64,000 bases of DNA from Streptomyces sp. NBC_01439 (GTDB lineage Bacteria > Actinomycetota > Actinomycetes > Streptomycetales > Streptomycetaceae): NCBI RefSeq assembly GCF_036227605.1, contig NZ_CP109487.1:3794001-3858000 (forward strand). The letters run 5' to 3'. How positions within the stretch are numbered: the first letter of the stretch is position 1; each line of letters begins with the position of its first letter. The notes under the pieces are model-generated. The model was not told the origin of the DNA. It saw only the letters and a program-made list of their open reading frames with translations, and did not search any database. Shown piece after piece: positions 1-64,000 of the stretch. Made by a program: the position numbers and the translations under genes.

Positions 1-798
1 GCCCTCCAGCCAGGCCTCGTCGATCTCGCTCGCGAAGTCGACCAGGTACGCGGCCTTGGCGCCGGCGTCCTTGGCGACCTCGACGAGCCGGATCGAGTTC
101 GAGGAGTTCTTCGAACCGACCACGATGACCAGGTCGGAGTCGGCGCCCATCACCTTGACGGCGGCCTGCCGGTTCGAGGTGGCGTAGCAGATGTCGTCGC
201 TCGGCGGCGAGACCAGCAGCGGGAACTTGGTCTTCAGCGCGTCGACCGTCTCCATCGTCTCGTCGACCGAGAGGGTGGTCTGGGAGAGCCAGACGACCTT
301 GGACTCGTCACGGACGGTGACCTTCTCCACGTCGTGCGGGCCGTCGACGATCGTGATGTGGTCCGGGGCCTCGCCGGAGGTGCCGATGACCTCCTCGTGG
401 CCCTCGTGGCCGATGAGGAGGATGTCGAAGTCCTCGTTCGCGTACCGGATGGCTTCCTTGTGCACCTTGGTGACCAGCGGACAGGTCGCGTCGATCGTCG
501 CGAGCTTGCCGCGCGCCGCCTCCTCGTGCACCACCGGCGCCACGCCGTGTGCGGAGAACATCACGATGGAGCCCTCGGGCACCTCCTCCGTCCGCTCGAC
601 GAAGATGGCCCCCTTCTTTTCCAGGGTCTGGACGACGTACTTGTTGTGCACGATCTCGTGGCGGACGTACACCGGCGCACCGTACTGCTCGAGGGCTTTC
701 TCGACGGCGATCACGGCTCGGTCCACGCCCGCGCAGTAGCCGCGGGGCGCGGCGAGCAGGACACGGCGGGAAGCAGGAGCGGGGGCGGGAGCAGTCAT
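1..798 (-). CDS. ispH: 4-hydroxy-3-methylbut-2-enyl diphosphate reductase (IspH/LytB), 3' end outside window
   Basis: Last enzyme of the MEP isoprenoid pathway, a cytosolic [4Fe-4S] reductase making IPP and DMAPP from HMBPP. All 266 codons in the window are open and the gene runs off the left edge, so the C-terminus is missing. The three iron-sulfur cysteines are visible: C22 in [10 protein letters not shown]106 in DATCPLV and C204 in DDICYATSN. The family motifs SAHGVAP and VGSKNSSNS are also present. The ATG at 798 is preceded by TACGAT (811-806) seven bases upstream, which fits a leaderless transcript; GGAG at 805-802 is too close to be a good ribosome binding site. It is divergent from the permease gene at 904. 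Confidence 0.95.
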
Positions 799-903
799 GT
801 GCTCCATCGTACGGGGGTCTCCAGGAGGCCGGGCGTCCCCCGTACGGCACACACTGGCCCGACAGCCCGTACCCCGCACACCTGCCCCTACCCCGGAGGA
901 CGG

Positions 904-2301
904 ATGGCTTCCGTTACGGATCCCGGCGCGGCGGCGCCCGCGGCGCTGCGGCGCAGCCTCGGCTTCCGGGATCTGGTCGTCTACGGCCTGCTGTTCATCG
1001 CCCCCATGGCCCCGGTCGGGGTGTTCGGCACGCTCGATGCGAAGTCGCACGGCGCCGTCGCCCTCGTCTACCTCTGCGCGACCGTCGCGATGTCCTTCAC
1101 GGCCTTCAGCTACGCGCAGATGGTGCGGGTCGCCCCACAGGCCGGGTCGGTCTTCACGTACGCCCGGAAGGGTCTCGGCGAGGGCGCCGGGCTGATCGCC
1201 GGGTGGATGGCGATGCTCGACTACCTGTTGATCCCGGCGGTCGCGTACCTCTTCTCCGGGATCGCGATGAACGCGTTGGTTCCGGAGGTCTCCCGGTGGG
1301 TGTGGACGGCCCTGGCCGTGGTGATCACCACCCTGCTGAACCTGTGGGGCGTACGGGCGGCCGCCCGCGTGGGTTTCGCCGTGCTGGCCATGGAGCTGGT
1401 GGTCCTGCTCGTCTTCGTGGTCGCCGCGGTGACCGTGCTGGTCGGGGGCGGGGCGCGGCGCGGCTGGTTGTCCCCGCTGACCGGCGACGGCTCGCTCGGC
1501 TTCAGCACGGCGGCGGTGCTGGGCGCGGTGTCGGTCGCGGTCCTGTCCTACCTCGGCTTCGACGCGATCGCCTCCTTCGCCGAGGAGGTTACGGGCGGAT
1601 CGGAGCGGGTGGCGCGGGCGGTGCTGTTCTGCCTGGCGCTGGCCGGCGTGCTGTTCATCGCCCAGAGCTATTTGGCGGCGCTGCTCGTGCCCGTGTCCGC
1701 GGCGGAGCTGGCGGCCGAGCCGGAGCTGCAGGGACCGGCCTTCTACGACGCGGTGGAGTCCGCGGTCGGCTCCTGGCTGCACGACCTGGTGGCGGTCAGC
1801 AAGGCGATCGGGGCGGCCTTCGCGGCGCTGGCCGGGCAGGCGGCGGCCGGCCGGCTGGTCTTCGCGATGGCCCGCGAGCGGCGGCTGCCCCGGGCGCTCG
1901 CCCGGGCCTCGGACGGCACCCCGCGACCCGCGCTGCTGGTGGCGGCCGCCATCACCCTGGTCGCGGCCGTATGGGCGGCCCGGCGCGACGACGGGCTCGA
2001 CCAGCTGGTGTCGGTGGTGGACGTCGGGGCGCTGGTGGCCTTCACCCTGCTGCACGCCTCGGTGGTGGGCTGGTTCGTGATCAAGCGGCGCGAGGGCCCG
2101 CCGAACTGGTTCGGGCACCTGGTGATGCCGGTGCTGGGCGCGGCCGTGACCATCGCGGTGATCTTCGAGGCCTCCTGGACGGCGCAACGGGTGGGGGCGG
2201 TGTGGCTGGCGGTCGGCCTGGTCGTGCTGCTCGTCCAGCGCGGCCGCCGGGAAGCGCCCCACGACACCGGCACCGGCACCGGTGTCGGCTCCAGAGCCTG
2301 A
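904..2301 (+). CDS. APC-superfamily amino acid permease
   Basis: A 465-residue polytopic membrane protein. The N-terminus ([21 protein letters not shown]) is typical of APC-family transporters, and about twelve hydrophobic segments follow to the end. The signature around residues 200-220 ([15 protein letters not shown]) is the conserved TM6 region of amino acid/polyamine/cation permeases. Substrate cannot be read from sequence. The start at 904 is chosen because GGAGGACGG lies directly upstream; the same frame stays open far upstream but is antisense to ispH there. The C-terminal tail is short and Thr/Gly-rich. It stops 33 bases before xseA, and the xseA promoter overlaps its stop codon. Confidence 0.88.
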
Positions 2302-2334
2302 CGCACTGTCGGCGGCGCCGGATAGCCTGCGCAC
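2299..2334 (+). promoter_or_regulatory. putative promoter for leaderless xseA mRNA
   Basis: TGACGC at 2299-2304, 18 bases of spacer, then TAGCCT at 2323-2328, followed by six bases and the xseA ATG at 2335. No Shine-Dalgarno is present. The arrangement is that of a leaderless transcript starting at or beside the A of ATG. The -35 element overlaps the stop codon of the upstream permease. Confidence 0.5.
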
Positions 2335-3597
2335 ATGGCTCTGAATACGTCGGCCGAGGCGCCGCTGCCGGTAGGTCAGGTGTCCCGGCTCATCGGGGGC
2401 TGGATCGATCGGCTCGGCCAGGTGTGGGTGGAGGGGCAGATCACGCAGCTCTCGCGACGGCCGGGAGCGGGGGTGGTCTTCCTGACGCTGCGCGACCCCT
2501 CGCACGACATCTCCGTCAGCGTGACCTGCTTCCGCCAGGTCTTCGACGAGGTCGCGGACGTGGTCTCCGAGGGTGCCCGGGTCGTCCTGCTGGCCAAGCC
2601 CGAGTGGTACGCCCCGCGCGGGCAGCTGTCCCTGCGGGCCACGGAGATACGGCCGGTCGGCATCGGGGAACTCCTCGCCCGGCTGGAACGCCTCAAGCGG
2701 TCCCTGGCCTCCGAGGGGCTCTTCGCGCCGGAGCGCAAGAAGCCGCTGCCCTTCCTGCCGCAACTGATCGGGCTGGTGGTCGGGCGGGCCTCGGCGGCCG
2801 AGCGCGACGTCCTGGAGAACGCCCGGCGCCGCTGGCCGGCGGTCCGCTTCGAGGTGCGCAACGTCGCCGTCCAGGGGGTGCACGCGGTGCCCCAGGTGGT
2901 CCAGGCGGTCAAGGAGCTCGACGCCCTGGACGAGGTCGACGTGATCATCGTGGCGCGCGGTGGCGGCAGCGTGGAGGACCTGCTGCCCTTCTCCGACGAG
3001 GAGGTGGTCCGGACGGTCGCGGCGGCCCGTACCCCGGTGGTCTCGGCGATCGGCCACGAGCCGGACTCCCCGCTGCTGGACCTGGTCGCGGACGTACGGG
3101 CCTCCACGCCCACGGACGCGGCGAAGAAGGTGGTGCCGGACGTCGGCGAGGAGCTGGAGCGCGTACGACAGCTGCAGGCGCGGGGGCTGCGCGCGGTCAG
3201 CGGGCTGCTCGACCGGGAGGAGCGGGGGCTCGCGCACGCCCTGGCCCGGCCGGTCTTCGTGCACCCCCAGCGGATGGTGGAGATCCGCGAGGACGAGCTG
3301 GACGCCCTGCTGGCCCGGGCCCGGCGCACGCTGGGGCACTTGCTGGACCGGGCCGACTCGGAACTGGCGCACACCCTCGCCCGGGTGGTGGCGCTGTCCC
3401 CGGCGGCGACCCTGGAGCGGGGGTACGCCGTGCTGCAGCGGGCCGACGGCCACGTGGTGCGCTCGCCGCGGGAAGTCGCTCCCCACGACGTGCTGCGCGC
3501 GCGGGTGGCGGAGGGCACGTTCTCCGTGGAGGTCCCCTCGCCGCACGCCCCGGAAGGTCCGGAGGCCCCCGAGGACGCAACGGTCGCTTCGGAATAG
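2335..3597 (+). CDS. xseA: exodeoxyribonuclease VII large subunit
   Basis: A 420-residue protein that pairs with XseB to form the cytosolic ExoVII single-strand nuclease. An N-terminal OB-fold (residues about 15-115, with [27 protein letters not shown]) binds ssDNA. The central catalytic domain has the family motifs [25 protein letters not shown] near residue 205 and FSDEEVVR. The conserved segment [26 protein letters not shown] follows; the usual GHETD appears here as GHEPD. A coiled-coil region precedes the C-terminal ERGYAVL motif. xseB follows 55 bases downstream. The start has a -10-like hexamer instead of an SD. Confidence 0.95.
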
Positions 3598-3652
3598 CGA
3601 CACACGGCCGCAATCACGCGGTCGTACGACACACAGAGGATGGAGTACGGGA

Positions 3653-3871
3653 ATGACAGAGGCCGGAACGGCGCTGGGGTACGAGCAGGCCCGCGACGAG
3701 CTCATCGAGGTCGTCCGCAAGCTGGAGGCCGGCGGGACCTCGTTGGAGGACTCCCTCGCGCTCTGGGAGCGCGGCGAGGAGCTGGCGAAGGTGTGCCGGC
3801 ACTGGCTGGAGGGGGCCCGGGCCCGGCTGGACTCGGCGCTGGCGGCACGCGAGCCGGCCGAGGAGGAGTGA
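3653..3871 (+). CDS. xseB: exodeoxyribonuclease VII small subunit
   Basis: A 72-residue protein, normal length for XseB. The sequence [20 protein letters not shown], then [19 protein letters not shown], is the family signature of two helices that wrap the XseA coiled coil. The start at ATG 3653 is set by homology to the family N-terminus and an AGAGGATGGAG stretch just upstream. The acidic tail (EPAEEE) is typical. It forms an operon with xseA. Confidence 0.93.
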
Positions 3872-3942
3872 CCGGGGAGGAGCGGCCCGGGGTCTGACCG
3901 GGGGCTGACCGGAGAGTGAGCCCGGTCACCCGGACGCCGATT

Positions 3943-3974
3943 TAGTTGAAAATTCATCTACCTCGCCGTAGAGT
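3943..3974 (+). promoter_or_regulatory. promoter with overlapping palindromic operator for the nitroreductase gene
   Basis: A strong promoter-like pair is visible: TTGAAA at 3946-3951, 17-base spacer, TAGAGT at 3969-3974. The -35 element lies inside an 18-bp palindrome at 3943-3960 of form TAG-N-TGAA-NN-TTCA-N-CTA, in which every defined base is matched. The shape is that expected for a MarR-family dimer site, and its position predicts repression by blocking the -35. No MarR gene is adjacent, so the regulator would act in trans. Confidence 0.6.
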
Positions 3975-4015
3975 CTGGGACATCGCTTCACCTCCGTATG
4001 GAAGAAGGCTTTCCG

Positions 4016-4609
4016 ATGTCTCTCGTTCTTGACTCCGCCGCGCAGGACCTGCTGTTCCGCGAGGCCCGCACGGCCAACTCGTTCACCGACGAGCCGGTCA
4101 CCGAGGAGCAGGTCCAGGCGATATACGACCTGGTGAAGTTCGGTCCCACCGCCTTCAACCAGACCCCGCTGCGCATCACCCTGGTCCGCTCCCCCGAGGC
4201 CCGCGAGCGCCTCGTGCAGCACATGGCCAAGGGCAACGACGCCAAGACCGCCACCGCCCCGCTGGTCGCGATCCTCTCCGCGGACAACGAGTTCCACGAG
4301 GAGCTCCCGCAGCTGCTGCCGCACTTCCCGCAGGCCAAGGACGCGTTCTTCGCCGAGCGCCCGGTCCGCGAGCAGTCCGCGCTGCTGAACTCCGCGCTGC
4401 AGGCCGCCTACTTCATCATCGGCATCCGCGCCGCCGGCCTGGCCGCGGGCCCGATGACCGGCGCCGACTTCGGCGGCATCCAGAAGGAGTTCCTGGACGC
4501 CGACCACACCCCGATCATGGTCATCAACATCGGCAAGCCGGCCGCCGAGGGCGCCTGGTTCGACCGCTCCCCGCGCCTGGGCTTCGACGAGGTCATCACC
4601 ACCGTCTGA
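4016..4609 (+). CDS. nitroreductase-family protein (malonic semialdehyde reductase RutE/HadB-like)
   Basis: A 197-residue FMN-dependent nitroreductase-fold protein. It opens with [18 protein letters not shown] and has the family segments [13 protein letters not shown] (FMN-phosphate loop), [21 protein letters not shown] and a C-terminal NIGKPA motif with a basic segment near the end. Length and sequence resemble RutE/HadB enzymes annotated as 3-hydroxypropanoate dehydrogenase. No pyrimidine-degradation (rut) neighbours are present, so the in vivo substrate is uncertain. ATG 4016 is chosen over ATG 3998 because GAAGAAGG at 4001-4008 is correctly spaced for it. It is probably repressor-controlled through the palindrome at 3943-3960. 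Confidence 0.82.
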
Positions 4610-4637
4610 TCGGCGCCGACGCCGCCGCAGCACGCGC

Positions 4638-4681
4638 AGAAGGGCCGTGCGCCCCGGGATTCCGGGGCGCACGGCCCTTCT
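4638..4681. terminator. bidirectional hairpin terminator
   Basis: A perfect 20-bp stem (4638-4657 with 4662-4681) closes on a four-base loop. It lies between the convergent nitroreductase and DUF4245 genes, so it can end both transcripts. The stem is flanked by AGAAG/CTTCT, which gives a short pyrimidine run on each strand. Confidence 0.85.
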
Positions 4682-4785
4682 CGCATGCACGTACTGCACA
4701 GGTTCCGCGAGGCCCCGCCCCCGCACGGGTTCCGTGCAGGGGCGCTCGGCCCCGACCGCCCTGCGGTCCGCTCGCCCTGCGCGGC

Positions 4786-5322
4786 CTACTTGCCCTGCTT
4801 GAACTCCAGCGCCGCCGCGAGCGCACCGAGCTGCTCGAAGGAGGCCGTGCCGGTCACCACCGTGACGTAGCCCTGCTCCTGCCGCACGAGGGCGTCGTAC
4901 TTCTCGCCGTCCCAGCGCTCCCAGGCCAGGTCGCCGACCTGCTGCGTCTGCCCGGTGGCCGTCGCGTGCTGGGTGACCTTGGCGAGGTACTTCGCCGAGG
5001 TGTCCGTGGACTGCTCCACCGCCGCGTACTGCCGCTCCGGGTCGAGGAAGCCCAGGTGCCAGGCGCTGGCGTTCTTGCGCTCGTACGTCACCGAGGTCGC
5101 CCGCCACTGCTCCGGGAGCCCGACGGGGGCCGCCACCGGATACGGGGCCGCGCGCCGGGCCGTCACGGTTTCCACCCGGTAGTCGACCGTCCGCGTCGGG
5201 TCGGCCTCCTCGTCATGCGGGACGAAGAGGTAGATCCCGGCGACGACGATGCCGATCACCCCCAGCGACCGGACCATGTCCCAGACCGTCTGCTTGCCTT
5301 TCATACCTGCCACGGGACCCAT
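4786..5322 (-). CDS. DUF4245-family membrane-anchored protein
   Basis: About 178 residues: a short cytoplasmic N-terminus ([16 protein letters not shown]), one transmembrane segment ([15 protein letters not shown]) and an extracytoplasmic domain with the family features [15 protein letters not shown] and [14 protein letters not shown]. Function is unknown; these proteins are conserved in actinobacteria, often near glpX, as here. Two starts are possible, 5322 (used) and 5304 (MKGKQTV); neither has a strong SD. It is divergent from glpX. Confidence 0.75.
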
Positions 5323-5580
5323 CGTCCCGCATCGCGGGGCGGCGATCACCGCCGGGGTCGCGGTGCGGCGCGCGTCGGCGGACCCTGGAGAGTCCCGGAA
5401 CATCCCGGAAGGTCACGGAAGGCCCGGGAAGTCCTGGGGGACCGCAAGACGTCCGCTCAGGACAATCGACTGACCGATATGCCGCTCATACGTGACCCGC
5501 CCTGCTCAATATGTCGACGTACCGATAGAGTTCCAGCACCCTCACTTCCCGGCCGTCGCCGTACAGAAAGGTGCGCTCCG

Positions 5581-6612
5581 ATGACCGAGCACAACCTGCC
5601 GCCCCAGCTCGAAGTCTCTCCGGAGGCCCCCGACCGCAACCTCGCACTGGAACTCGTACGGGTCACCGAGGCCGCAGCCATGGCCGCGGGCCGGTGGGTC
5701 GGACGCGGTGACAAGATCGGCGCGGACGGTGCCGCGGTCAACGCGATGCGCACCCTGATCTCCACCGTCTCGATGAACGGCGTCGTCGTCATCGGCGAGG
5801 GGGAAAAGGACGAGGCCCCCATGCTCTTCAACGGCGAGCGGGTCGGCGACGGCACGGGCGCCGAGGTCGACATCGCCGTGGACCCGATCGACGGCACCAC
5901 CCTGAACGCCAAGGGCATGCCGAACGCCATCGCCGTCCTGGCGGCCGCCGACCGCGGCACCATGTTCGACCCGTCCGCGGTGTTCTACATGGAGAAGCTG
6001 GTCACCGGTCCCGAGGCCGCCGACTTCGTCGACATCAACGCGCCCGTCTCGGTGAACATCCGCCGGGTCGCCAAGGCCAAGAACATGGCCGTCGAGGACG
6101 TCACCGTGGTCATCCTGGACCGCCCCCGCCACGAGGGCATCGTCAAGGAGATCCGCGAGACCGGCGCCCGGATCAAGTTCATCTCCGACGGCGACGTCGC
6201 GGGCTCGGTCATGGCCGTGCGCGAGGGCACCGGCGTCGACCTGCTCCTCGGCATCGGCGGCACCCCCGAGGGCATCATCTCGGCGTGCGCCATAAAGTGC
6301 CTCGGCGGCACCATCCAGGGCAAGCTCTGGCCGAAGGACGAGGCCGAGCGCCAGCGCGCGCTCGACGCCGGTCACGACCTCGACCGCGTCCTGACCACGA
6401 ACGACCTGGTGTCCGGCGAGAACGTCTTCTTCGTCGCCACCGGCATCACCGACGGCGAACTGCTGCGCGGCGTGCACTACCGCTCGGAGACCGCGACGAC
6501 GTCCTCGCTGGTCATGCGCTCGAAGTCGGGCACGATCCGACGGATCGACTCCACGCACCGCCTGTCGAAGCTGCGCGCGTACAGCGCGATCGACTTCGAC
6601 CGCGCGCACTAG
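5581..6612 (+). CDS. glpX: fructose-1,6-bisphosphatase class II
   Basis: A 343-residue GlpX-type FBPase of gluconeogenesis, a cytosolic metal-dependent enzyme that hydrolyses fructose 1,6-bisphosphate. The lithium-sensitive phosphatase motif is DPIDGTT starting at D101, and the metal-binding [10 protein letters not shown] motif lies near residue 70. Other family segments are [18 protein letters not shown] and [11 protein letters not shown] 5581 is chosen because GAAAGGTG lies nine bases upstream and the protein then begins as family members do. The reading frame extends far upstream without meaning. A 15-bp hairpin follows. Confidence 0.95.
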
Positions 6613-6628
6613 CCACCGGCGTGAGGAA

Positions 6629-6672
6629 GCGAGAGGGGCGGTCACCGCGTGCGGCGGGACCGCCCCTCTCGC
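6629..6672. terminator. bidirectional hairpin terminator
   Basis: A 15-bp perfect stem (6629-6643 with 6658-6672) with a 14-base loop, between convergent glpX and the WhiB-like gene. Confidence 0.8.
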
Positions 6673-6758
6673 ACACCCACGTCCGGCGTCCTGCGTCCGG
6701 TGTCCGGCGTCCTGGAGGTCGACCACGGGCGACCCGCGACCGGCGGCCCGCGACCGGT

Positions 6759-7157
6759 TCAGCCCGCCGCGGCGATCGGGCCGGCCCCCGGGGCCTGGCG
6801 CAGCTCGGCGGCCCTGCGCCGCATCCGCGCCAGCACCACGCGGCGCTCGGCCGCGGTGAGCCCGCCCCACACCCCGTACGGCTCGGGCTGGAGCAGCGCG
6901 TGCTCCCGGCAGGCGACCATCACCGGGCAGCGGGCGCAGACGCGCTTGGCGGCCTCCTCGCGGGAGAGCCGGGCCGCGGTCGGCTCCTTGGACGGCGCGA
7001 AGAAGAGCCCCGCCTCGTCACGGCGGCACACCGCCTCCGCATGCCATGGGCCGTCCTCCGCCCTCGCCGGCACCCGCGGCTTCGGCACGGCCGCCGCACG
7101 CCCCGGAAGACTCTGGACGGCGGCTACCTGCAAGGACTGATGCGGCGGATGCGGCAC
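6759..7157 (-). CDS. wblI: WhiB-family [4Fe-4S] transcription factor
   Basis: A 132-residue WhiB-like protein with the four cluster cysteines C44, C74, C77 and C83 (VCARCPVMVAC) and the beta-turn motif GVWGG at 95-99, followed by a basic RRMRRRAAELR-like stretch for DNA contact. Wbl proteins bind a redox/NO-sensitive cluster and partner with the principal sigma factor. The start at 7157 has AGGAG five bases upstream. The gene lies immediately beyond glpX, which is the position of wblI in the S. coelicolor gene order as I recall it. The symbol rests on that synteny rather than on an alignment. Confidence 0.85.
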   Translation of the reverse strand: MPHPPHQSLQVAAVQSLPGRAAAVPKPRVPARAEDGPWHAEAVCRRDEAGLFFAPSKEPTAARLSREEAAKRVCARCPVMVACREHALLQPEPYGVWGGLTAAERRVVLARMRRRAAELRQAPGAGPIAAAG

Positions 7158-7288
7158 GGTCTACTCCTGACGACGTATACGTGAGCGAGAGACGACGCAC
7201 CTGTCCCTACCCGCTGTAGGCGCCCCTATGCACCACGCGCCACGGGCCGCCGGGGGTTCGTCCGAAACGAGACCCCGCCGGGCGGCCG

Positions 7289-7888
7289 TCACCCCGCGGG
7301 TGCGACCCAGTCGGGATCCCGCCCGAGGAAGGCCAGCAGGCGCGCCGCGGCGCCGTCGTCCGCGCCGGGCGCCAGGGAGCGGACCGGACCGTAGGCGAAG
7401 CCGCGCAGGGGGTCGACGAGGACCTCGGCGGCCGGGCGCAGGGCGGCGGCCAGCGCGTCGGTCAGGCCCGGCGGGCGGCCCGTGGCGACGGCAATGTCCC
7501 AGGCGTGCACGGCGGCGTCGAGGGCGGCGGCGCCGATGGCCGTCTCGGCCGGTACGAAGAAGGGCGGCAGCGGCACGGGCACCTCGACGTCGCCGGGGGT
7601 GACCCCGGCAAAGGCCTCGGCCGCGGCCGCGAGCGCCGGGTCCAGCAGGCCCGCCGGGGTCCCGGCCAGGGCTCCGGAGGGGGCGAAGGGGTCCTCGGCG
7701 GGTCTGGGCCCACCGGTCAGCCGGGCGGCGTAGGCCAACTGGTCGCCCGCGGCGTGCTGGAGGACCTGGGTGACGTTCCATTGCGCGCAGGGGGTCGGGC
7801 GGTGCCAGCCATCGGCGGGTACCCCCAGGGCGGCCTCGCGCAGCGTCGCGTACGCCTGGTCGAGCAGTTCCCACTCGGTCGTCGTCAT
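7289..7888 (-). CDS. TIGR03086/DinB-like mycothiol-dependent metalloenzyme family protein
   Basis: A 199-residue protein of the TIGR03086 (maleylpyruvate isomerase N-terminal/DinB-like) fold. It starts TEWELLDQAYATLREAALG, continues WHRPTPCAQWNVTQVLQHAAGDQ (second metal-site His in QHAAG) and has HAWDIAVATGRP near residue 140 (third metal His). These four-helix proteins bind a divalent metal and often use mycothiol; a specific reaction cannot be assigned. It lies 80 bases downstream of the DUF1707 gene on the same strand. Confidence 0.78.
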   Translation of the reverse strand: MTTTEWELLDQAYATLREAALGVPADGWHRPTPCAQWNVTQVLQHAAGDQLAYAARLTGGPRPAEDPFAPSGALAGTPAGLLDPALAAAAEAFAGVTPGDVEVPVPLPPFFVPAETAIGAAALDAAVHAWDIAVATGRPPGLTDALAAALRPAAEVLVDPLRGFAYGPVRSLAPGADDGAAARLLAFLGRDPDWVAPAG

Positions 7889-7968
7889 GGTCCGGACCCT
7901 AGTGCTGTGACCGGGCTGGCCGTCGGCCGAATTCCGTCGGATCCGCAGCCTCGTCAGGCCCTGTGGGC

Positions 7969-8655
7969 TCAGCCGTCCAGGCGCTTGCGCAGTTTGCGGG
8001 CCAGGTCCACCAGTCGGGCACCGAGCTTGGGTCGCGCCTCGATGTTGCCCAGCAGGGCGAAACCCCGCACGATCACCACCGGCGCCTGCGGATCGCTCTC
8101 GCCGCGCCCCTCGCCGCGCACCTCGAAGTTGCCGAGGACTCCGCTGCCGTAGCCGCGCAGGGTGACGTTCTCCGGGACCAGGACCTCGACGTTGCCGAGG
8201 ACGCAGGTCACGTTGATCTCGGTGACCTGCTGTTCGAAGACCGCCTCGGTGAGGTCGATGTTGATGTCGCCCATGACCGAGATCGCGCGGGTGTGCGGGC
8301 CCGGCCGCCAGCGGCCCTTGCGGGCGGAGCTGCTGCACACGGCCACTATGGTCTCGGCGGGGCCGCCCGGGGCGGTCGCGGGAGCCGCGTAGGCGGACGG
8401 GGCATGGGCGCCGCCGGGCGCGGGCAGATCCCGTACGAGCACCTCCAGCTCGCCGACGGTCTTGACCGCGTAGAGCGTGTCCAGGCGGTCGGAATGCTCC
8501 TCGGCCGTCAGTCGGCCCTCGGCGAGGGCCTCGCCGAGGATCTGCGCGATCCGGTCCCGGTCCGCGTCGGAGGCGCGCAGCTCGGCGGGGGCGGCGCCCG
8601 CGGGAGCGGATGCGGGGGCGGCGGGGTGCTTTTCCAGGTCCACGACGCCCAGCAT
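7969..8655 (-). CDS. DUF1707 domain protein with LiaF-like C-terminal domain
   Basis: A 228-residue protein. The N-terminal DUF1707 domain (residues about 27-75) has LRASDADRDRIAQILGEAL and AEGRLTAEEHSDRLDTLYAVKTVGEL. A Pro/Ala linker leads to a beta-repeat domain resembling the LiaF/VraT cell-wall-stress domain (ISVMGDINIDL, VTCVLGNVEVLVPE, GVLGNFEV, FALLGNIE). No membrane segment is present. Function is unknown; similar proteins are linked to envelope-stress sensing. No SD precedes ATG 8655, and TATCGT lies eight bases before it, so translation may be leaderless. Confidence 0.75.
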   Translation of the reverse strand: MLGVVDLEKHPAAPASAPAGAAPAELRASDADRDRIAQILGEALAEGRLTAEEHSDRLDTLYAVKTVGELEVLVRDLPAPGGAHAPSAYAAPATAPGGPAETIVAVCSSSARKGRWRPGPHTRAISVMGDINIDLTEAVFEQQVTEINVTCVLGNVEVLVPENVTLRGYGSGVLGNFEVRGEGRGESDPQAPVVIVRGFALLGNIEARPKLGARLVDLARKLRKRLDG

Positions 8656-8793
8656 AGCCAGACACGATAGATCGCGATACTGCTGAGTGAGCCTTACCTC
8701 ACAGACACGCCCCCGGGGAGAGGTCCTACGCTGGTTAGCCGCGCTGCCAATTGGTCGTCAGCGCCGTCTGCCGAGTGAGGAATGACTGCCGTC

Positions 8794-10458
8794 ATGCCAG
8801 AGTTTGCGTACACCGACCTGCTGCCCCTGGGCGAGGACACCACCCCGTACCGGCTGGTGACCGCCGAGGGCGTGTCCACCTTCGAGGCGGACGGCCGTAC
8901 GTTCCTCAAGGTGGAGCCGGAGGCGCTGCGCAAGCTCGCCGAAGAGGCAATCCACGACATCCAGCACTTCCTGCGCCCCGCGCACCTCGCACAGCTGCGT
9001 CGCATCATCGACGACCCCGAGGCCTCCGCGAACGACAAGTTCGTCGCGCTCGACCTCCTCAAGAACGCGAACATCGCGGCGGCCGGCGTCCTGCCGATGT
9101 GCCAGGACACGGGCACGGCGATCGTCATGGGCAAGCGCGGCCAGAACGTCCTCACCGAGGGCGGTGACGAGGCCGCCCTCTCCCGCGGCATCTACGACGC
9201 CTACACGCGGCTGAACCTGCGCTACTCGCAGATGGCCCCCCTCACCATGTGGGAGGAGAAGAACACCGGCTCGAACCTGCCCGCGCAGATCGAGCTGTAC
9301 GCGACCGACGGCGGCGCGTACAAGTTCCTCTTCATGGCCAAGGGCGGCGGCTCGGCCAACAAGTCCTTCCTCTACCAGGAGACCAAGGCGGTCCTCAACG
9401 AGGCCTCCATGATGAAGTTCCTGGAGGAGAAGATCCGCTCGCTCGGTACGGCGGCCTGCCCGCCCTACCACCTGGCGATCGTGGTCGGCGGCACCTCCGC
9501 CGAGCACGCGCTGAAGACCGCCAAGTACGCCTCGGCGCACTACCTGGACGAGCTGCCCCGCGAGGGTTCCCCGCTGGGCCACGGCTTCCGCGACGAGGCC
9601 CTGGAGCAGCAGGTCTTCGAACTGACCCAGAAGATCGGCATCGGCGCGCAGTTCGGCGGCAAGTACTTCTGCCACGACGTCCGCGTCGTGCGCCTCCCCC
9701 GGCACGGCGCGTCCCTGCCGGTCGCCATCGCCGTGTCCTGCTCGGCGGACCGCCAGGCCACCGCGAAGATCACCGCCGAGGGCGTCTTCCTGGAGCAGCT
9801 GGAGCGGGACCCCGCGCGCTTCCTGCCAGAGACCACGGACGAGCACCTGAACGAGGCCTCGGACGTCGTCTCCATCGACCTGAACCAGCCGATGGACGAC
9901 ATCCTGGCGACGCTCACCGAGCACCCGGTCAAGACCCGGCTGTCGCTGACCGGCCCGCTGGTCGTGGCGCGCGACATCGCGCACGCCAAGATCAAGGAGC
10001 TGCTGGACTCGGGCGCCGAGATGCCGCAGTACCTGAAGGACCACCCGGTGTACTACGCCGGCCCCGCGAAGACCCCCGAGGGCTACGCGTCGGGCTCCTT
10101 CGGCCCGACCACGGCCGGCCGCATGGACTCCTACGTCGAGCAGTTCCAGGCGGCGGGCGGCTCCAAGGTCATGCTGGCCAAGGGCAACCGCTCCCAGCAG
10201 GTGACGGACGCGTGCGGCCGGCACGGCGGCTTCTACCTGGGCTCGATCGGCGGGCCGGCGGCGCGCCTGGCCCAGGACTGCATCAAGAAGGTCGAGGTCC
10301 TGGAGTACGAGGAGCTCGGCATGGAGGCGGTCTGGAAGATCGAGGTCGAGGACTTCCCGGCCTTCATCGTGGTCGACGACAAGGGCAACGACTTCTTCCA
10401 GAACCCGGCCCCGGAGCCGACCTTCACCCACATCCCGGTCCGCGGTCCGGGTCTGTAG
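8794..10458 (+). CDS. fumB: class I fumarate hydratase (Fe-S fumarase)
   Basis: A 554-residue two-domain (alpha plus beta fused) class I fumarase, which hydrates fumarate to malate with a [4Fe-4S] cluster. The first cluster cysteine is C103 in LPMCQDTG. The segments [17 protein letters not shown] and [12 protein letters not shown] are diagnostic, and the beta domain has [15 protein letters not shown] and [12 protein letters not shown]. Two starts are possible: 8794 (used; GTGAGGA is 12 bases upstream) and 8782, which overlaps that SD. A class II fumarase lies 3.6 kb downstream, so the cell has iron-dependent and iron-independent versions. Confidence 0.93.
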
Positions 10459-10524
10459 CGCGACGGCCGGGAGCCCGGGGCGTTGCGACGCCACCGGGCA
10501 CCCGGCCGACCGGGAGGACAGGAC

Positions 10525-11136
10525 GTGCACACCCAGAGCGCCCCGTTCGTGCTGCGCGCATGGCAGGGCGGGGAGAAGGACGAACGCCGCCGGATCGAAT
10601 GGGAGGGGAAGTCCCCCGAGTGGGGTGAGATCACCGTGGCTTCGTTGCCGCATGCGCGGGACGATGTCCGGTCCACCGAGGTCGCCGGTCACCACATCCC
10701 CGAGGCCGTCTTCGAATCGCGCGGCATGCACGTGACGACAACCCAGCGGCCGACGCTGAACGGGGCGACGCTGCGCATCGGGGACGCCGTGGTGTACCTG
10801 AAGCGGAACCGGTGGGGAGCCACGCATCGGGGCCGCGCCCTGCACATGAAGCACGCCGGCGACCGGTACCGGCTCTGGGCGGTCAACCGCCGGGAGTACG
10901 TCCTCATGCGCGAGGCGGACAACGAGGACCGCGGTGTCACCGTCAAGGTCAAGGAATCCGGCATCGCCAAGTGGAAGCGCGTCGACGTGAACGTGGCCGG
11001 CCGGGCCCTCGGGGCCGACATCGCGCTCGCCCTCGTCTTCGCAGGGGTCGACCGGTCCGTACTGACCAGGCGGGGGGCCGTGCGTGCGGGCCTCTCGCGG
11101 GTCTTCCACGTGGCGGCGGACTCCGCCCTGGGGTGA
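10525..11136 (+). CDS. conserved hypothetical protein
   Basis: A 203-residue soluble protein of unknown function that I cannot place in a family. It begins with GTG 10525, preceded by GGGAGGA six bases upstream. The sequence is rich in basic and aromatic residues (LKRNRWGATHRGRALHMKH, YRLWAVNRREYVLMREAD) with no signal peptide, membrane segment or obvious catalytic motif. Its middle reads like a beta-rich fold. It lies 66 bases after the class I fumarase and may be cotranscribed. A strong terminator follows. Confidence 0.6.
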   Translation: MHTQSAPFVLRAWQGGEKDERRRIEWEGKSPEWGEITVASLPHARDDVRSTEVAGHHIPEAVFESRGMHVTTTQRPTLNGATLRIGDAVVYLKRNRWGATHRGRALHMKHAGDRYRLWAVNRREYVLMREADNEDRGVTVKVKESGIAKWKRVDVNVAGRALGADIALALVFAGVDRSVLTRRGAVRAGLSRVFHVAADSALG

Positions 11137-11151
11137 CCGGGGCCGCGATGA

Positions 11152-11191
11152 CCTGAGGGCCCCTCCCCCGTTCGGGGGAGGGGCCCTCAGG
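11152..11191. terminator. hairpin terminator
   Basis: A perfect 18-bp stem (11152-11169 with 11174-11191) and a four-base loop, 16 bases after the stop of the hypothetical gene. Confidence 0.8.
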
Positions 11192-11486
11192 CATCTCCGC
11201 CCATCGGCAGATGGCAGGCCGGCGGGCGCCCGGCGAGGCTGTTCCCGTAGTCGAACGGGTCGCCTGCGCCCTTGGCCCCGCGGCCGACGTCGTAGTCACG
11301 GCGTCGGGCCCACCAGGTACCGGGCCTCAACGGGGGTGGCCCGGTACCCCGTCTTCCGCGGCCGCCACTTCGGCGATCGTCAGCCCGTACATCCGGCGCA
11401 GCCGGGCGATCGGCACCCCGTCGGGGCCGCCGACCGGCAGGTGGACCGCGCCTTCGCAGGACGGCGTACATCTCCTGTTCCGGCAT
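11187..11486 (-). pseudogene. possible frameshifted remnant gene
   Basis: The minus strand holds protein-like sequence split between frames. It starts at ATG 11486 (MPEQEMYAVLRRRG). The best continuation moves to another frame (HLPVGGPDGVPIARLRRMYG, then TIAEVAAAEDG), which stops at 11327. A third piece near the end (DYDVGRGAKGAGDPFDYGNS) lies back in the first frame and stops at 11187. The family is not recognised. The pattern fits a decayed small gene; random GC-rich sequence is the alternative. Confidence 0.3.
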
Positions 11487-11539
11487 CCGAGCAGCATGCG
11501 GCACCGGGCCGGTCACCGCATCCGGATAACGTCTGTCCC

Positions 11540-12328
11540 ATGAACCGGCAGTCCATGCTCCCCGCCACCGCACTCCCCGCCACCGCCCGCGCCGTCCGGG
11601 TCATCGCCCACCGCGGGGCCTCCCACGAGCACCCCGAGCACACCCTCGCCGCCTACCGGCAGGCCATCGCCGACGGGGCCGACGCGCTCGAATGCGACGT
11701 GCGCCTCACCGCCGACCACAAGCTGGTGTGCGTGCACGACCGGCGAGTGGAGCGGACCTCCGACGGCCGCGGGGTGGTCTCCGAGATGACCCACGCACAG
11801 CTGTCCGCGCTCGACTTCGGCGGCTGGAAGGGCGCGGAGCACCGGGGGGCGCAGGTGCTGCTCTTCGAGGACCTGCTGAAGGAGGCGCTGGCCGCCGGCC
11901 GCCCCGTCGGGCTGGCCGTGGAGACCAAGCACCCCACCCGCGCCGGCGGCCGGCTGGAGGCCGAACTCGTACGGGTCCTGAAGGACCACGGTCTGGCCGA
12001 CGGCTCGTCGGGTCTGGTCGAGGTCATGAGCTTCTCGCGCAACGCCCTGATCAGGCTGAACCGGCTCGCGCCCGGCCTGCCCGCCGTCTACCTGATCGAG
12101 CGGCGGCTGCGGCCGCTCCGGCCGCCGTTCGCGGGGCACGCCGGGCCGGGCATCGATCTGGTCCGCAAGGATCCGGGGCTGGTGGCGCGGCTGAAGGCGA
12201 AGGGGCTGCGGGTGCGGGTGTGGACGGTCGACGAGCCCGAGGACGTGGAGCTGTGCGTCCGGCTCGGCGTGGACACGATCATCACCAACCGGCCCGGGCA
12301 GGTGCGGGAGCAGCTGGCGGGCATCTGA
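11540..12328 (+). CDS. glycerophosphodiester phosphodiesterase family protein
   Basis: A 262-residue GDPD TIM-barrel protein, cytosolic (no signal peptide). The catalytic HRGASHEHPEHT motif near residue 25 and the metal-binding ALECDVRLTADHKLVCVHD segment near residues 50-65 contain the expected His/Glu/Asp residues. The C-terminal GLRVRVWTVDEPED and GVDTIITNRPG segments are also typical. It would hydrolyse glycerophosphodiesters to glycerol-3-phosphate and alcohol. The start ATG 11540 has no SD; TAACGT at 11527-11532 sits seven bases before it, consistent with a leaderless mRNA. Confidence 0.9.
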   Translation: MNRQSMLPATALPATARAVRVIAHRGASHEHPEHTLAAYRQAIADGADALECDVRLTADHKLVCVHDRRVERTSDGRGVVSEMTHAQLSALDFGGWKGAEHRGAQVLLFEDLLKEALAAGRPVGLAVETKHPTRAGGRLEAELVRVLKDHGLADGSSGLVEVMSFSRNALIRLNRLAPGLPAVYLIERRLRPLRPPFAGHAGPGIDLVRKDPGLVARLKAKGLRVRVWTVDEPEDVELCVRLGVDTIITNRPGQVREQLAGI

Positions 12329-12444
12329 CGCGCGGCCCGTCGGCGGGACCGGTACGGGAAACACCCGGCCGGGGTGCGCCGGCCGGGCGTGGGGGGCTGC
12401 GGGTGCGGGGGCTGCGGGTGACGGGGGCCGCGGGTGCGGGGCGG

Positions 12445-13974
12445 TTACACGAAACGCTGGTCGGCCGACCCGTTGCAGGTCTGCAGGCGCAGCGGCTCGT
12501 GGGCGGCGGCCACCGTCAGGCACATGCCCGGGGCGGCGGCGGGGCGGAAGGTGGCGCCGTCACGGACGAACTGCTGGTTCGCGCCGCCGTGGCAGTTCCA
12601 GATGATCAGGCCGGTGCCGGAACCGTAGCGGGCGCCGGGGACGTCGAGGCAGCGGTCCTGGGTCAGTTCGATGTGGACGGACTTGCGGACGCCGTCGTAC
12701 CACCAGCCCTGGTTGCGACCGCCGTGGCAGTCCCATCCGGCGATCTTGGTCTCGTTGGTGCTGGAGCCGCCGAAGGAGTCCAGACAGTTGCCGGTCGCTT
12801 CGTTCTTGAGGGCCTTGAACTTGTCGTCCCAGGCGCCGGCCTGCAGGACGGGCGTCCCGGTGCTCGCGGGGTCGGCGCAGGAGGCCTCGCGCAGACCCGA
12901 GTCGTAGAGCTGGGTCAGGCAGGACGCGAAGGCGCCGTGGCCGCGGTAGTTGGGGTGGAAGGACTGGCGGGCGGTGTTCTCGTCCCACGGAAAGTGGTCC
13001 CCGAGGTCCAGATAGAGGCCGCGGGCCCAGGTGTCCTCCATGCAGACCTCGTGGCCGTGGAAGAGCCGCGAGTTGTCCAGGTAGACCGCGCCGGAGGCGA
13101 GGGCCGCGGCGCGCACGCCCTTCTCGAAGGCGGGCACCGCGTGGTTGCGGCCCCAGGCGGCGTCGGAGTCGTATCCGGCGCAGCCGCCGGGGAGCTTGCC
13201 GGGGAAGTTCGGGTTGTCGTAGAAGTCGGGCCCGATGGGACTGGGGTAGCCCATCACGACGAGCTTGTAGTCGGAGTCGGCGTAACCGGCGTCGCGCATG
13301 ACGGTCTTGAGGTCCGCGACCGTGGCCTCCACCTTGGGCTTCAGCCCGTCGACGCGCGCCGGCCAGCCGGGCCCGTACTTGGGCTCGCAGGTGCCCTGGA
13401 TGAGCACCCAGCGGGTCACGCAGTCGGTCATGACCGGGCCGAACTGCAGGTCGTCGTTGGCCCCGGCGACCAGCAGGACCATCTTGATCTTCGTGTTGCG
13501 CGCCTTGACGGCCAGGTTGTCGCTCTGCACCAGCTCGTCGGCGTACTGCTTGGTGCCGCCGATCCTGATGTTGCCGGTGTAGCCGCCGGAACAGGCGACG
13601 TTGAAGGTCAGGTCGGCCGGGATGCCGGTGCGGTGGATCGCCGCGTCCGGCGAACGGTGGCACTGGTTGTTCGGCGTGTTGGTCGCGGGGTCGTAGGTGC
13701 CGACGCCTTCGCCCGAAATCTCGCTGTCGCCCAGCGATATCAAGCCGGTTTTGCGCTCGTTCAGCGGACGTACGGCAGGATCGCCGTAGATCTTGGTCGC
13801 CTCCGCGGCCCGGACGGCCTCCAGCTCGGGCGACAGCGGCACTGCAACGGCCCCCGAAGCGGGCGCCGCCTGGGCCATGGGGGTGACGGCGGTGGCACCC
13901 CCCAGGCCGGCCGCGATCGCCAGGACGGCGGCGAAGGTAGATCTGAGCATTGGTCTCGTACGGACACGTGCCAT
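12445..13974 (-). CDS. secreted SGNH/GDSL-type hydrolase with C-terminal ricin-type lectin domain
   Basis: A 509-residue secreted protein. A signal peptide (basic N-terminus, [16 protein letters not shown], likely cut after MAQAAPA) is followed by an SGNH hydrolase domain. Block I is [13 protein letters not shown] near residue 80 with the nucleophile Ser in GDS; block V is [12 protein letters not shown] near residue 345 with the catalytic His. The last 130 residues form a ricin B-like beta-trefoil with repeated CLD...W.C and GGxNQ motifs ([36 protein letters not shown]). Substrate is not evident; the lectin domain suggests a polysaccharide- or glycolipid-associated esterase/lipase. It is divergent from fumC. 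Confidence 0.85.
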
Positions 13975-14083
13975 GGAACGCCTCCCCGGATATGGGTGTT
14001 ACCCCCGGTATTTACTGGCCGGTAGGGGAGTTGGGAACACTTCGAACAAGACAATTGCTCAAGTTTTTGAGGAGGCCATAGAA

Positions 14084-15487
14084 ATGACGGATGACCAGCA
14101 GGCCGACGCGTTCCGGACCGAGCACGACTCCATGGGCGACGTACGGGTACCCCGGCACGCCAAGTGGCGGGCCCAGACCCAGCGCGCGGTGGAGAACTTC
14201 CCCATCTCCGGGCAGCGGTTGGAGCGCGCCCACATCGAGGCGCTCGCCCGGATCAAGGCCGCCGCGGCCGTGGTGAACGCGAAGCTCGGCGTGGTGGACC
14301 AGGACCTCGCCGACGCGATCCGCTCCGCCGCCGCGGAGGTCGCGGACGGCCGCTGGGACGACCACTTCCCGGTGGACGTCTTCCAGACCGGCTCCGGAAC
14401 CTCGTCCAACATGAACGCCAACGAGGTGATCGCCACCCTCGCCACCGAGCGCCTGGGCCGCGAGGTCCACCCCAACGACCACGTCAACGCCTCGCAGAGC
14501 TCCAACGACGTGTTCCCGTCGTCCATCCACATCGCCGCCACCGCCGCCGTCACCGGCGAGCTGATCCCGGCCCTGGAACACCTGGCGGCGGCGCTGGAGC
14601 GCAAGGCGGACGCGTTCGCCCAGGTCGTCAAGGCCGGGCGGACCCACCTGATGGACGCCACCCCGGTCACCCTCGGCCAGGAGTTCGGCGGGTACGCCGC
14701 CCAGATCCGCTACGGCATCGAGCGACTGCGGGCGGCCCTGCCGCGATTGGCCGAGCTGCCGCTGGGCGGCACCGCCGTGGGCACCGGCATCAACACCCCG
14801 CCCGGGTTCTCCGCCGCGGTGATCGCCGAAGTCGCCGCCACGACCGGGCTGCCGCTGACCGAGGCCCGCGACCACTTCGAGGCGCAGGGGGCCCGGGACG
14901 CCCTCGTGGAAACCTCCGGAATGCTCCGCACGATCGCCGTCTCCCTCACCAAGATCTCCAACGACCTCCGCTGGATGGCTTCCGGACCGCGCACCGGTTT
15001 GGCCGAAATCAATCTCCCGGATCTCCAGCCGGGCTCCTCGATCATGCCCGGGAAGGTCAATCCGGTGGTCCCGGAGGCCGTTCTGATGGTCGCCGCACAG
15101 GTCATGGGGAACGACGCGACCGTCGCCGTGGCGGGCGCGGCCGGCAATTTCGAGCTCAACGTGATGCTCCCGGTGATGGCCAGGAACCTCCTCGAATCGA
15201 TCCGGTTGCTCGGCAGCGCGAGCCGTCTGCTGGCCGACCGCACGATCGACGGGATCACCGCCAACGAGGCCCGGGCCAGGGAATACGCCGAGTCCTCGCC
15301 CTCCGTGGTCACCCCGCTCAACCGCTACATCGGCTACGAGGAGGCCGCGAAGGTCGCCAAGAGGTCCCTCGCCGAGCGCAAGACGATCAGGGAGGTGGTC
15401 CTGGAGTCCGGTTACGTGGAGCGCGGCGCCCTCACCCTGGAGCAGCTCGACGAGGCCCTCGACGTGCTGCGCATGACGCGTCCCTGA
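14084..15487 (+). CDS. fumC: class II fumarate hydratase
   Basis: A 467-residue iron-independent fumarase of the aspartase/fumarase superfamily, cytosolic. The superfamily signature [12 protein letters not shown] is at about residue 323. Upstream lie [18 protein letters not shown] and [17 protein letters not shown], and [14 protein letters not shown] covers another active-site region. Fusion or truncation is not seen. ATG 14084 has GAGGAGG eight bases upstream. A short lower-GC stretch (14040-14083) separates it from the divergent secreted hydrolase and probably holds its promoter. Confidence 0.95.
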
Positions 15488-15602
15488 CCCGTCCGGGCGC
15501 ACCCGCGGACGGGGGCCGGATCCGGTCGATCGTCACCGCCGAACCCCCCCCCGGTGACCTGCGCCGCAGCGGGCGCGGGGACCCCCGCCCTAAGATCTGC
15601 GC

Positions 15603-16322
15603 ATGACAGGTACTTTCAAGCCCCGGGACTCCGCGGCGCCGAGCGCGCCGCGGAGTCCCGCGCAGGGCCCGCGCTGGGCACCCGGGGAGCAGGTCCTCTG
15701 GCGCTACCGCGACCACGCCCCCGGGCTGAAGGGCCCGGTCCACATCTGCCGCCCGGTGACCGTGGTACAGGACACGGACGAGCTGCTGGCGGTGTGGATG
15801 GCCCCCGGCACCGAGTGCGTCAAGCCGGTCCTCGCCGACGGCACCTCCGTCCACGCGGAGCCGCTCGCCACCCGCTACACGGCACCGCGGACGACCGCGC
15901 GGTCGCGCTGGTTCGGCAGCGGCGTCCTGAAGCTGGCCCGGCCCGGGGAACCCTGGTCGGTGTGGCTGTTCTGGGGCCCCGGCTGGCAGTTCAAGAACTG
16001 GTACGTGAACCTGGAGGAGCCGCGCTCGCGCTGGGCCGGCGGAGTGGACTCCGTGGACCACTTCCTGGACATCGCCGTCCATCCGGACCGCAGTTGGAAG
16101 TGGCTGGACGAGGACGAGTTCGCCCAGGCCCAGCAGTGCGGTCTGATGGACCGTGAGCAGGCCGACCGGGTACGCGAGTCCGGCCGCGCGGCGGTCGAGG
16201 TGATCGAGGAATGGGGAGCCCCGTTCTCCGGCGGTTGGGAGAACTGGCGGCCGGATCCAGCCTGGAGGATTCCGGCCCTTCCGGATGACTGGGACACCAC
16301 CCCGGCGCATATGACCTCATGA
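15603..16322 (+). CDS. DUF402 domain protein
   Basis: A 239-residue protein. The core (residues about 70-190) carries the DUF402 features WYVNLEEPRSRW, SVDHFLDIAVHPDRSWKWLDEDEF and a GLMDREQADRV helix; the N-terminus is a low-complexity linker. DUF402 is a nucleoside-diphosphatase-like/FomD fold, and some members hydrolyse nucleotide diphosphates. The exact role here is unknown. The ATG lacks an SD; TAAGAT at 15591-15596 lies six bases before it, so the transcript is probably leaderless. Confidence 0.78.
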   Translation: MTGTFKPRDSAAPSAPRSPAQGPRWAPGEQVLWRYRDHAPGLKGPVHICRPVTVVQDTDELLAVWMAPGTECVKPVLADGTSVHAEPLATRYTAPRTTARSRWFGSGVLKLARPGEPWSVWLFWGPGWQFKNWYVNLEEPRSRWAGGVDSVDHFLDIAVHPDRSWKWLDEDEFAQAQQCGLMDREQADRVRESGRAAVEVIEEWGAPFSGGWENWRPDPAWRIPALPDDWDTTPAHMTS

Positions 16323-16631
16323 GACCCTTGATGCGCCCCCAGGGTTCAAACGTAGGATCGTCCTCCACGAGGTCACGCGCGCGGGACGGTGCGGCCGCTG
16401 CGCCGTTGCGCAAGTGCCGCTCCGCACACGGGATCTGACCGGAGGTCGGACGCACGACGAGAGGCGACGAGGGGGCGGGGGTCCGTCAGGGGCACCTCCC
16501 GGCCGGAGGTTGGGAGAGAAGTTTGGGGCAGGAACCTCGGGGTGATGGTGCCCCGGCCGCTGAGCGGGTATACCGCGACTGACCGAGTTGAGTGCAGCGC
16601 ACATCGAGCGCAAACGGACGGAAATCCACGC

Positions 16632-17026
16632 GTGACGGAGTACCCCACCTCCCAGGAGGGCCCGCAGCCCGTCGCCTCCGGCGGAGGTACGGACGAGGCC
16701 GGCCACGGCAAGGCGCCCATCGCCGCCACCGAGGCCGTACGCACGCATGCCGCGGGCACCGGCGCGGCGGCGGAGCCGGACGGCACGGCTGCCGCGGCCG
16801 CCTCCGACGCGCGAGCGGCCCGCTCCGCGGCGGGCGCGGGCGGCAGCGCCGGGCTCCCCGGCCCCGCCGCAACGCGGCCGTCCCCGGCGAGGTGCCGGCC
16901 GCGGCCGAGCCCGGCCAGGGCGCGGCCCGCCCCCGGCCCGGTGCGAGCGGCCTGGACGCGTCGATCGGCGCGGCCGGGCACGGTGGTCCCGACGAGGCCC
17001 CGCGCCCGCGCGGCGGGAGTGACGAC
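16632..17026 (+). other. probable N-terminal extension of the downstream phosphatase, now in a different frame
   Basis: From GTG 16632 an open frame with strong G/C third-position bias encodes a low-complexity Ala/Gly-rich segment (VTEYPTSQEGPQPVASGGG and onward). Around 16845-16875 the coding bias moves to the frame of the downstream phosphatase (RNAAVPGEVPAAAEPGQG and onward), which then stays open into residue 1 of the annotated gene. One missing base near the GC-rich run at 16850-16870 would join the two. This is either a sequence error or a true deletion. Upstream, 16323-16631 shows no gene, only a possible promoter (TAGGAT at 16353-16358). Confidence 0.55.
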
Positions 17027-18916
17027 ATGGCCGATGACGGAATCGGCCCCGCGGCCGGCACGCTCACGAGCGGTGACGGCGGCGCCGGACGCCACGGGGG
17101 CGGTGCGGGCGGCGTACCGGTCGCAGAGGTGACCGTCGCGCGCCGCGAGGGGGACCGGCTGCGCTTCGTCGGCGCCGCAACGAGGCGGATCGCCCGCGGC
17201 ATCGACCTCGACGAGATCGTGCTCGGCCTGTGCCGGGCGACCGTACCGACCTTCTCGGACGCCATCCTCGTCTACCTGCGGGACCCGCTCCCGGTCGGCG
17301 ACGAGCGGCCCGTCGGCCCGGTCGTATTAAGGCTCCGGCGCACCGATCGGCTCCGACCGATCGACGACCTGACCGACATCAGCAGCACCATCGGCGCGGG
17401 GATGGACCTCGCCGGGGCCGCGGGGGCCACCGGCGAGCTCGACTTCAGCCAGTTGCCGCTGGTCGGACCGCAGGGTGACCTGCCCGCGGCCGAGCTGTGC
17501 GAGATCCGGCCCGGCGGCGCGCTCGCCGAGGTGCTGCGCGGCGTACGGCCCGTCTTCGGGTCCTCCGCCGCCGCCCGGGCCGCGCTGCCCGAGCTGCTCG
17601 GCGTGGAGCACCCGCTGCCGCGCGGCAACCGGGCCGTCCTCGCGCCGCTGCGCGGCCGCCGCCGGGTGATCGGCGCCGCCGTGTTCCTGCGCAGCCCCGA
17701 GCGTCCCGCGTTCGAGCAGAACGACCTCCTGGTCGCCGCCCAGCTGGCCACGCACACCGCGCTCGGCATCGACAAGGCGGTCCTGTACGGCCGTGAGGCG
17801 TACATCGCCGACGAGTTGCAGCGCACCATGCTGCCCGACGGCCTCCCGCAGCCCACCGGGGTGCGGCTGGCCTCCCGCTACCTGCCCGCCGCCGAGACGG
17901 CACGGGTCGGCGGCGACTGGTACGACGCCATACCGCTGCCCGGCAGCCGGGTCGCGCTCGTCGTCGGCGACGTCATGGGCCACTCCATGACCTCCGCCGC
18001 GATCATGGGTCAGCTGCGCACCACCGCGCAGACCCTCGCGCAGCTGGACCTGCCGCCCGCGGAGGTCCTGCACCACCTGGACGAGCAGGCGCAGCGCCTC
18101 GGCTCCGACCGCATGGCCACCTGCCTGTACGCCGTCTACGATCCCGTCGCGCACCGGATCACCATCGCCAACGCGGGCCATCCGCCGCCGGTGCTGCTGC
18201 ACCTGGGCGGCCGCGCGGAGGTGCTCCGCGTACCCCCGGGCGCCCCCATCGGCGTCGGTGGCGTCGACTTCGAGGCCGTGGAGCTGGACGCGCCCGCCGG
18301 GGGCACCCTGCTGCTCTACACCGACGGTCTGGTGGAATCGCGCCTGCGGGACGTGTGGACCGGCATCGAGCAGCTCCGCGAGCGCCTGGCCACCACCGCC
18401 CAGCTGACGGGCCTGGACCACCCGCCGCCGCTGGAGGCGCTCTGCGACGACGTCCTGGACATGCTCGGCCCGGGCGACCGGGACGACGACATCGCGCTGC
18501 TCGCGGCCCGGTTCGACGGCATCGCGCCCAGCGACGTCGCCTACTGGTTCCTGGACCCGGAGGAGACCGCCCCGGGGCGGGCCCGCCGGTTCGCCCGCCG
18601 CGCCCTGACCCGGTGGGGCCTGGAGGAGCTGAGCGACTCGCTGGAGCTGCTGGTCAGCGAGGTGGTCACCAATGCCGTCCGGTACGCGGAGCGGCCCGTG
18701 ACCCTGCGCCTGCTGCGTACGGACGTCCTGCGCTGCGAGGTCGGCGACGACTCGCCGCAGCTGCCGCGCCAGCGGCGGGCGCGGGACACCGACGAGGGCG
18801 GCCGCGGCCTGTTCCTGGTCAACCGGATGGCCCGGCGCTGGGGTGCGACGCGACTCAGCAGCGGAAAGGTCGTCTGGTTCGAGCTGTCGCTGCCGGCGAC
18901 GCCCGAGCGCCGCTGA
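17027..18916 (+). CDS. GAF-PP2C(SpoIIE)-RsbW-like ATPase phosphatase regulator
   Basis: 629 residues from ATG 17027 (GGGAG seven bases upstream). Domains in order: a GAF-like sensor (about 45-255), a SpoIIE/PP2C-type Ser/Thr phosphatase (about 275-490) and a C-terminal HATPase_c/RsbW-type kinase domain (about 515-625). Metal-binding PP2C motifs are seen: GGDWYDAIPLP, VVGDVMGHSMTSAA, ANAGHPPP, YTDGLVE and DDDIALL. The ATPase shows an N-box (LVSEVVTNAVRYA), a G1-like DDSPQLP and a G2 box (EGGRGLFLVN). Such fused proteins control anti-sigma/anti-anti-sigma partner switching in Streptomyces. The partner is not encoded nearby. An N-terminal extension is probably missing through a frame break. Confidence 0.88.
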   Translation: MADDGIGPAAGTLTSGDGGAGRHGGGAGGVPVAEVTVARREGDRLRFVGAATRRIARGIDLDEIVLGLCRATVPTFSDAILVYLRDPLPVGDERPVGPVVLRLRRTDRLRPIDDLTDISSTIGAGMDLAGAAGATGELDFSQLPLVGPQGDLPAAELCEIRPGGALAEVLRGVRPVFGSSAAARAALPELLGVEHPLPRGNRAVLAPLRGRRRVIGAAVFLRSPERPAFEQNDLLVAAQLATHTALGIDKAVLYGREAYIADELQRTMLPDGLPQPTGVRLASRYLPAAETARVGGDWYDAIPLPGSRVALVVGDVMGHSMTSAAIMGQLRTTAQTLAQLDLPPAEVLHHLDEQAQRLGSDRMATCLYAVYDPVAHRITIANAGHPPPVLLHLGGRAEVLRVPPGAPIGVGGVDFEAVELDAPAGGTLLLYTDGLVESRLRDVWTGIEQLRERLATTAQLTGLDHPPPLEALCDDVLDMLGPGDRDDDIALLAARFDGIAPSDVAYWFLDPEETAPGRARRFARRALTRWGLEELSDSLELLVSEVVTNAVRYAERPVTLRLLRTDVLRCEVGDDSPQLPRQRRARDTDEGGRGLFLVNRMARRWGATRLSSGKVVWFELSLPATPERR

Positions 18917-18934
18917 TCGCGCGAGAACGAAAAG

Positions 18935-18974
18935 ACCGCCGCCCCGCAGCCTTGGAAGGCTGCGGGGCGGCGGT
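18935..18974. terminator. bidirectional hairpin terminator
   Basis: A perfect 19-bp stem (18935-18953 with 18956-18974) between the convergent phosphatase and PBP genes; AAAAG precedes it on the plus strand. Confidence 0.85.
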
Positions 18975-18994
18975 GCGTGGTCTACCGGCAGGGC

Positions 18995-21268
18995 CTAGTT
19001 CTCGGGCAGCAGCGGCGGGTCCGGCGGCTTGGGGCCGCCGGTCTTGGTCGCCGTGGGCGACGGGGACGTGCTCGTCGTGGGCGACGGGGACGTCTTGGTC
19101 GCGGTGGGCGACGGGGACGTGGACGTCGACGGGGTCGGCGTCGTCGGGCTGGTGCTGGCCGCCGGAGCGCTGGAGGACGGCGACGTCGACGGCGTCGGCG
19201 AGGCGCTGCGGGACGGCGTCTGCACGGCGCCCATCTCCGCCTCGCTCAGCTGGAACTTGCCCGCGTTGCCCTTGAGGACGGCGAGCGTGTACGCCTTCCA
19301 GATCGAGGCCGGGAAGCTGGAGCCGCCCAGTCGGCCGAGGCCGGCCGTACCGGTCAGGGTGACCTGCTTGGCGGTGCCGGGCTCCTCACCGAAGATCGCG
19401 ACGACGGTGACCAGCTCCGGGGTGAACCCGGAGAACCAGCCGGAGACGTTGTTCTCGGTGGTGCCGGTCTTGCCGGCGGCCTCGTAGGAGCTGCTGCGGA
19501 CCTTGTTGCCGGAGGCGCCCTCGTCGTTGACGACGCCCGTGAGCACCTTGGTGACGGTGTCGGCGGTCTGCCGGCTGATGGCCTGGGAGCCGATGGGCTG
19601 GGCCGGCTCGACCTCGCGGTCCTTGTGCTCGGCCTTCTTGATGATGGTCGGCGTGACCTTCTTGCCGTGGTTGTCGAAGGTGGCGTAGACGCCCGCCATC
19701 TCCACGGTGTTGGCGCTCATGGTGCCGAGCGACATGGCCGGCTTGTCCTCGGGCCAGCCCTCGCGGTCCTTCATGCCGAGGGCCAGGGCCGTCTTCTTCA
19801 CGTTGCGCGGCTTGGTGTCCACGATCATCTGCGCGTAGACGGAGTTGACCGAGAAGTTGGTCGCCTCCTGGACCGTCATCATCGGGGTGCCGAAGTTGCG
19901 GTCCTCCTGGTTCTGCGGGGCGAAGTGGATGTCGCTGCCGACGACCGCGCGCTTGCTGGTGCCGTCGTAGAGCGCGTTCGGCGTGATCGGCTTGTCGTCC
20001 TGGGTCTTCGCGCCGTTCTCCAGGGCGGAGGCGAGCACGATCGGCTTGAAGGTCGAGCCCGGCTGGTAGTCCTTGCGCAGGGCGTTGCTCGACCAGTGCT
20101 CCTTCAGGCTCGTACCGCCGTACATCGCGACGATCGCACCGGTCTTCGGGTCCACGGAGGTGGCACCGGCCTGCACGCTCTGGTCCTGGGGCTTGCCCTT
20201 GGTGTCCTTGCGGTCGAGCTTGGACTCCAGCTCGTCCTGGACGGCCTTCTCCAGCGCCTCCTGCTTCTTGGCGTCGATGTTCAGCGTGAAGGTCCAGCCG
20301 CCGGCCTCGATCAGCTTCCGCTCGACGCCCTGGGCGTTGAGCTCGGCCTCGGCCGCCTGGACCAGGTAGCCCTTCTGGCCGTCCATGCCCATCGCCGGCT
20401 GCGGCGGCTGCGGCTCGACGAACTTCAGCGTCTTGCGCTTGGCCTCGTCCAGCTTGCCGTTCTCGACCATGTTCACGAAGGTGGCGTTGTAGCGGATCGT
20501 GATCCGCTTCTTGGTTTCCTCGCTGGCGGTCGACCAGTCGTACTGGCTGGGGGCCTGGACGAGGGTGGCGAGGTACGCGCCCTGCTCCAGGGTCAACTGG
20601 CCGACGTCGACGCCGTAGTAGGCCTGGGCGGCCGCCTGGATGCCGTACGCGCCGCGCCCGAAGTAGCTGGTGTTCAGGTAGCCCGCGAGGATCTCGGGCT
20701 TCTCCTTGCTCTGGTCGACCTTGAGGGAGATCACCAGCTCCTTGAGCTTGCGGGTCACCGTCTGGTCCTGCGTCAAGTAGTAGTTCTTGACGTACTGCTG
20801 GGTGATCGTGGAGCCACCGGCCTTGCCGCGCCCGGTCGCCGTGTTCCACAGACCGCGGGCCAGACCCTTGAAGTCCACGCCCTGGTCACTGCGGAAGGAC
20901 TTGTTCTCGATCGCAATGAACGCCTCCTGAACGTCCATCGGGATCTTGTCGATCGGCAGGATCTCGCGGTTGACCTTGCCCTTGCTGGCCATGATCGTGC
21001 CGTCTGAGTACTTGTAGACGTTGCTCTGCTGGAGCGCCTGTTTGTTGGGGTCCGGCTCTTCTACCCAGATGTAGAGGGCGACCAGTGCACCCATGCCGAG
21101 CAGGGCCAGCCCGAAGAACGTGCCCAGGATCTTCTTCCAGGTGAAGAAGCGGCGTATGCCGGTGCGTTTTCCGGTACTTCCGCTTCCCTCGGTGCCCTGC
21201 GCGCGTCCGCTCGGCGCACGCCGCGCACCGCGCTGCTGCTGCGCCTTACGCACTTCTGCTCGGCCCAT
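18995..21268 (-). CDS. class A penicillin-binding protein (transglycosylase/transpeptidase)
   Basis: A 757-residue bifunctional peptidoglycan synthase. It has a basic cytoplasmic N-terminus, one membrane segment (ILGTFFGLALLGMGALVALY), a GT51 domain (about 95-265) and a transpeptidase domain (about 350-650). GT51 motifs are IENKSFRSDQGVD, GGSTITQQYVKN, KELVISLKVD and ILAGYLNTSYFGRGAYGI. In the first motif the usual EDxxFxxHxG appears with N and D in place of D and H, but the catalytic Glu is kept. Transpeptidase motifs are STFKP (Ser nucleophile), SVN and KTGTT. The C-terminus is a long Ser/Thr/Pro tail of TSPSPT-like repeats, probably cell-wall spanning. Confidence 0.93.
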   Translation of the reverse strand: MGRAEVRKAQQQRGARRAPSGRAQGTEGSGSTGKRTGIRRFFTWKKILGTFFGLALLGMGALVALYIWVEEPDPNKQALQQSNVYKYSDGTIMASKGKVNREILPIDKIPMDVQEAFIAIENKSFRSDQGVDFKGLARGLWNTATGRGKAGGSTITQQYVKNYYLTQDQTVTRKLKELVISLKVDQSKEKPEILAGYLNTSYFGRGAYGIQAAAQAYYGVDVGQLTLEQGAYLATLVQAPSQYDWSTASEETKKRITIRYNATFVNMVENGKLDEAKRKTLKFVEPQPPQPAMGMDGQKGYLVQAAEAELNAQGVERKLIEAGGWTFTLNIDAKKQEALEKAVQDELESKLDRKDTKGKPQDQSVQAGATSVDPKTGAIVAMYGGTSLKEHWSSNALRKDYQPGSTFKPIVLASALENGAKTQDDKPITPNALYDGTSKRAVVGSDIHFAPQNQEDRNFGTPMMTVQEATNFSVNSVYAQMIVDTKPRNVKKTALALGMKDREGWPEDKPAMSLGTMSANTVEMAGVYATFDNHGKKVTPTIIKKAEHKDREVEPAQPIGSQAISRQTADTVTKVLTGVVNDEGASGNKVRSSSYEAAGKTGTTENNVSGWFSGFTPELVTVVAIFGEEPGTAKQVTLTGTAGLGRLGGSSFPASIWKAYTLAVLKGNAGKFQLSEAEMGAVQTPSRSASPTPSTSPSSSAPAASTSPTTPTPSTSTSPSPTATKTSPSPTTSTSPSPTATKTGGPKPPDPPLLPEN

Positions 21269-21440
21269 CGCTCCCGCTCCGCTCGATTTCCCCCCCGACG
21301 TCAGCTCAGAAAGCTAACACCGCAGGCTGTGACAAAAGTTGGCCAACCATGACTAATTACGGTCATTTCGGACGTGAGAATCAGCACCCGCGTCATGGGA
21401 ACCGACGCTCACCTAAGCCGAAGGGTTGCCGAAGCGCAAA

Positions 21441-21456
21441 AAAGTGATATCACTTT
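21441..21456. promoter_or_regulatory. 16-bp perfect palindrome upstream of the SPFH gene
   Basis: AAAGTGATATCACTTT is a perfect palindrome, set 45 bases before the SPFH start in a locally A/T-rich stretch and followed by a possible -10 (TAGACA at 21459-21464). It is likely an operator. The ribbon-helix-helix protein encoded second in the operon is an obvious candidate binder, but a GntR-type regulator acting in trans is equally possible. Confidence 0.6.
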
Positions 21457-21500
21457 GCTAGACAGTCCGATCGGCCGTGAGCTGAGAAACGGGGCAAACC

Positions 21501-22409
21501 ATGACGAACGAAAACGCCACCCCTGACGGAGTACGGGAGTTCACCGCGCGCAGCGTCGGCGGCGGCCTGGCCCTACTGCTCGGCCTGCTGGGCCTGTTGG
21601 TGAGTGCCGGCCTGATCGTGGCCGGCTCGGTGGCGACGGCCGTGGCGGCGAAGGCGGCCCTGATCACCCTCGGCGTGCTCCTGAGCCTCTTCTCCACGTT
21701 CGCGATGTGCGGGCTCAACACGGTGGCGCCGGGCGAGGCCCGGGTCGTCCAACTGTTCGGCCGCTACCGGGGCACCATCCGCACCGACGGGCTGCGCTGG
21801 ACCAACCCGCTGACCTCCCGCGAGCGGATCTCGACCCGGGTGCGCAACCACGAGACGGCCGTCCTGAAGGTCAACGACGCCTACGGCAACCCCATCGAGC
21901 TGGCGGCGGTCGTGGTGTGGCGGGTCGAGGACACGGCCCGGGCCACCTTCGAAGTCGAGGACTTCACGGAGTTCGTCGAGACCCAGGCCGAGGCGGCGGT
22001 CCGGCACATAGCCATCGAGTACCCCTACGACGCGCACGACGAGGGCGGCCTGTCGCTGCGCGGGAACGCCGAGGAGATCACCGAGAAGCTGGCGGTCGAA
22101 CTACGCGACCGCGTCGACGCGGCCGGTGTGCACATCATCGAGTCCCGCTTCACGCACCTCGCGTACGCTCCGGAGATCGCCTCCGCGATGCTCCAGCGCC
22201 AGCAGGCGGGCGCGGTCGTGGCGGCCCGCAAGCAGATCGTGGAGGGCGCGGTGGGCATGGTCGAACTGGCACTGACCCGGCTGGCGGAGCAGGACATCGT
22301 GGACCTGGATCCGGAGCGCAAGGCGGCCATGGTCTCGAACCTGATGGTCGTCCTGTGCGGCGACCGCGCCGCCCAGCCGGTGGTCAACACGGGAACCCTC
22401 TACCAGTGA
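21501..22409 (+). CDS. SPFH/band-7 domain membrane protein
   Basis: A 302-residue protein. Two adjacent hydrophobic segments (about 20-45 and 50-70; [20 protein letters not shown] and [13 protein letters not shown]) anchor it. A band-7 domain follows ([53 protein letters not shown]). These proteins assemble into membrane microdomain scaffolds; a target is unknown. The last four bases overlap the GTG start of the downstream ribbon-helix-helix gene, so the two are translated together. Start ATG 21501 has a weak GGGG upstream. Confidence 0.85.
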
Positions 22410-22639
22410 CCCCCGGCGGCGAGGAGAAGCCGGCGGGCCGACAGGCGCGCAAGCAGGTGCTGCTACGGCTCGACCCGCAGGTGTACGACGCGCTGGCCCG
22501 CTGGGCCGGCGAGGAACTGCGCAGCGCCAACGCGCAGATCGAGTTCCTGCTCCGCCGGGCCCTCGCCGAGGCCGGCCGCCTCCCTTCGTCCCCCGGCCCC
22601 ATTCCGCGCCGGGGACGCCCTCCGAAGCCCGCAGAATGA
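22406..22639 (+). CDS. small ribbon-helix-helix (Arc/CopG-type) protein
   Basis: A 77-residue protein starting at GTG 22406, which overlaps the SPFH stop as GTGA. The core [20 protein letters not shown] then [21 protein letters not shown] has the pattern of an Arc/CopG beta-strand plus two helices (alternating hydrophobics in the strand, NAQIE at the start of helix 2). The basic tail GRPPK resembles an AT-hook. It may autoregulate the operon through the palindrome at 21441-21456; this is inferred from arrangement only. Confidence 0.8.
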
Positions 22640-22641
22640 CC

Positions 22642-22685
22642 CGTACGCCCGTGGGGGCCGGTACTCCGGCCCCCACGGGCGTACG
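22642..22685. terminator. hairpin terminator
   Basis: A perfect 20-bp stem (22642-22661 with 22666-22685) and a four-base loop, beginning three bases after the stop of the ribbon-helix-helix gene. Confidence 0.85.
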
Positions 22686-22734
22686 TCGTTCCGGGACGCG
22701 GCGGCGGCCGGCCCCTCCGCCCCTCCCCGCCCTA

Positions 22735-22766
22735 TATACACTCCGCGTATACACGCGGTGTAGAGT
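22735..22766 (+). promoter_or_regulatory. promoter/operator of the PadR-ABC operon
   Basis: TAGAGT at 22761-22766 lies six bases before the PadR ATG with no SD between, suggesting a leaderless mRNA. Just upstream is an inverted repeat CCGCGT-N4-ACGCGG (22743-22758), framed by TACAC (22737-22741) and GTGTA (22758-22762). PadR dimers commonly bind TACA/TGTA-type inverted repeats, so this is a likely autoregulatory site. Confidence 0.5.
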
Positions 22767-22772
22767 CACGGG

Positions 22773-23297
22773 ATGTCCATCGGTCACACCCTCCTGGGCC
22801 TCCTAGAGGCCGGCCCGCGCCACGGCTACGACCTCAAGCGCACCTTCGACGAGAAGTTCGGCCACGACCGCCCCCTCGCGTACGGGCAGGTCTACTCGAC
22901 CATGTCCCGCCTCCTGAAGAACGGCCTCGTCGAGGTCGACGGGATCGAGAGCGGCGGCGGCCCCGACCGCAAGCGGTACGCCATCACCGACGCCGGCATC
23001 ACCGACGTCGAGGCCTGGCTCGCCCAGCCCGAGAAGCCCGAGCCGTACCTCCACTCGACCCTCTACACGAAGGTCGTCCTCGCCCTGCTCACCGGCCGCC
23101 GCGCCGACGAGCTGCTCGACACCCAGCGCGCCGAGCACCTGCGCCTCATGCGCATCCTGACCCAGCGCAAGCGCAAGGGGGACATCGCCGACCAACTCGT
23201 CTGCGACCACGCCCTCTTCCACCTGGAGGCGGACCTGCGGTGGCTGGAGCTCACCGCGGCCCGCCTCGACCAGCTCGCCCGGGAGGTACGCCGATGA
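22773..23297 (+). CDS. PadR-family transcriptional regulator
   Basis: A 174-residue regulator. The N-terminal winged helix (GHTLLGLLEAGPRHGYDLKR, TFDEKFGHDRPLAYGQVYST, MSRLLKNGLVEVDGIESG) is the PadR signature, and the C-terminal helical domain (about 95-174) is for dimerisation. It begins a three-gene operon in which each stop overlaps the next ATG (ATGA). It probably represses the operon until a ligand exported by the ABC system is bound. Confidence 0.92.
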   Translation: MSIGHTLLGLLEAGPRHGYDLKRTFDEKFGHDRPLAYGQVYSTMSRLLKNGLVEVDGIESGGGPDRKRYAITDAGITDVEAWLAQPEKPEPYLHSTLYTKVVLALLTGRRADELLDTQRAEHLRLMRILTQRKRKGDIADQLVCDHALFHLEADLRWLELTAARLDQLAREVRR

Positions 23298-23980
23298 CCC
23301 CGGCCGGCTCGCTGCTCGCGGCCACCGACCTGCGCAAGGCGTACGGGACCACCCACGCCCTCGACGGCGCCGAGTTCTCCATCCACCCCGGTGAGGTCGT
23401 CGCCGTCATGGGCCCCTCCGGCTCGGGCAAGTCGACCCTGCTGCACTGCCTCGCGGGCATCGTCGCGCCCGACTCCGGCTCCATCGCCTACGCCGGCCGC
23501 GAGCTTACCTCCATGAGCGACGCCGAGCGCAGCGAGCTGCGCCGCACCGAGTTCGGCTTCGTCTTCCAGTTCGGCCAGCTCGTACCGGAGCTGACCTGCG
23601 TGGAAAACGTCGCCCTCCCGCTGCGCCTGACCGGCGTCAAGCGCAAGGAGGCCGAGCGCACCGCCCTGCACCGGATGGAGCAGCTCCAGGTGGAGGACCT
23701 CGGCGCCAAGCGGCCCGGCGAGATATCCGGCGGCCAGGGACAGCGCGTGGCCGTCGCCCGCGCCCTCGTCACCGACCCCCGGGTGATCTTCGCCGACGAA
23801 CCCACCGGAGCCCTCGACTCCCTCAACGGCGAACTCGTCATGCAGCTGCTCACCGAGGCCGCCCGGTCCGCGAACGCCGCCGTCGTGCTCGTGACGCACG
23901 AGACCCGCGTGGCCGCCTACTCCGACCGCGAGATCGTCGTACGCGATGGCAAATCCCGCGACATGGAGCGGATCGTATGA
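23294..23980 (+). CDS. ABC transporter ATP-binding protein (MacB/LolD type)
   Basis: A 228-residue nucleotide-binding protein. Walker A is GPSGSGKST, the Q-loop region is FVFQFGQLVPELT, the signature is ISGGQGQRVAVARAL, Walker B is VIFADEPTGALD and the H-loop is VTHE. The architecture and the FtsX-like partner place it in the MacB/LolD family, which drives export or lipoprotein/peptide extrusion. The start overlaps the PadR stop and the stop overlaps the permease start, each as ATGA. Confidence 0.93.
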   Translation: MTPAGSLLAATDLRKAYGTTHALDGAEFSIHPGEVVAVMGPSGSGKSTLLHCLAGIVAPDSGSIAYAGRELTSMSDAERSELRRTEFGFVFQFGQLVPELTCVENVALPLRLTGVKRKEAERTALHRMEQLQVEDLGAKRPGEISGGQGQRVAVARALVTDPRVIFADEPTGALDSLNGELVMQLLTEAARSANAAVVLVTHETRVAAYSDREIVVRDGKSRDMERIV

Positions 23981-26358
23981 GCCGGCTCCAGGTCTGGACC
24001 CGCGACCTCGGCATGGGCGCCCGCTTCGCCTTCGGCGGCGGCCGCGAAGGGTGGATCCGCACCCTGCTCACCGGCGTCGGCGTCGGTCTCGGCGTCGCAC
24101 TGCTGCTGATCAGCACCGCCATCCCCGGCGCCCTCGCCGCGCGGTACGAGCGCGGCGACGCACGGTCGACGATGAACTCCGAGCGGGCCGACGCCCCCGG
24201 CCCCGACACCCTGTTGACCGCCCCCGTCAACCAGACGTACCGGCGCACGGACATCGAGGGGCACATGCTCCGGGCCGAGGGCCCCCGAGCCCCGCTGCCG
24301 CCCGGCCTGAAGCGGATCCCGGGCCCGGGCGAGATGGCCATCTCCCCCGCGCTCGACGCGTTGCTGAAGTCCCCCGACGGCGCCCTGCTGCGCGAGCGGC
24401 TCGACGCGCGGGTAGTTGAGATCATCGGCGACCCCGGCCTGGTCGGCCCCGGCGAGCTGTTCTTCTACCTGGGCAGCGACACCCTGGAGAAGAGCGGCCC
24501 CGAGGACTACCGCGTCGAGCGCGTCACCGACTTCGGCTACGACGCGGGCCGCGAGGGCCTGGACCCCGTGCTCATGCTGATGGTCGTCCTGACCTTCGTC
24601 GCCCTGCTGATGCCCGTCGCCGTCTTCATCGCCACCGCCGTCCGCTTCGGCGGGGACCGGCGCGACCGGCGGCTCGCCGCACTGCGGCTGGTCGGCGCCG
24701 ACAGCCGGATGGTGCGCCGGATCGCGGCCGGCGAGGCGCTGGCCGGCTCCCTGGTCGGCCTGGTGCTGGGCGTCGGCTTCTTCGCCGTCGGCCGCTCCCT
24801 GGTCGGCAGCGTCGACCTCCAGCAGCGCAGCGTCTTCCCCGCCGACCTCGACCCGGCGCCGTGGCTCGCCGCCCTGGTCGCCGTCGCGGTGCCCACGGCG
24901 GCGGTGGCCGTGACCCTGTTCGCGCTGCGCAGCGTGGTCATCGAGCCGCTGGGCGTCGTCCGGACGGCGCGGCCCTCCCGGCGCCGCGTCTGGTGGCGGC
25001 TGCTGCTCCCGCTGGTCGGGCTCGGCCTGCTCGTGCCCCTGCGCGGCCGCGGCAACGGCCACGGCAGGTTCAACCAGTGGCAGGTCAGCGCAGGTGTGGT
25101 GCTGCTGCTGGTCGGGATCACCGTACTGCTGCCCTGGCTGCTGGAACGGTTCGTCGCGAAGGCGTCCGGCGGCCCGGTCTCCTGGCAGCTGGCCGTGCGC
25201 CGGCTCCAGGTCAACAGCGGCGCCGCCGCCCGCCTCGTCAACGGCATCGCCGTGGCCGTCGCGGGCGCCATCGCCCTCCAGATGCTCTTCGCGGGCGTCG
25301 AGGGCGACTACACCAAGCCGACCGGCCAGGACCCCGGCAGGGCCGCCGTCGCCGTCATGGTGAACCGCGAGACGCAAACGCGCATGGACGAGCTCGCGCA
25401 GCGGATCTCCGCCGTGCCGGGCGTCACCCGCGCCGTTCCACTGACCAACGTGTCGGCCGCCCGCCAGGTGCCCGCGACGCAGGAGACGGTCACGGTGACC
25501 ATCGGCACCTGTGACGCGCTCAGCGAGGTCGCGTCGCTGGACTCCTGCAAGGACGGCGACGCCTTCGTACTGACCGGCTCCGCGGCACCGGCCCCGCAGG
25601 CCTGGCAGCGCTCCGACGGGGGCGCGGCGAAGCCCGGTGACGAGCTGTTCGTCGGCAACGTCAGGGGGTACGGGTCCGATTCCGAATCCGGGCTGCCCGC
25701 CCAACCCGCTCCGGCGAAGTGGAAGGTCCCGGCGGACGCCCGTACGGTCCCCAGCCGGGAGGACCCCGCCGGTCACCTGCGCAGCGGCCTGCTGGTGACC
25801 CCGGCGGCCGCGCCGAAGGAGATCGGCGCCTTCCCGGACGCGTGGATCTTCGTCCAGGTCGACGAGTCCGGTCCGGACGCCCTGGACCGGGCGCGCAACG
25901 CCGTGTTCAAGGCGGACCCGTCCGTCACCGCGATGACGCTGCGGCACACCGCGCAGGCCGCCGGCTACTCCTCGATCCGCACGGGGCTGTTCTTCGGCGC
26001 CACCGCCGTACTGGTCCTGATCGGCGGGAGCCTGCTCGTCTCCCAGCTGGAGCAGTTGCGCGAGCGCCGGCGGCTGCTCTCCTCCCTGGTCGCCTTCGGC
26101 ACCAAGCGCTCCACGCTGAGCCTGTCGGTGCTGTGGCAGACGGCCGTACCGATCGTGCTCGGCCTGGTGCTGGCGGCCGGGGTCGGCGTGGGGCTGGGCG
26201 CCGTCCTGATGGGCATGGCCGCCCAGCCCGTCCGGATCGACTGGGCGTCGGTGCTCGGGATGACGGCGGCCGGCGCGGGAGTGGTGGTCGTCGTGACCCT
26301 GCTGAGCCTGCCGCCGCTGCTGCGGCTGATGCGCCCGGACGGCCTGCGCACGGAGTGA
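23977..26358 (+). CDS. FtsX-like ABC transporter permease
   Basis: A 793-residue permease with an N-terminal membrane segment (TLLTGVGVGLGVALLLIST), an external region, three central membrane segments with an FtsX-domain core (about 190-310; RRDRRLAALRLVGADSRMVRRIAAGEA), further segments near 340-440, a large external domain (about 450-660) and a final three-segment FtsX block at the end. The duplicated FtsX layout is typical of BceB/MacB-like exporters of antimicrobial peptides or lipids. Substrate is unknown. It ends the PadR-controlled operon. Confidence 0.88.
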   Translation: MSRLQVWTRDLGMGARFAFGGGREGWIRTLLTGVGVGLGVALLLISTAIPGALAARYERGDARSTMNSERADAPGPDTLLTAPVNQTYRRTDIEGHMLRAEGPRAPLPPGLKRIPGPGEMAISPALDALLKSPDGALLRERLDARVVEIIGDPGLVGPGELFFYLGSDTLEKSGPEDYRVERVTDFGYDAGREGLDPVLMLMVVLTFVALLMPVAVFIATAVRFGGDRRDRRLAALRLVGADSRMVRRIAAGEALAGSLVGLVLGVGFFAVGRSLVGSVDLQQRSVFPADLDPAPWLAALVAVAVPTAAVAVTLFALRSVVIEPLGVVRTARPSRRRVWWRLLLPLVGLGLLVPLRGRGNGHGRFNQWQVSAGVVLLLVGITVLLPWLLERFVAKASGGPVSWQLAVRRLQVNSGAAARLVNGIAVAVAGAIALQMLFAGVEGDYTKPTGQDPGRAAVAVMVNRETQTRMDELAQRISAVPGVTRAVPLTNVSAARQVPATQETVTVTIGTCDALSEVASLDSCKDGDAFVLTGSAAPAPQAWQRSDGGAAKPGDELFVGNVRGYGSDSESGLPAQPAPAKWKVPADARTVPSREDPAGHLRSGLLVTPAAAPKEIGAFPDAWIFVQVDESGPDALDRARNAVFKADPSVTAMTLRHTAQAAGYSSIRTGLFFGATAVLVLIGGSLLVSQLEQLRERRRLLSSLVAFGTKRSTLSLSVLWQTAVPIVLGLVLAAGVGVGLGAVLMGMAAQPVRIDWASVLGMTAAGAGVVVVVTLLSLPPLLRLMRPDGLRTE

Positions 26359-26417
26359 TCCCGGCGCCCTCCTGAACCCCGTCCGCCCGTTCCCGGGACG
26401 GCCCCCGACCATCCCCC

Positions 26418-26611
26418 CTAGGTCCTGTCGTCAAAGTCCCTCCCCCAGCTACCGCTGGGAGGTGCCCCCGGGCCCGCGGCGTCCGGCACCGCACCTCGCC
26501 GCGTTGTCGGGGCACCCAAGTACGTCCAGTACTCGGGCGCCCCTCCGCCTTGCGATGCACGGCACCGGACGCCGCGGGCCTGACCGGCGCTACTTTGACG
26601 ACAGGACCTAG
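26418..26611. repeat. MITE-like / long hairpin repeat element with 20-bp terminal inverted repeats
   Basis: A 194-bp element. The ends are perfect 20-bp inverted repeats (26418-26437 and 26592-26611) that begin and end in CTAG. Inside are further nested arms: 16 bp at 26471-26486 with 26565-26580, and a central hairpin around 26505-26541, so the whole element can fold on itself. It has no coding capacity. The inner segment around 26440-26470 resembles a dispersed repeat that I recall from many Streptomyces intergenic regions. The outermost CTAG supplies the stop codon of oxyR. Confidence 0.8.
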
Positions 26612-27555
26612 TCGGTGGGCCAGACCGGGAGCGGGCGCACGGCTTCGCGCAGCGCGGCGGCGATCGCCCTGAACTCCTCCTGCCGGGCGGTCCCGGTGCG
26701 CATGGCCAAGGCGATCCGCCGGGAGGGGGCGGGCTCGGCGAAGTACCCGGTGGACAGGTACTCGTTGCGGGCGGTCTCCAGCCGCAGCGCGGTGCGCGGC
26801 AACAGCGTCACCCCCAGTCCCCCGGCGACCAGTTGTACGAGGGTGGACAGGCCGGCGGCGGTCGTCGTGACGTCCGCCCCGGTCGTGCGGCCCGCTTCCC
26901 GGCAGATGTCGAGGGCCTGGTCCCGCAGGCAGTGCCCCTCGTCGAGCAGCAACAGCTGCAGTCCGCGCAGTTCCTCCAGCGGGATGTCCCGGCGCCCGGC
27001 CAGCGCGTGCTCCCGGGGTGCGAGCAGGACGAAGTCCTCGTCGAAGACCGGTAGTTCGGTCACGCCCGGGACCCCGAGCGGCACCGCCAGCAGGAGCAGG
27101 TCCAGGCGCCCGCCGCCGAGGCCCTCCAGCAGCGAGGCGGTCTGCTCCTCGTGCACCTGGAGGTCCATCCGCGGGTAGCGCCGGTGGAACAGCCCGAGCA
27201 CGGTCGGCAGCAGGTACGGCGCCACCGTGGGGATCACCCCGAGCCGCAGCACCCCGGTGAAGGGAGCCCGTACCGCCTCGGCCTCTTCCAGCAGCCCGCC
27301 CATGGCGTCCAGGACCACCTGGACCCGCGCCGCGATCCGCTCGCCCGCCGGGGAGAGCAGCACCTTGCGGGTGGTGCGCTCCAGCAGCTGCACCCCGAGG
27401 GCCTCCTCGAGGGCGGAGACGGCTCCGGAGAGCGCGGGCTGGCTCATGCCGATGGCCGCGGCGGCGTCCCGGAAGTGCAGGTGCTCGGCGACCGCGGCGA
27501 AGGCGCGCAGCTGTGCGAGCGTCGGTTGCTTCGCTCCCCTACTACTGACAGCCAC
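26608..27555 (-). CDS. oxyR: hydrogen-peroxide sensing LysR regulator OxyR
   Basis: A 315-residue LysR-type regulator. The HTH is near the N-terminus (TLAQLRAFAAVAEHLHFRD, MSQPALSGAVSALEEALG). The redox cysteines are C209 (GHCLRD) and C218 (DICREAG), the same nine-residue spacing as in E. coli OxyR. The substrate domain has LGVIPTVAPYLLP. The start GTG 27555 is preceded by GGAGG nine bases upstream; the frame runs farther up, but that part is not OxyR-like. It is divergent from ahpC, its expected target. Its TAG stop lies within the terminal repeat of the adjacent MITE. Confidence 0.94.
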   Translation of the reverse strand: MAVSSRGAKQPTLAQLRAFAAVAEHLHFRDAAAAIGMSQPALSGAVSALEEALGVQLLERTTRKVLLSPAGERIAARVQVVLDAMGGLLEEAEAVRAPFTGVLRLGVIPTVAPYLLPTVLGLFHRRYPRMDLQVHEEQTASLLEGLGGGRLDLLLLAVPLGVPGVTELPVFDEDFVLLAPREHALAGRRDIPLEELRGLQLLLLDEGHCLRDQALDICREAGRTTGADVTTTAAGLSTLVQLVAGGLGVTLLPRTALRLETARNEYLSTGYFAEPAPSRRIALAMRTGTARQEEFRAIAAALREAVRPLPVWPTD

Positions 27556-27691
27556 TGATAGGTACCTCCGATCACCCGGCACAAGAGTAGCTATTTCTGT
27601 AATCAATGCAGGTGTGTCAGCATGTGAGATACGTCCAACCCCATCGGAAAACCCCCAAAAGGGTCTATTTTCCACTGCATTAGGAGAGCGC
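27556..27691. promoter_or_regulatory. oxyR-ahpC divergent control region
   Basis: 136 bases between divergent starts, with A/T content higher than the surroundings (notably 27580-27610 and 27650-27680). A TAGCTA core with flanking T and A at LysR-like spacing lies near 27588-27605. A canonical four-part OxyR site could not be read with confidence. GGAGG (oxyR) and TAGGAGAG (ahpC) ribosome sites flank the region. Confidence 0.4.
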
Positions 27692-28246
27692 GTGCTCACT
27701 GTTGGTGACAAGTTCCCCGCCTTCGACCTGACCGCCTGTGTCTCGCTCGAGGCCGGAGCCGAGTTCACGCAGATCGACCACAAGACCTACGAGGGCAAGT
27801 GGAAGGTCGTCTTCGCGTGGCCGCTGGACTTCACCTTCGTGTGCCCGACCGAGATCGCCGCCTTCGGCAAGCTGAACGATGAGTTCGCCGACCGCGACGC
27901 GCAGGTCCTCGGCTTCTCGCTCGACTCCGAGTACGTGCACCACGCCTGGCGCAAGGACCACGCCGACCTGCGTGACCTGCCCTTCCCGATGATGTCCGAC
28001 ATCAAGCGCGAGCTGTCGGCCGAGCTGGGCATCCTGGGCGAGGACGGCCTCCCGATGCGCGCCGTGTTCATCGTGGACCCGAACAACGAGATCCAGTTCT
28101 CGATGGTGACCGCCGGTTCCGTGGGCCGTAACCCCAAGGAGGTCCTGCGGGTCCTCGACGCCCTGCAGACCGACGAGCTGTGCCCGTGCAACTGGAACAA
28201 GGGTGACAGCACCATCGACGCCGGCGCGCTGCTGGCCGGTGAGTGA
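27692..28246 (+). CDS. ahpC: alkyl hydroperoxide reductase, peroxiredoxin subunit C
   Basis: A 184-residue typical 2-Cys peroxiredoxin. The peroxidatic cysteine is C51 in FTFVCPTE; the C-terminal cysteines C164 and C166 (LCPCNW) include the resolving one. It reduces H2O2 and organic peroxides in the cytosol and is recycled through AhpD. The start is GTG 27692, with GGAG five bases upstream. ahpD follows after three bases. It is expected to be induced by oxidised OxyR. Confidence 0.96.
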   Translation: MLTVGDKFPAFDLTACVSLEAGAEFTQIDHKTYEGKWKVVFAWPLDFTFVCPTEIAAFGKLNDEFADRDAQVLGFSLDSEYVHHAWRKDHADLRDLPFPMMSDIKRELSAELGILGEDGLPMRAVFIVDPNNEIQFSMVTAGSVGRNPKEVLRVLDALQTDELCPCNWNKGDSTIDAGALLAGE

Positions 28247-28249
28247 CGG

Positions 28250-28786
28250 ATGTCCCTCGACTCCCTGAAGTCGGCCATACCGGACTTCGCCAAGGACCTG
28301 AAGCTGAACCTCGGTTCGGTCATCGGCAACAGCGACCTCCCGCAGCAGCAGCTGTGGGGCACCGTCCTGTCCTGCGCGATCGCCGCCCGCTCGGCCATCG
28401 TCCTGCGTGAGCTGGAGCCCGAGGCGAAGGCGAACCTCTCGCCGGAGGCGTACACCGCCGCCAAGTCCGCCGCCGCGGTCATGGGGATGAACAACGTCTT
28501 CTACCGCACCCGGCACCTGCTCTCCGACCCGGAGTACGGCACGCTGCGCGCGGGCCTGCGGATGAACGTCATCGGCAACCCGGGCGTGGAGAAGATCGAC
28601 TTCGAGCTGTGGTCGCTCGCGGTCTCCGCGATCAACGGCTGCGGCCAGTGCCTGGACTCGCACGAGCAGGTCCTGCGCAAGGCGGGCGTCGACCGCGAGA
28701 CGATCCAGGAGGCCTTCAAGATCGCCTCCGTGATCCAGGCCGTCGCCGTCACCCTCGACGCCGAGGCCGCCCTCGCCGGCGAGTAA
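28250..28786 (+). CDS. ahpD: alkyl hydroperoxide reductase AhpD
   Basis: A 178-residue thiol reductase that recycles AhpC. The catalytic segment is [11 protein letters not shown], with C131 and C134 and the relay His H138, as in M. tuberculosis AhpD. The start is three bases after the ahpC stop, so it is one operon. A hairpin follows. Confidence 0.95.
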
Positions 28787-28802
28787 CGGCACCCCGTACG
28801 AA

Positions 28803-28845
28803 GACGCAGGGCCCCGCGACCGGAAACGGTCGCGGGGCCTGCGTC
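28803..28845. terminator. bidirectional hairpin terminator
   Basis: Near-perfect 19-bp stem with a one-base bulge, 28803-28822 pairing with 28827-28845, four-base loop. It lies between convergent ahpD and the membrane-anchored protein gene. Confidence 0.75.
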
Positions 28846-28846
28846 G

Positions 28847-29548
28847 TCAGCCCTTGCGCAGAGCGGCCATCAGCGCCCGGGCGTCCTCGACGGCCGCGGC
28901 CACCAGGTCCTCCCTGCTGGGGTCCGGCAGCGGATCCACCCGGGGGTCGGACTCGCCCGACCCGCCGTAGATAGCCACGACGATCGTGAACACCGCGCCG
29001 CCGTCACGGACCTGCAGATGGAGGCTGTCACCGTTCTCGGGAGGGGTGACCAGGGCCTCCTCCCCTAGACCTGGCACCGACTCCCACGCGCCGTCGTGGA
29101 CGAACAGCCGGCTGAGAGGGGTGTCGAGCGCGAACTCGGCCGCCGGATCGGCCTTCTTGTGCAGTTCGATCCCGGCCGTCGTGTAGAAGCTCCCGCTGGA
29201 GGCGGGCCTGTCGCTGTTGCGGGTGCACGACGCCCAGTCCAGCGCCGGATGCCGGATGCCCGCCCCCGGTTCGGCGTTCGATAGGTCGCCCAGCAATCCT
29301 TCCAGGGCCGTGGCCTTGAACTGGCCGCACAGGTCGTCCGTGACCCGGTAGCGGATCTCCGGCTCGGCCGTCCGGTCCCCGAAGGCGTACAGTCCGCCCG
29401 CCCACAGCGCGGAGGTGGCCACCACCGCCGCCGCCACCCACTGCCAGGGCCGGCGCGGCGCCCGTGCCCCGGGCACCACGGCGTCCTGCACGACCTCGGC
29501 CGGCCCGGCCGGCTCCCACTCCCCGTCTAACTCCGGCTCCGTGATCAT
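28847..29548 (-). CDS. membrane-anchored protein, member of a tandem paralogous pair
   Basis: A 233-residue protein of unknown function. It has a cytoplasmic N-terminus (MITEPELDGEWEP), one membrane segment (WVAAAVVATSALWAGGLYAFG) and an extracytoplasmic domain starting RTAEPEIRYRV with two Cys (LCGQFK, ASCTRN). It ends DARALMAALRKG. It is clearly related to the upstream gene at 29558-30262; both share GGLYAFGDRTAEPEI and an AxFxLDTP/AEFDAPD-like middle. The genes are nine bases apart, so cotranscription is likely. No annotated family is recognised. Confidence 0.7.
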   Translation of the reverse strand: MITEPELDGEWEPAGPAEVVQDAVVPGARAPRRPWQWVAAAVVATSALWAGGLYAFGDRTAEPEIRYRVTDDLCGQFKATALEGLLGDLSNAEPGAGIRHPALDWASCTRNSDRPASSGSFYTTAGIELHKKADPAAEFALDTPLSRLFVHDGAWESVPGLGEEALVTPPENGDSLHLQVRDGGAVFTIVVAIYGGSGESDPRVDPLPDPSREDLVAAAVEDARALMAALRKG

Positions 29549-29557
29549 TCCCGCCCC

Positions 29558-30262
29558 CTACTTCTTCAGCGCCGCCAGCAGCTCGCGCACGTCCTCGATC
29601 ATCGCCGCCTGGACCGCGTCGACGTCGGTGGCCGGTCGACCGTTCGTCTCCGCGAAGGTGTTCGCGCCCGCTTCGAGGGTGAACACCGCTCCGCCGTCCA
29701 GGACTTTGAGGACCAGCCAGGTGTCGCCGGACATCACGTTCATCACGGCGCGCTCCCCGAGGTCCGGCACCGCTGCCGTGCGCACGCCGCCGGCGTAGGC
29801 GATGGTGCGCAGGTCCGGCGCGTCGAACTCGGCCGAGGGATCGGTCTTCTTGTGCAGGGCGACCTGGGCGATCACGTTGAAGTCCGGGTCCACCTCGTCC
29901 TTCCAGGCGTTCTCCAGGCCGCACCGCGCCGTGTACACGGCCGGGTGGTCGCTCTCGAGGTTCACCGGCTTCTTCTTCTGCATGTCACCGGTGATCCCGC
30001 TCAGCGCCCGGGCCTTGAAGTCCTGGCACAGGTTCTTCGGTTCCCGGTAGGAGATCTCCGGCTCGGCCGTCCGGTCCCCGAAGGCGTACAGCCCGCCGAC
30101 CCACACCGCGGACGCGACCACGGCGCCGCCGAGCGCCCACAGCCACGACCGCGGGCCCGGACCGCCCGTCGCCCGCTCGCGCGCCGGGGCTCGCTCCGCC
30201 GACCGGGCCGGCTCCAGGGCCTCGGTCTTCCATTCCTCGTCGAGCTCCGGATCGGTGATCAC
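29558..30262 (-). CDS. membrane-anchored protein, paralogue of the next gene
   Basis: 234 residues if started at GTG 30262 (VITDPELDEEWK), which aligns with the MITEPELDGEW start of its neighbour and has a purine-rich GGGGGA upstream; an ATG at 30325 exists but lacks this support. One membrane segment (LGGAVVASAVWVGGLYAFGD) and an external domain (EISYREPKNLCQDFKA, CGLENAW) ending DVRELLAALKK follow. Function is unknown. The pair looks like a tandem duplication with a stretch near the membrane segment still close to identical in DNA. Confidence 0.68.
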   Translation of the reverse strand: MITDPELDEEWKTEALEPARSAERAPARERATGGPGPRSWLWALGGAVVASAVWVGGLYAFGDRTAEPEISYREPKNLCQDFKARALSGITGDMQKKKPVNLESDHPAVYTARCGLENAWKDEVDPDFNVIAQVALHKKTDPSAEFDAPDLRTIAYAGGVRTAAVPDLGERAVMNVMSGDTWLVLKVLDGGAVFTLEAGANTFAETNGRPATDVDAVQAAMIEDVRELLAALKK

Positions 30263-30365
30263 GCCTGTTCCCCCGTGTCGCTGTTGCCTCCGCGACGCCA
30301 TCGGCACGCGAATGAACTCGATCATCGCAGCCCCGATCGCCGGAACATCTGGTTCCGGGGGACGG

Positions 30366-31751
30366 TCAGGGTGTGACGTGCCCCTCGCCCTCGGGAGCCA
30401 CGCTCAGGGCCGTCGAACCGTGCGGGGCCGGGCCGATCATTCCGGATCCGAGGTGGTGCTGCTCGCGCGAGTACGCCTTCAGGTAGCCCACCACCGTGTT
30501 GGTGACGGCCACCAGCGGCACCGCGACGACCGCTCCGCCGATGCCCGCGATCATGCCGCCGGCGGCGACCGAGAGCACCACCGCGAGCGGGTGTACCCGG
30601 ACGGCCCGGCCGAGGATGAAGGGCTGGAGCACGTGGCCCTCGATCTGCTGCACCGCCAGTACCACCAGCAGCACCATCAGGGCGGTGAACACGCCCTGGG
30701 TCACCAGCGCCACGACCACCGCGAGGGCGCCCGACACCACGGCGCCGACCAGGGGGATGAAGGCGAACAGGAAGATGAAGACGGCCAGCGGCACCGCCAT
30801 CGGCACGTCCAGGAAGTAGATGCCGAGGCCGATGAAGATGGCGTCGATGAGGGCGACGATCACCGTGCCGCGCACGTAGGCGGTGAGGGTGCGCCAGGCG
30901 CGCGGACCAGCGCCGGCGACACCGGCCCGGGCGGCGGAGGGGACCAGACCCAGCGCCCAGTTCCAGATGCGCTTGCCGTCGTAGAGCAGGAAGAGCGTGG
31001 AGAACATCGCGAGCAGGATGCCCGTGAGGACCTCGACGAGCACCGTCACGCCCTGCAGGCCGGCGGAGGTGATCTGCTCGGTATTGGTGCCGATGGTCTC
31101 GCTGAGGTTCTTCGCGATGTCGTTGATCTGCTTCTCGGTCACGTGGAACGGACTGTCCAGTGCCCAGAGCTTGAGCTCGTTGATGCCGTCGCGGACCCGG
31201 TCGGAGAGGTCGTCGAGGTTCTCCATGACCTGCCAGACCACGAACCAGCCGACGAGCCCGATGACCACGAAGCCGAGGATCGCCGTGACGGCCGTGGCCA
31301 GTCCGCGCGGCAGGCCCAGTCTGCGCAGCCGGACCACGAAGGGCTGGAGCATCGCGGTGACGAGCATGGCGGCGGCGAAGGCGAGGACGACCAGGCGGAC
31401 TTCGCTGATCACCTTCATCAGCACCCAGAGCATCCCGGCGAGCAGCAGCAGCCGCCAACTGGCCTCGGCGGCCACGCGCATCCCCCAGGGGACGACGCTC
31501 GCCGGGTCGGGGCGCACGGGAACGGCTGGGGCGGCGACATGGGGCGCGGGAACCCGGGGCGGGACGGTGGGCGGCGCGGGAACGGTCAGCACGGCGGACG
31601 CCTCGGCGGCCGGTACCCGTCCGGGCCCGGCAGGATGCGGCAGGTCGCCGCTGGTCTCGGCTTCGACCTCGGCGCGCCGCTCGTTGAGCCGCGCCTCCAT
31701 CCGGTTCAGCTTGTTCCCGAGCCGGCCGAGCCAGCCTTCCTTCATCGCCAT
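30366..31751 (-). CDS. AI-2E family transporter (YdiK/PerM-type permease)
   Basis: A 461-residue membrane protein of the AI-2E/PerM family. After a charged N-terminus (NKLNRMEARLNERRAEVEAE) and a Pro/Val-rich linker come about eight membrane segments. Family features are VLVEVLTGILLAMFSTLFLLYDGKRIW, FAFIPLVGAVVSG and QQIEGHVLQPFILGRAVRVHP. Despite the family name, most members are exporters or antiporters of unproven substrate. Start ATG 31751 has a GGAAGGAAG stretch upstream. Confidence 0.87.
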   Translation of the reverse strand: MAMKEGWLGRLGNKLNRMEARLNERRAEVEAETSGDLPHPAGPGRVPAAEASAVLTVPAPPTVPPRVPAPHVAAPAVPVRPDPASVVPWGMRVAAEASWRLLLLAGMLWVLMKVISEVRLVVLAFAAAMLVTAMLQPFVVRLRRLGLPRGLATAVTAILGFVVIGLVGWFVVWQVMENLDDLSDRVRDGINELKLWALDSPFHVTEKQINDIAKNLSETIGTNTEQITSAGLQGVTVLVEVLTGILLAMFSTLFLLYDGKRIWNWALGLVPSAARAGVAGAGPRAWRTLTAYVRGTVIVALIDAIFIGLGIYFLDVPMAVPLAVFIFLFAFIPLVGAVVSGALAVVVALVTQGVFTALMVLLVVLAVQQIEGHVLQPFILGRAVRVHPLAVVLSVAAGGMIAGIGGAVVAVPLVAVTNTVVGYLKAYSREQHHLGSGMIGPAPHGSTALSVAPEGEGHVTP

Positions 31752-31808
31752 GTCGCTTCCTTCCCCCGCCCCCGGTCTACGGGCTCACCTCGAAGACCGT
31801 ACACGCGA

Positions 31809-31841
31809 GGAGCCCCGCACCGTAGAACGGTGCGGGGCTCC
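31809..31841. terminator. hairpin terminator
   Basis: A perfect 14-bp stem (31809-31822 with 31828-31841) and a five-base loop, downstream of the minus-strand transglycosylase gene and before the AI-2E permease start. Confidence 0.8.
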
Positions 31842-31885
31842 CCCGGGTTGTGCGGTGCTGCGGCGCTCGCGGTGGCGCGGGCCGC

Positions 31886-32602
31886 CTAGTACCAGCCGTT
31901 GGCCTGGTGGAAGCTCCAGGCGCTGCAGGGGCTGCCGTAGCGGTCTTCCATGTAGTTCAAGCCCCACTTGATCTGCGTGGCGGGGTTGGTACGCCAGTCC
32001 GCACCGGCCGAGGCCATCTTCGAACCGGGCAGCGCCTGGACCAGACCGTAGGCGCCCGAGGACGAGTTGACGGCCTTGTAGTTCCAGGTGGATTCCTGGT
32101 TGATGATGTTCGAGAAGCACTGGAACTGCCCGGCCGGGACCATCTGCTGGGCAATGGCCTTGACCTGGGCGACCGTGTAGGAGCTCTGGGGAGCGAAGTC
32201 CCCGGCGTCGCGGGCGGCGGAGCGGCTCGCGACCTGCTCCTTCTCCTCGCGTTCCTTCTTCAGCTTGGCCTCGGCCTCGGCGTCGGCCTTCTCCTTGGCC
32301 TTCTCGGCCTCGGCCTTCTTGGCCTTGGCGTCCTCGGCGGCCTGGACGCGCGCGGCCTCCTCGACGGAACGCTTGGTGTCGGCATCCGCGGCGTGGGCGA
32401 TGGCATCGGCCTGCTGCGTCAGGGACGCGCTCTGGACCTCTGCCTGGTCGCCGACCGGGATGTCGGCAAGGAGAGTCGCGCCGGACGCGGTCGTCTCGAG
32501 ATCGTTCGTGGGGTCGCCGGTGGCAACGCCTACGACTGCGCCGACGGTGGTGACCGCGGTGGCCGAAGCCACGGCGAACCCCCGGACCGAGATCCGGCTC
32601 AC
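31886..32602 (-). CDS. secreted SLT-domain lytic transglycosylase
   Basis: 238 residues from GTG 32602 (AAGGAC-type ribosome site just upstream). A signal peptide (ISVRGFAVASATAVTTVGAVVG) is followed by a long charged coiled coil (about 75-140) made of AKAKKAEAEKAKEKADAEAE-like sequence, then a compact C-terminal SLT/GH23 domain. That domain has FSNIINQESTWNYKAVNSSS (catalytic Glu in INQES), GAYGLVQALPGSKM and INWG-like QIKWGLNYMEDRYGSPCSAW. It cleaves peptidoglycan outside the cell. An upstream c-di-AMP riboswitch, common for such genes, was sought and not found. Confidence 0.88.
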   Translation of the reverse strand: MSRISVRGFAVASATAVTTVGAVVGVATGDPTNDLETTASGATLLADIPVGDQAEVQSASLTQQADAIAHAADADTKRSVEEAARVQAAEDAKAKKAEAEKAKEKADAEAEAKLKKEREEKEQVASRSAARDAGDFAPQSSYTVAQVKAIAQQMVPAGQFQCFSNIINQESTWNYKAVNSSSGAYGLVQALPGSKMASAGADWRTNPATQIKWGLNYMEDRYGSPCSAWSFHQANGWY

Positions 32603-33016
32603 ACGGTGTCCTTCCAGCAGCGTCCGCAGTGACCGCGCGGGCGCAAAAGTGCCCTCGACACTGGCCTCCGTGGTTCTACGGTCACTGGAGGCGCGGGCCC
32701 GTGGGCAACCCCCTTGCGGGGACTGCCGCGTGTAGCTCCGGGCGGCATACGGCGAACGGCTGTGGAGTTGTGGTGCTGCGCGTACCTCACGGGAGATACA
32801 GGTATGCCGTATGCGGGGCCTGACGGAAACCAGACTCTGCCGGAACGCCACACCGCAAGGCAATTCTCCACTGCGTGTGAAAGATCACACCTGGCATGTC
32901 GCCGCCGATTCGAGAAAAGTCCTGTGCAACACGACGCCGCCCGGCTAGGCTTTCGGGCCTTTGCCGGACGGCGCCAACTCACCTTCCCGCTATGGGGGTT
33001 TTGACCGGTACGACCC
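32603..33016. other. long intergenic region without a recognised gene
   Basis: About 414 bases between the transglycosylase start and the phoH stop. No convincing ORF or known riboswitch is seen. A small inverted repeat GTGTGA-N4-TCACAC (32875-32890) stands out in a lower-GC stretch (32860-32925). The transglycosylase promoter must lie here, making a 5' leader of up to a few hundred bases possible. Confidence 0.5.
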
Positions 33017-34333
33017 TCAGAGGTTCTCCAGCATCTCGGTCACCAGCGCGGCGATCGGGGAGCGCTCCGAGCGCGTCAGCGTGATGTGGGCGAAGAGCGG
33101 GTGGCCCTTCAACTTCTCGACCACGGCGACCACTCCGTCGTACCGACCGACCCGCAGGTTGTCCCGCTGGGCGACATCGTGGGTCAGAACGACCCGCGAA
33201 TTGGCCCCGATCCGGGACAGAACGGTCAGCAGGACATTGCGCTCCAGCGACTGCGCCTCGTCCACGATCACGAAGGCGTCGTGCAGCGAACGACCGCGGA
33301 TGTGCGTGAGCGGCAGGACCTCCAGCATCCCGCGGTTCAGCACCTCCTCGATGACCTCGCGCCCGGCGACCGCCGAGAGGGTGTCGAAGACCGCCTGCGC
33401 CCAGGGGCTCATCTTCTCGGAGGCGTCCCCGGGCAGGTAGCCGAGGTCCTGGCCGCCCACCGCGTACAGCGGCCGGAAGACCATCACCTTCTGGTGCTGC
33501 CTGCGCTCCAGGACCGCTTCCAGTCCCGCGCACAGCGCCAGCGCCGACTTTCCGGTGCCGGCCCGGCCGCCCATCGAGATGATCCCGATCTCGGGGTCGA
33601 GGAGGAGGTCCAGCGCGATCCGCTGCTCGGCGCTGCGGCCGTGCAGTCCGAAGGCCTCGCGGTCGCCGCGTACGAGCCTGACGTTGCCGTCCGCCGTGAC
33701 CCGGCCGAGGGCCTTGCCGCGCTCGGACTGCAGGACCAGTCCGGTGTGCACGGGCAGTTCCGCGGCCTCCGGCACGTAGAGACGGTCCTCCGAGTAGAGG
33801 AGGTCCACCTGCTCCCCGGAGAGCGCGAGGTCGCTCATGCCCGTCCAGCCGGCATCGGTGATCGCGAGCTCCGCGCGGTACTCCTCGGCGATCAGCCCCA
33901 CGGAGGAGGCCTTGATGCGCAGTGGGAGATCCTTCGAGACCACCGTGACGTCGTAGCCCTCGGCCTGGAGGTTGCGGGCGACCGCGAGGATCCGCGAGTC
34001 GTTGTCCCCCAACCTGAAGCCGGCGGGCAGGACGCTCGTGTCGGAGTGGTTGAGCTCGACGCGCAGGGTGCCGCCCAGATCGCCCAGCGGGATGGGGGCG
34101 TCCAGGCGACCGTTGCGAACCCGGAAGTCGTCGAGCAGGCGCAGGGCCTGGCGCGCGAAGTAACCGAGTTCGGGATGGTGCCTCTTTGCCTCCAGCTCGG
34201 TGATCACCACGATCGGGAGCACGACCTCGTGCTCGTCGAAGCGGGAGATCGCATTGGGGTCTGCCAGCAGGACGCTGGTGTCGAGGACGTAGGTCCGCCT
34301 GTCGGGCAGGCGGCTCTTTGTGCTGGTCACCAC
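33017..34333 (-). CDS. PhoH-family ATPase with N-terminal PIN domain (YlaK type)
   Basis: About 438 residues. The N-terminal PIN-like nuclease domain has [24 protein letters not shown] and [11 protein letters not shown] with the expected acidic residues. The C-terminal PhoH ATPase has Walker [11 protein letters not shown], the PhoH segment [18 protein letters not shown] and a DEAQ Walker B ([12 protein letters not shown]), then [12 protein letters not shown]. These PIN-PhoH proteins are RNA helicase/nucleases. Start GTG 34333 fits the family N-terminus ([16 protein letters not shown]); the frame is open farther upstream without homology. Confidence 0.9.
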
Positions 34334-34655
34334 GGAAGGACGTACCCCCTCGGAAGAGGTCGGGCCATGAAGACCGGACCGGTCATCGGCACCCATGCCA
34401 GGGCCGATTTCCGGCCCTCCACTCCGTCCGTGCGAGCCGCACGTGCGTCCTGGTGCAAAGGGCCTCCCGGGCGGACGACCCCATGCCGTCCGCTGAGACT
34501 CGACACCCGTGGATCGGGCGTCGACCTGAAAGGGATATTCCCCGAACAAGCCAGGCCATGCCATGGCATATGACGGACGCTCGGTGAATCCCTGGTGAAG
34601 GCTTCGAGGGGAGGGGGCGTCGGGACCCGGGGGGCGAAAAACCCCCTACGGTGAC

Positions 34656-35417
34656 TCAGGTCCCGTAGCGCCGGTGACGGGCCGCGTAGTCGCGCAGGGC
34701 CCGCAGGAAGTCGACCTTGCGGAAGGCCGGCCAGAAGACTTCGCAGAAGTAGTACTCGCTGTGCGCGCTCTGCCAGAGCATGAATCCGGACAGCCGCTGT
34801 TCGCCGCTGGTGCGGATGACGAGGTCCGGGTCCGGCTGGCCGCGCGTGTAGAGGTGCTCGGCGATGTGGTCGATGTCGAGGATCTCGGCGAGCTCCTCGA
34901 AAGAGGTGCCCTTGCGCGCGTGCTCCAGCAGCAGCGAGCGCACCGCGTCGGCGATCTCCTGGCGGCCGCCGTAGCCGACGGCGACGTTGACCAGTATTCC
35001 GTCGACGTCGTGGGTGGCCTGCTCGGCCTCCTTGAGCACGTTCTGCGTCCGGGCGGGCAGGATGTCGAGGTTGCCGACGTGATGGACGCGCCAGCGGCCG
35101 TCCGCGGCGAGGCCCCGCACGGTGTTCTCGATGATGTTGAGCAGCGGGCGGAGCTCGACCTCCGGCCGGTCCAGGTTGTCCGTGGAGAGCATCCACAGGG
35201 TGACGACCTCGACGTCCGTCTCGGTGCACCAGCCCAGCATCTCGGAGATCTTGTCGGCGCCGGCCTGGTGGCCCTGCTCCGTCGTCCCTCCGGACGCCTT
35301 CGCCCAACGGCGGTTCCCGTCCAGGATGACGCCGATGTGCTTGGGCGCCGCGTCATGGTCGAGGCGGCCTTCCACCCGGCGTGCGTAAAGCCTGTACACC
35401 AGGTCGCGCAACTTCAC
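34656..35417 (-). CDS. uppS: cis-prenyltransferase (polyprenyl diphosphate synthase, UppS family)
   Basis: 253 residues from GTG 35417. Catalytic Asp and P-loop-like segment are in HIGVILDGNRRWAKA near residue 30; GHQAGADK and WMLSTDNLDRP follow. The C-terminal motif is RTSGEQRLSGFMLWQSAHSE then YYF. It condenses IPP with an allylic diphosphate to give a Z-polyprenyl diphosphate, a soluble or peripheral enzyme feeding lipid-carrier synthesis. Streptomycetes carry more than one such enzyme, so this may make a shorter chain than true undecaprenyl synthase. The symbol denotes the family. Confidence 0.88.
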   Translation of the reverse strand: MKLRDLVYRLYARRVEGRLDHDAAPKHIGVILDGNRRWAKASGGTTEQGHQAGADKISEMLGWCTETDVEVVTLWMLSTDNLDRPEVELRPLLNIIENTVRGLAADGRWRVHHVGNLDILPARTQNVLKEAEQATHDVDGILVNVAVGYGGRQEIADAVRSLLLEHARKGTSFEELAEILDIDHIAEHLYTRGQPDPDLVIRTSGEQRLSGFMLWQSAHSEYYFCEVFWPAFRKVDFLRALRDYAARHRRYGT

Positions 35418-35546
35418 GATCTTCCAGCCCCTCCGTGCCTTGCCCCCGTGCGAAATGCGGTCCCTCCCCCGAGTCCGCCACATTACTGCGCGGTGGGATC
35501 GGGTACCCAACTCGGTCTGTCACAACTCCGTGATAGGGAGGACAAC

Positions 35547-36584
35547 GTGACTGATACCAATCCCTATCGGGCAGAGCCCTCGCGCTACGACTCCATGGAG
35601 TACCGGCGCACCGGCCACAGCGGCCTCAAGCTCCCCGCCATCTCCCTCGGCCTCTGGCACAACTTCGGCGACGACAGGTCCCTGGAGTCCCAGCGGGCGA
35701 TCCTCCGCCGGGCCTTCGACCTCGGCATCACCCACTTCGACCTGGCGAACAACTACGGCCCGCCGCCCGGCTCGGCCGAGCTGAATTTCGGCAAGATCTT
35801 TTCGCAGGACTTCGCGTCCTACCGGGACGAGCTGATCCTGTCGACCAAGGCCGGCTACCTGATGCACCCCGGGCCGTACGGCGAGTGGGGCAGTCGCAAG
35901 TACCTGCTCAGCTCGCTCGACGCCTCGCTCAAGCGGATGGGCGTGGACTACGTCGACATCTTCTACTCGCACCGCTTCGACCCGGAGACCCCGCTGGAGG
36001 AGACCATGGGCGCCCTCGCGTCCGCGGTCCAGCAGGGCAAGGCCCTGTACGTGGGCGTCTCCTCCTACACGGCGGAGCAGACGACCGAGGCCGTACGGAT
36101 CCTGCGCGAAATGGGCGTGCGCCCGCTCATCCACCAGCCCTCCTACTCCATGATCAACCGCTGGACGGAGGAGGACGGGCTGCTGGACACCCTGGAGGAC
36201 GCCGGCATGGGCTGCATCTCCTTCGCGCCGCTCGCGCAGGGGATGCTGACCGGCAAGTACCTGAAGGGCATCCCGGCGGACTCGCGGGCCGCTCAGGGCA
36301 AGTCCCTGAACCCGGACCTGCTCTCGGACGAGGTGCTCCGCCGACTGACCGGTCTGAACGAGATCGCGGCCCGCCGCGGGCAGTCCCTCGCCCAGCTGGC
36401 CCTCAAGTGGGTGCTCCGCGACGACCGGATGACCTCGGCCCTGATCGGCGCGTCGAGCGTGCCGCAGCTGGAGGAGAACGTGGCCGCGCTGGCGTCCGCG
36501 CCGCTCGGGGAGGACGAGTTGAAGGAGATCGACTCCCTCGCCGTCTCCACCCCCGGCACCAACATCTGGGCCCAACGCGGCTGA
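35547..36584 (+). CDS. aldo/keto reductase (L-glyceraldehyde 3-phosphate reductase YghZ-like)
   Basis: 345 residues from GTG 35547 with GGAGG five bases upstream. A TIM barrel with the AKR motifs FDLGITHFDLANNYGPPPGS (catalytic Asp and Tyr), STKAGYLM (Lys), YSHRFDPETPLEETM (His region) and a C-terminal NADPH site near ALIGASSVPQLEENVAAL. The RDELILSTKAGY and GPYGEWGSRKYLL segments match the YghZ/Gpr subfamily that reduces L-GAP and methylglyoxal. It is divergent from the prenyltransferase and monocistronic. Confidence 0.92.
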   Translation: MTDTNPYRAEPSRYDSMEYRRTGHSGLKLPAISLGLWHNFGDDRSLESQRAILRRAFDLGITHFDLANNYGPPPGSAELNFGKIFSQDFASYRDELILSTKAGYLMHPGPYGEWGSRKYLLSSLDASLKRMGVDYVDIFYSHRFDPETPLEETMGALASAVQQGKALYVGVSSYTAEQTTEAVRILREMGVRPLIHQPSYSMINRWTEEDGLLDTLEDAGMGCISFAPLAQGMLTGKYLKGIPADSRAAQGKSLNPDLLSDEVLRRLTGLNEIAARRGQSLAQLALKWVLRDDRMTSALIGASSVPQLEENVAALASAPLGEDELKEIDSLAVSTPGTNIWAQRG

Positions 36585-36632
36585 CCTGCGCTTTTGTCGC
36601 GCAGCGCGGCCGGGGAGCCGGAAAACAAAAAA

Positions 36633-36667
36633 CGGGCCGGTCCGTGGGGGGGATACGGACCGGCCCG
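36633..36667. terminator. bidirectional hairpin terminator
   Basis: A 13-bp perfect stem (36633-36645 with 36655-36667) preceded by AAAACAAAAAA, between convergent aldo/keto reductase and prepilin peptidase genes. Confidence 0.8.
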
Positions 36668-36726
36668 AGGGGGGGGTTCCACCATAACCCTTCGTAAAGC
36701 ATGCTGCGTGCATTGGCGCACGATGA

Positions 36727-37500
36727 TTACGCTCCGAAACCACCCAGCAGCACTCCGGTGAGTGCTCCGGCCGCCATGAAGGGGCCGAACGCGTAGCCCT
36801 GATTCCGCTCGTCGGGGCCGCGCAGCAACAGGACCAGCCCGTACAGGGCCCCGTAGAGCAGGCCGAGGAAGGCCCCGGCGGACCATACCCCCCACCCGTA
36901 CCACCCAAGAGCGACCCCCAGTGAGAGCGCCAGCTTGACGTCGCCGAAGCCCATTCCGGCGGGGTTGATCAGATGGAGCAGCAGGTACGCCGCTCCGAGC
37001 GCGCCGCCGCCCAGCAGGGAGAGCCGCCAGTCGCCTCCGGCGCGGGGCAGGAGGGCGGCCGCGCCGAGCCCGGCGGCGACCGCGGCGGCGAGCGGCAGGG
37101 TCAGTACGTCCGGCAGCCGGTGCACGGCGCGGTCCACGAGCGAGAGCAGCACGACCACCGGGGCGAGCCCCACGTAGGCCACCAGCTCGGGCCGCGCCCC
37201 GACGGTAGCCCCGAGCAGGGCGCAGAGCGCCCCGACGAGGGCCGCGAGGGGGGCGGCGCGCCTCCCGTAGACGTGCGGCGCGGCGGACTCGGGGGGCCGG
37301 CCGCCGGGATCCTGCACGACGACCTCCGCAAGAACCCCGCAGCGGGCCGGTCCGAGCCAGCCGCGCAGCCGGTGCCCCTGCGGGCAGCGGTAGCGCCAGG
37401 GCTCCCCCGGCTCGACGGAGAACCGGTACGCGGCACGCGGCAGCAGCCATCCCGCGGCGGCGCCGTATCCGGCGGCGAGAACGATCAGGGCGACACCCAT
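36727..37500 (-). CDS. type IV prepilin peptidase (A24 family, TadV/CpaA-like)
   Basis: A 257-residue polytopic aspartic protease. The two catalytic Asp are in SLVDRAVHRLPD (near residue 128) and in GFGDVKLAL (GxGD motif, near residue 190). About seven membrane segments are seen. An N-terminal cytoplasmic loop has two Cys (RCPQGHRL, ARCGVLAE) but lacks the full four-Cys methylase site. It is the only prepilin peptidase in the window and the best candidate to process the Flp pilin and TadE proteins at 49.7-56.1 kb. That partnership is inferred. Confidence 0.88.
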   Translation of the reverse strand: MGVALIVLAAGYGAAAGWLLPRAAYRFSVEPGEPWRYRCPQGHRLRGWLGPARCGVLAEVVVQDPGGRPPESAAPHVYGRRAAPLAALVGALCALLGATVGARPELVAYVGLAPVVVLLSLVDRAVHRLPDVLTLPLAAAVAAGLGAAALLPRAGGDWRLSLLGGGALGAAYLLLHLINPAGMGFGDVKLALSLGVALGWYGWGVWSAGAFLGLLYGALYGLVLLLRGPDERNQGYAFGPFMAAGALTGVLLGGFGA

Positions 37501-37593
37501 GCGGCGACGGTAGCGCCGACGGGTGCGGCGGCGCGGGGCGGGGCCGGGAGCGGTCCGCGCAGCGGCACACCGTTCCGGCCTAGGCTGGCCGCC

Positions 37594-37968
37594 ATGGCGA
37601 ACTGGCGTGACGGCAACGGCACCCTGCTGGTGGGCGCGGACCCCACGGAGATCCCGCTGGAGGTCGCCGCCTCGTACGGGGCGCGGACCCGCGGGCTGCT
37701 CGGGCGGGACGGGATCGACGGCGCGATGCTGCTGACCCCCGCGGCGAGCGTGCACACCTTCCGGATGCGGTTCGCGATCGACGTGGCGTACCTCGACCGC
37801 GACCTCGGCGTGCTCGCCGTGGTCACCATGGCGCCGGGCCGGCTCGGGCTGCCGCGGCTGCGCTCCCGGCACGTCCTGGAGTCGGCGGCCGGGGCCATGG
37901 CGCGGTGGGGCCTGCAGGCCGGAACCCTCATCAAGATGGACGTACCAGGGCGTCTCACTCCCCGCTAG
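37594..37968 (+). CDS. DUF192 family protein
   Basis: A 124-residue protein, full length for the family but with no signal peptide. It shows the DUF192 motifs ARTRGLLGRDGIDGAMLL, VHTFRMRFAIDVAYLDRD and VLESAAGAMARWGLQAG. Function is unknown. The start ATG 37594 has no SD; TAGGCT at 37581-37586 seven bases before it suggests leaderless translation. In several actinobacteria such proteins sit near tad or prepilin-peptidase genes, as here. Confidence 0.85.
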   Translation: MANWRDGNGTLLVGADPTEIPLEVAASYGARTRGLLGRDGIDGAMLLTPAASVHTFRMRFAIDVAYLDRDLGVLAVVTMAPGRLGLPRLRSRHVLESAAGAMARWGLQAGTLIKMDVPGRLTPR

Positions 37969-38027
37969 GCGAGGCCCCTCGCTGGCAGTAGGTTGGGGCG
38001 GTTGAGCTGGGGCATCAGGGGAGCGGC

Positions 38028-38645
38028 ATGACGGAGAACGCGCGGATCAAGGCGCTGGAGCAGATCATGCCGGCGACGCACGGCGCCGACGAGGACATCG
38101 ACTGGCCGGCGGTGGAGGCCGTCTGGGGGACCCGGTTCCCGGCCGATTTCATCGCGTTCATGGGCCGCTTCGGCGCGGGCTCCATCAACGGCGAGGCCAG
38201 CATCCTGTTGCCGCTGCCCAAGCCCGGACTCCAGTGGGACCCGGCCGGGATGGTCGAGGAGACCGACAACGCCCGCCAGACCTGGGAGGCGGAGGGCGGC
38301 CGCTCCGCCTTCGACGTGGATCCCGAGTCGATCATCGCTTGGGGCGTCACCGGCGGGTCGGACATCCTGTGCTGGCTCACCACCGACCCCGACCCGGACC
38401 GGTGGCCGGTCCTGGTCTGCGGGCGGCACACCGCCGATTCCTTTGCGGTGTATCCGTACGGCATGGCCGAGTTCCTCTACCGGCTGTGCTCCGACGAGTT
38501 CGACGTGAGCCCCGTCAGCATCACCTTCTGGGACGGCGGCCACCTCAGCTTCGTGCACTGGCGCAAGGCCCAGCGGCGCTGGCAGGAGGGCCGCAACCCG
38601 GAGACGGGCGAGCCCGACCCGTACGCGGGCGAGTTCGCCGACTAG
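38028..38645 (+). CDS. SMI1/KNR4 (SUKH)-like domain protein
   Basis: A 205-residue soluble protein. The fold signature DWPAVEAVWGTRFPADFIAF near residue 30 and SIIAWGVTGGSDILCWLTTD near residue 100 are SUKH-like. Many SUKH proteins are immunity proteins against contact-dependent or polymorphic toxins, but no toxin gene is adjacent, so a general or regulatory role is as likely. A short hairpin with a T-run follows. Confidence 0.7.
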   Translation: MTENARIKALEQIMPATHGADEDIDWPAVEAVWGTRFPADFIAFMGRFGAGSINGEASILLPLPKPGLQWDPAGMVEETDNARQTWEAEGGRSAFDVDPESIIAWGVTGGSDILCWLTTDPDPDRWPVLVCGRHTADSFAVYPYGMAEFLYRLCSDEFDVSPVSITFWDGGHLSFVHWRKAQRRWQEGRNPETGEPDPYAGEFAD

Positions 38646-38683
38646 CCGGCGCGCGGACCCCGCAGAACACGCAGAGCCCACAG

Positions 38684-38713
38684 AGCCCGTTCCGAGACCG
38701 GAAACGGGCTTTT
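38684..38713 (+). terminator. rho-independent-like terminator
   Basis: Stem AGCCCGTTCC (38684-38693) with GGAAACGGGCT (38700-38710), one bulge, followed by TTTT. Confidence 0.7.
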
Positions 38714-38930
38714 CGGCATGTCTACGCGCGTCCAGTATTTGGATCGCATATCGGAAAACACTATTGCGAAAAGCCCCAGTTGGAGCATTGACCACAAGTA
38801 CGCCCCCAATGGAATCAACCACCCCTCCCTCAGGAGAGAATTCCGGCCAACGGGCCATCGAGGGACACCCCAGCCCGGAGCAACTCATAAGTAATAACTG
38901 GATCCAAAAGAAAATCAGGGGAATACACCC

Positions 38931-40217
38931 GTGCGACGAAGAATTTCCGGCACGACCGCCACCACGGCCGTGCTCGGTCTGCTGATACCGCTAGCCGGAT
39001 GCGGCGGCTCCGGAGACGGTGCAGGTGACGGCGGTACGCTGCATCTGGTCGCCGCCGAATACGGCGACAGCCCGGCCACTAGTTCCAAGCCCTACTGGGA
39101 GAAGATGGCGGCCGATTTCACCGAGGCCAACCCCGGAATCGAGCTCGACGTCAAGCTCCTGCCGTGGGTCGACATCGACCGCGAAGTCTCCCGCATGGTC
39201 AAGGCCGGCAAGGCGCCGGACGTGGCGCTGATGGGGTCTTACTCGGACTTCGCGGCCCAGGGGAAGCTGTATCCCGCGGAAGAACTCCTCTCGGTCACCG
39301 CCGAGGCGAATTTTCTCCAGCCGCTCGCCGACGCGGGCTCCGTCGGCAACAGCCTCTACGGCCTGCCCTTCGTGGCGAGCAGCCGTCTCCTCTTCTACAA
39401 CGAGGCGCTGTTCGCCAAGGCCGGCATCAAGGAGCCCCCCAAAACCTGGTCCGACCTCAAGTCCGACGCCAAAGCGCTCAAGGACAAGGGCGTGAAGTAC
39501 CCCTACGCCCTGCCGCTCGGCCCGGAGGAGGCGCACGCCGAGGCGCTGATCTGGGAACTCAGCAACGGCGGCGGCTACGCCGACAGCAGCGGCAACTACA
39601 GCCTGGACTCCGACCAGAACATCGCGACCTGGGACTGGGTCAAGAGGGAGATGGTCGGTCCCGGCCTCACCGGCCCGACCCCGCCGTCGCAGCTGAACCG
39701 CGCCGAAGCCTTCGCCGCCTTCCTGCGCGGCGAGGTCGGCATGGTCAACGGCTATCCCTCGCTGGCCCACGAGGCGCGCGCCAAGGGCATCGGCATCTCG
39801 ACCACCTCCATGCCCGTATCGGACAACCTCGGCACCGGTGTGCCGCCGCCCACCGTCGGTGTCGCCGACTGGATGATGGCCTTCAAGCAGAACGGCAAGC
39901 GCGCGGAGATCGGCAAGTTCCTGGAGTTCATCTACCAGGACAAGAACCTCTCGGACTTCGCCGACCGCTACCACCTGCTGCCGTCCACCGTCACGGCCTC
40001 GCGCACCCCGGCCGGGGGCGGCCTGGACAAGAACGACACGCAGTTCCTCAACGCGCTGCGCGGCGCCCAGCTCTACCCGGTCAACGACCCGTCCTGGCTG
40101 ACGGTCAGCGACACCATCAAGCGCAACATCGGGCGCGCCGTGGAACCGACCGGCAGCCCGAAGGCCGTGCTGGAGGACATCGCCGGTCAGGCCGCCCAAG
40201 CCTCCAAGAAACACTGA
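38931..40217 (+). CDS. extracellular solute-binding lipoprotein (family 1, sugar type)
   Basis: A 428-residue lipoprotein. A signal peptide with lipobox LIPLAGC (acylated C24) is followed by a SBP_bac family fold (YWEKMAADFTEANPGIEL, YGLPFVASSRLLFYNE, TWSDLKSDAKALKDKG, FLRGEVGMVNGYPSLAHEA). GTG 38931 has AGGGGA six bases upstream. Permease and ATPase genes are absent on both sides, so it is either an orphan receptor or works with a remote transporter. The 285 bases upstream are unusually A/T-rich for this genome and contain a possible promoter (TTGACC at 38788-38793, TGGAAT at 38810-38815). Confidence 0.87.
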   Translation: MRRRISGTTATTAVLGLLIPLAGCGGSGDGAGDGGTLHLVAAEYGDSPATSSKPYWEKMAADFTEANPGIELDVKLLPWVDIDREVSRMVKAGKAPDVALMGSYSDFAAQGKLYPAEELLSVTAEANFLQPLADAGSVGNSLYGLPFVASSRLLFYNEALFAKAGIKEPPKTWSDLKSDAKALKDKGVKYPYALPLGPEEAHAEALIWELSNGGGYADSSGNYSLDSDQNIATWDWVKREMVGPGLTGPTPPSQLNRAEAFAAFLRGEVGMVNGYPSLAHEARAKGIGISTTSMPVSDNLGTGVPPPTVGVADWMMAFKQNGKRAEIGKFLEFIYQDKNLSDFADRYHLLPSTVTASRTPAGGGLDKNDTQFLNALRGAQLYPVNDPSWLTVSDTIKRNIGRAVEPTGSPKAVLEDIAGQAAQASKKH

Positions 40218-40365
40218 GAAGTTCCTCGACACGGGACCTTCGACCCATGCCGCAGACCACCCCGTGCGGCACCATGGCCCCTACGGCACTTGATCCAAGG
40301 CCTCGGCCCAGTCGCCCGACGAGCACCCACAAGGTGCACGGGGCGGCCGGCCCCCACCCGAACCC

Positions 40366-40992
40366 TCAGCGCTGCTGACCGTGGTTCGAGGCGAACGCCG
40401 TCCGGTACTGCTCGCAGCTCGAGTTCCAGCGCAGCGTCCCGACCAGCGTTCCGTAGCCCGAGCGCGTGACCGACCACTCCACCGTGTACTCCCCGGTGTC
40501 GCACGCGATCCGCTTGCCGCCCGCGACCTTCTCCCGCCCGGTCGCCGGCTTCCCGGTCAGTTCCTCGTGCACCTCCGCGACCTTGGCCCGGTCGGCGGAG
40601 CGCAGTACGGCGTGCACGACGATCGGGTGCTCGCCCTCCTTCACCGTCAGCGCCTTCTTCACCACCGTCGAGTCCGACACCGACCAGGCGAACTCGTAAC
40701 CGGGCAGCCACGCCAGGGTCTCGGGGTCGGCGACCTGACGCTTGTAGTCCGGCGCGGCCGAGGGGCCGGGGCGGGTGACCGTCCGGTACTGGATCCCGGG
40801 GTGGAAGCGGAACTGCGCCTCCACCTTGTGCATCTCGTCCTTGGTCCACATCGACTTCATGGTCTTCTCGCCGCCTGCCGGGTCCTGGAGGTAGGCCGTG
40901 CCCTCCGCAGCGGTGGCGGCCTGGCCCAGCAGGGGCGCGAGGGCCGCGGAGGCGGTGGCGAGGGCGAGAGCGGCGATGCGGGTGCGCTTCAT
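40366..40992 (-). CDS. secreted protein of unknown function
   Basis: 208 residues with a clear signal peptide (MKRTRIAALALATASAALAP, probable cleavage after ATAAEG). The mature part has charged and aromatic segments (MKSMWTKDEMHKVEAQFRFH, LAWLPGYEFAWSVSDSTVVK) and two Cys near the C-terminus (RIACDTGEY, NSSCEQYR) that may pair. No family is recognised. Codon use matches its neighbours. Confidence 0.65.
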   Translation of the reverse strand: MKRTRIAALALATASAALAPLLGQAATAAEGTAYLQDPAGGEKTMKSMWTKDEMHKVEAQFRFHPGIQYRTVTRPGPSAAPDYKRQVADPETLAWLPGYEFAWSVSDSTVVKKALTVKEGEHPIVVHAVLRSADRAKVAEVHEELTGKPATGREKVAGGKRIACDTGEYTVEWSVTRSGYGTLVGTLRWNSSCEQYRTAFASNHGQQR

Positions 40993-41175
40993 GCCCGGCC
41001 CAACGGGCCCCTGCGGCGGGCCGGAACGACGCCGGGCGCGCTTTCACCCGTACGGGAGCGCCCGGTGCGCCCTCGTACGGGCCGGAGTGCACCGGGGAAC
41101 CGGGGAACCGGGCGGGAGTCCGCCCGGGCCCGCCCGGGGCCGCCCGGGGCCGCTCGGGTGCCGCCCGGGGTCCGC

Positions 41176-41505
41176 TCAGGCCTGGCCGGTCTCGAAGCGG
41201 CTGATCCGGCCGCCACCGGGGGCAATCACGAAGCGCCAGGTGGTGCGCATCTCGCCCCAGGTGTCGTTGCGGTAGTTGACGAGCAGGGTGCGGCCGCCGT
41301 CGGACTCGGACTGGACGTCCATGTGGCCGCCGGAGTCGAAGATCTCCCGGTCGATCCAGTCGTGCAGGTCCCGGTCGGAGCCGTCGTCGGACATGGTCGC
41401 GTCGGCGGTCAGGATTGCGAGGAAGGCGTTCCTGTCGTGCGCGTTGACGGCGGCGACGAGGGCGCCGACCACCGGGTCGGACAGTCTGGCGGGGGCGATG
41501 GCCAC
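41176..41505 (-). CDS. small NTF2-like/SnoaL-fold protein
   Basis: 109 residues. The pattern VVGALVAAVNAHDRNAFLAI then LTADATMSDDGSDRDLHDWI is that of an NTF2-like cone fold, followed by beta strands (RTLLVNYRNDTWGEMRTTW). No catalytic residue can be named, and function is unknown. It is monocistronic on the minus strand, 121 bases before the deacetylase gene stop. Confidence 0.65.
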   Translation of the reverse strand: MAIAPARLSDPVVGALVAAVNAHDRNAFLAILTADATMSDDGSDRDLHDWIDREIFDSGGHMDVQSESDGGRTLLVNYRNDTWGEMRTTWRFVIAPGGGRISRFETGQA

Positions 41506-41626
41506 AGGAGCCTCCTGATCGGGCGTACGTTCGTCCGTGCCCGACCAGGGAACAACGCGGGCGGGTCCGCGTCGTCGACCGTCACCCGTTCGCCTGGCGG
41601 ACGGCGTGTCAGGAGGAGCCGGCGTG

Positions 41627-42499
41627 TCAGGAGGCGTCGGGCGCGTCTGCGGCGTCGATGTCCGGGTTGTCCGGGGCGGTGCGGACGGGGAAGCCGGTGG
41701 GCCGGCCCTGCTCCTTGAGCCAGGTCAGCACCTGGCCGAGGGCGTCGACGGTCTGGGCGCGGTTGCCACCGCCGTCGTGGAAGAGCACGGTGGGGCCGTT
41801 GCCGATCTCGCGCTTGACGGCGTTCACGATGGCGGCGGTACCGGGCTTGTCGAAGTCCTTGGTGTCGACGTTCCAACCGAGCGGCCGCATGCCGTGCGCG
41901 GCGGCGATGCGTCGGCTGTCGGGGGTGAACGCGCCGCCGGGGGCCCGGTAGTACTCGACCTTCGCGCCGCCGCCCGCGGCTTCCTCGATCAGCTTCTTCG
42001 CCTCCAGGATCTGCTGCTCCTGGTAGGCGACGGGCTTCTTGTCCATGGCCGTGTCGTGGTTCATGGTGTGGTCGCAGAGCCGGTGGCCGTCGGCGACCAC
42101 CTTCTTCACCAGGTCGGGATGGGCCTTGGCCTGCGGTCCGACCATGCAGAAGGTCGCCTTGACGTCGTGCCGCCGCAGTACGTCCAGCACCTTCGGGGTC
42201 CAGCGGGGGTCGGGTCCGTCGTCGATGGTGACGTTGACGGCGTTGCCGCCGCCCTCGGAGGCGTGGGCTATGCCCTCGGGTATCCCCTGCGGTTGCTGGC
42301 CGGGCCGGCCGTCGTCGCCGCCGCGACCGGAGTGGTCGGTGGCACCCGGGCGGGCCACGTTCTGCTGGGAGGCGGCGGTGCCGTCCGGTCCGAACAGGGC
42401 CGCCGCGCCCCACACGGCCGCCGCCACGGCGGTGGCCGAGGCCACGCCGGCGACACCGGCCCGGACACCCTTGTTGTTCGCGCGCGCCAAGAAGCTCAT
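41627..42499 (-). CDS. membrane-anchored or secreted polysaccharide deacetylase (CE4)
   Basis: 290 residues from ATG 42499, preceded by a GGGGAGGGG purine tract; the alternative ATG 42517 has none. An N-terminal hydrophobic segment (GVRAGVAGVASATAVAAAVW) anchors or exports it. The NodB domain has VTIDDGPDPRW (metal-binding Asp-Asp), CDHTMNHDTAM (HxxxH zinc ligands), YYRAPGGAFTP and TVLFHDGGG. It removes acetyl groups from peptidoglycan or chitin-like glycans; which cannot be told. Confidence 0.88.
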   Translation of the reverse strand: MSFLARANNKGVRAGVAGVASATAVAAAVWGAAALFGPDGTAASQQNVARPGATDHSGRGGDDGRPGQQPQGIPEGIAHASEGGGNAVNVTIDDGPDPRWTPKVLDVLRRHDVKATFCMVGPQAKAHPDLVKKVVADGHRLCDHTMNHDTAMDKKPVAYQEQQILEAKKLIEEAAGGGAKVEYYRAPGGAFTPDSRRIAAAHGMRPLGWNVDTKDFDKPGTAAIVNAVKREIGNGPTVLFHDGGGNRAQTVDALGQVLTWLKEQGRPTGFPVRTAPDNPDIDAADAPDAS

Positions 42500-42762
42500 G
42501 AACAGTCCCCTCCCCATCCGCTGTGTGAGCGTTCTGTGGATCAGGACGTTCGTCACCGTCGGGGAGTTCCAGTCAAATAGCCCATAAATTCGGCATTATG
42601 GGACTGTTGGGATCGATGGGACTTTAGTCCTGCATGGAGTTGCAACCTGCCCGCACGAACACGCCCGAAACGGACAGGTCTTCGACGGCATCCGTTCCGT
42701 ACCCCAAATCGGCTCACCCGCACGGGGGTTCACTGTCGGAGCGCTCGACCAGAATGGGGTCC

Positions 42763-43149
42763 ATGGACTCGCCGGACCCCTCGCACGACCGATCCGACTG
42801 GCCGGTGGACAAGCTGACCGCGCTCCGCCTGGGTCGGAGACTGGTGACGGAGGTCCCGGCGTCCCACCCGGGCCGCCGCGCGTTCGTGGACGTGACCCCC
42901 GCCCGGAGCCGGGCTGACGACCTGGCACGGGACGAGGGCTGGGTGCGCGGCGACCCGGGCCGCCGCTTCCACCTGACGCACTGGGAGTACGACGGCGAAC
43001 GCCTCGACGGCTTCGACCACGACATCGACGCCGTCCTCGTCGCGTCCGCCGGGGCCGCGGACGAGGACGGCCTGCTCGCCGCGCTCACCGCGTGGGGCCT
43101 GCACCCCGACGCCTTCGCGTACCCCTGGGAGACGGACGACCCCAGGTAG
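42763..43149 (+). CDS. conserved hypothetical protein
   Basis: 128 residues from ATG 42763; ATG 42754 is also possible. No SD is seen for either. The product is soluble and acidic (SDWPVDKLTALRLGRRLVTE, HLTHWEYDGERLDGFDHDID, AVLVASAGAADEDGLLAAL). I do not recognise a family. It ends before a strong bidirectional terminator. Confidence 0.55.
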   Translation: MDSPDPSHDRSDWPVDKLTALRLGRRLVTEVPASHPGRRAFVDVTPARSRADDLARDEGWVRGDPGRRFHLTHWEYDGERLDGFDHDIDAVLVASAGAADEDGLLAALTAWGLHPDAFAYPWETDDPR

Positions 43150-43171
43150 CCGTGCCGCGCCCGGACACGCC

Positions 43172-43212
43172 GGAAGGCGGCACCCCCGGTCGTCCCGGTG
43201 GTGCCGCCTTCC
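43172..43212. terminator. bidirectional hairpin terminator
   Basis: A 13-bp perfect stem (43172-43184 with 43200-43212) between the hypothetical gene and the convergent MFS transporter. Confidence 0.8.
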
Positions 43213-43231
43213 CGGCGGCGCGTCCTCGGTG

Positions 43232-44836
43232 TCAGTGCGCGAGCGACTCCTGGGTGGCCGGGGCCGCCTTCTCCGCCTTCTCCGCCTTCTCGCCGTCCGC
43301 ATCGCCGGCCGGGGTGGCCGGGCCCGCACCGCGGAGGGGGACCTCCTTGACGAACCAGGCCGCTGCGAAGCCCAGTACGGCGATGGCCGCGCCGAGCAGG
43401 AACGCGGAGTGCGTGCCGGCCGCGACCGCGTGCTGGTAGGCGTCACGTACCGCTTCGGGCAGCTTCGCCAGGCTCGCGGCGTCCAGCTGGGCGGAGCCCG
43501 AGGCTTGGGCGGCCTCCGGGCCCAGGCGCTCGGTCATGGTGTCCGTGACCCGGGCGCTGAAGAGGGAGCCCATCAGCGCCACGCCGAAGGAGCCGCCGAG
43601 CGTACGGAAGAGGGTCGCCGAGGAGGAGGCGACGCCCATGTCCTTCATCTCGACGCTGTTCTGCGCGACCAGCATGGCGATCTGCATCAGGAAGCCGAGA
43701 CCGGCACCGAGGACGGCCATGTAGAGGCCCGACACGAGGCGGGTGGTGCCGGTGTCCATGGTCGCGAGCAGGAACATCCCGACGACCATGAGCCCGCCGC
43801 CGGCGATCGGGAAGACCTTGTACTTGCCGCTGCTGGTGGTGACGCGGCCCGAGATCAGCGAGACGACCATCATCGAGAGCAGCATGGGCAGGAGCAGCAG
43901 GCCCGAGTTGGTGGCGGAGGCACCCTGCACCGACTGCTGGAACAGCGGGAGGTAGAGCACGCCGCCGAACATCGCGAAGCCGACGATGAACCCGATCACC
44001 GACATCAGGGTGAAGTTGCGGCTGCGGAAGATGTGCAGCGGCATGACCGGCTCGGCGGCCTTGGTCTCCGCGTAGAGGAACGCGGCGGTCGACAGGACGC
44101 CGACCGCGATGAGGCCGAGGATCTCGACGGAGCCCCACGCGTACTCGTTGCCGCCCCAGGTCGTCACGAGGACGGTGGAGGTGATGGCGATGGTCAGCAG
44201 CGCGGCGCCGAGGTAGTCGATCTTGCCCTGTGCCCGCTTCTTGGGCAGGTGCAGCACGGCGGTGACCATGGCCAGCGCGACCGCGCCGAGCGGCAGGTTG
44301 ATGTAGAAGGACCAGCGCCAACCCCAGTGGTCGGTGATGGTGCCGCCGACCAGCGGGCCGCCGATCATGGCGAGGGCCATCACGCCGGCCATCATGCCCT
44401 GGTACTTGCCGCGCTCACGGGGCGGGATCAGGTCGCCGATGATCGCCATGACGCCGACCATCAGACCGCCGGCGCCGAGGCCCTGGATCGCGCGGAAGCC
44501 GATCAGCTGACCCATGCTCTGGGCCATGCCGCTGAGCGCGGAGCCGATCAGGAAGATGACGATCGAGGTGAGGAAGGAGCCCTTCCGCCCGTACATGTCG
44601 CCGAGCTTGCCCCAGATGGGGGTGGAGGCCGCGGTGGCCAGCGTGTAGGCGGTGACCACCCAGGAGAGGTGCTCCAGGCCGTGGAGCTCGCCGACGATCG
44701 TCGGCATCGCGGTGCCGATGATCATGTTGTCGAGCATGGCCAGCAGCATCGCGATCATGAGCGCCATGAGGACGACCCGCACGCTGCGCGGCTTCACCTC
44801 CTCCGAGGTCCCCGCAGGCTTGACTTTGTCCACCAT
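43232..44836 (-). CDS. MFS drug:H+ antiporter, DHA2 (14-TM) family
   Basis: 534 residues from ATG 44836 (GGGGAG five bases upstream). It shows the DHA2 features MLDNMIIGTAMPTIVGEL, WVVTAYTLATAASTPIWGKL, GDMYGRKGSFLTSI (motif A) and IGGPLVGGTITDHWGWRWSF (motif C and following), with about 14 membrane segments and an Ala/Glu/Lys-rich C-tail. It is likely a multidrug or antibiotic exporter. It is divergent from a TetR gene across a region with paired operators, so repression relieved by the substrate is expected. Confidence 0.94.
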   Translation of the reverse strand: MVDKVKPAGTSEEVKPRSVRVVLMALMIAMLLAMLDNMIIGTAMPTIVGELHGLEHLSWVVTAYTLATAASTPIWGKLGDMYGRKGSFLTSIVIFLIGSALSGMAQSMGQLIGFRAIQGLGAGGLMVGVMAIIGDLIPPRERGKYQGMMAGVMALAMIGGPLVGGTITDHWGWRWSFYINLPLGAVALAMVTAVLHLPKKRAQGKIDYLGAALLTIAITSTVLVTTWGGNEYAWGSVEILGLIAVGVLSTAAFLYAETKAAEPVMPLHIFRSRNFTLMSVIGFIVGFAMFGGVLYLPLFQQSVQGASATNSGLLLLPMLLSMMVVSLISGRVTTSSGKYKVFPIAGGGLMVVGMFLLATMDTGTTRLVSGLYMAVLGAGLGFLMQIAMLVAQNSVEMKDMGVASSSATLFRTLGGSFGVALMGSLFSARVTDTMTERLGPEAAQASGSAQLDAASLAKLPEAVRDAYQHAVAAGTHSAFLLGAAIAVLGFAAAWFVKEVPLRGAGPATPAGDADGEKAEKAEKAAPATQESLAH

Positions 44837-44881
44837 GTCCACTCCCCTGGCCCTACCGCTCGCACTACGTCCCGCACCGGA

Positions 44882-44953
44882 ACTTACTTGCCGCCCGGCT
44901 AGTTCATTACAATGGGGACGGTAGACCCGCAACTAGCCGGGCGTCAAGTAAGT
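44882..44953. promoter_or_regulatory. paired 23-bp inverted operators in the MFS-TetR divergent promoter
   Basis: The arm 44882-44904 recurs inverted at 44931-44953 with one mismatch in 23; the inner 12 bases (44893-44904 and 44931-44942) are perfect. The 26 bases between hold the promoter elements: for the MFS gene TTGCGG (44932-44927), 17-base spacer and TAATGA on the minus strand; for tetR TACAAT at 44908-44913. Each arm is itself roughly symmetrical (ACTTA...TAGTT), as TetR sites are. Two TetR dimers would cover both promoters. Confidence 0.7.
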
Positions 44954-44967
44954 AATTGGGGAGAGCC

Positions 44968-45549
44968 ATGTCCAGCAGCAGTCCGCAGCGGCGCCGTGGC
45001 GACACGCGCCAGCGCATCCAGGACGTCGCACTGGAGCTCTTCGCTGAGCAGGGGTACGAGAAGACGTCGCTGCGCGAGATCGCGGAGCGGCTGGAGGTCA
45101 CGAAGGCGGCGCTGTACTACCACTTCAAGACCAAGGAAGACATCATCATCAGCATCTTCGAGGACCTGACCCGGCCCATCGACGAGCTGATCACGTGGGC
45201 GGAGGGCCAGCCGCGCACCCTGGAGACCAAGCGCGAGGTGCTGCGCCGCTACAGCGAGGCGATGGCGTCCGGCGCCGTGCTGTACCGCTTCATGCAGGAG
45301 AACCAGGCGACGATGCGCGAGCTCGCCATCGGCGAGACGGTGAAGAAGCGACTCTTCACCCTGGTGGAGCTGCTCCGCACGCAGGACGGCCCGCTGACGG
45401 ACCAGGTCCGCTGCGTCAGCGCGCTGTTCACGCTGCACGCCGGGATGATGTTCCTCCAGCACGTCGAGGGCGACCGGGAGGAGACCCGCCTGGCGGCCCT
45501 GGAGGTCGCCACGGACCTCATCACCCAGGCCCACCACGAGCACTCCTGA
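44968..45549 (+). CDS. TetR/AcrR-family regulator of the MFS exporter
   Basis: 193 residues from ATG 44968 with GGGGAGAG upstream. The N-terminal HTH is standard (TRQRIQDVALELFAEQGYEK, TSLREIAERLEVTKAALYYH, FKTKEDI). The C-terminal ligand domain is all-helical (RRYSEAMASGAVLYRFMQEN, LFTLHAGMMFLQHVEGD). It is divergent from the DHA2 exporter; the paired operators between them make exporter and autorepression the obvious roles. Confidence 0.92.
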   Translation: MSSSSPQRRRGDTRQRIQDVALELFAEQGYEKTSLREIAERLEVTKAALYYHFKTKEDIIISIFEDLTRPIDELITWAEGQPRTLETKREVLRRYSEAMASGAVLYRFMQENQATMRELAIGETVKKRLFTLVELLRTQDGPLTDQVRCVSALFTLHAGMMFLQHVEGDREETRLAALEVATDLITQAHHEHS

Positions 45550-45574
45550 CCGACCTTGCCGCCCGCTGCGCGAC

Positions 45575-45608
45575 GGGCGGCGGCGGGCGGCGGCGGGCGG
45601 CGGCGGGC
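45575..45608. repeat. 10-bp tandem repeat
   Basis: GGGCGGCGGC occurs three times in direct succession with a partial fourth copy. It is followed by a looser GCGGGC-rich repeat to about 45655, in the gap between convergent tetR and the DUF1348 gene. Confidence 0.75.
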
Positions 45609-45661
45609 GACTTCCGGGCCTGCGGGCTTACGGGCGTGCGGCTTGCGGGCGTGCAGCGGAC

Positions 45662-46072
45662 TCAGCCGAGCCGGCGGTCCTCGGGGGCGATCGGGACGTC
45701 GTTGATGCTCGCCTCGCGGCGGCGCATCAGACCGTCGTCCGCGAACTCCCACTGCTCGTTGCCGTGGCTGCGGAACCACTGGCCGCCGGCGTCGTGCCAC
45801 TCGTACTCGAAGCGCACGGAGATGCGGTTGCCGGTGAAGGCCCACAACTCCTTGCGGAGCCGGTAGTCGAGCTCGCGCTCCCACTTGTCGGCGAGGAACG
45901 CGCGGATCTCGGCGCGGCCGGTGAGGAAGCGGTCCCGGTTGCGCCATACCGAGTCCTCCGTGTACGCGAGGGCGACCCGCTCGGGATCGCGGCTGTTCCA
46001 GGCGTCTTCGGCAGCCTGGACCTTGGCGCGCGCGGACTCTTCGGTGAAGGGCGGCAGGGGCGGACGTGTCAC
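45662..46072 (-). CDS. DUF1348 (SnoaL/NTF2-like) family protein
   Basis: 136 residues. The sequence [20 protein letters not shown] then [60 protein letters not shown] and the terminal [11 protein letters not shown] matches the DUF1348 family, an NTF2-like cone-fold. Function is unknown. It is divergent from a TetR gene with two perfect operators between, which strongly suggests the TetR controls it. Confidence 0.87.
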
Positions 46073-46097
46073 GGCGGAACCTCCGGAAGGGAAGGGT

Positions 46098-46146
46098 GAG
46101 AACGCTCGTTCTCCTCGCCGCCCACCGTACGAGAACGACCGTTCTC
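46098..46146. promoter_or_regulatory. two TetR operators in a divergent promoter
   Basis: Two 16-bp sites of form GAGAACG-NN-CGTTCTC, at 46098-46113 and 46131-46146, each fully symmetrical at defined bases. Their centres are 33 bases apart, about three helical turns, so dimers would bind on the same face. They lie between the DUF1348 start (46072) and the TetR start (46178). Confidence 0.8.
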
Positions 46147-46177
46147 ACCGCAAGGGGAAACGGGCTACCCTGCCCTC

Positions 46178-46705
46178 ATGGACGATGAAGAGGCACGCAC
46201 CCGACTGCTGGACGCGGCGGAGGAGCTGTTCTACCGGCACGGCATCCAGGCCGTCGGCATGGACCGCATCCGCACCGCCTCCGGGGTACCCCTCAAGCGC
46301 CTCTACCGCCTCTTCCCCGCGAAGGAATCCCTGGTCACGGCCTACCTGGAACGCCGCGACCGGCGCTGGCTGGACTCCCTGCGCACCGCGGCCCTCGCCC
46401 CGGCGCAGCCACGAGCGCGCGTGCTCGCGGTCTTCGACTGGCTGGCGGACTGGTTCACCGAGCCCGACTTCCGGGGCTGCGCGTTCCTCAACGCGTACGG
46501 GGAGTTGGGGGCGGCGGCCCCGGAGGTCGTCCGCACCCACAAGGTCGAACTCCACGCCCTGCTGACCGACCTGACCGCCGACCCCGCGCTCGCCGACCGG
46601 CTGCTGATCCTGACCGAGGGAGCGACGGCGGTGGCCGCCCTCACCCCCGGCCCGGAGCCGGCGCGCCGAGCCCGGGAGATCGCGGAGCTCCTCCTGGGGG
46701 AGTGA
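46178..46705 (+). CDS. TetR-family regulator
   Basis: 175 residues. HTH: DDEEARTRLLDAAEELFYRH, GIQAVGMDRIRTASGVPLKR, LYRLFPAKESLV. The C-terminal domain (WLADWFTEPDFRGCAFLNAY) is of the TetR_C type seen in small AcrR-like repressors. No SD is visible; TACCCT at 46166-46171 six bases before the ATG suggests leaderless translation. It likely represses itself and the divergent DUF1348 gene. Confidence 0.88.
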   Translation: MDDEEARTRLLDAAEELFYRHGIQAVGMDRIRTASGVPLKRLYRLFPAKESLVTAYLERRDRRWLDSLRTAALAPAQPRARVLAVFDWLADWFTEPDFRGCAFLNAYGELGAAAPEVVRTHKVELHALLTDLTADPALADRLLILTEGATAVAALTPGPEPARRAREIAELLLGE

Positions 46706-46799
46706 CGCAGGTCACGCCACACCGGTCCGTTGGACTGTCACATCCGGGCCGCGTGTTCCGTCAGAGCTGTGTAACGACCGACACGGCAAGGGGATCACG

Positions 46800-47273
46800 A
46801 TGGAAGCGCGTCTCAACTTCTACGGCAACGCGGTCGCGACCAAGTTCGCCCGGTACATCAACTCCGCGGGCAAGGTCATCTCGGACTCGACCCTGCCGCA
46901 CGCCACGCAGGAGCTCGTGAAGCTCCGGGCCAGCCAGATCAACGGCTGCGGGTTCTGCACCGACATGCACTTCAAGGACGCTTCGCACGCCGGGGAGGAC
47001 CCGGTGCGGCTGAACCTGGTCGCGGCCTGGCGCGAGGCGAAGGTGTTCACCGACGCCGAGCGGGCCGCCCTGGAACTGACCGAGCAGGGCACCCGCATCG
47101 CCGACGCGGCAGGCGGCGTCACGGACGAGGCGTGGGCCGACGCCGCCAAGTACTACGACGAGGACCAGCTGGCCGCACTGGTCACCCTCATCGCACTGAT
47201 CAACGCGTACAACCGGATGAACGTGATCGTCCAGCAGCCGGCGGGCGACTACCAGCCGGGCCAGTTCGGCTGA
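46800..47273 (+). CDS. carboxymuconolactone decarboxylase/AhpD-like protein
   Basis: 157 residues of the CMD/AhpD-like fold. The redox motif is NGCGFCTDMHFKD with C50, C53 and H57 in the AhpD arrangement (CxxC plus H). AIxLTE-like and TLIALINAYNRMNV helices follow. It may act in peroxide or thiol-disulfide chemistry, independently of ahpCD at 27.7-28.8 kb; it is not a decarboxylase by motif. It is monocistronic with a terminator. Confidence 0.86.
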   Translation: MEARLNFYGNAVATKFARYINSAGKVISDSTLPHATQELVKLRASQINGCGFCTDMHFKDASHAGEDPVRLNLVAAWREAKVFTDAERAALELTEQGTRIADAAGGVTDEAWADAAKYYDEDQLAALVTLIALINAYNRMNVIVQQPAGDYQPGQFG

Positions 47274-47281
47274 TCCCGCAC

Positions 47282-47316
47282 GCTGTCCGGCCCCCACAGG
47301 GGAGGGGCCGGACAGC
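47282..47316 (+). terminator. hairpin terminator
   Basis: A 13-bp perfect stem (47282-47294 with 47304-47316), nine bases after the CMD-family stop. Confidence 0.75.
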
Positions 47317-47430
47317 GGGCACCGCTGCGTGCCCTTCTCCGCGCCCGTCCTGGGTACGGGTACTCAGGACAAGACCCCGAACGTTCCCGACCATGGTGGA
47401 AGTGGAAGTCCACACACCCCTGGGGGAACG

Positions 47431-47748
47431 ATGACCGCTCGCACGCTCGCCCGCCTGACCCTCGCGAACCCCGCTTCGGTGATCTACCTGGGACTCGTCG
47501 GCATCGCGGTGGCCTACGCGACGGGCGTCACGCTGTTCGCCCCGGACCCCGGCTTCGTATGGGTACTGCCCGCGATGCTCGCGTTCCCGCTCTTCATGCT
47601 CGTGACGCTGATCCACGGCACGGCCCTCGGGGACGGCCTGCCCGCAACGTGGCTCCTCCTCGCCGAGCTGATCCTCTGCGTACTCGCCCAGTCGCTCGCC
47701 CTCGGCACGATGGTGGAAGCCTCCCGCGGCCGCCTCCGCCGCCGCTAG
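47431..47748 (+). CDS. small integral membrane protein
   Basis: 105 residues with three to four hydrophobic segments (ASVIYLGLVGIAVAYATGVT, VWVLPAMLAFPLFMLVTLIH, WLLLAELILCVLAQSLALGT) and a basic C-terminus (RGRLRRR). It resembles small actinobacterial membrane proteins of unknown function. Start ATG 47431 has GGGGGAA upstream. Its stop codon lies in the first copy of an 8-bp tandem repeat. Confidence 0.68.
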   Translation: MTARTLARLTLANPASVIYLGLVGIAVAYATGVTLFAPDPGFVWVLPAMLAFPLFMLVTLIHGTALGDGLPATWLLLAELILCVLAQSLALGTMVEASRGRLRRR

Positions 47749-47774
47749 CCCGCTAGCCCGCTAGCCCGCTAGCC
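47743..47774. repeat. 8-bp tandem repeat carrying the stop codons of both convergent genes
   Basis: CGCTAGCC repeated four times without interruption. Each copy holds CTAG, which reads TAG on both strands. The first copy gives the stop of the plus-strand membrane protein (47746-47748), and the fourth gives the stop of the minus-strand OmpA-domain protein (47771-47769). Confidence 0.9.
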
Positions 47775-48410
47775 GCCGCCCGTACTGCGGGGGAAGGTGA
47801 TCTCGACCCGGCGGTTCTTCTTGCGGCCCTCCTCAGTGCCGTTGTCGGCGATCGGGTAGTCCTCGCTGTAGCCGCGGACGTCGAAGACGACGTTCGGATC
47901 AGTAACGGTCTTGGCCAACTCGGCCTGCACGGCATCGGCCCGCTTCTTGGAGAGCTCCTTGCCGTGCTCGTAGCTGCCCTGGTCGTCGGTGAACCCGAAG
48001 ACGCGGATGCGGGTGGCCTTCTGCTGATTGATCTCCTGCGCAATGGCCTGGATCCGCGCGGCGGCCTGTGCGTTGAACACGGCACTGTCCTCGGGGAACA
48101 ACACCTCGGACTGCAGCGCCATCATGACGGTCTGATTGGTCTCCTGCCGCCGCTGCTCACCCCCGAGGTCCTCGACGACCTCGGCGATGTCCAGGACCTT
48201 GACGGGTGCGAGCGTGCCACCCTGCGGGATCTTGAGCCCGGGCGCCTTGGAGTCGATCTGCACGGGCGCGGCGGCGGACGGCTCTGTGCCGGGGGGTGCG
48301 GATGGCTTGACGTCGTCGGCATGGGCGCTGCTTGCACCGACGAAGTGAGCCCCGGCCATGACGAAAAGGACGACTGCCGTGGCGACTGTGGTGCGGTGGT
48401 TTTTTGTCAT
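47769..48410 (-). CDS. secreted OmpA-domain protein of the tad cluster
   Basis: 213 residues: signal peptide (VATAVVLFVMAGAHFVGASS, cut after AHA), a linker, and a C-terminal OmpA/MotB peptidoglycan-binding domain (about 95-205; LFPEDSAVFNAQAAARIQAI, RVFGFTDDQGSYEHGKELSK, KRADAVQAELAK, GRKKNRRVEITF). It would attach to the cell wall outside the membrane. Being last in the tad cluster, five bases after the lipoprotein gene, it may anchor the pilus machine in the wall of this Gram-positive cell. Its stop lies in an 8-bp tandem repeat. Confidence 0.85.
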   Translation of the reverse strand: MTKNHRTTVATAVVLFVMAGAHFVGASSAHADDVKPSAPPGTEPSAAAPVQIDSKAPGLKIPQGGTLAPVKVLDIAEVVEDLGGEQRRQETNQTVMMALQSEVLFPEDSAVFNAQAAARIQAIAQEINQQKATRIRVFGFTDDQGSYEHGKELSKKRADAVQAELAKTVTDPNVVFDVRGYSEDYPIADNGTEEGRKKNRRVEITFPRSTGGG

Positions 48411-48414
48411 GGGA

Positions 48415-49005
48415 TCACCCGGAGATCTTCAGACTGGCCGACGCGAAGGTTGGGAAGTTGAACTCGACCTCGCTGGTGCTCGCCGGAGGGGATGGGAATT
48501 GAGCGAAGAAGGGAACGGACTGACCGGCTTCGATGATGACCACGCCAGTGGTGCAGAGGCAGCGCCCCTCCGTGTCTCGGAGCACGTAGTACCTCTTCTT
48601 GCCCGCCTTGTCGACCAGGTTGACTCCGGCAACCGAGACACCACTCACATTGAGTTCGTTACCGCGCCAAGCCGCCGTGTTGCCGAAGGCCTTGTCACCG
48701 GTGTTCTTGATCTGTCCACTGACGGTCAGAAAGCCACCCGCGTCCCGGGCTGCCGAATTGATGGTCAGGACCACACCGGATTCGCCGTTCACGGTGGCCA
48801 GAACCTGAGCCGGAACAGAACTCTGGCTACCGCTTGCTGATGGCTGCGGCTGTGCGCCAACATCTGAACTCTTCACCGCCGCCGCAGTGGCTTGAGGCGC
48901 CTTGCCCTGTCCGTCGTCCCCGCATCCGGCCAAGGTAAGGACCAACGCCGCCGCAACCGCAGCAGCTGCTCCCCCACGGACCTTTACCGTGTACCGAACG
49001 CTCAT
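48415..49005 (-). CDS. lipoprotein of the tad cluster
   Basis: 196 residues. A signal peptide (AAAAVAAALVLTLAGC) with lipobox LAGC is followed by a Ser/Gln/Ala-rich linker, then a beta-rich domain (VVLTINSAARDAGGFLTVSG, DTEGRCLCTTGVVII) with a CLC pair. Function is unknown. It is five bases upstream of the OmpA-domain gene and 30 bases after the TadE/TadG-like gene, so all three are probably cotranscribed. Confidence 0.75.
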   Translation of the reverse strand: MSVRYTVKVRGGAAAAVAAALVLTLAGCGDDGQGKAPQATAAAVKSSDVGAQPQPSASGSQSSVPAQVLATVNGESGVVLTINSAARDAGGFLTVSGQIKNTGDKAFGNTAAWRGNELNVSGVSVAGVNLVDKAGKKRYYVLRDTEGRCLCTTGVVIIEAGQSVPFFAQFPSPPASTSEVEFNFPTFASASLKISG

Positions 49006-49035
49006 CTAAGCAGCTTCCTTGTCTCTCGTTCGCTG

Positions 49036-49662
49036 TCAGCTGGCAAGTCGCACGTCGAAGAGGCGATGCGCCAGCGTGCTCCATGGGTCCGGGTTCAGAG
49101 GGTCGAACCTGACGGTCTTCCCTCCCTTGCACTTGATGTCGACCAGGCCTGGTGACGGAGGACCGGTCGGGCCAGGAGTCGGCGTGCCCGAAGGGGTGAG
49201 AGCAGAGCCCAGCTCACATCGCGGCACAACCTCTGCCACCGCTTTGGCCTTGCCGTGCATGTCACGGGTGCCCGGCACGACTGAGTCTCCGACGGTGCCG
49301 TTGGTGGTCACCTCAACCGTGAAACGCAGCAACGACCGCGAACAGGTCCCCGTCGCATCGTTCAGCTGAGCAAAGTCCTCGGCTGCCCCGCAAGCCCCTT
49401 CCGTGTCAAAGGACTTCCCGTCCAGAATGTCCCGCCAGTCTTCGGGCTTGAGCGTGGCGAGGTCCAGACGTGGCAGCAGCTTGTCGCGGGCTTTCTGTGC
49501 CGCCGCCAAGGCGGCCGCATCAGCCGCTCCCTGCGCATCACTGCGGACGACGGCAGCCTGGCCGAACACGAAGAACGCGAGCGCGGCGAATACCAGCGCA
49601 ACCACGACCATCGCATATAGCGGGAAGGCCTGGCCCTGATCATTCGACCTCCGAGAGTTCAA
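49036..49662 (-). CDS. TadE/TadG-like pilus assembly protein
   Basis: 208 residues from TTG 49662, which overlaps the Flp stop as TTGA; no in-frame ATG or GTG is better placed. Near the N-terminus are SNDQGQAFPLYAMVVVALVF and AALAFFVFGQAAVVRSDAQG, the TadE/TadG pattern of one N-terminal membrane helix followed by AADAAALAAAQ. The rest is an extracytoplasmic domain with several Cys (EGACGAAEDF, TGTCSRS, PRCELG). It lies at the end of the tad cluster and is a likely pseudopilin or assembly protein. The start codon choice is the uncertain part. Confidence 0.72.
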   Translation of the reverse strand: MNSRRSNDQGQAFPLYAMVVVALVFAALAFFVFGQAAVVRSDAQGAADAAALAAAQKARDKLLPRLDLATLKPEDWRDILDGKSFDTEGACGAAEDFAQLNDATGTCSRSLLRFTVEVTTNGTVGDSVVPGTRDMHGKAKAVAEVVPRCELGSALTPSGTPTPGPTGPPSPGLVDIKCKGGKTVRFDPLNPDPWSTLAHRLFDVRLAS

Positions 49663-49907
49663 CGACCCGCGGTAAGGGTTCCGATCGCCGTCGTAATGCG
49701 GCCTACGATGGCCGTGCCGATACCCGTACCTACCATCGCGCCGATGATCACCACGACCACCAGGATGATGCCCAGGTATTCGAAGGCCGTCTGGCCGCGG
49801 TCGAGGTTCGCGTGGCGGTTGCGGAGCCTCGTCACGGCCGTGTCCGTCCAGCCGTTCACCCTGATCCGTGCCTCCACGGCGGCCTTCAGCAGCGTGTTCT
49901 GTGACAT
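49659..49907 (-). CDS. Flp-type pilin
   Basis: 82 residues from ATG 49907 (GGAGGG five bases upstream). A short N-terminal leader with basic residues (RNRHANLDRGQ) is followed by a prepilin cleavage region G-QTAFEYLG and a hydrophobic helix (IILVVVVIIGAMVGTGIGTA). The mature pilin is about 40 residues long, as in Flp/TadF-type pili. The Glu at the fifth mature position in QTAFE is the type IV hallmark. It is processed by a prepilin peptidase, presumably that at 36,727-37,500. Confidence 0.86.
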   Translation of the reverse strand: MSQNTLLKAAVEARIRVNGWTDTAVTRLRNRHANLDRGQTAFEYLGIILVVVVIIGAMVGTGIGTAIVGRITTAIGTLTAGR

Positions 49908-50017
49908 GGGGGTTCCCTCCCGGGCCGGTACCGGTGTCGATCTGCGGACGGTACGGCGAGTCACCAGTCGTCACCAAGGGTCCCGGGGCCCAATTACGGA
50001 CCCACTGCGCACTCTGT

Positions 50018-50704
50018 CTACCCATGACCGGTCACTCCTGGACGGGCGGTTCCCAGCCAGCGGGCGATCGCCTCGCTGCGCGTGGCGCTCTGGAGCTTCG
50101 CGAAGATGCGGTTGATGTGGTTCTTGACCGTCTTCTCGCTGATGAAGCAGGCCGCCGCGATCCGCTGGTTGCTCATCCCGGACGCGATCAGATCCATGAT
50201 CTCCACCTCCCGGGAACTCAGCCCGAAGACAACAGAGTTGTGCATCCGCTCAGAAGACTGTGTCACAGTTCGTTGCGGATGCGAAGAGGCCCGGAGCTCG
50301 GCGAGGAGGGCGCTCGCCGCCGTCGGGGTGAAGTGGGGGCGGCCCTGCGGGGCGTCGCGTACCGCCCTCAGCAGGTCGTCCGTCGTGAACTCGCCGTGGA
50401 CGAGGTAGCCGCCCGCCCCCAACGACAGGGCCTCGCAGATGATTTCGGCTTCCCTGCTGTACGTCAGCATCAGTACGGGAGCCAGCTGCACCAGGTGCGG
50501 CAGTGCGGAGATCCCGTCCACCCCCGGCATCCGGACGTCCAGCAGGATCACGTCCGGGGCGTGCCTGCGGGTCAGGCTCAGGGCTTCGCGTCCGTCCGCA
50601 GCCTGGGCGATGACGTCGAGGTCCTCGGCCGTGCCCAGGATGGCCGCCAGGCCCGCCCTGATGACCGGGTTGCCGTCCGCGATGAGCACGCTCAGCCGGG
50701 CCAT
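50018..50704 (-). CDS. LuxR/NarL-type response regulator in the tad cluster
   Basis: 228 residues. Receiver domain about 5-120 with the phosphoacceptor Asp in DVILLDVRMPGVDG (near residue 54), then a C-terminal LuxR HTH (about 160-220; LSSREVEIMDLIASGMSNQR, ISEKTVKNHINRIFAKLQ). No histidine kinase gene is in the window. The receiver has one acidic pocket residue fewer than usual (VLIADGNPV). Its place between tadC and flp suggests it controls pilus genes. Spacing to TadC is three bases. Confidence 0.88.
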   Translation of the reverse strand: MARLSVLIADGNPVIRAGLAAILGTAEDLDVIAQAADGREALSLTRRHAPDVILLDVRMPGVDGISALPHLVQLAPVLMLTYSREAEIICEALSLGAGGYLVHGEFTTDDLLRAVRDAPQGRPHFTPTAASALLAELRASSHPQRTVTQSSERMHNSVVFGLSSREVEIMDLIASGMSNQRIAAACFISEKTVKNHINRIFAKLQSATRSEAIARWLGTARPGVTGHG

Positions 50705-50707
50705 GGC

Positions 50708-51601
50708 TCAGCCACCCCCGAACAGCGCGTCGAAGTCGACGTTCGCGCCGTAGACGAAGCCGCAGACCAGCAGGATCAGCGTGCCGGGGAGCATGAACAT
50801 GGTCACCGCGAACGTCGCCTTCGGGACGGCCCGGGCCGCGCGGCGCCGGGCGCTCTGGGCGTCCGTACGGCGCATGTCCTCGGCGATCGCGATCAGGGTC
50901 TCGACGATCGGCGAGCCGAGCTCCTCGCCCTGCTGGAGGGCCATAACGAACTGCGCGACCTGCTCGCTGTCATTGCGGCGACGCAGTTCGTCGAAGGCCT
51001 GGCGGCGGCTGACGCCCATGTTCATCTGCTGCAGGGTGATGCGGATTTCGTCGGCCCAGGGGCCCTCGTACTTGTCCGCCACCCGCTCCAGCGCCTGCCG
51101 GAAGCCCAGCCCGGCGCTGACGACAACCGCGAGTACGTCCAGGAAGTCCGGCAGGGTCCGCTCGATGTGGTCGCGGCGGACCCGGATCGCCGACCACAGA
51201 CCCGCCTCGATCCAGAACAGGCCGAAGGCCACCATGAAGAGCGCGGCGACCAGCTGGCCGTTGATCAGCATTGAGAAGGCGCCGAGGGCGCCCAGTGCGC
51301 CGTACACCGCGCGCCGTGCCGCGTAGCGGTCGATCGTCAAGCCCGCCGGGTTGCCCGCCATGTCGATCTGGCGGCGCTTGCGTGCGACCCGCGCCGGCCC
51401 CATCAGGCGCAGCACCGCCGGGGCCCAGCGGATGCCCATCCGGTCCACGAGGGAGCCGACCGCCGTCGTGCGGGTGGCCCCGACCTCCAGGGCGAGCGCG
51501 AGGTCCGTGGGCAGCTTCACGTCCGCGCGGTAGAGGCGGATGCCGTGGAACGCGCCGAGGACCGACAGGGCCACGGCCAGTGCGAGCAGGAGTCCGGTCA
51601 T
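50708..51601 (-). CDS. TadC-like inner membrane platform protein
   Basis: 297 residues from ATG 51601; ATG 51625 also exists and would overlap tadB by eight bases. One N-terminal membrane segment is followed by a type II secretion F domain (LPDFLDVLAVVVSAGLGFRQ, ALERVADKYEGPWADEIRIT, MALQQGEELGSPIVETL) and two C-terminal membrane segments ending FVYGANVDFDALFGGG. Together with TadB it forms the membrane platform that couples TadA to pilin polymerisation. Confidence 0.87.
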   Translation of the reverse strand: MTGLLLALAVALSVLGAFHGIRLYRADVKLPTDLALALEVGATRTTAVGSLVDRMGIRWAPAVLRLMGPARVARKRRQIDMAGNPAGLTIDRYAARRAVYGALGALGAFSMLINGQLVAALFMVAFGLFWIEAGLWSAIRVRRDHIERTLPDFLDVLAVVVSAGLGFRQALERVADKYEGPWADEIRITLQQMNMGVSRRQAFDELRRRNDSEQVAQFVMALQQGEELGSPIVETLIAIAEDMRRTDAQSARRRAARAVPKATFAVTMFMLPGTLILLVCGFVYGANVDFDALFGGG

Positions 51602-51617
51602 CGTTCCGTCCGCCCCC

Positions 51618-52565
51618 TCACACATCGATCTTCGACAGGCGGCGGATGAGGACGAAGCCCAGGGCGAAGAGGCCGAGGGCGATGAGCACGGCCGTCTGGC
51701 CGAGGAACGCGCCCGTCATCCGGTCGAGCGCGCCGGGCATCATCAGGTCGACCAGCAGCAGGGAGCCGAGGCCGATGGCGGGGACCAGGTACGCCGTCAC
51801 CGTGACTTGGGAGAGCTGGGTGCGGATCTCGCGCCGCGTCTCCTTGCGCTGCTCCAGCGTCACGGTGAGGTTGCGCAGGCTGTCCACGATCGCGCCGCCC
51901 GCGCGGGCCGACAGGACGAGGGTGGAGACGAGGACGACCAGTTCCCGGGACGGCAGGCGCTCGGTGAGTTCGCCGAGGGACTCATCGATCGAGTGGCCGA
52001 CGGCGAGGCGGTCGGCGACGCGCGCCAGTTCCTCGCCCGCCGGTGCCTCCAGTTCCTCGGCCGCGATGCCGATGGCCGTGCGCAGCGCCAGCCCGGCCTG
52101 GGTGGCGTTGGCCAGGATGCGGGCCAGGTCGGGGAGTTGGTTGATGAACCGTTCCGTACGCCGTGACCGCTGCCAGTTGAGGAAGGCGTTCGCCGCCCAG
52201 ATGCCGATGGCACCGGCCACCGGGCCGAAGAACGGCGCGAGGAGGGAGGACGCGATGAGCCACACCCCCGCGATCGAACCCAGCATGTAGACGAAGAACT
52301 CGCCGGGGGTGAGATCCAGTCCGGTGGTCGCCAGCTTCAGCTCGATGCGGCGGCCGAGCTTCGTCTGGCGCAGCCGCCGGTCGACGCCCCGGAAGCGGCG
52401 CCGCCGGCCCAGGGGCTCCGGCATGCCGCTCGCCGAGAGGCGCTCGATCAGGGCGGCGTGCTGGGCGCGCCCGGCGACGTACGCCTGGAGTCCGGCGACG
52501 ACGAGCACGCAGGCCAGCAGGGTAACGCCGAGGGTGAGGAGGATGAGTGGGTTCACTTGATTCAT
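51618..52565 (-). CDS. TadB-like inner membrane platform protein
   Basis: 315 residues, ATG 52565. One N-terminal membrane segment, a cytoplasmic region, two mid membrane segments and a T2SSF domain (LPDLARILANATQAGLALRT, VSTLVLSARAGGAIVDSLRN, ETRREIRTQLSQVTVTAYLV) are followed by two C-terminal segments. The ATG would overlap the stop of the uninterrupted tadA as ATGA. The inserted IS element now begins about 25 bases upstream on this strand and separates it from tadA. Confidence 0.9.
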   Translation of the reverse strand: MNQVNPLILLTLGVTLLACVLVVAGLQAYVAGRAQHAALIERLSASGMPEPLGRRRRFRGVDRRLRQTKLGRRIELKLATTGLDLTPGEFFVYMLGSIAGVWLIASSLLAPFFGPVAGAIGIWAANAFLNWQRSRRTERFINQLPDLARILANATQAGLALRTAIGIAAEELEAPAGEELARVADRLAVGHSIDESLGELTERLPSRELVVLVSTLVLSARAGGAIVDSLRNLTVTLEQRKETRREIRTQLSQVTVTAYLVPAIGLGSLLLVDLMMPGALDRMTGAFLGQTAVLIALGLFALGFVLIRRLSKIDV

Positions 52566-52646
52566 CCGAGGACGCCCCGGCCTTCGGTCAGGGAAGAAAT
52601 CCTGCTCTTGCGGAGCAGGGCAGGGAATGACGGATCGCCGTCAGGG

Positions 52647-52799
52647 CTATGCGTCGTCTGCCACGGGAGCGGCGCGCTCGGCCTCCAAGCGACACAGGAT
52701 CTCGGAGTTGAGGGACCGGCGGGCGGACTTGGCATGAGCAACCAGCCACGCGTGGAGATCTGCTGGGAGCCTGAGCGTGATGCGCACTTCATGGTCCAT
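52647..52799 (-). CDS. Arc-like ribbon-helix-helix protein carried by the IS element
   Basis: A 50-residue ORF (ATG 52799, stop 52647). The sequence DHEVRITLRLPADLHAWLVA then HAKSARRSLNSEILCRLEAE is the Arc/Mnt-type ribbon-helix-helix pattern, with a beta strand (VRITLRLP) and two helices; S-LNSEI is the conserved start of helix 2. It ends AAPVADDA. It is divergent from tnpB, 29 bases apart. TACAAT (52812-52807) lies seven bases before its ATG, suggesting a leaderless mRNA. It probably represses itself and tnpB. Confidence 0.8.
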   Translation of the reverse strand: MDHEVRITLRLPADLHAWLVAHAKSARRSLNSEILCRLEAERAAPVADDA

Positions 52800-52821
52800 G
52801 CTTCCAATTGTAGTGGCAGAA

Positions 52822-52840
52822 TGGTGTCATGACGACACCA
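52822..52840. promoter_or_regulatory. inverted repeat over the tnpB start codon
   Basis: TGGTGTC (52822-52828), a five-base spacer beginning with the tnpB ATG, then GACACCA (52834-52840); the arms are perfect. It lies between and over the divergent starts of the Arc-like and tnpB genes and is a plausible operator for the Arc-like protein. Confidence 0.6.
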
Positions 52841-54052
52841 CAGATGCCGGAGGAGGCCGGGTACGCCCGGTACACCTACCGCTTGCGCGTGTCGTCCACG
52901 GCGCTCGCCGCACTGCTGGGCGAGTGGGGCCGGTGCCGGTGGATCTGGAACGAGTGCGCGGCCCGGTCGATGAAGGCCCACAAGGGGGACGAGAAGTGCG
53001 GGCCTGCCCAGTTGGACAAGATGCTGACCGAAGCCCGCAGCCGAAACGCGTGGCTGCGTGAGGGCAGCTCGGTCCCGCAGCAGCAACTCATACGCGACTT
53101 CGGGAAGTCCCGCGCCAAGGCGCTCAAAGACATCAAGGCGCGGCTGCCGATGCGGCAGCGGGCCGGGCTGCCGAAATACAAGAAGAAGTCCAAGGCCGAC
53201 CCGACACTCAACTACACCCGACGCGGCTTCCGTCTCAGGGACGGAAAGCTTCATCTCGCTGGCGACCTCAGCCTGACGGTGGTGTGGTCGCGAGAACTCC
53301 CAGCGGAACCGTCCAGCGTGCGTATCTACCGCGACAGCCTCGGCCACTGGTACGCGTCGTTTGTCGTTCCCATCGAAACTCAGCCGCTCCCGGAGACGGG
53401 CGCGGTACTGGGGATCGATTGGGGCGTGAAGGAGACCGCTACCACTACCAGTGGCATTCACGACCTTCCCCATGCCGAGCACGGCAAGAAGGCGGCCACG
53501 AGGCTCGCGCACTATCAGCGGATAATGGCCCGCAGGCAGCCTGCAAGCGGCAAGGCCGCATCGAAGGGCTACCGTCGGGCGAGGAAGCTGACGGCCAAGC
53601 TGCACAAGAAGGTCGCGCGCCAGCGGCAGGACACGGGCCGCAAGTGGGCCAAGGCCGTTGTCCGCGACCACGACCAGATCGCGGTGGAGGACTTCCGGCC
53701 GAAGTTCCTCGCCAAGACCACCATGGCGCGTAAGGCCGCCGACGCTGCGATCTCCGCGACGAAGCGCGAGCTGGTCGCCATGGCGCGCAAACATCAGCGC
53801 ATCGTGCACCTTGTCCACCCCGCGCACACCACAATGGACTGTGCGCAGTGCGGAGCGAGAACCAAGCACGCACTACCTCTCTCAGAACGTACCTACGCCT
53901 GCACCGCCTGCGGAGCCGTATCCCCCAGGGACAAGAACTCCGCACACGTGATGCTGGTCCGGGCTGGTCTCAACCCGGCTGGTGCTGATCGTGTAAGACC
54001 TGCCGGACCGCCGGTCCGCAGGCGACGTGAGCCAGGAATCCCCTCCCTTTGA
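52829..54052 (+). CDS. tnpB: TnpB RNA-guided nuclease of the IS element
   Basis: 407 residues. The RuvC active site is complete: D197 (VLGIDWGVKE), E287 (IAVEDF) and D368 (SPRDKNSAH). The zinc ribbon has C338/C341 and C358/C361. An N-terminal domain with OrfB features (RCRWIWNECAARSMKAHKGD) precedes a basic middle region (RARKLTAKLHKKVARQRQDT). The whole length is normal, so it is likely active. The C-terminus runs into the right end of the element, where the guide RNA of such systems originates. Confidence 0.92.
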   Translation: MTTPQMPEEAGYARYTYRLRVSSTALAALLGEWGRCRWIWNECAARSMKAHKGDEKCGPAQLDKMLTEARSRNAWLREGSSVPQQQLIRDFGKSRAKALKDIKARLPMRQRAGLPKYKKKSKADPTLNYTRRGFRLRDGKLHLAGDLSLTVVWSRELPAEPSSVRIYRDSLGHWYASFVVPIETQPLPETGAVLGIDWGVKETATTTSGIHDLPHAEHGKKAATRLAHYQRIMARRQPASGKAASKGYRRARKLTAKLHKKVARQRQDTGRKWAKAVVRDHDQIAVEDFRPKFLAKTTMARKAADAAISATKRELVAMARKHQRIVHLVHPAHTTMDCAQCGARTKHALPLSERTYACTACGAVSPRDKNSAHVMLVRAGLNPAGADRVRPAGPPVRRRREPGIPSL

Positions 54053-54074
54053 GGGGCGGGGAGGATTCAAAGGG
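53930..54074 (+). ncRNA. putative omega RNA (reRNA) region at the right end of the IS element
   Basis: In characterised TnpB systems the guide scaffold comes from the 3' end of tnpB plus the right end, and the guide is the flanking DNA just beyond the end. Here this region contains the hairpin at 54040-54056, and the flanking sequence from 54071 on is tadA. Position alone supports this call; the 5' end is not defined. Confidence 0.35.
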
Positions 54075-55413
54075 CGGTCCGGGTGATGTGCGGGGTGGTC
54101 AGGGGGTCCTCCGGCGCGACGCCGAAGGCCTGCGGGACGGGCTGGTTGTTCATGTAGAGGCGTTCCGCGATCCGGCGGGGCAGCGGGTAGTACTCGAAGT
54201 AGCCGTGGACGCGCCCGTCCGCGCCCATCGGCTGGGCCCCGAAGCGGCAGACCGTGGTGATGCGGAAGGGTTCGCGGCCGTGCGATTCGAGGACGGAGAT
54301 CTCGGTGATGCGGCGCGAGCCGTCGCCGAAGCGGGTGAGCTGGACGATGACGTTCACCGCGCTGTTGATCTGGTCCTGCAGGGCCTCGAAGGGGATCTCG
54401 ACCTCCGACATGGAGGCGAGGGTCTGCAGGCGCATCAGGGCGTCCGAGGAACTGTTGGCGTGGACGGTGGCCAGGGAGCCGTCGTGGCCGGTGGACATCG
54501 CCTGGAGCATGTCGAGGGTCTCGCCGCCGCGGACCTCACCGACGATGATGCGGTCGGGGCGCATGCGCAGGGAGTTGCGTACGAGGTCGCGGATGGTGAT
54601 CTGGCCCTTGCCCTCGACGTTCGCGGGGCGGGATTCGAGGCGGATGACGTGGGCCTGCTGGAGCTGGAGTTCGGCCGAGTCCTCGATGGTGATGATGCGT
54701 TCGCCCTCCGGGATCAGCCCGGAGAGGGCGTTGAGGAGGGTGGTCTTGCCGGTGCCGGTGGCTCCGGAGACGATCACGTTCATCTTCGCCCCGACCAGGC
54801 CGGAGAGCAGTATCAGCATCTGCTCGTCGAGCGAGCCGAGGGCGATCATCTCGTGCAGGGTGAAGGCGCGCGGGAAGCGGCGGATGGTGAGGGTGGCGCC
54901 GGTCAGGGAGAGCGGCGGGATGATGACGTTGACGCGCTCGCCGCTGGGGAGGCGGGCGTCGACCATCGGATTGGCCTCGTCCACGCGGCGGTTGACGGTG
55001 GAGACGATGCGCTCGATGGTCTGCATCAGCTGCTCGTGCGAGGCGAAGCGGATGGGGAGCTGTTCGACCCGGCCGGCGCGCTCCACGTAGATGTGGTCGG
55101 GGCCGTTCACCATGATCTCCGAGATCGAGGCGTCTTCGAGGAGCGGTTCGAGCACGCCGAGCCCGAGGGCTTCGTCGACGACGCGACGGATCAGTTGGGC
55201 GCGCTCGACCGTGGAGAGGACGGGGCCCTCGCGGCTGATGATGTGGCCGAGCACGCGCTCCAGGCGCGCCCGGCGCTCGGCGGGCGCCAGCGCGGACATC
55301 TCGGCGAGGTCGATCTCCTCCAGCAGCTTGGCGCGGTAGGAGGAGACGAGCCGGCCGTCCTCGCGCGGGCTGTGGCGGTCGTCGGGGGTGTTGACCCGTG
55401 AACGCAGGCTCAT
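54067..55413 (-). CDS. tadA: TadA/CpaF secretion ATPase, C-terminus truncated by the IS element
   Basis: 448 residues. The N-terminal region (LGVLEPLLEDASISEIMVNG) leads to the type II/IV secretion ATPase core: Walker A SGATGTGKTT with K223, Asp box ITIEDSAELQLQ, Walker B IIVGEVRGGETLDMLQAM, His box STGHDGSLATVHANSSSDAL. It powers pilus extension in the cytosol. The start ATG overlaps the stop of the upstream TadE gene (ATGA). The natural reading would end TEGRGVLG, overlapping tadB; the IS element replaces these eight residues with an immediate TGA. The loss is small and the enzyme may still work. Confidence 0.94.
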   Translation of the reverse strand: MSLRSRVNTPDDRHSPREDGRLVSSYRAKLLEEIDLAEMSALAPAERRARLERVLGHIISREGPVLSTVERAQLIRRVVDEALGLGVLEPLLEDASISEIMVNGPDHIYVERAGRVEQLPIRFASHEQLMQTIERIVSTVNRRVDEANPMVDARLPSGERVNVIIPPLSLTGATLTIRRFPRAFTLHEMIALGSLDEQMLILLSGLVGAKMNVIVSGATGTGKTTLLNALSGLIPEGERIITIEDSAELQLQQAHVIRLESRPANVEGKGQITIRDLVRNSLRMRPDRIIVGEVRGGETLDMLQAMSTGHDGSLATVHANSSSDALMRLQTLASMSEVEIPFEALQDQINSAVNVIVQLTRFGDGSRRITEISVLESHGREPFRITTVCRFGAQPMGADGRVHGYFEYYPLPRRIAERLYMNNQPVPQAFGVAPEDPLTTPHITRTAL

Positions 55414-55778
55414 GGTCCGGTCACCTTCGGGTCGTCGTTGGGCATGACGGCCGTGGCCACGGCGTCATTGATGCGGAGCCCCGGCACGATCGCGTTGATC
55501 CTGATGGTGACCGTTGCGGTCACCGCGTCACCGCCGGGAGGCACGGAGACGTCCGCGTCGAGCCCCTCCCGTATGGCGGCCCGTCCGGCGGCTTCCCCTC
55601 TGCCCCGATGCTGGGCTTCCACCCGTGCCGCCGTGCGCGCCGCCGTGTCCGCCTGCTCGTGGACGTACGCGACCCAGCCGAGCTGGATCCCGCAGAGGGC
55701 GACGAACAGCAGGATCGGTATGAAGCCGATGTATTCGATGGCTACTTGGCCCTGGTCGGAGCGCACACGTCGCGTCAC
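55410..55778 (-). CDS. TadE-like pseudopilin
   Basis: 122 residues from GTG 55778 (purine run GAGGGGAA upstream). It begins VTRRVRSDQGQVAIEYIGFI, where GQVAIEYIG is the prepilin-like cleavage and E+5 motif, followed by a hydrophobic helix (PILLFVALCGIQLGWVAYVH) and a short extracytoplasmic domain. It ends overlapping tadA by four bases. With the neighbouring TadE-like gene and flp it supplies minor pilins. Confidence 0.85.
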   Translation of the reverse strand: MTRRVRSDQGQVAIEYIGFIPILLFVALCGIQLGWVAYVHEQADTAARTAARVEAQHRGRGEAAGRAAIREGLDADVSVPPGGDAVTATVTIRINAIVPGLRINDAVATAVMPNDDPKVTGP

Positions 55779-55779
55779 G

Positions 55780-56148
55780 TCAGTTCCCCTCCCTCTCCAT
55801 CGCCGCGCCACCCGAGCCCTCGATGCGTCCGAAGTTGAGTCCCGGGTAGAGGACGGGGATCCGGAGCGTGACCCTCGCCTTGTAGATGTCCCCTGACCGG
55901 CCGCAGTCGGGTTCCATCTCCCATGCCTCCCCGATGTGCTTCCGCGCCGCCGCCCGGCAAGCCGCATCGTCCTTCACCGCCCCCGCCCGCGCCGCCTCGT
56001 CCGCCGCGTTGCCCGCCAGGGAGAAGGCGTAGCCGATCAGTACGCACTCCCACACCGCCGCCACGAGCAGCAGGATCAGCGGCACCGTGCCCACGAACTC
56101 GATCGCCACCTGGCCCCGGTCCCCGCGCCCCGGTCTGCGGGCGGGCAC
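55780..56148 (-). CDS. TadE-like pseudopilin
   Basis: 122 residues. It begins MPARRPGRGDRGQVAIEFVG: the GQVAIEFVG prepilin motif, then a membrane helix (TVPLILLLVAAVWECVLIGY) and AFSLAGNAADEAARAGAVKD, the TadE segment. Two Cys (DDAACRAAAR, EPDCGRSG) may pair outside the cell. It lies one base from the next TadE gene and three from the cpaE-like stop. It is a paralogue of the 55410-55778 gene. Confidence 0.85.
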   Translation of the reverse strand: MPARRPGRGDRGQVAIEFVGTVPLILLLVAAVWECVLIGYAFSLAGNAADEAARAGAVKDDAACRAAARKHIGEAWEMEPDCGRSGDIYKARVTLRIPVLYPGLNFGRIEGSGGAAMEREGN

Positions 56149-56151
56149 GTG

Positions 56152-57432
56152 TCAGCCCTCCCGGCCGCGGCGCAGGCGGGCCACCGGGCCCGTCGCGCGG
56201 ACCGCCAGGGAGGCGCCCGGGGTGGTGGGCGTCGTGGACGGGGTGGCGGTGTCGGGGGTCGACAGGAGGCCGAGTTCGCCGGCCAGGGTCCATAGGGCCG
56301 TCTTGACCGTCGAGCGGTTGTCGAGGTCCTGGACGCGGCCGGCGTCGACCACGGCCTGGAGTTCCTTGAAGGCGGCCGGGACCGGGGTGCGGGTGGCGCG
56401 GGTCTTGGTGATCTTCTCGATCAGGGCGGGCTGGATCTCGGTGTGCTTGCTCCAGCGGTTGACGACCATCGCCGTGTCCTCCGCCTTGCGGACCTGGAGC
56501 CTTTCCCACATCCGGACCATGCGCTTGGCCGCCCGGACCGCGACCACGTCCGGGGTGGTGACCAGCACCGCCACGTCCGCCATCTCCACGGCCGCCGCGT
56601 TGGCTCCGGTGACCTGGGTGCCGCAGTCGACCACGACGAGTTCGTAGCGGCTGCGCAGGGCTCCGACGATGTGCCGGGCGGCCCGGTCGTCGACCTCTTC
56701 GCCCCGCTCCCCGTCCGCCGGGGCCAGCAGCAGTGCGAGGCCCGAGGCGTCGTCGTAGACGGCGTCCTGGAGGACCCGCGGGGAGATGTCCTGGATCCCG
56801 GCGAGGTCGGCGATGGAGCGACGGAACTGCACGTCGAGGTACGAGCCGACGTCGCCCGCCTGGAGGTCCAGGTCGACCAGTGCGGTACGCCGGCCCGAGG
56901 CGGCCGCGGCCAGCGCGAACTGCACGGCGGTGAAGGTGGTGCCCACCCCGCCCTTGGCTCCGGTGACGGTGACCACCCGGCCGCCCGGGCCCGTGAACAC
57001 GTCGGCGGCGGCGCCCCCGCCCAGGTGGCGGCGTACGCCCACGGACCACTGGGCGGCGGCCTGGACGCGGGCGGCGAGTTCCTCGTAGGAGAGTGGGAGG
57101 CCGATCAGGCCGCGCGCGCCCGAGTCCATGGCGGCGGAGAAGAGCCCCGGGCCGGCGTCCGAGGAGACCAGGACGACGCCCACGGCCGGGAAGCGCAGGG
57201 CGACCTCCCGGATGAGTTCCAGGGCGGGCACCGGGCCGATCCGCTCGTGGACGAGGACGACCTCGGGGAGTTCGTCGATGGAGTCGGCGGCGAGGCGGGC
57301 GAGGGTGTCCAGGAGCGTGGTCGCGTCGGGGACGGGGGCTGCCGGCTCGGCGGCCGGGAGCTGGCTGAGCAGCGTCACGATGGCGCGGGCGGCGTCCGGG
57401 TCGCCGACCGCGGGGAGGATTCGGGTGGTCAT
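56152..57432 (-). CDS. CpaE/TadZ-like pilus localisation ATPase
   Basis: 426 residues. An N-terminal receiver-like domain (about 15-130; ELPEVVLVHERIGPVPALEL, VGVVLVSSDAGPGLFSAAMD) is joined to a ParA/MinD-type ATPase with a deviant Walker A (VTGAKGGVGTTFTAV), ALVDLDLQAGDVGSYL and VVVDCGTQVTG. TadZ proteins place the tad machine at the pole. A Thr/Pro-rich C-terminal tail is unusual. It is the third gene of the cluster in transcription order. Confidence 0.88.
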   Translation of the reverse strand: MTTRILPAVGDPDAARAIVTLLSQLPAAEPAAPVPDATTLLDTLARLAADSIDELPEVVLVHERIGPVPALELIREVALRFPAVGVVLVSSDAGPGLFSAAMDSGARGLIGLPLSYEELAARVQAAAQWSVGVRRHLGGGAAADVFTGPGGRVVTVTGAKGGVGTTFTAVQFALAAAASGRRTALVDLDLQAGDVGSYLDVQFRRSIADLAGIQDISPRVLQDAVYDDASGLALLLAPADGERGEEVDDRAARHIVGALRSRYELVVVDCGTQVTGANAAAVEMADVAVLVTTPDVVAVRAAKRMVRMWERLQVRKAEDTAMVVNRWSKHTEIQPALIEKITKTRATRTPVPAAFKELQAVVDAGRVQDLDNRSTVKTALWTLAGELGLLSTPDTATPSTTPTTPGASLAVRATGPVARLRRGREG

Positions 57433-57439
57433 CCGGGCC

Positions 57440-58141
57440 TCACCTGTCCCCGTCGAGGGTGTACGTGCGGTCGCCCGGGGCGGGCGCCGAGTCGGTGCCG
57501 GGGGCCACCAGGGCCAGGCGTACGTGCTCCGCGAAGGACTCGGCGTACGCGACGCGCTGGGTGTCCTTGGTGCTCAGGGCGAAGGTGATCGGGACGGCCT
57601 CGGCGGGGCCCTTGCGGTCGCTGTCCTTGTCCAGGGCGGTGAGCTTGCCGACGCCCAGGACCCGGGCGTTGGCGACGATGATCACCGATCGCGAGGGGTC
57701 GGTGTCCTTGGCGCCCTTGAAGGTGGCGAGGATGTTGACCTTGGCGCCGGAGGTGATCTTGCCGGCCACGCCGGTGGCGGCGTCGATCATGATGGCGATC
57801 TCCTGCTCACCGGGCTGGAGCTGCGGCCGGTCGACGAACATGTCCGCCTGGAGCAGCGAGCCCTTCTTGAGCGTGGTGAGGGCGATCTTGTCCTTGAGCG
57901 CGCCCAGGTCGGTGACGGCGGTGTCGGAGAGCCACCGTTTGGGGATCCTGACCTCCTCGAACTGCCCGGCCGCCAGCGGGCTGTACGGGGCTATGTCGCC
58001 CTTGGCCCGGTACGCGACGACCTCGGCGCCGACCTTGGAGTTGACGTCGCCGATCACCACGAGGACCCCGGCGAAGGCCCCGAGCGCGCACAGGACCGAC
58101 AGGAGCAGCAGGATGACGCCGCGGCGCTGGCGTGAGTTCAT
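57440..58141 (-). CDS. CpaB/RcpC-like pilus assembly protein (SAF domain)
   Basis: 233 residues with an N-terminal membrane segment (VILLLLSVLCALGAFAGVLV), a SAF domain (VVAYRAKGDIAPYSPLAAGQ, VRIPKRWL) and the RcpC-type C-terminal beta domain (QEIAIMIDAATGVAGKITSG, AKVNILATFKG). In Gram-negatives CpaB/RcpC acts at the outer membrane secretin; here it must act on the membrane-wall side. It is seven bases upstream of the cpaE-like gene. Confidence 0.85.
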   Translation of the reverse strand: MNSRQRRGVILLLLSVLCALGAFAGVLVVIGDVNSKVGAEVVAYRAKGDIAPYSPLAAGQFEEVRIPKRWLSDTAVTDLGALKDKIALTTLKKGSLLQADMFVDRPQLQPGEQEIAIMIDAATGVAGKITSGAKVNILATFKGAKDTDPSRSVIIVANARVLGVGKLTALDKDSDRKGPAEAVPITFALSTKDTQRVAYAESFAEHVRLALVAPGTDSAPAPGDRTYTLDGDR

Positions 58142-58189
58142 GGGCCTTACCTACCTCGCCGTTCTTCATTCATTCGTGCGTTCGAGTGA

Positions 58190-59089
58190 TCAGGGTCTGG
58201 AACGGGCGGTGCTCGCGGGCGGCGGCGGTGCGGTGAGCGGTGCCGCGCAGAAGCCGCAGCGGTCTCCGATGAGTTCGAGGCCGCACCAGCGGCACTCCTC
58301 CCGGCGGACCGAGGCGACGAGTTGGTAGAGCACGGACAGGTCCGGGATGCCGGCGGCGAACTCGACGAGTTTCGGGGTGCCCCACCAGCCGGGGGACGCG
58401 GCGGGCAGCGGGTTCTCCAGGACGCCCTGGACCTGCCAGGCGGGGGCCAGTTCGGCCGTGACCCAGTCGGAGGCGAGCTGGCCGCGGGCGAAGGTGAGGT
58501 GCGTGGCGAACTCGGGGCCGGCCGGCAGCAGCGCGCCGCGGGGGCCGTGGGCGCCCTGGGATCCGCCGCCGCCCAGTTTCGCCAGGTGCGGTTTCGGGTG
58601 GGCCATCACGGCGAACTGTGCGCTCGGCGACCAGGACCTGGCGTGTGCCCCGAGTCCGACCGGGACCCGGACCCGGTCGAGTTTGGCGACCGAGCCCAGC
58701 AGGGCGCCCGCGTAGATGTAGTGGGACAGCAGCCGGGCCGCGGAGGCGATGACCCCGGGGCTGAAGTCGCAGACGCTGAGCTGGCGCAGCTGACGTGCCA
58801 GCAGGGCCGTTCCCAGGGGCGGCAGATCGATGCCGAGGAGCGCGATCCGGTCGGTTTCCAGGATGGCGCGTACGGTGTGCAGGCGCTGGACGGTGGAGCG
58901 CGGGAGCCACGGCGGTACGAGGGCCACGAGGTGGCCGTGCCGCTCCAGCAGGGCGCCCGTCTCGGCGAGCGAGGACTCCAGGTCGAGCTGCTCGGGCGGG
59001 TGGAGTAAGGCGGCCCCGGGCGTGTGCCGGTCAGGGGCCGGAAGCACCAGATCGGCGCTGGTGACAGCGATGGCGGTCGGCACGCGCAT
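58190..59089 (-). CDS. tad-cluster protein of unknown function
   Basis: 299 residues from ATG 59089 with a GGGGGAA site upstream. It contains no membrane segment. The N-terminus (RVPTAIAVTSADLVLPAPDR) precedes an alpha/beta domain with HGHLVALVPPWLPRSTVQRL and VCDFSPGVIASAARLLSHYI. The C-terminus has a four-cysteine zinc-binding ribbon, with two CxxC motifs (CRWCGLELIG, CGFCAAPL). I do not recognise a family. Being first in the cluster, it may be a regulatory or assembly factor. Confidence 0.65.
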   Translation of the reverse strand: MRVPTAIAVTSADLVLPAPDRHTPGAALLHPPEQLDLESSLAETGALLERHGHLVALVPPWLPRSTVQRLHTVRAILETDRIALLGIDLPPLGTALLARQLRQLSVCDFSPGVIASAARLLSHYIYAGALLGSVAKLDRVRVPVGLGAHARSWSPSAQFAVMAHPKPHLAKLGGGGSQGAHGPRGALLPAGPEFATHLTFARGQLASDWVTAELAPAWQVQGVLENPLPAASPGWWGTPKLVEFAAGIPDLSVLYQLVASVRREECRWCGLELIGDRCGFCAAPLTAPPPPASTARSRP

Positions 59090-59163
59090 TCCCCCGTTCC
59101 CCCACGTACACCCCGTACGCCCGTACGTCGCGGGCACGTCACGTGCCCGACGCGCGCTCCACA

Positions 59164-59218
59164 CGGACTCGACCCGGACCTGACGCGGACCTGACGCGGA
59201 TTCGACACGGACTTCTGG
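59164..59218. repeat. five tandem 11-bp repeats upstream of the tad cluster
   Basis: The units CGGACTCGACC, CGGACCTGACG (twice), CGGATTCGACA and CGGACTTCTGG follow one another exactly every 11 bases, 75-130 bases before the first tad-cluster gene (start 59089). One unit per helical turn is the geometry of a multi-site regulator. The region 59219-59407 beyond it shows no other structure. Confidence 0.7.
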
Positions 59219-59407
59219 CGTCCACGTCCGCACCGCACGACCGCATTCGATCGACCCGCTCCCCCTTGCCCGAGCACCATATCCGCGTCACCCCTGGCAG
59301 GGCAGGGCCTTGAAGATTCCCGTGCAACCAACACGCGTCACGGGGGTCGGAAACCCGGACAACAGGGATCGCATAGCGGGCCATTTCAAGCCACATCGCG
59401 AAGACCC

Positions 59408-59436
59408 TTGACAGCGGGATTGGTCTGGACCAACTT
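59408..59436 (+). promoter_or_regulatory. chitinase promoter with DasR-type operator
   Basis: A consensus -35, TTGACA (59408-59413), is followed after 17 bases by a weak -10, CAACTT (59431-59436). A DasR-responsive-element-like palindrome, ATTGGTCTGGACCAAC (59419-59434), fills the spacer and overlaps the -10. DasR is the GntR repressor of N-acetylglucosamine and chitin genes in Streptomyces; its site is an imperfect TGGTCTAGACCA palindrome, matched here at 11 of 12 core positions. Confidence 0.82.
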
Positions 59437-59520
59437 GTCAGCCAACGCCTTGAGTCGGACCCACCCCACTCGGTCCGCCTCCGTCCACACCCCGCTTCCT
59501 CCCCCCCCACCGGAGCCCAC

Positions 59521-61224
59521 GTGAACCGCATACGCTCCCTCGCCCTGCCCATCGCCGTCACCCTGACCGCGGGCGCCCTGTCCGCCCTCGCCGCCGGCAC
59601 CGCACAGGCCGCCGACGTGAACGTCGCCCGCAACGGCGGCTTCGAATCGGGTCTCGCCAACTGGTCCTGCACCGGCGGAACCGGCACTTCCGTCTCCTCG
59701 CCCGTCTACGCCGGATCCGGTGCCTTGAAGGCCACCCCGGCGGGATCGGACAACGCCCGCTGCAGCCAGACCGTCACGGTCAAGCCGAACTCGACGTACA
59801 CGCTGAGCACGCAGGTCCAGGGCAGCTACGTCTACCTCGGTGCGACCGGGACCGGCACCCAGGACGTCTCCACCTGGACGCCCGGGTCGGGCGCCGGCTG
59901 GCAGAAGCTCTCCACCACCTTCACCACCGGTCCCAACACCACCCAGGTCACCGTCTACACACACGGCTGGTACGGCCAGCCGGCCTACGTCGTGGACGAG
60001 TTCAGCGTCTTCGGCCCGGACGGCGGGGGCGGCACCGACCCCGGCCCGTCGGTCCCCGGGGCCCCGGCCGGAACGGCCGTTTCCGGTCAGAGCGCGAACG
60101 CCCTCACCCTTTCGTGGAACGCGGTCAGCTCGGCAACCGGCTACTACGTGTATCAGGACGGCGTCCGCGTCAAGACCGTGACCGGCGGCGCCGCCTCCAC
60201 CCAGATCACCGGGCTCGCGGCCTCGACCTCGTACTCCTTCCAGGTGAGCGCGTACAACGCGGCGGGCGAAGGCCCGAAGTCCGCCCCGGTGACCGGCACC
60301 ACCACCGGCACCGGCCCGGGTCCGGGCCCGGGTCCCGCCGTCCCCAAGCACGCCCTGACCGGCTACTGGCAGAACTTCAACAATGGCGCGACCGTCCAGA
60401 AGATCTCCGACGTGTCGGCGCAGTACGACATCATCGCCGTCTCCTTCGCGGACGCCACCACCACGCCCGGCGCCATCACCTTCAACCTCGACTCGGCCGG
60501 CCTCGGCGGCTACACCGTCGCCCAGTTCAAGGCCGACATCGCCGCGAAGAAGGCGGCCGGCAAGTCGGTCGTCCTCTCCATCGGGGGCGAGAAGGGGACC
60601 ATCACCGTCAACGACTCGACCTCCGCGAACAACCTCGCGAACTCCGCGTACGCCCTGATGCAGGAGTACGGGTTCACCGGCATCGACATCGACATCGAGA
60701 ACGGCCTGAACCCCACCTACATGACGCAGGCCCTGCGTTCGTTGTCGTCCAAGGCCGGCTCCTCGCTCGTCATCACCATGGCCCCGCAGACGATCGACAT
60801 GCAGTCCACGCAGGGCGGCTACTTCAAGACGGCGCTGAACATCAAGGACATCCTCACCGTCGTCAACATGCAGTACTACAACAGCGGCTCGATGAACGGC
60901 TGCGACGGCAAGGTCTACTCCCAGGGCTCGGTGGACTTCCTCACCGCGCTCGCCTGCATCCAGCTGGAGGGCGGCCTCGACCCCTCGCAGGTGGGCATCG
61001 GCGTCCCGGCCTCGCCCAGCGGCGCGGGCAGCGGCTACGTGTCCCCGACGATCGTCAACAACGCCCTGGACTGCTTGACCCGGGGAACGAACTGCGGCTC
61101 CTTCAAGCCGTCGAAGACCTACCCGGGTCTGCGCGGCGCGATGACCTGGTCGACCAACTGGGACGCCAAGGCGGGTAGTGCTTGGTCGAACTCGGTGGGT
61201 CCGAAGGTCCACGGGCTCCCGTAG
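59521..61224 (+). CDS. secreted family 18 chitinase with CBM and fibronectin III domains
   Basis: 567 residues from GTG 59521. A signal peptide (SLALPIAVTLTAGALSALAA, cut after AQA) is followed by an N-terminal carbohydrate-binding module (about 32-170; NGGFESGLANWSCTGG), an FnIII domain (about 180-265; LTLSWNAVSSATGYYVYQDG) and a GH18 catalytic domain (about 280-567). The active site is GIDIDIE with D389, D391 and E393; the first Asp of the usual DGxDxDxE is Thr386 here. The acid/base Glu E393 is present. It degrades chitin outside the cell, with expression under the DasR-type promoter. Confidence 0.94.
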   Translation: MNRIRSLALPIAVTLTAGALSALAAGTAQAADVNVARNGGFESGLANWSCTGGTGTSVSSPVYAGSGALKATPAGSDNARCSQTVTVKPNSTYTLSTQVQGSYVYLGATGTGTQDVSTWTPGSGAGWQKLSTTFTTGPNTTQVTVYTHGWYGQPAYVVDEFSVFGPDGGGGTDPGPSVPGAPAGTAVSGQSANALTLSWNAVSSATGYYVYQDGVRVKTVTGGAASTQITGLAASTSYSFQVSAYNAAGEGPKSAPVTGTTTGTGPGPGPGPAVPKHALTGYWQNFNNGATVQKISDVSAQYDIIAVSFADATTTPGAITFNLDSAGLGGYTVAQFKADIAAKKAAGKSVVLSIGGEKGTITVNDSTSANNLANSAYALMQEYGFTGIDIDIENGLNPTYMTQALRSLSSKAGSSLVITMAPQTIDMQSTQGGYFKTALNIKDILTVVNMQYYNSGSMNGCDGKVYSQGSVDFLTALACIQLEGGLDPSQVGIGVPASPSGAGSGYVSPTIVNNALDCLTRGTNCGSFKPSKTYPGLRGAMTWSTNWDAKAGSAWSNSVGPKVHGLP

Positions 61225-61349
61225 GCGGTACTGGTGGGGGTGGCCGGATCGGTACGGCCTGCGCAGGGTGTTCTTGACCGGGACATGCCACGAGAGCACG
61301 CTGTGCGCGTCCGCACGGCTATCCCCACACTCCCGACCCAGGAGAACGC

Positions 61350-62687
61350 ATGCGGCTCCATACCCGCCGGAGGGCCGCCGTCACGGCGGCCCTGCTGGCG
61401 CTCGCGCTGGGCGCACCCGCCTACGGCATGAGCGCGACGGCCTCACCTCCGCCCACCCCTTCGACCGCCACTCAGGACGAGGCGATCGTCCAGTACCGGA
61501 TCCACGGCCCCTCCACCGCAGCCGACCGAACCGCCCTGCTCCGTACGGGCGTCTCGATCGACGAGGTGGACGACCACACCGTCGTGGTCAGCGCCGACAC
61601 CATGCAGGCCAAGAAGCTCAAGGAGCTCGGCTACCGGCTGACGGCCCTGCCCGGACCCCCGGACCGCTCGCTGCCCGGCATCGCGGCGAGCCCGATGGAC
61701 TTCCCCTCGGCGGACTCGAAGTACCACAACTACGCCGAGGCGACGGCGGAGATCAACCAGCTCGTCGCGCAGTACCCGGCGATCGCGAGCAAGCAGGTGA
61801 TCGGGAAGTCGTACCAGGGCCGGGACATGTTCGCCATCAAGATCAGCGACAACGTCGCGACGGACGAGTCCGAGCCCGAGGTGCTCTTCACCGCCCACCA
61901 GCACGCGCGCGAGCACCTGACCGTCGAGATGGCCCTGTACCTGCTCAAGGAGTTCACCTCAAAGTACGGGAGCGACTCCCGGGTCACGGGCGCCGTCAAC
62001 GGCCGCGAGATCTGGATCGTCCCGGACCTCAACCCGGACGGCGGCGAGTACGACATCGCCACCGGCTCCTACCGCTCCTGGCGCAAGAACCGGCAGCCGA
62101 ACTCCGGCTCCTCCTACGTCGGCACGGACGAGAACCGCAACTGGAACTACAAGTGGGGCTGCTGCGGCGGTTCCAGCAGCAGCAAGAGCTCCGAGACCTA
62201 CCGGGGAGCCGCCGCCGAGTCGGCGCCCGAGGTGAAGGTCGTCGCGGACTTCGTCCGCAGCCGGGTGATCGGCGGCAAGCAGCAGATCAAGGCCGCCATC
62301 GACTTCCACACCTACAGCGAGCTCGTCCTGTGGCCCTTCGGCTACACCTACAACGACACCGCCCCGGGCCTGACCGCCGACGACCTCGCCGTCTACAAGA
62401 AGATCGGCACGAGCATGGCGGCGAGCAACGGCTACACGCCGGAGCAGTCGAGCGACCTGTACATCACGGACGGGACGATCGACGACTGGCTGTGGGGCAA
62501 CCAGAAGATCTTCTCCTACACCTTCGAGATGTACCCGGAGAGCGGTGGCGGCGGCTTCTACCCGCCGGACGAGGTCATCGACCGCGAGACCGCGCGCAAC
62601 AAGGACGCGGTGCTCCAGCTGCTGGAGAACGCGGACTGCATGTACCGCTCGATCGGCAAGGAAGCCCAGTACTGCGCGGCGCCGTGA
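61350..62687 (+). CDS. secreted zinc carboxypeptidase (M14)
   Basis: 445 residues. A signal peptide ([20 protein letters not shown]) and a propeptide-like region (about 40-120) precede the M14 domain (about 125-430). The zinc ligands are in AHQHAREH (H-x-x-E) and [17 protein letters not shown] holds the catalytic Glu, and [10 protein letters not shown] and SWRKNRQPN fit the substrate side. AGGAGAA lies upstream of ATG 61350. It cleaves C-terminal residues from secreted peptides. The gene lies 125 bases after the chitinase. Confidence 0.92.
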
Positions 62688-62705
62688 CCGGCTGACCGTG
62701 TGAAA

Positions 62706-62735
62706 GGGGGCGCCCCACCGCCAGGGGGGCGCCCC
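62706..62735. terminator. bidirectional hairpin terminator
   Basis: GGGGCGCCCC-type arms (62706-62716 and about 62725-62735) with a short loop, between the convergent carboxypeptidase and RidA genes. Confidence 0.65.
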
Positions 62736-62762
62736 GCACACGTGTCCGGCGGCGGACCGGAC

Positions 62763-63203
62763 TCAGCCCAGCACGGCGAGGGCGTCGATCTCGATGAGCA
62801 GCCCGGCCGGCAGGCCCACGTACACGGTGGTACGGGCGGCGGGGGCCTCCTTCAGGCCCTGCTCTTCGAAGTAGGCGTCGTAGAGGGCGTTCATCTCGGC
62901 GAAGTGGCCGGTGTCGGTGAGGTAGACGCGGATCATCATCACGTCGTCCCAGCCCGCACCACCGGCCTCCAGGACGGAGCGAACGTTCTCCAGGGTCTGG
63001 AGGGTCTGCTCGCGCAGGGCCGGACCGGCGGGCGTGGGCGGCTGCCCCTCCACGTGCGGGAGGAAGCCGACCTGACCGGCGACCTGGAGGATGTTCCCCT
63101 TCCGCACGCCGTGCGAGAACCTCGCGGGCGGGGTGGTGTGGGTACCGGGCGTGATGGCGACCTTCTCGTCCACGTTCTTCTCGTCCACGTTCTTCTCGCT
63201 CAC
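62763..63203 (-). CDS. RidA/YjgF family protein
   Basis: 146 residues from GTG 63203, which overlaps the IclR stop as GTGA. The RidA fold motifs are FSHGVRKGNILQVAGQVGFL, EQTLQTLENVRSVLEAGGAG, RVYLTDTGHFAEMNALYDAY and PAARTTVYVGLPAGLLIEID with the substrate-binding Arg (ARTT). It is an enamine/imine deaminase or related lyase. The N-terminus carries a short tandem repeat (NVDEKNVDEK) encoded by a 15-bp DNA repeat and is probably not part of the fold. It is translationally coupled to IclR. Confidence 0.9.
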   Translation of the reverse strand: MSEKNVDEKNVDEKVAITPGTHTTPPARFSHGVRKGNILQVAGQVGFLPHVEGQPPTPAGPALREQTLQTLENVRSVLEAGGAGWDDVMMIRVYLTDTGHFAEMNALYDAYFEEQGLKEAPAARTTVYVGLPAGLLIEIDALAVLG

Positions 63204-63952
63204 GTGCTCTCCTGTGCTCCTGAGTAGTCCTGACTGATGGCTTCGGCGGTGCACAGCACCTGCGGCAGCAGTTCGAGCAGCCCCTCGGCGGGGATGACCA
63301 CACCGGGCGCGGAGACCGACAGCGCCGCGACGACCCGTCCGTCCGGCCCGTGCACGGGTGCCCCGAGGCAGTTGATCGACTCCTCGTGCCCACCGAAATC
63401 GGTGGCCCAGCCCTGCTGGCGCACGAGGTCCAGTTCGCGCAGGAAGGCCGCCGCGTCCGGGGTGGAGCGGGCGGTGTAGCGGGGGTACTCGATCCGGCCG
63501 ACGAGGGCCCGGAGCTCGGCCTCGGGCAGGTCGGCGAGGAGCAGCTTGGCCACGGCGGCGACCGTGAGGGGCACGGGCCTGCCGATGCGGGAGTACATGC
63601 GGACCGGGTAACGGCTGTCGACCTTGTCGACGTACACGACCTCGTCGTCCTGGTGGAGGGCGAGGTGAACGGTGTGCCCGGTGGTCCGGTTCAGCTCGAC
63701 CAGGTGGGGGTGCGCGATCTCCCGGACGTCCAGGTTCTCGATGGCCTCGGCGGCGAGCGCGAAGAGCTGCGCGCCGAGCCGGTAGCGACCGTCGGGCCGG
63801 CGGTAGACGAAGCCGCGTTCGTTCAGGGTGCGCAGCAGGCGCAGCGCGGTGCTCTTGTGCACGCCGAGCTCGTCCGCGACCTCTCCGAGGCCCGCGGGGC
63901 CCTTCGCGAGCAGCGGCAGCACCGCGAGCGCCCGTTCCACGGACTGGCTCAT
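63200..63952 (-). CDS. IclR-family transcriptional regulator
   Basis: 250 residues from ATG 63952 with GAGGACGAGGG upstream. The N-terminal winged helix (SVERALAVLPLLAKGPAGLG, EVADELGVHKSTALRLLRTL, NERGFVYRRPDGRYRLG) and C-terminal ligand-binding IclR domain (TTGHTVHLALHQDDEVVYVD, GRPVPLTVAAVAKLLLAD, ESINCLGAPVHGPDGRVVAA) are complete. It precedes and overlaps a RidA gene, so the two likely share a catabolic role with an unidentified effector. It extends to within 48 bases of the window end. Confidence 0.92.
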   Translation of the reverse strand: MSQSVERALAVLPLLAKGPAGLGEVADELGVHKSTALRLLRTLNERGFVYRRPDGRYRLGAQLFALAAEAIENLDVREIAHPHLVELNRTTGHTVHLALHQDDEVVYVDKVDSRYPVRMYSRIGRPVPLTVAAVAKLLLADLPEAELRALVGRIEYPRYTARSTPDAAAFLRELDLVRQQGWATDFGGHEESINCLGAPVHGPDGRVVAALSVSAPGVVIPAEGLLELLPQVLCTAEAISQDYSGAQEST

Positions 63953-64000
63953 CCCTCGTCCTCTCAAACGGTCACTGCAAGACCGGCTCCGCCGGCCCCG

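Follow-up and report, generated by a model that had tools for sequence, protein, structure and literature searches.

Introduction

The closest described relatives of the element reported here are the insertion sequences of the IS1341 group of the IS200/IS605 family, which carry tnpB only. ISDra2 has tnpA and targets TTGAT. Guide-directed copying back into empty alleles belongs to the biology of IS605 elements, and TldR proteins are nuclease-dead TnpB regulators that have lost the RuvC catalytic residues. In PMC7290912, IS605 elements are described as inserting 3' of a tetra- or pentanucleotide, with a guide at the 5' base of a hairpin identifying the site, and the present element fits this rule. 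PMC4227781 treats the IStron, a group I intron combined with an IS605 or IS607 element; the likeness to the present case is that an insertion sequence is rendered harmless to the gene that it enters. IStrons splice out of RNA, whereas the ends described here preserve stop and start codons where two genes meet, and the present element has no Rfam match for an intron, or for an omega-RNA, at the gathering threshold. None of the literature titles and abstract openings screened deals with an element that enters at a start codon and supplies a Shine-Dalgarno (SD) sequence.

The element lies in a tad-type pilus operon within a 64,000-nucleotide stretch (the window) of the genome of Streptomyces sp. 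NBC_01439, a single contig of 9.58 Mb. We class it as an IS605/IS1341-type element without tnpA that has inserted on the 3' side of TCAC. With the IS1341 group it shares TnpB, a subterminal hairpin at the left end, a tetranucleotide target that is not duplicated on insertion and lies 5' of the element, and a presumed guide adjoining the right end. It and its relatives differ from that group in their target, which is the complement of GTGA, in the outward-facing SD that many left ends place at a host start codon, and in a divergently oriented Arc-type gene next to tnpB, which 46 of 100 related elements carry, every time in the same interval and on the same strand. The solved structures 8h1j and 8bf8, which we take to be TnpB of ISDra2, have sequences that place them in the same nuclease family (E about 8e-28); unlike ISDra2, the relatives here use TCAC and the window genome has no Y1 TnpA. 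It is argued below that an element with this target probably leaves both genes of the junction readable, and that the SD at the left edge of many such elements probably replaces a lost ribosome-binding site or translational coupling and has been kept by selection.

Insertion site and element boundaries

The operon is on the minus strand and comprises cpaB-like, CpaE-like and two TadE-like genes, tadA, tadB and tadC, with a plus-strand tnpB placed between tadA and tadB. The features of the locus, in window coordinates, are as follows.

51618..52556, minus strand: tadB (T2SSF, PF00482), 312 aa counted from the native GTG (52554-52556), which is also the start codon in relatives
52552..52556, plus strand: host target TTCAC, the complement of the tadB GTGAA start and the presumed TnpB TAM, from empty-site relatives
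52557..54070, plus strand: whole element, 1514 bp (TTGATTCATCC...GAGGATTCAA); left edge from empty sites and relatives' left ends, right edge from empty sites and relatives' ...TCAA end
52557..52622, plus strand: left end (LE) with subterminal hairpin (LE profile, 48.8 bits); inner limit arbitrary, window copy diverged
52563..52565, minus strand: ATG provided by the element, read from the sequence; it lies 9 nt ahead of the native GTG in the same frame, adding MNQ
52590..52593, plus strand: left AGGG, inside the LE on the hairpin 3' arm by left-end alignment position; not a junction
52647..52799, minus strand: 50-aa ribbon-helix-helix protein of the Arc type, encoded divergently from tnpB (Pfam Arc PF03869, 25.2 bits, cut-off 20.4)
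52829..54052, plus strand: tnpB, RNA-guided nuclease, 407 aa (NF040570, 234.5 bits, cut-off 100)
53981..54070, plus strand: right end and presumed omega-RNA scaffold, ending in a hairpin and TCAA; sequence conserved in relatives
54067..55413, minus strand: tadA (CpaF-type ATPase; T2SSE, PF00437), 448 aa, native length; relatives end at the same place
54071..54090, plus strand: presumed omega-RNA guide, the 3' end of tadA, by match to empty sites next to TTCAC

The six closest TadA relatives (L086-L091) are 93-98% identical, and in them the tadA TGA overlaps the tadB GTG within GTGAACC. Their TadA ends exactly in ITRTAL in three cases (L086-L088) and in TPRTVL, ISGTAL and TARTVL in the others. 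Read on the plus strand, with a hyphen at the insertion point, the empty site of the relatives is GGTTCAC-AGG(G/A)C (TTCAC-AGG in L086-L090), and the occupied junction in the window is GGTTCAC-TTGATTCATCC...GAGGATTCAA-AGGGC. The comparison of TTCAC-element-AGGG with TTCACAGGG in the relatives gives insertion 3' of a short target, TCAC, without target duplication. An IS607-type junction, with a GG core on both sides, was rejected because the empty sites give TCAC-TT and AA-AG. No tnpB is present at any of the 41 tad loci of relatives that were examined together with flanks of about 1.5 kb.

The initial annotation had proposed that an IS605-type element entered where tadA meets tadB, with tnpB opposing the operon, and this is upheld. 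It had also taken an AGGG repeat (52590-52593 and 54071-54074) as the element junction. Both copies are present, but the relatives' empty sites place the left boundary at 52556/52557 rather than 52593, with the left AGGG within the LE, and so rule the repeat out. The minus-strand frame thought to be restored by joining the two copies, running to TEGRGVLG and stopping in an ATGA that overlaps an ATG in the tadB frame, does exist, but it is not the empty site of the six relatives. The supposed loss of eight TadA residues falls with it, as TadA of the relatives ends in ITRTAL or nearly so and the extra residues are element DNA read by chance. The comparison also bears on the counter-case that ITRTAL is ancestral and the insert of about 1.5 kb shared by close relatives: TadA does end natively at or near ITRTAL, but the relatives are without the insert.

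On the tadA strand the first bases of the element are TTGA, which supply a TGA at the native stop position. The last base of the final codon and the stop are thus element sequence, and the codon, CTG before insertion, becomes CTT. Leu is encoded either way and the stop is restored in place, so TadA is unchanged.

Genomic context of related elements

Related loci were taken from a first genome collection (80 loci) and from further genomes. Of 215 loci read, 213 had a tnpB match and 159 a left-end match; 128 of the latter passed the score and TCAY filters, while 4 scored too low and 27 lacked a TCAY within 6 nt. These gave 106 sites distinct by left flank, 100 of them with both ends and enough flank. 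Left ends were located by profile and their edges by TCAC or TCAT, the two motifs to which the counts are confined. Strong left ends at L207, L148, L036 and L122 sit beside CCAC, not TCAC, which may mean that the target is less strict than the counts assume. A codon model trained on the window was applied to the minus-strand reading of each empty site, and the sites were compared by Fisher tests with control GTGA tetranucleotides in the same flanks.

The start of a coding open reading frame was found at 49 of 100 sites against 117 of 2097 controls, with GTG as the start codon in 46 and ATG in 3; start calls ranged from 46 to 53 of 100 across thresholds. In 33 sites (controls, 21 of 2097) the start overlapped a stop, the TGA of the same tetranucleotide. 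A further 15 had a stop only (controls, 35, or 56 of 2097 stops in all), 4 lay inside genes (controls, 1228 of 2097) and 32 were at neither a start, a stop nor a gene interior. Control GTGA sites of the window (n=438) comprised 27 starts, 1 start plus stop and 242 interior positions. Held-out sites (n=48) gave 19 starts, 11 overlaps and 4 interior sites, near-identical flanks having been removed, some held-out genomes also being in the discovery set, and the pattern having first been seen by eye on the discovery loci, on which the start caller was written before reuse with small changes.

The 49 start sites precede genes of 39 families, and 9 of 10 downstream proteins scanned match Pfam. Some junctions have been hit by differing elements, at an AIM24-like gene in six sites and at a carboxyl-transferase gene in four. 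The six AIM24-like sites (L012, L024, L046, L054, L192 and L206) show five different left-end-to-tnpB distances, suggesting repeated arrival or RNA-guided copying. The carboxyl-transferase gene (PF01039) starts with GTGA in 22 of 30 relatives inspected from 55 matched genomes, and tnpB was at that site in none of the 30.

At the other end of the element, the right edge carries TCAA in 196 of 213 elements, and the last codon is synonymous after insertion in 30 of 48 stop-overlap sites; since the right edge was located by TCAA, the restored TGA at these sites arises by construction.

A left-edge Shine-Dalgarno sequence

Read on the strand of the host gene, many left ends finish in GGAGGAACCCG, GGGAGAAATCCG or AAGGAGAACCG directly before GTGA, and 61 of 100 sites fall in these classes, in which the SD core is 5-8 nt from the host start. 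The SD criterion was first computed when every locus had already been collected. It finds an SD of 4 nt or more in 65 of 106 left ends and at 41 of the 49 start sites; the figures are 897 of 3144 for control GTGA sites and 580 of 2120 for shuffles. SD classes are at starts in 41 of 61 sites and the non-SD classes (GCAAGA or CTCCGG) in 4 of 30; nine left ends, that of the window included, belong to no class, and 4 of these are at starts. The corresponding values are 26 of 40 against 2 of 8 in the discovery sites alone (p 0.053) and 15 of 21 against 2 of 22 in the held-out sites, a split that is not blind because the classes were drawn after all 100 sites had been seen. Before insertion, 37 of the 49 start sites had an SD of their own upstream, so that the element displaces one there.

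Survivorship alone would explain these data differently: insertion would occur at any TCAC, sites inside genes would be purged, and the SD-like GGAGG would be a by-product of the DNA hairpin of the left end. The depletion of gene interiors agrees with this, as selection against disruption would by itself empty them. The left-end structure has two helices, with 94.2% of cells paired and covariation of 0.347 against 0.103 shuffled (32 relatives), and the GGA of the SD falls in the outer covarying helix, so that structure and SD are not independent. SD status also follows element lineage, with at least 16 changes on the TnpB tree, and independent pairs on that tree lean towards an association of SD with starts (of 9 pairs, on average 4.5 same and 0.3 opposite) but do not make it significant (median p 0.125). 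Against it, survivorship should leave stop-only sites more numerous than stop-start overlaps, as in the controls, and the reverse is seen. The SD is kept at 5-8 nt in three forms (GGAGG, AAGGA and xGGAGA) on left ends with different stems, and the classes that lack it are seldom at starts. Survivorship alone is accordingly considered rather unlikely.

Proposed mode of insertion

In the preferred reading, in which both junction genes stay readable and the SD is maintained, the element would work as follows. As TCAC is the complement of GTGA, the target coincides with GTG starts and TGA/GTG overlaps on the other strand. With TCAA at the right end, an upstream gene that formerly stopped in GTGA reads xxT TGA, with its stop in the same place, and the start codon of the downstream gene is preserved where it abuts the left edge. 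Roughly six in ten related elements also supply, from this edge, an SD 5-8 nt before the host start. Lying so near the edge, this SD could serve only a gene outside the element, from which we infer that it substitutes for the ribosome-binding site or coupling removed by the insertion and is maintained by selection. Judged from sequence, the SD would be used in translation and so rescue the host gene.

TCAC is presumably also the TAM. The guide of TnpB, being the 3' end of the upstream gene, would permit copying back into empty alleles, and such RNA-guided copying is presumed to spread the element. The chances are about even for the fuller proposal that a TnpB lineage targets the host start codon GTGA, read as TCAC, that its ends mend both genes, and that RNA-guided copying can carry it from one conserved operon junction to another with little burden on the host.

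If true, an insertion sequence with a four-base target could inhabit operons with little harm, the target, right end and left end jointly preserving the stop codon, the start codon and often the ribosome-binding site. This would be a counterpart at the DNA level to the self-splicing IStrons, with harmlessness coming from codon-exact ends, and would help to explain the persistence of tnpB-only elements in gene-dense genomes. Such insertions should then not be read as gene disruptions without comparison with an empty site.

Possible effect on tadB

The window copy departs from this pattern. The SD position of its left end reads GGATGAA, with no SD of at least 4 nt, and for this lack it is a less typical member of its group. 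Between tadA and tadB it instead offers an in-frame ATG, the left end placing ATGAATCAA in frame ahead of the tadB GTG, and TadB may begin with MNQVNP or from its native start. Of 106 left ends, 2 have an ATG in frame no more than 24 nt away. The element at L132 has stops in tnpB; it shares the GGATGAATCA left end with the window copy and offers the in-frame ATG.

The 20 nt preceding tadB contain no SD of at least 4 nt, whether in the rebuilt empty site, in the six relatives or with the element in place. Translation of native tadB therefore probably depends on coupling to tadA. The claim in the initial annotation that this coupling was destroyed holds in that the stop/start overlap has been removed, but the native overlap is GTGA, and the ATGA named there is made by the left end of the element.

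With TadA intact, the loss of coupling together with the 1.5 kb insert could lower the expression of tadB-tadC, a possibility compatible with the preferred explanation. The native overlap is gone and neither native tadB nor the window left end has an SD, so that tadB may be less translated in this strain; set against this, the GTG of tadB is intact, an in-frame ATG has been added, and tadB and tadC are still open. Lowered expression of tadB-tadC is regarded as distinctly doubtful.

The nuclease, the Arc-type protein and mobilisation

TnpB also matches OrfB_IS605 (62.4 bits, cut-off 30.5) and does not reach the narrower IS200_TnpB model NF038281 (143.2, cut-off 425). Aligned to 9yyg, a solved AI-designed TnpB-like nuclease, it conserves D, E and D, presumably the RuvC catalytic positions, and looks like an active nuclease. 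The presumed guide matches the empty sites at 19 of 20 positions in L086, L087 and L088, 16 in L089 and 14 in L090. Recruitment of TnpB as a TldR-like, RNA-guided regulator of the tad operon is very improbable, for although the presumed guide matches the 3' end of tadA, as it would for any IS605 element after insertion, the retained D, E and D reject a nuclease-dead protein and the element is absent at the tad locus in the 41 relatives. The right-end sequence (53981..54070) has its sole match in the genome here. A second relative of tnpB in the same genome (L164, G000:C1:5449181-5450200) covers residues 57-395 only.

The Arc-type protein would be expected to regulate a divergent promoter. Its gene is also present with all 11 CTCCGG-type left ends, just 1 of them located at a start, and hence does not go hand in hand with insertion at start codons.

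A Y1 TnpA encoded in this genome was rejected as the source of mobilisation in trans, as PF01797 had no match across the whole genome; the family is present in 32 of 121 genomes of the genus. Among ten TnpA loci compared, the left end is clearly similar in L268 (39.6 bits) and more weakly in L263 (23.2 bits), the others scoring at most 13.9. The left end in L268 that resembles that of the window sits 3' of tnpA, which has the position and orientation of the Arc-type gene in the window element. At the TnpA loci L259, L261, L262 and L264 the flanks, judged by eye, show a GTAG-like target.
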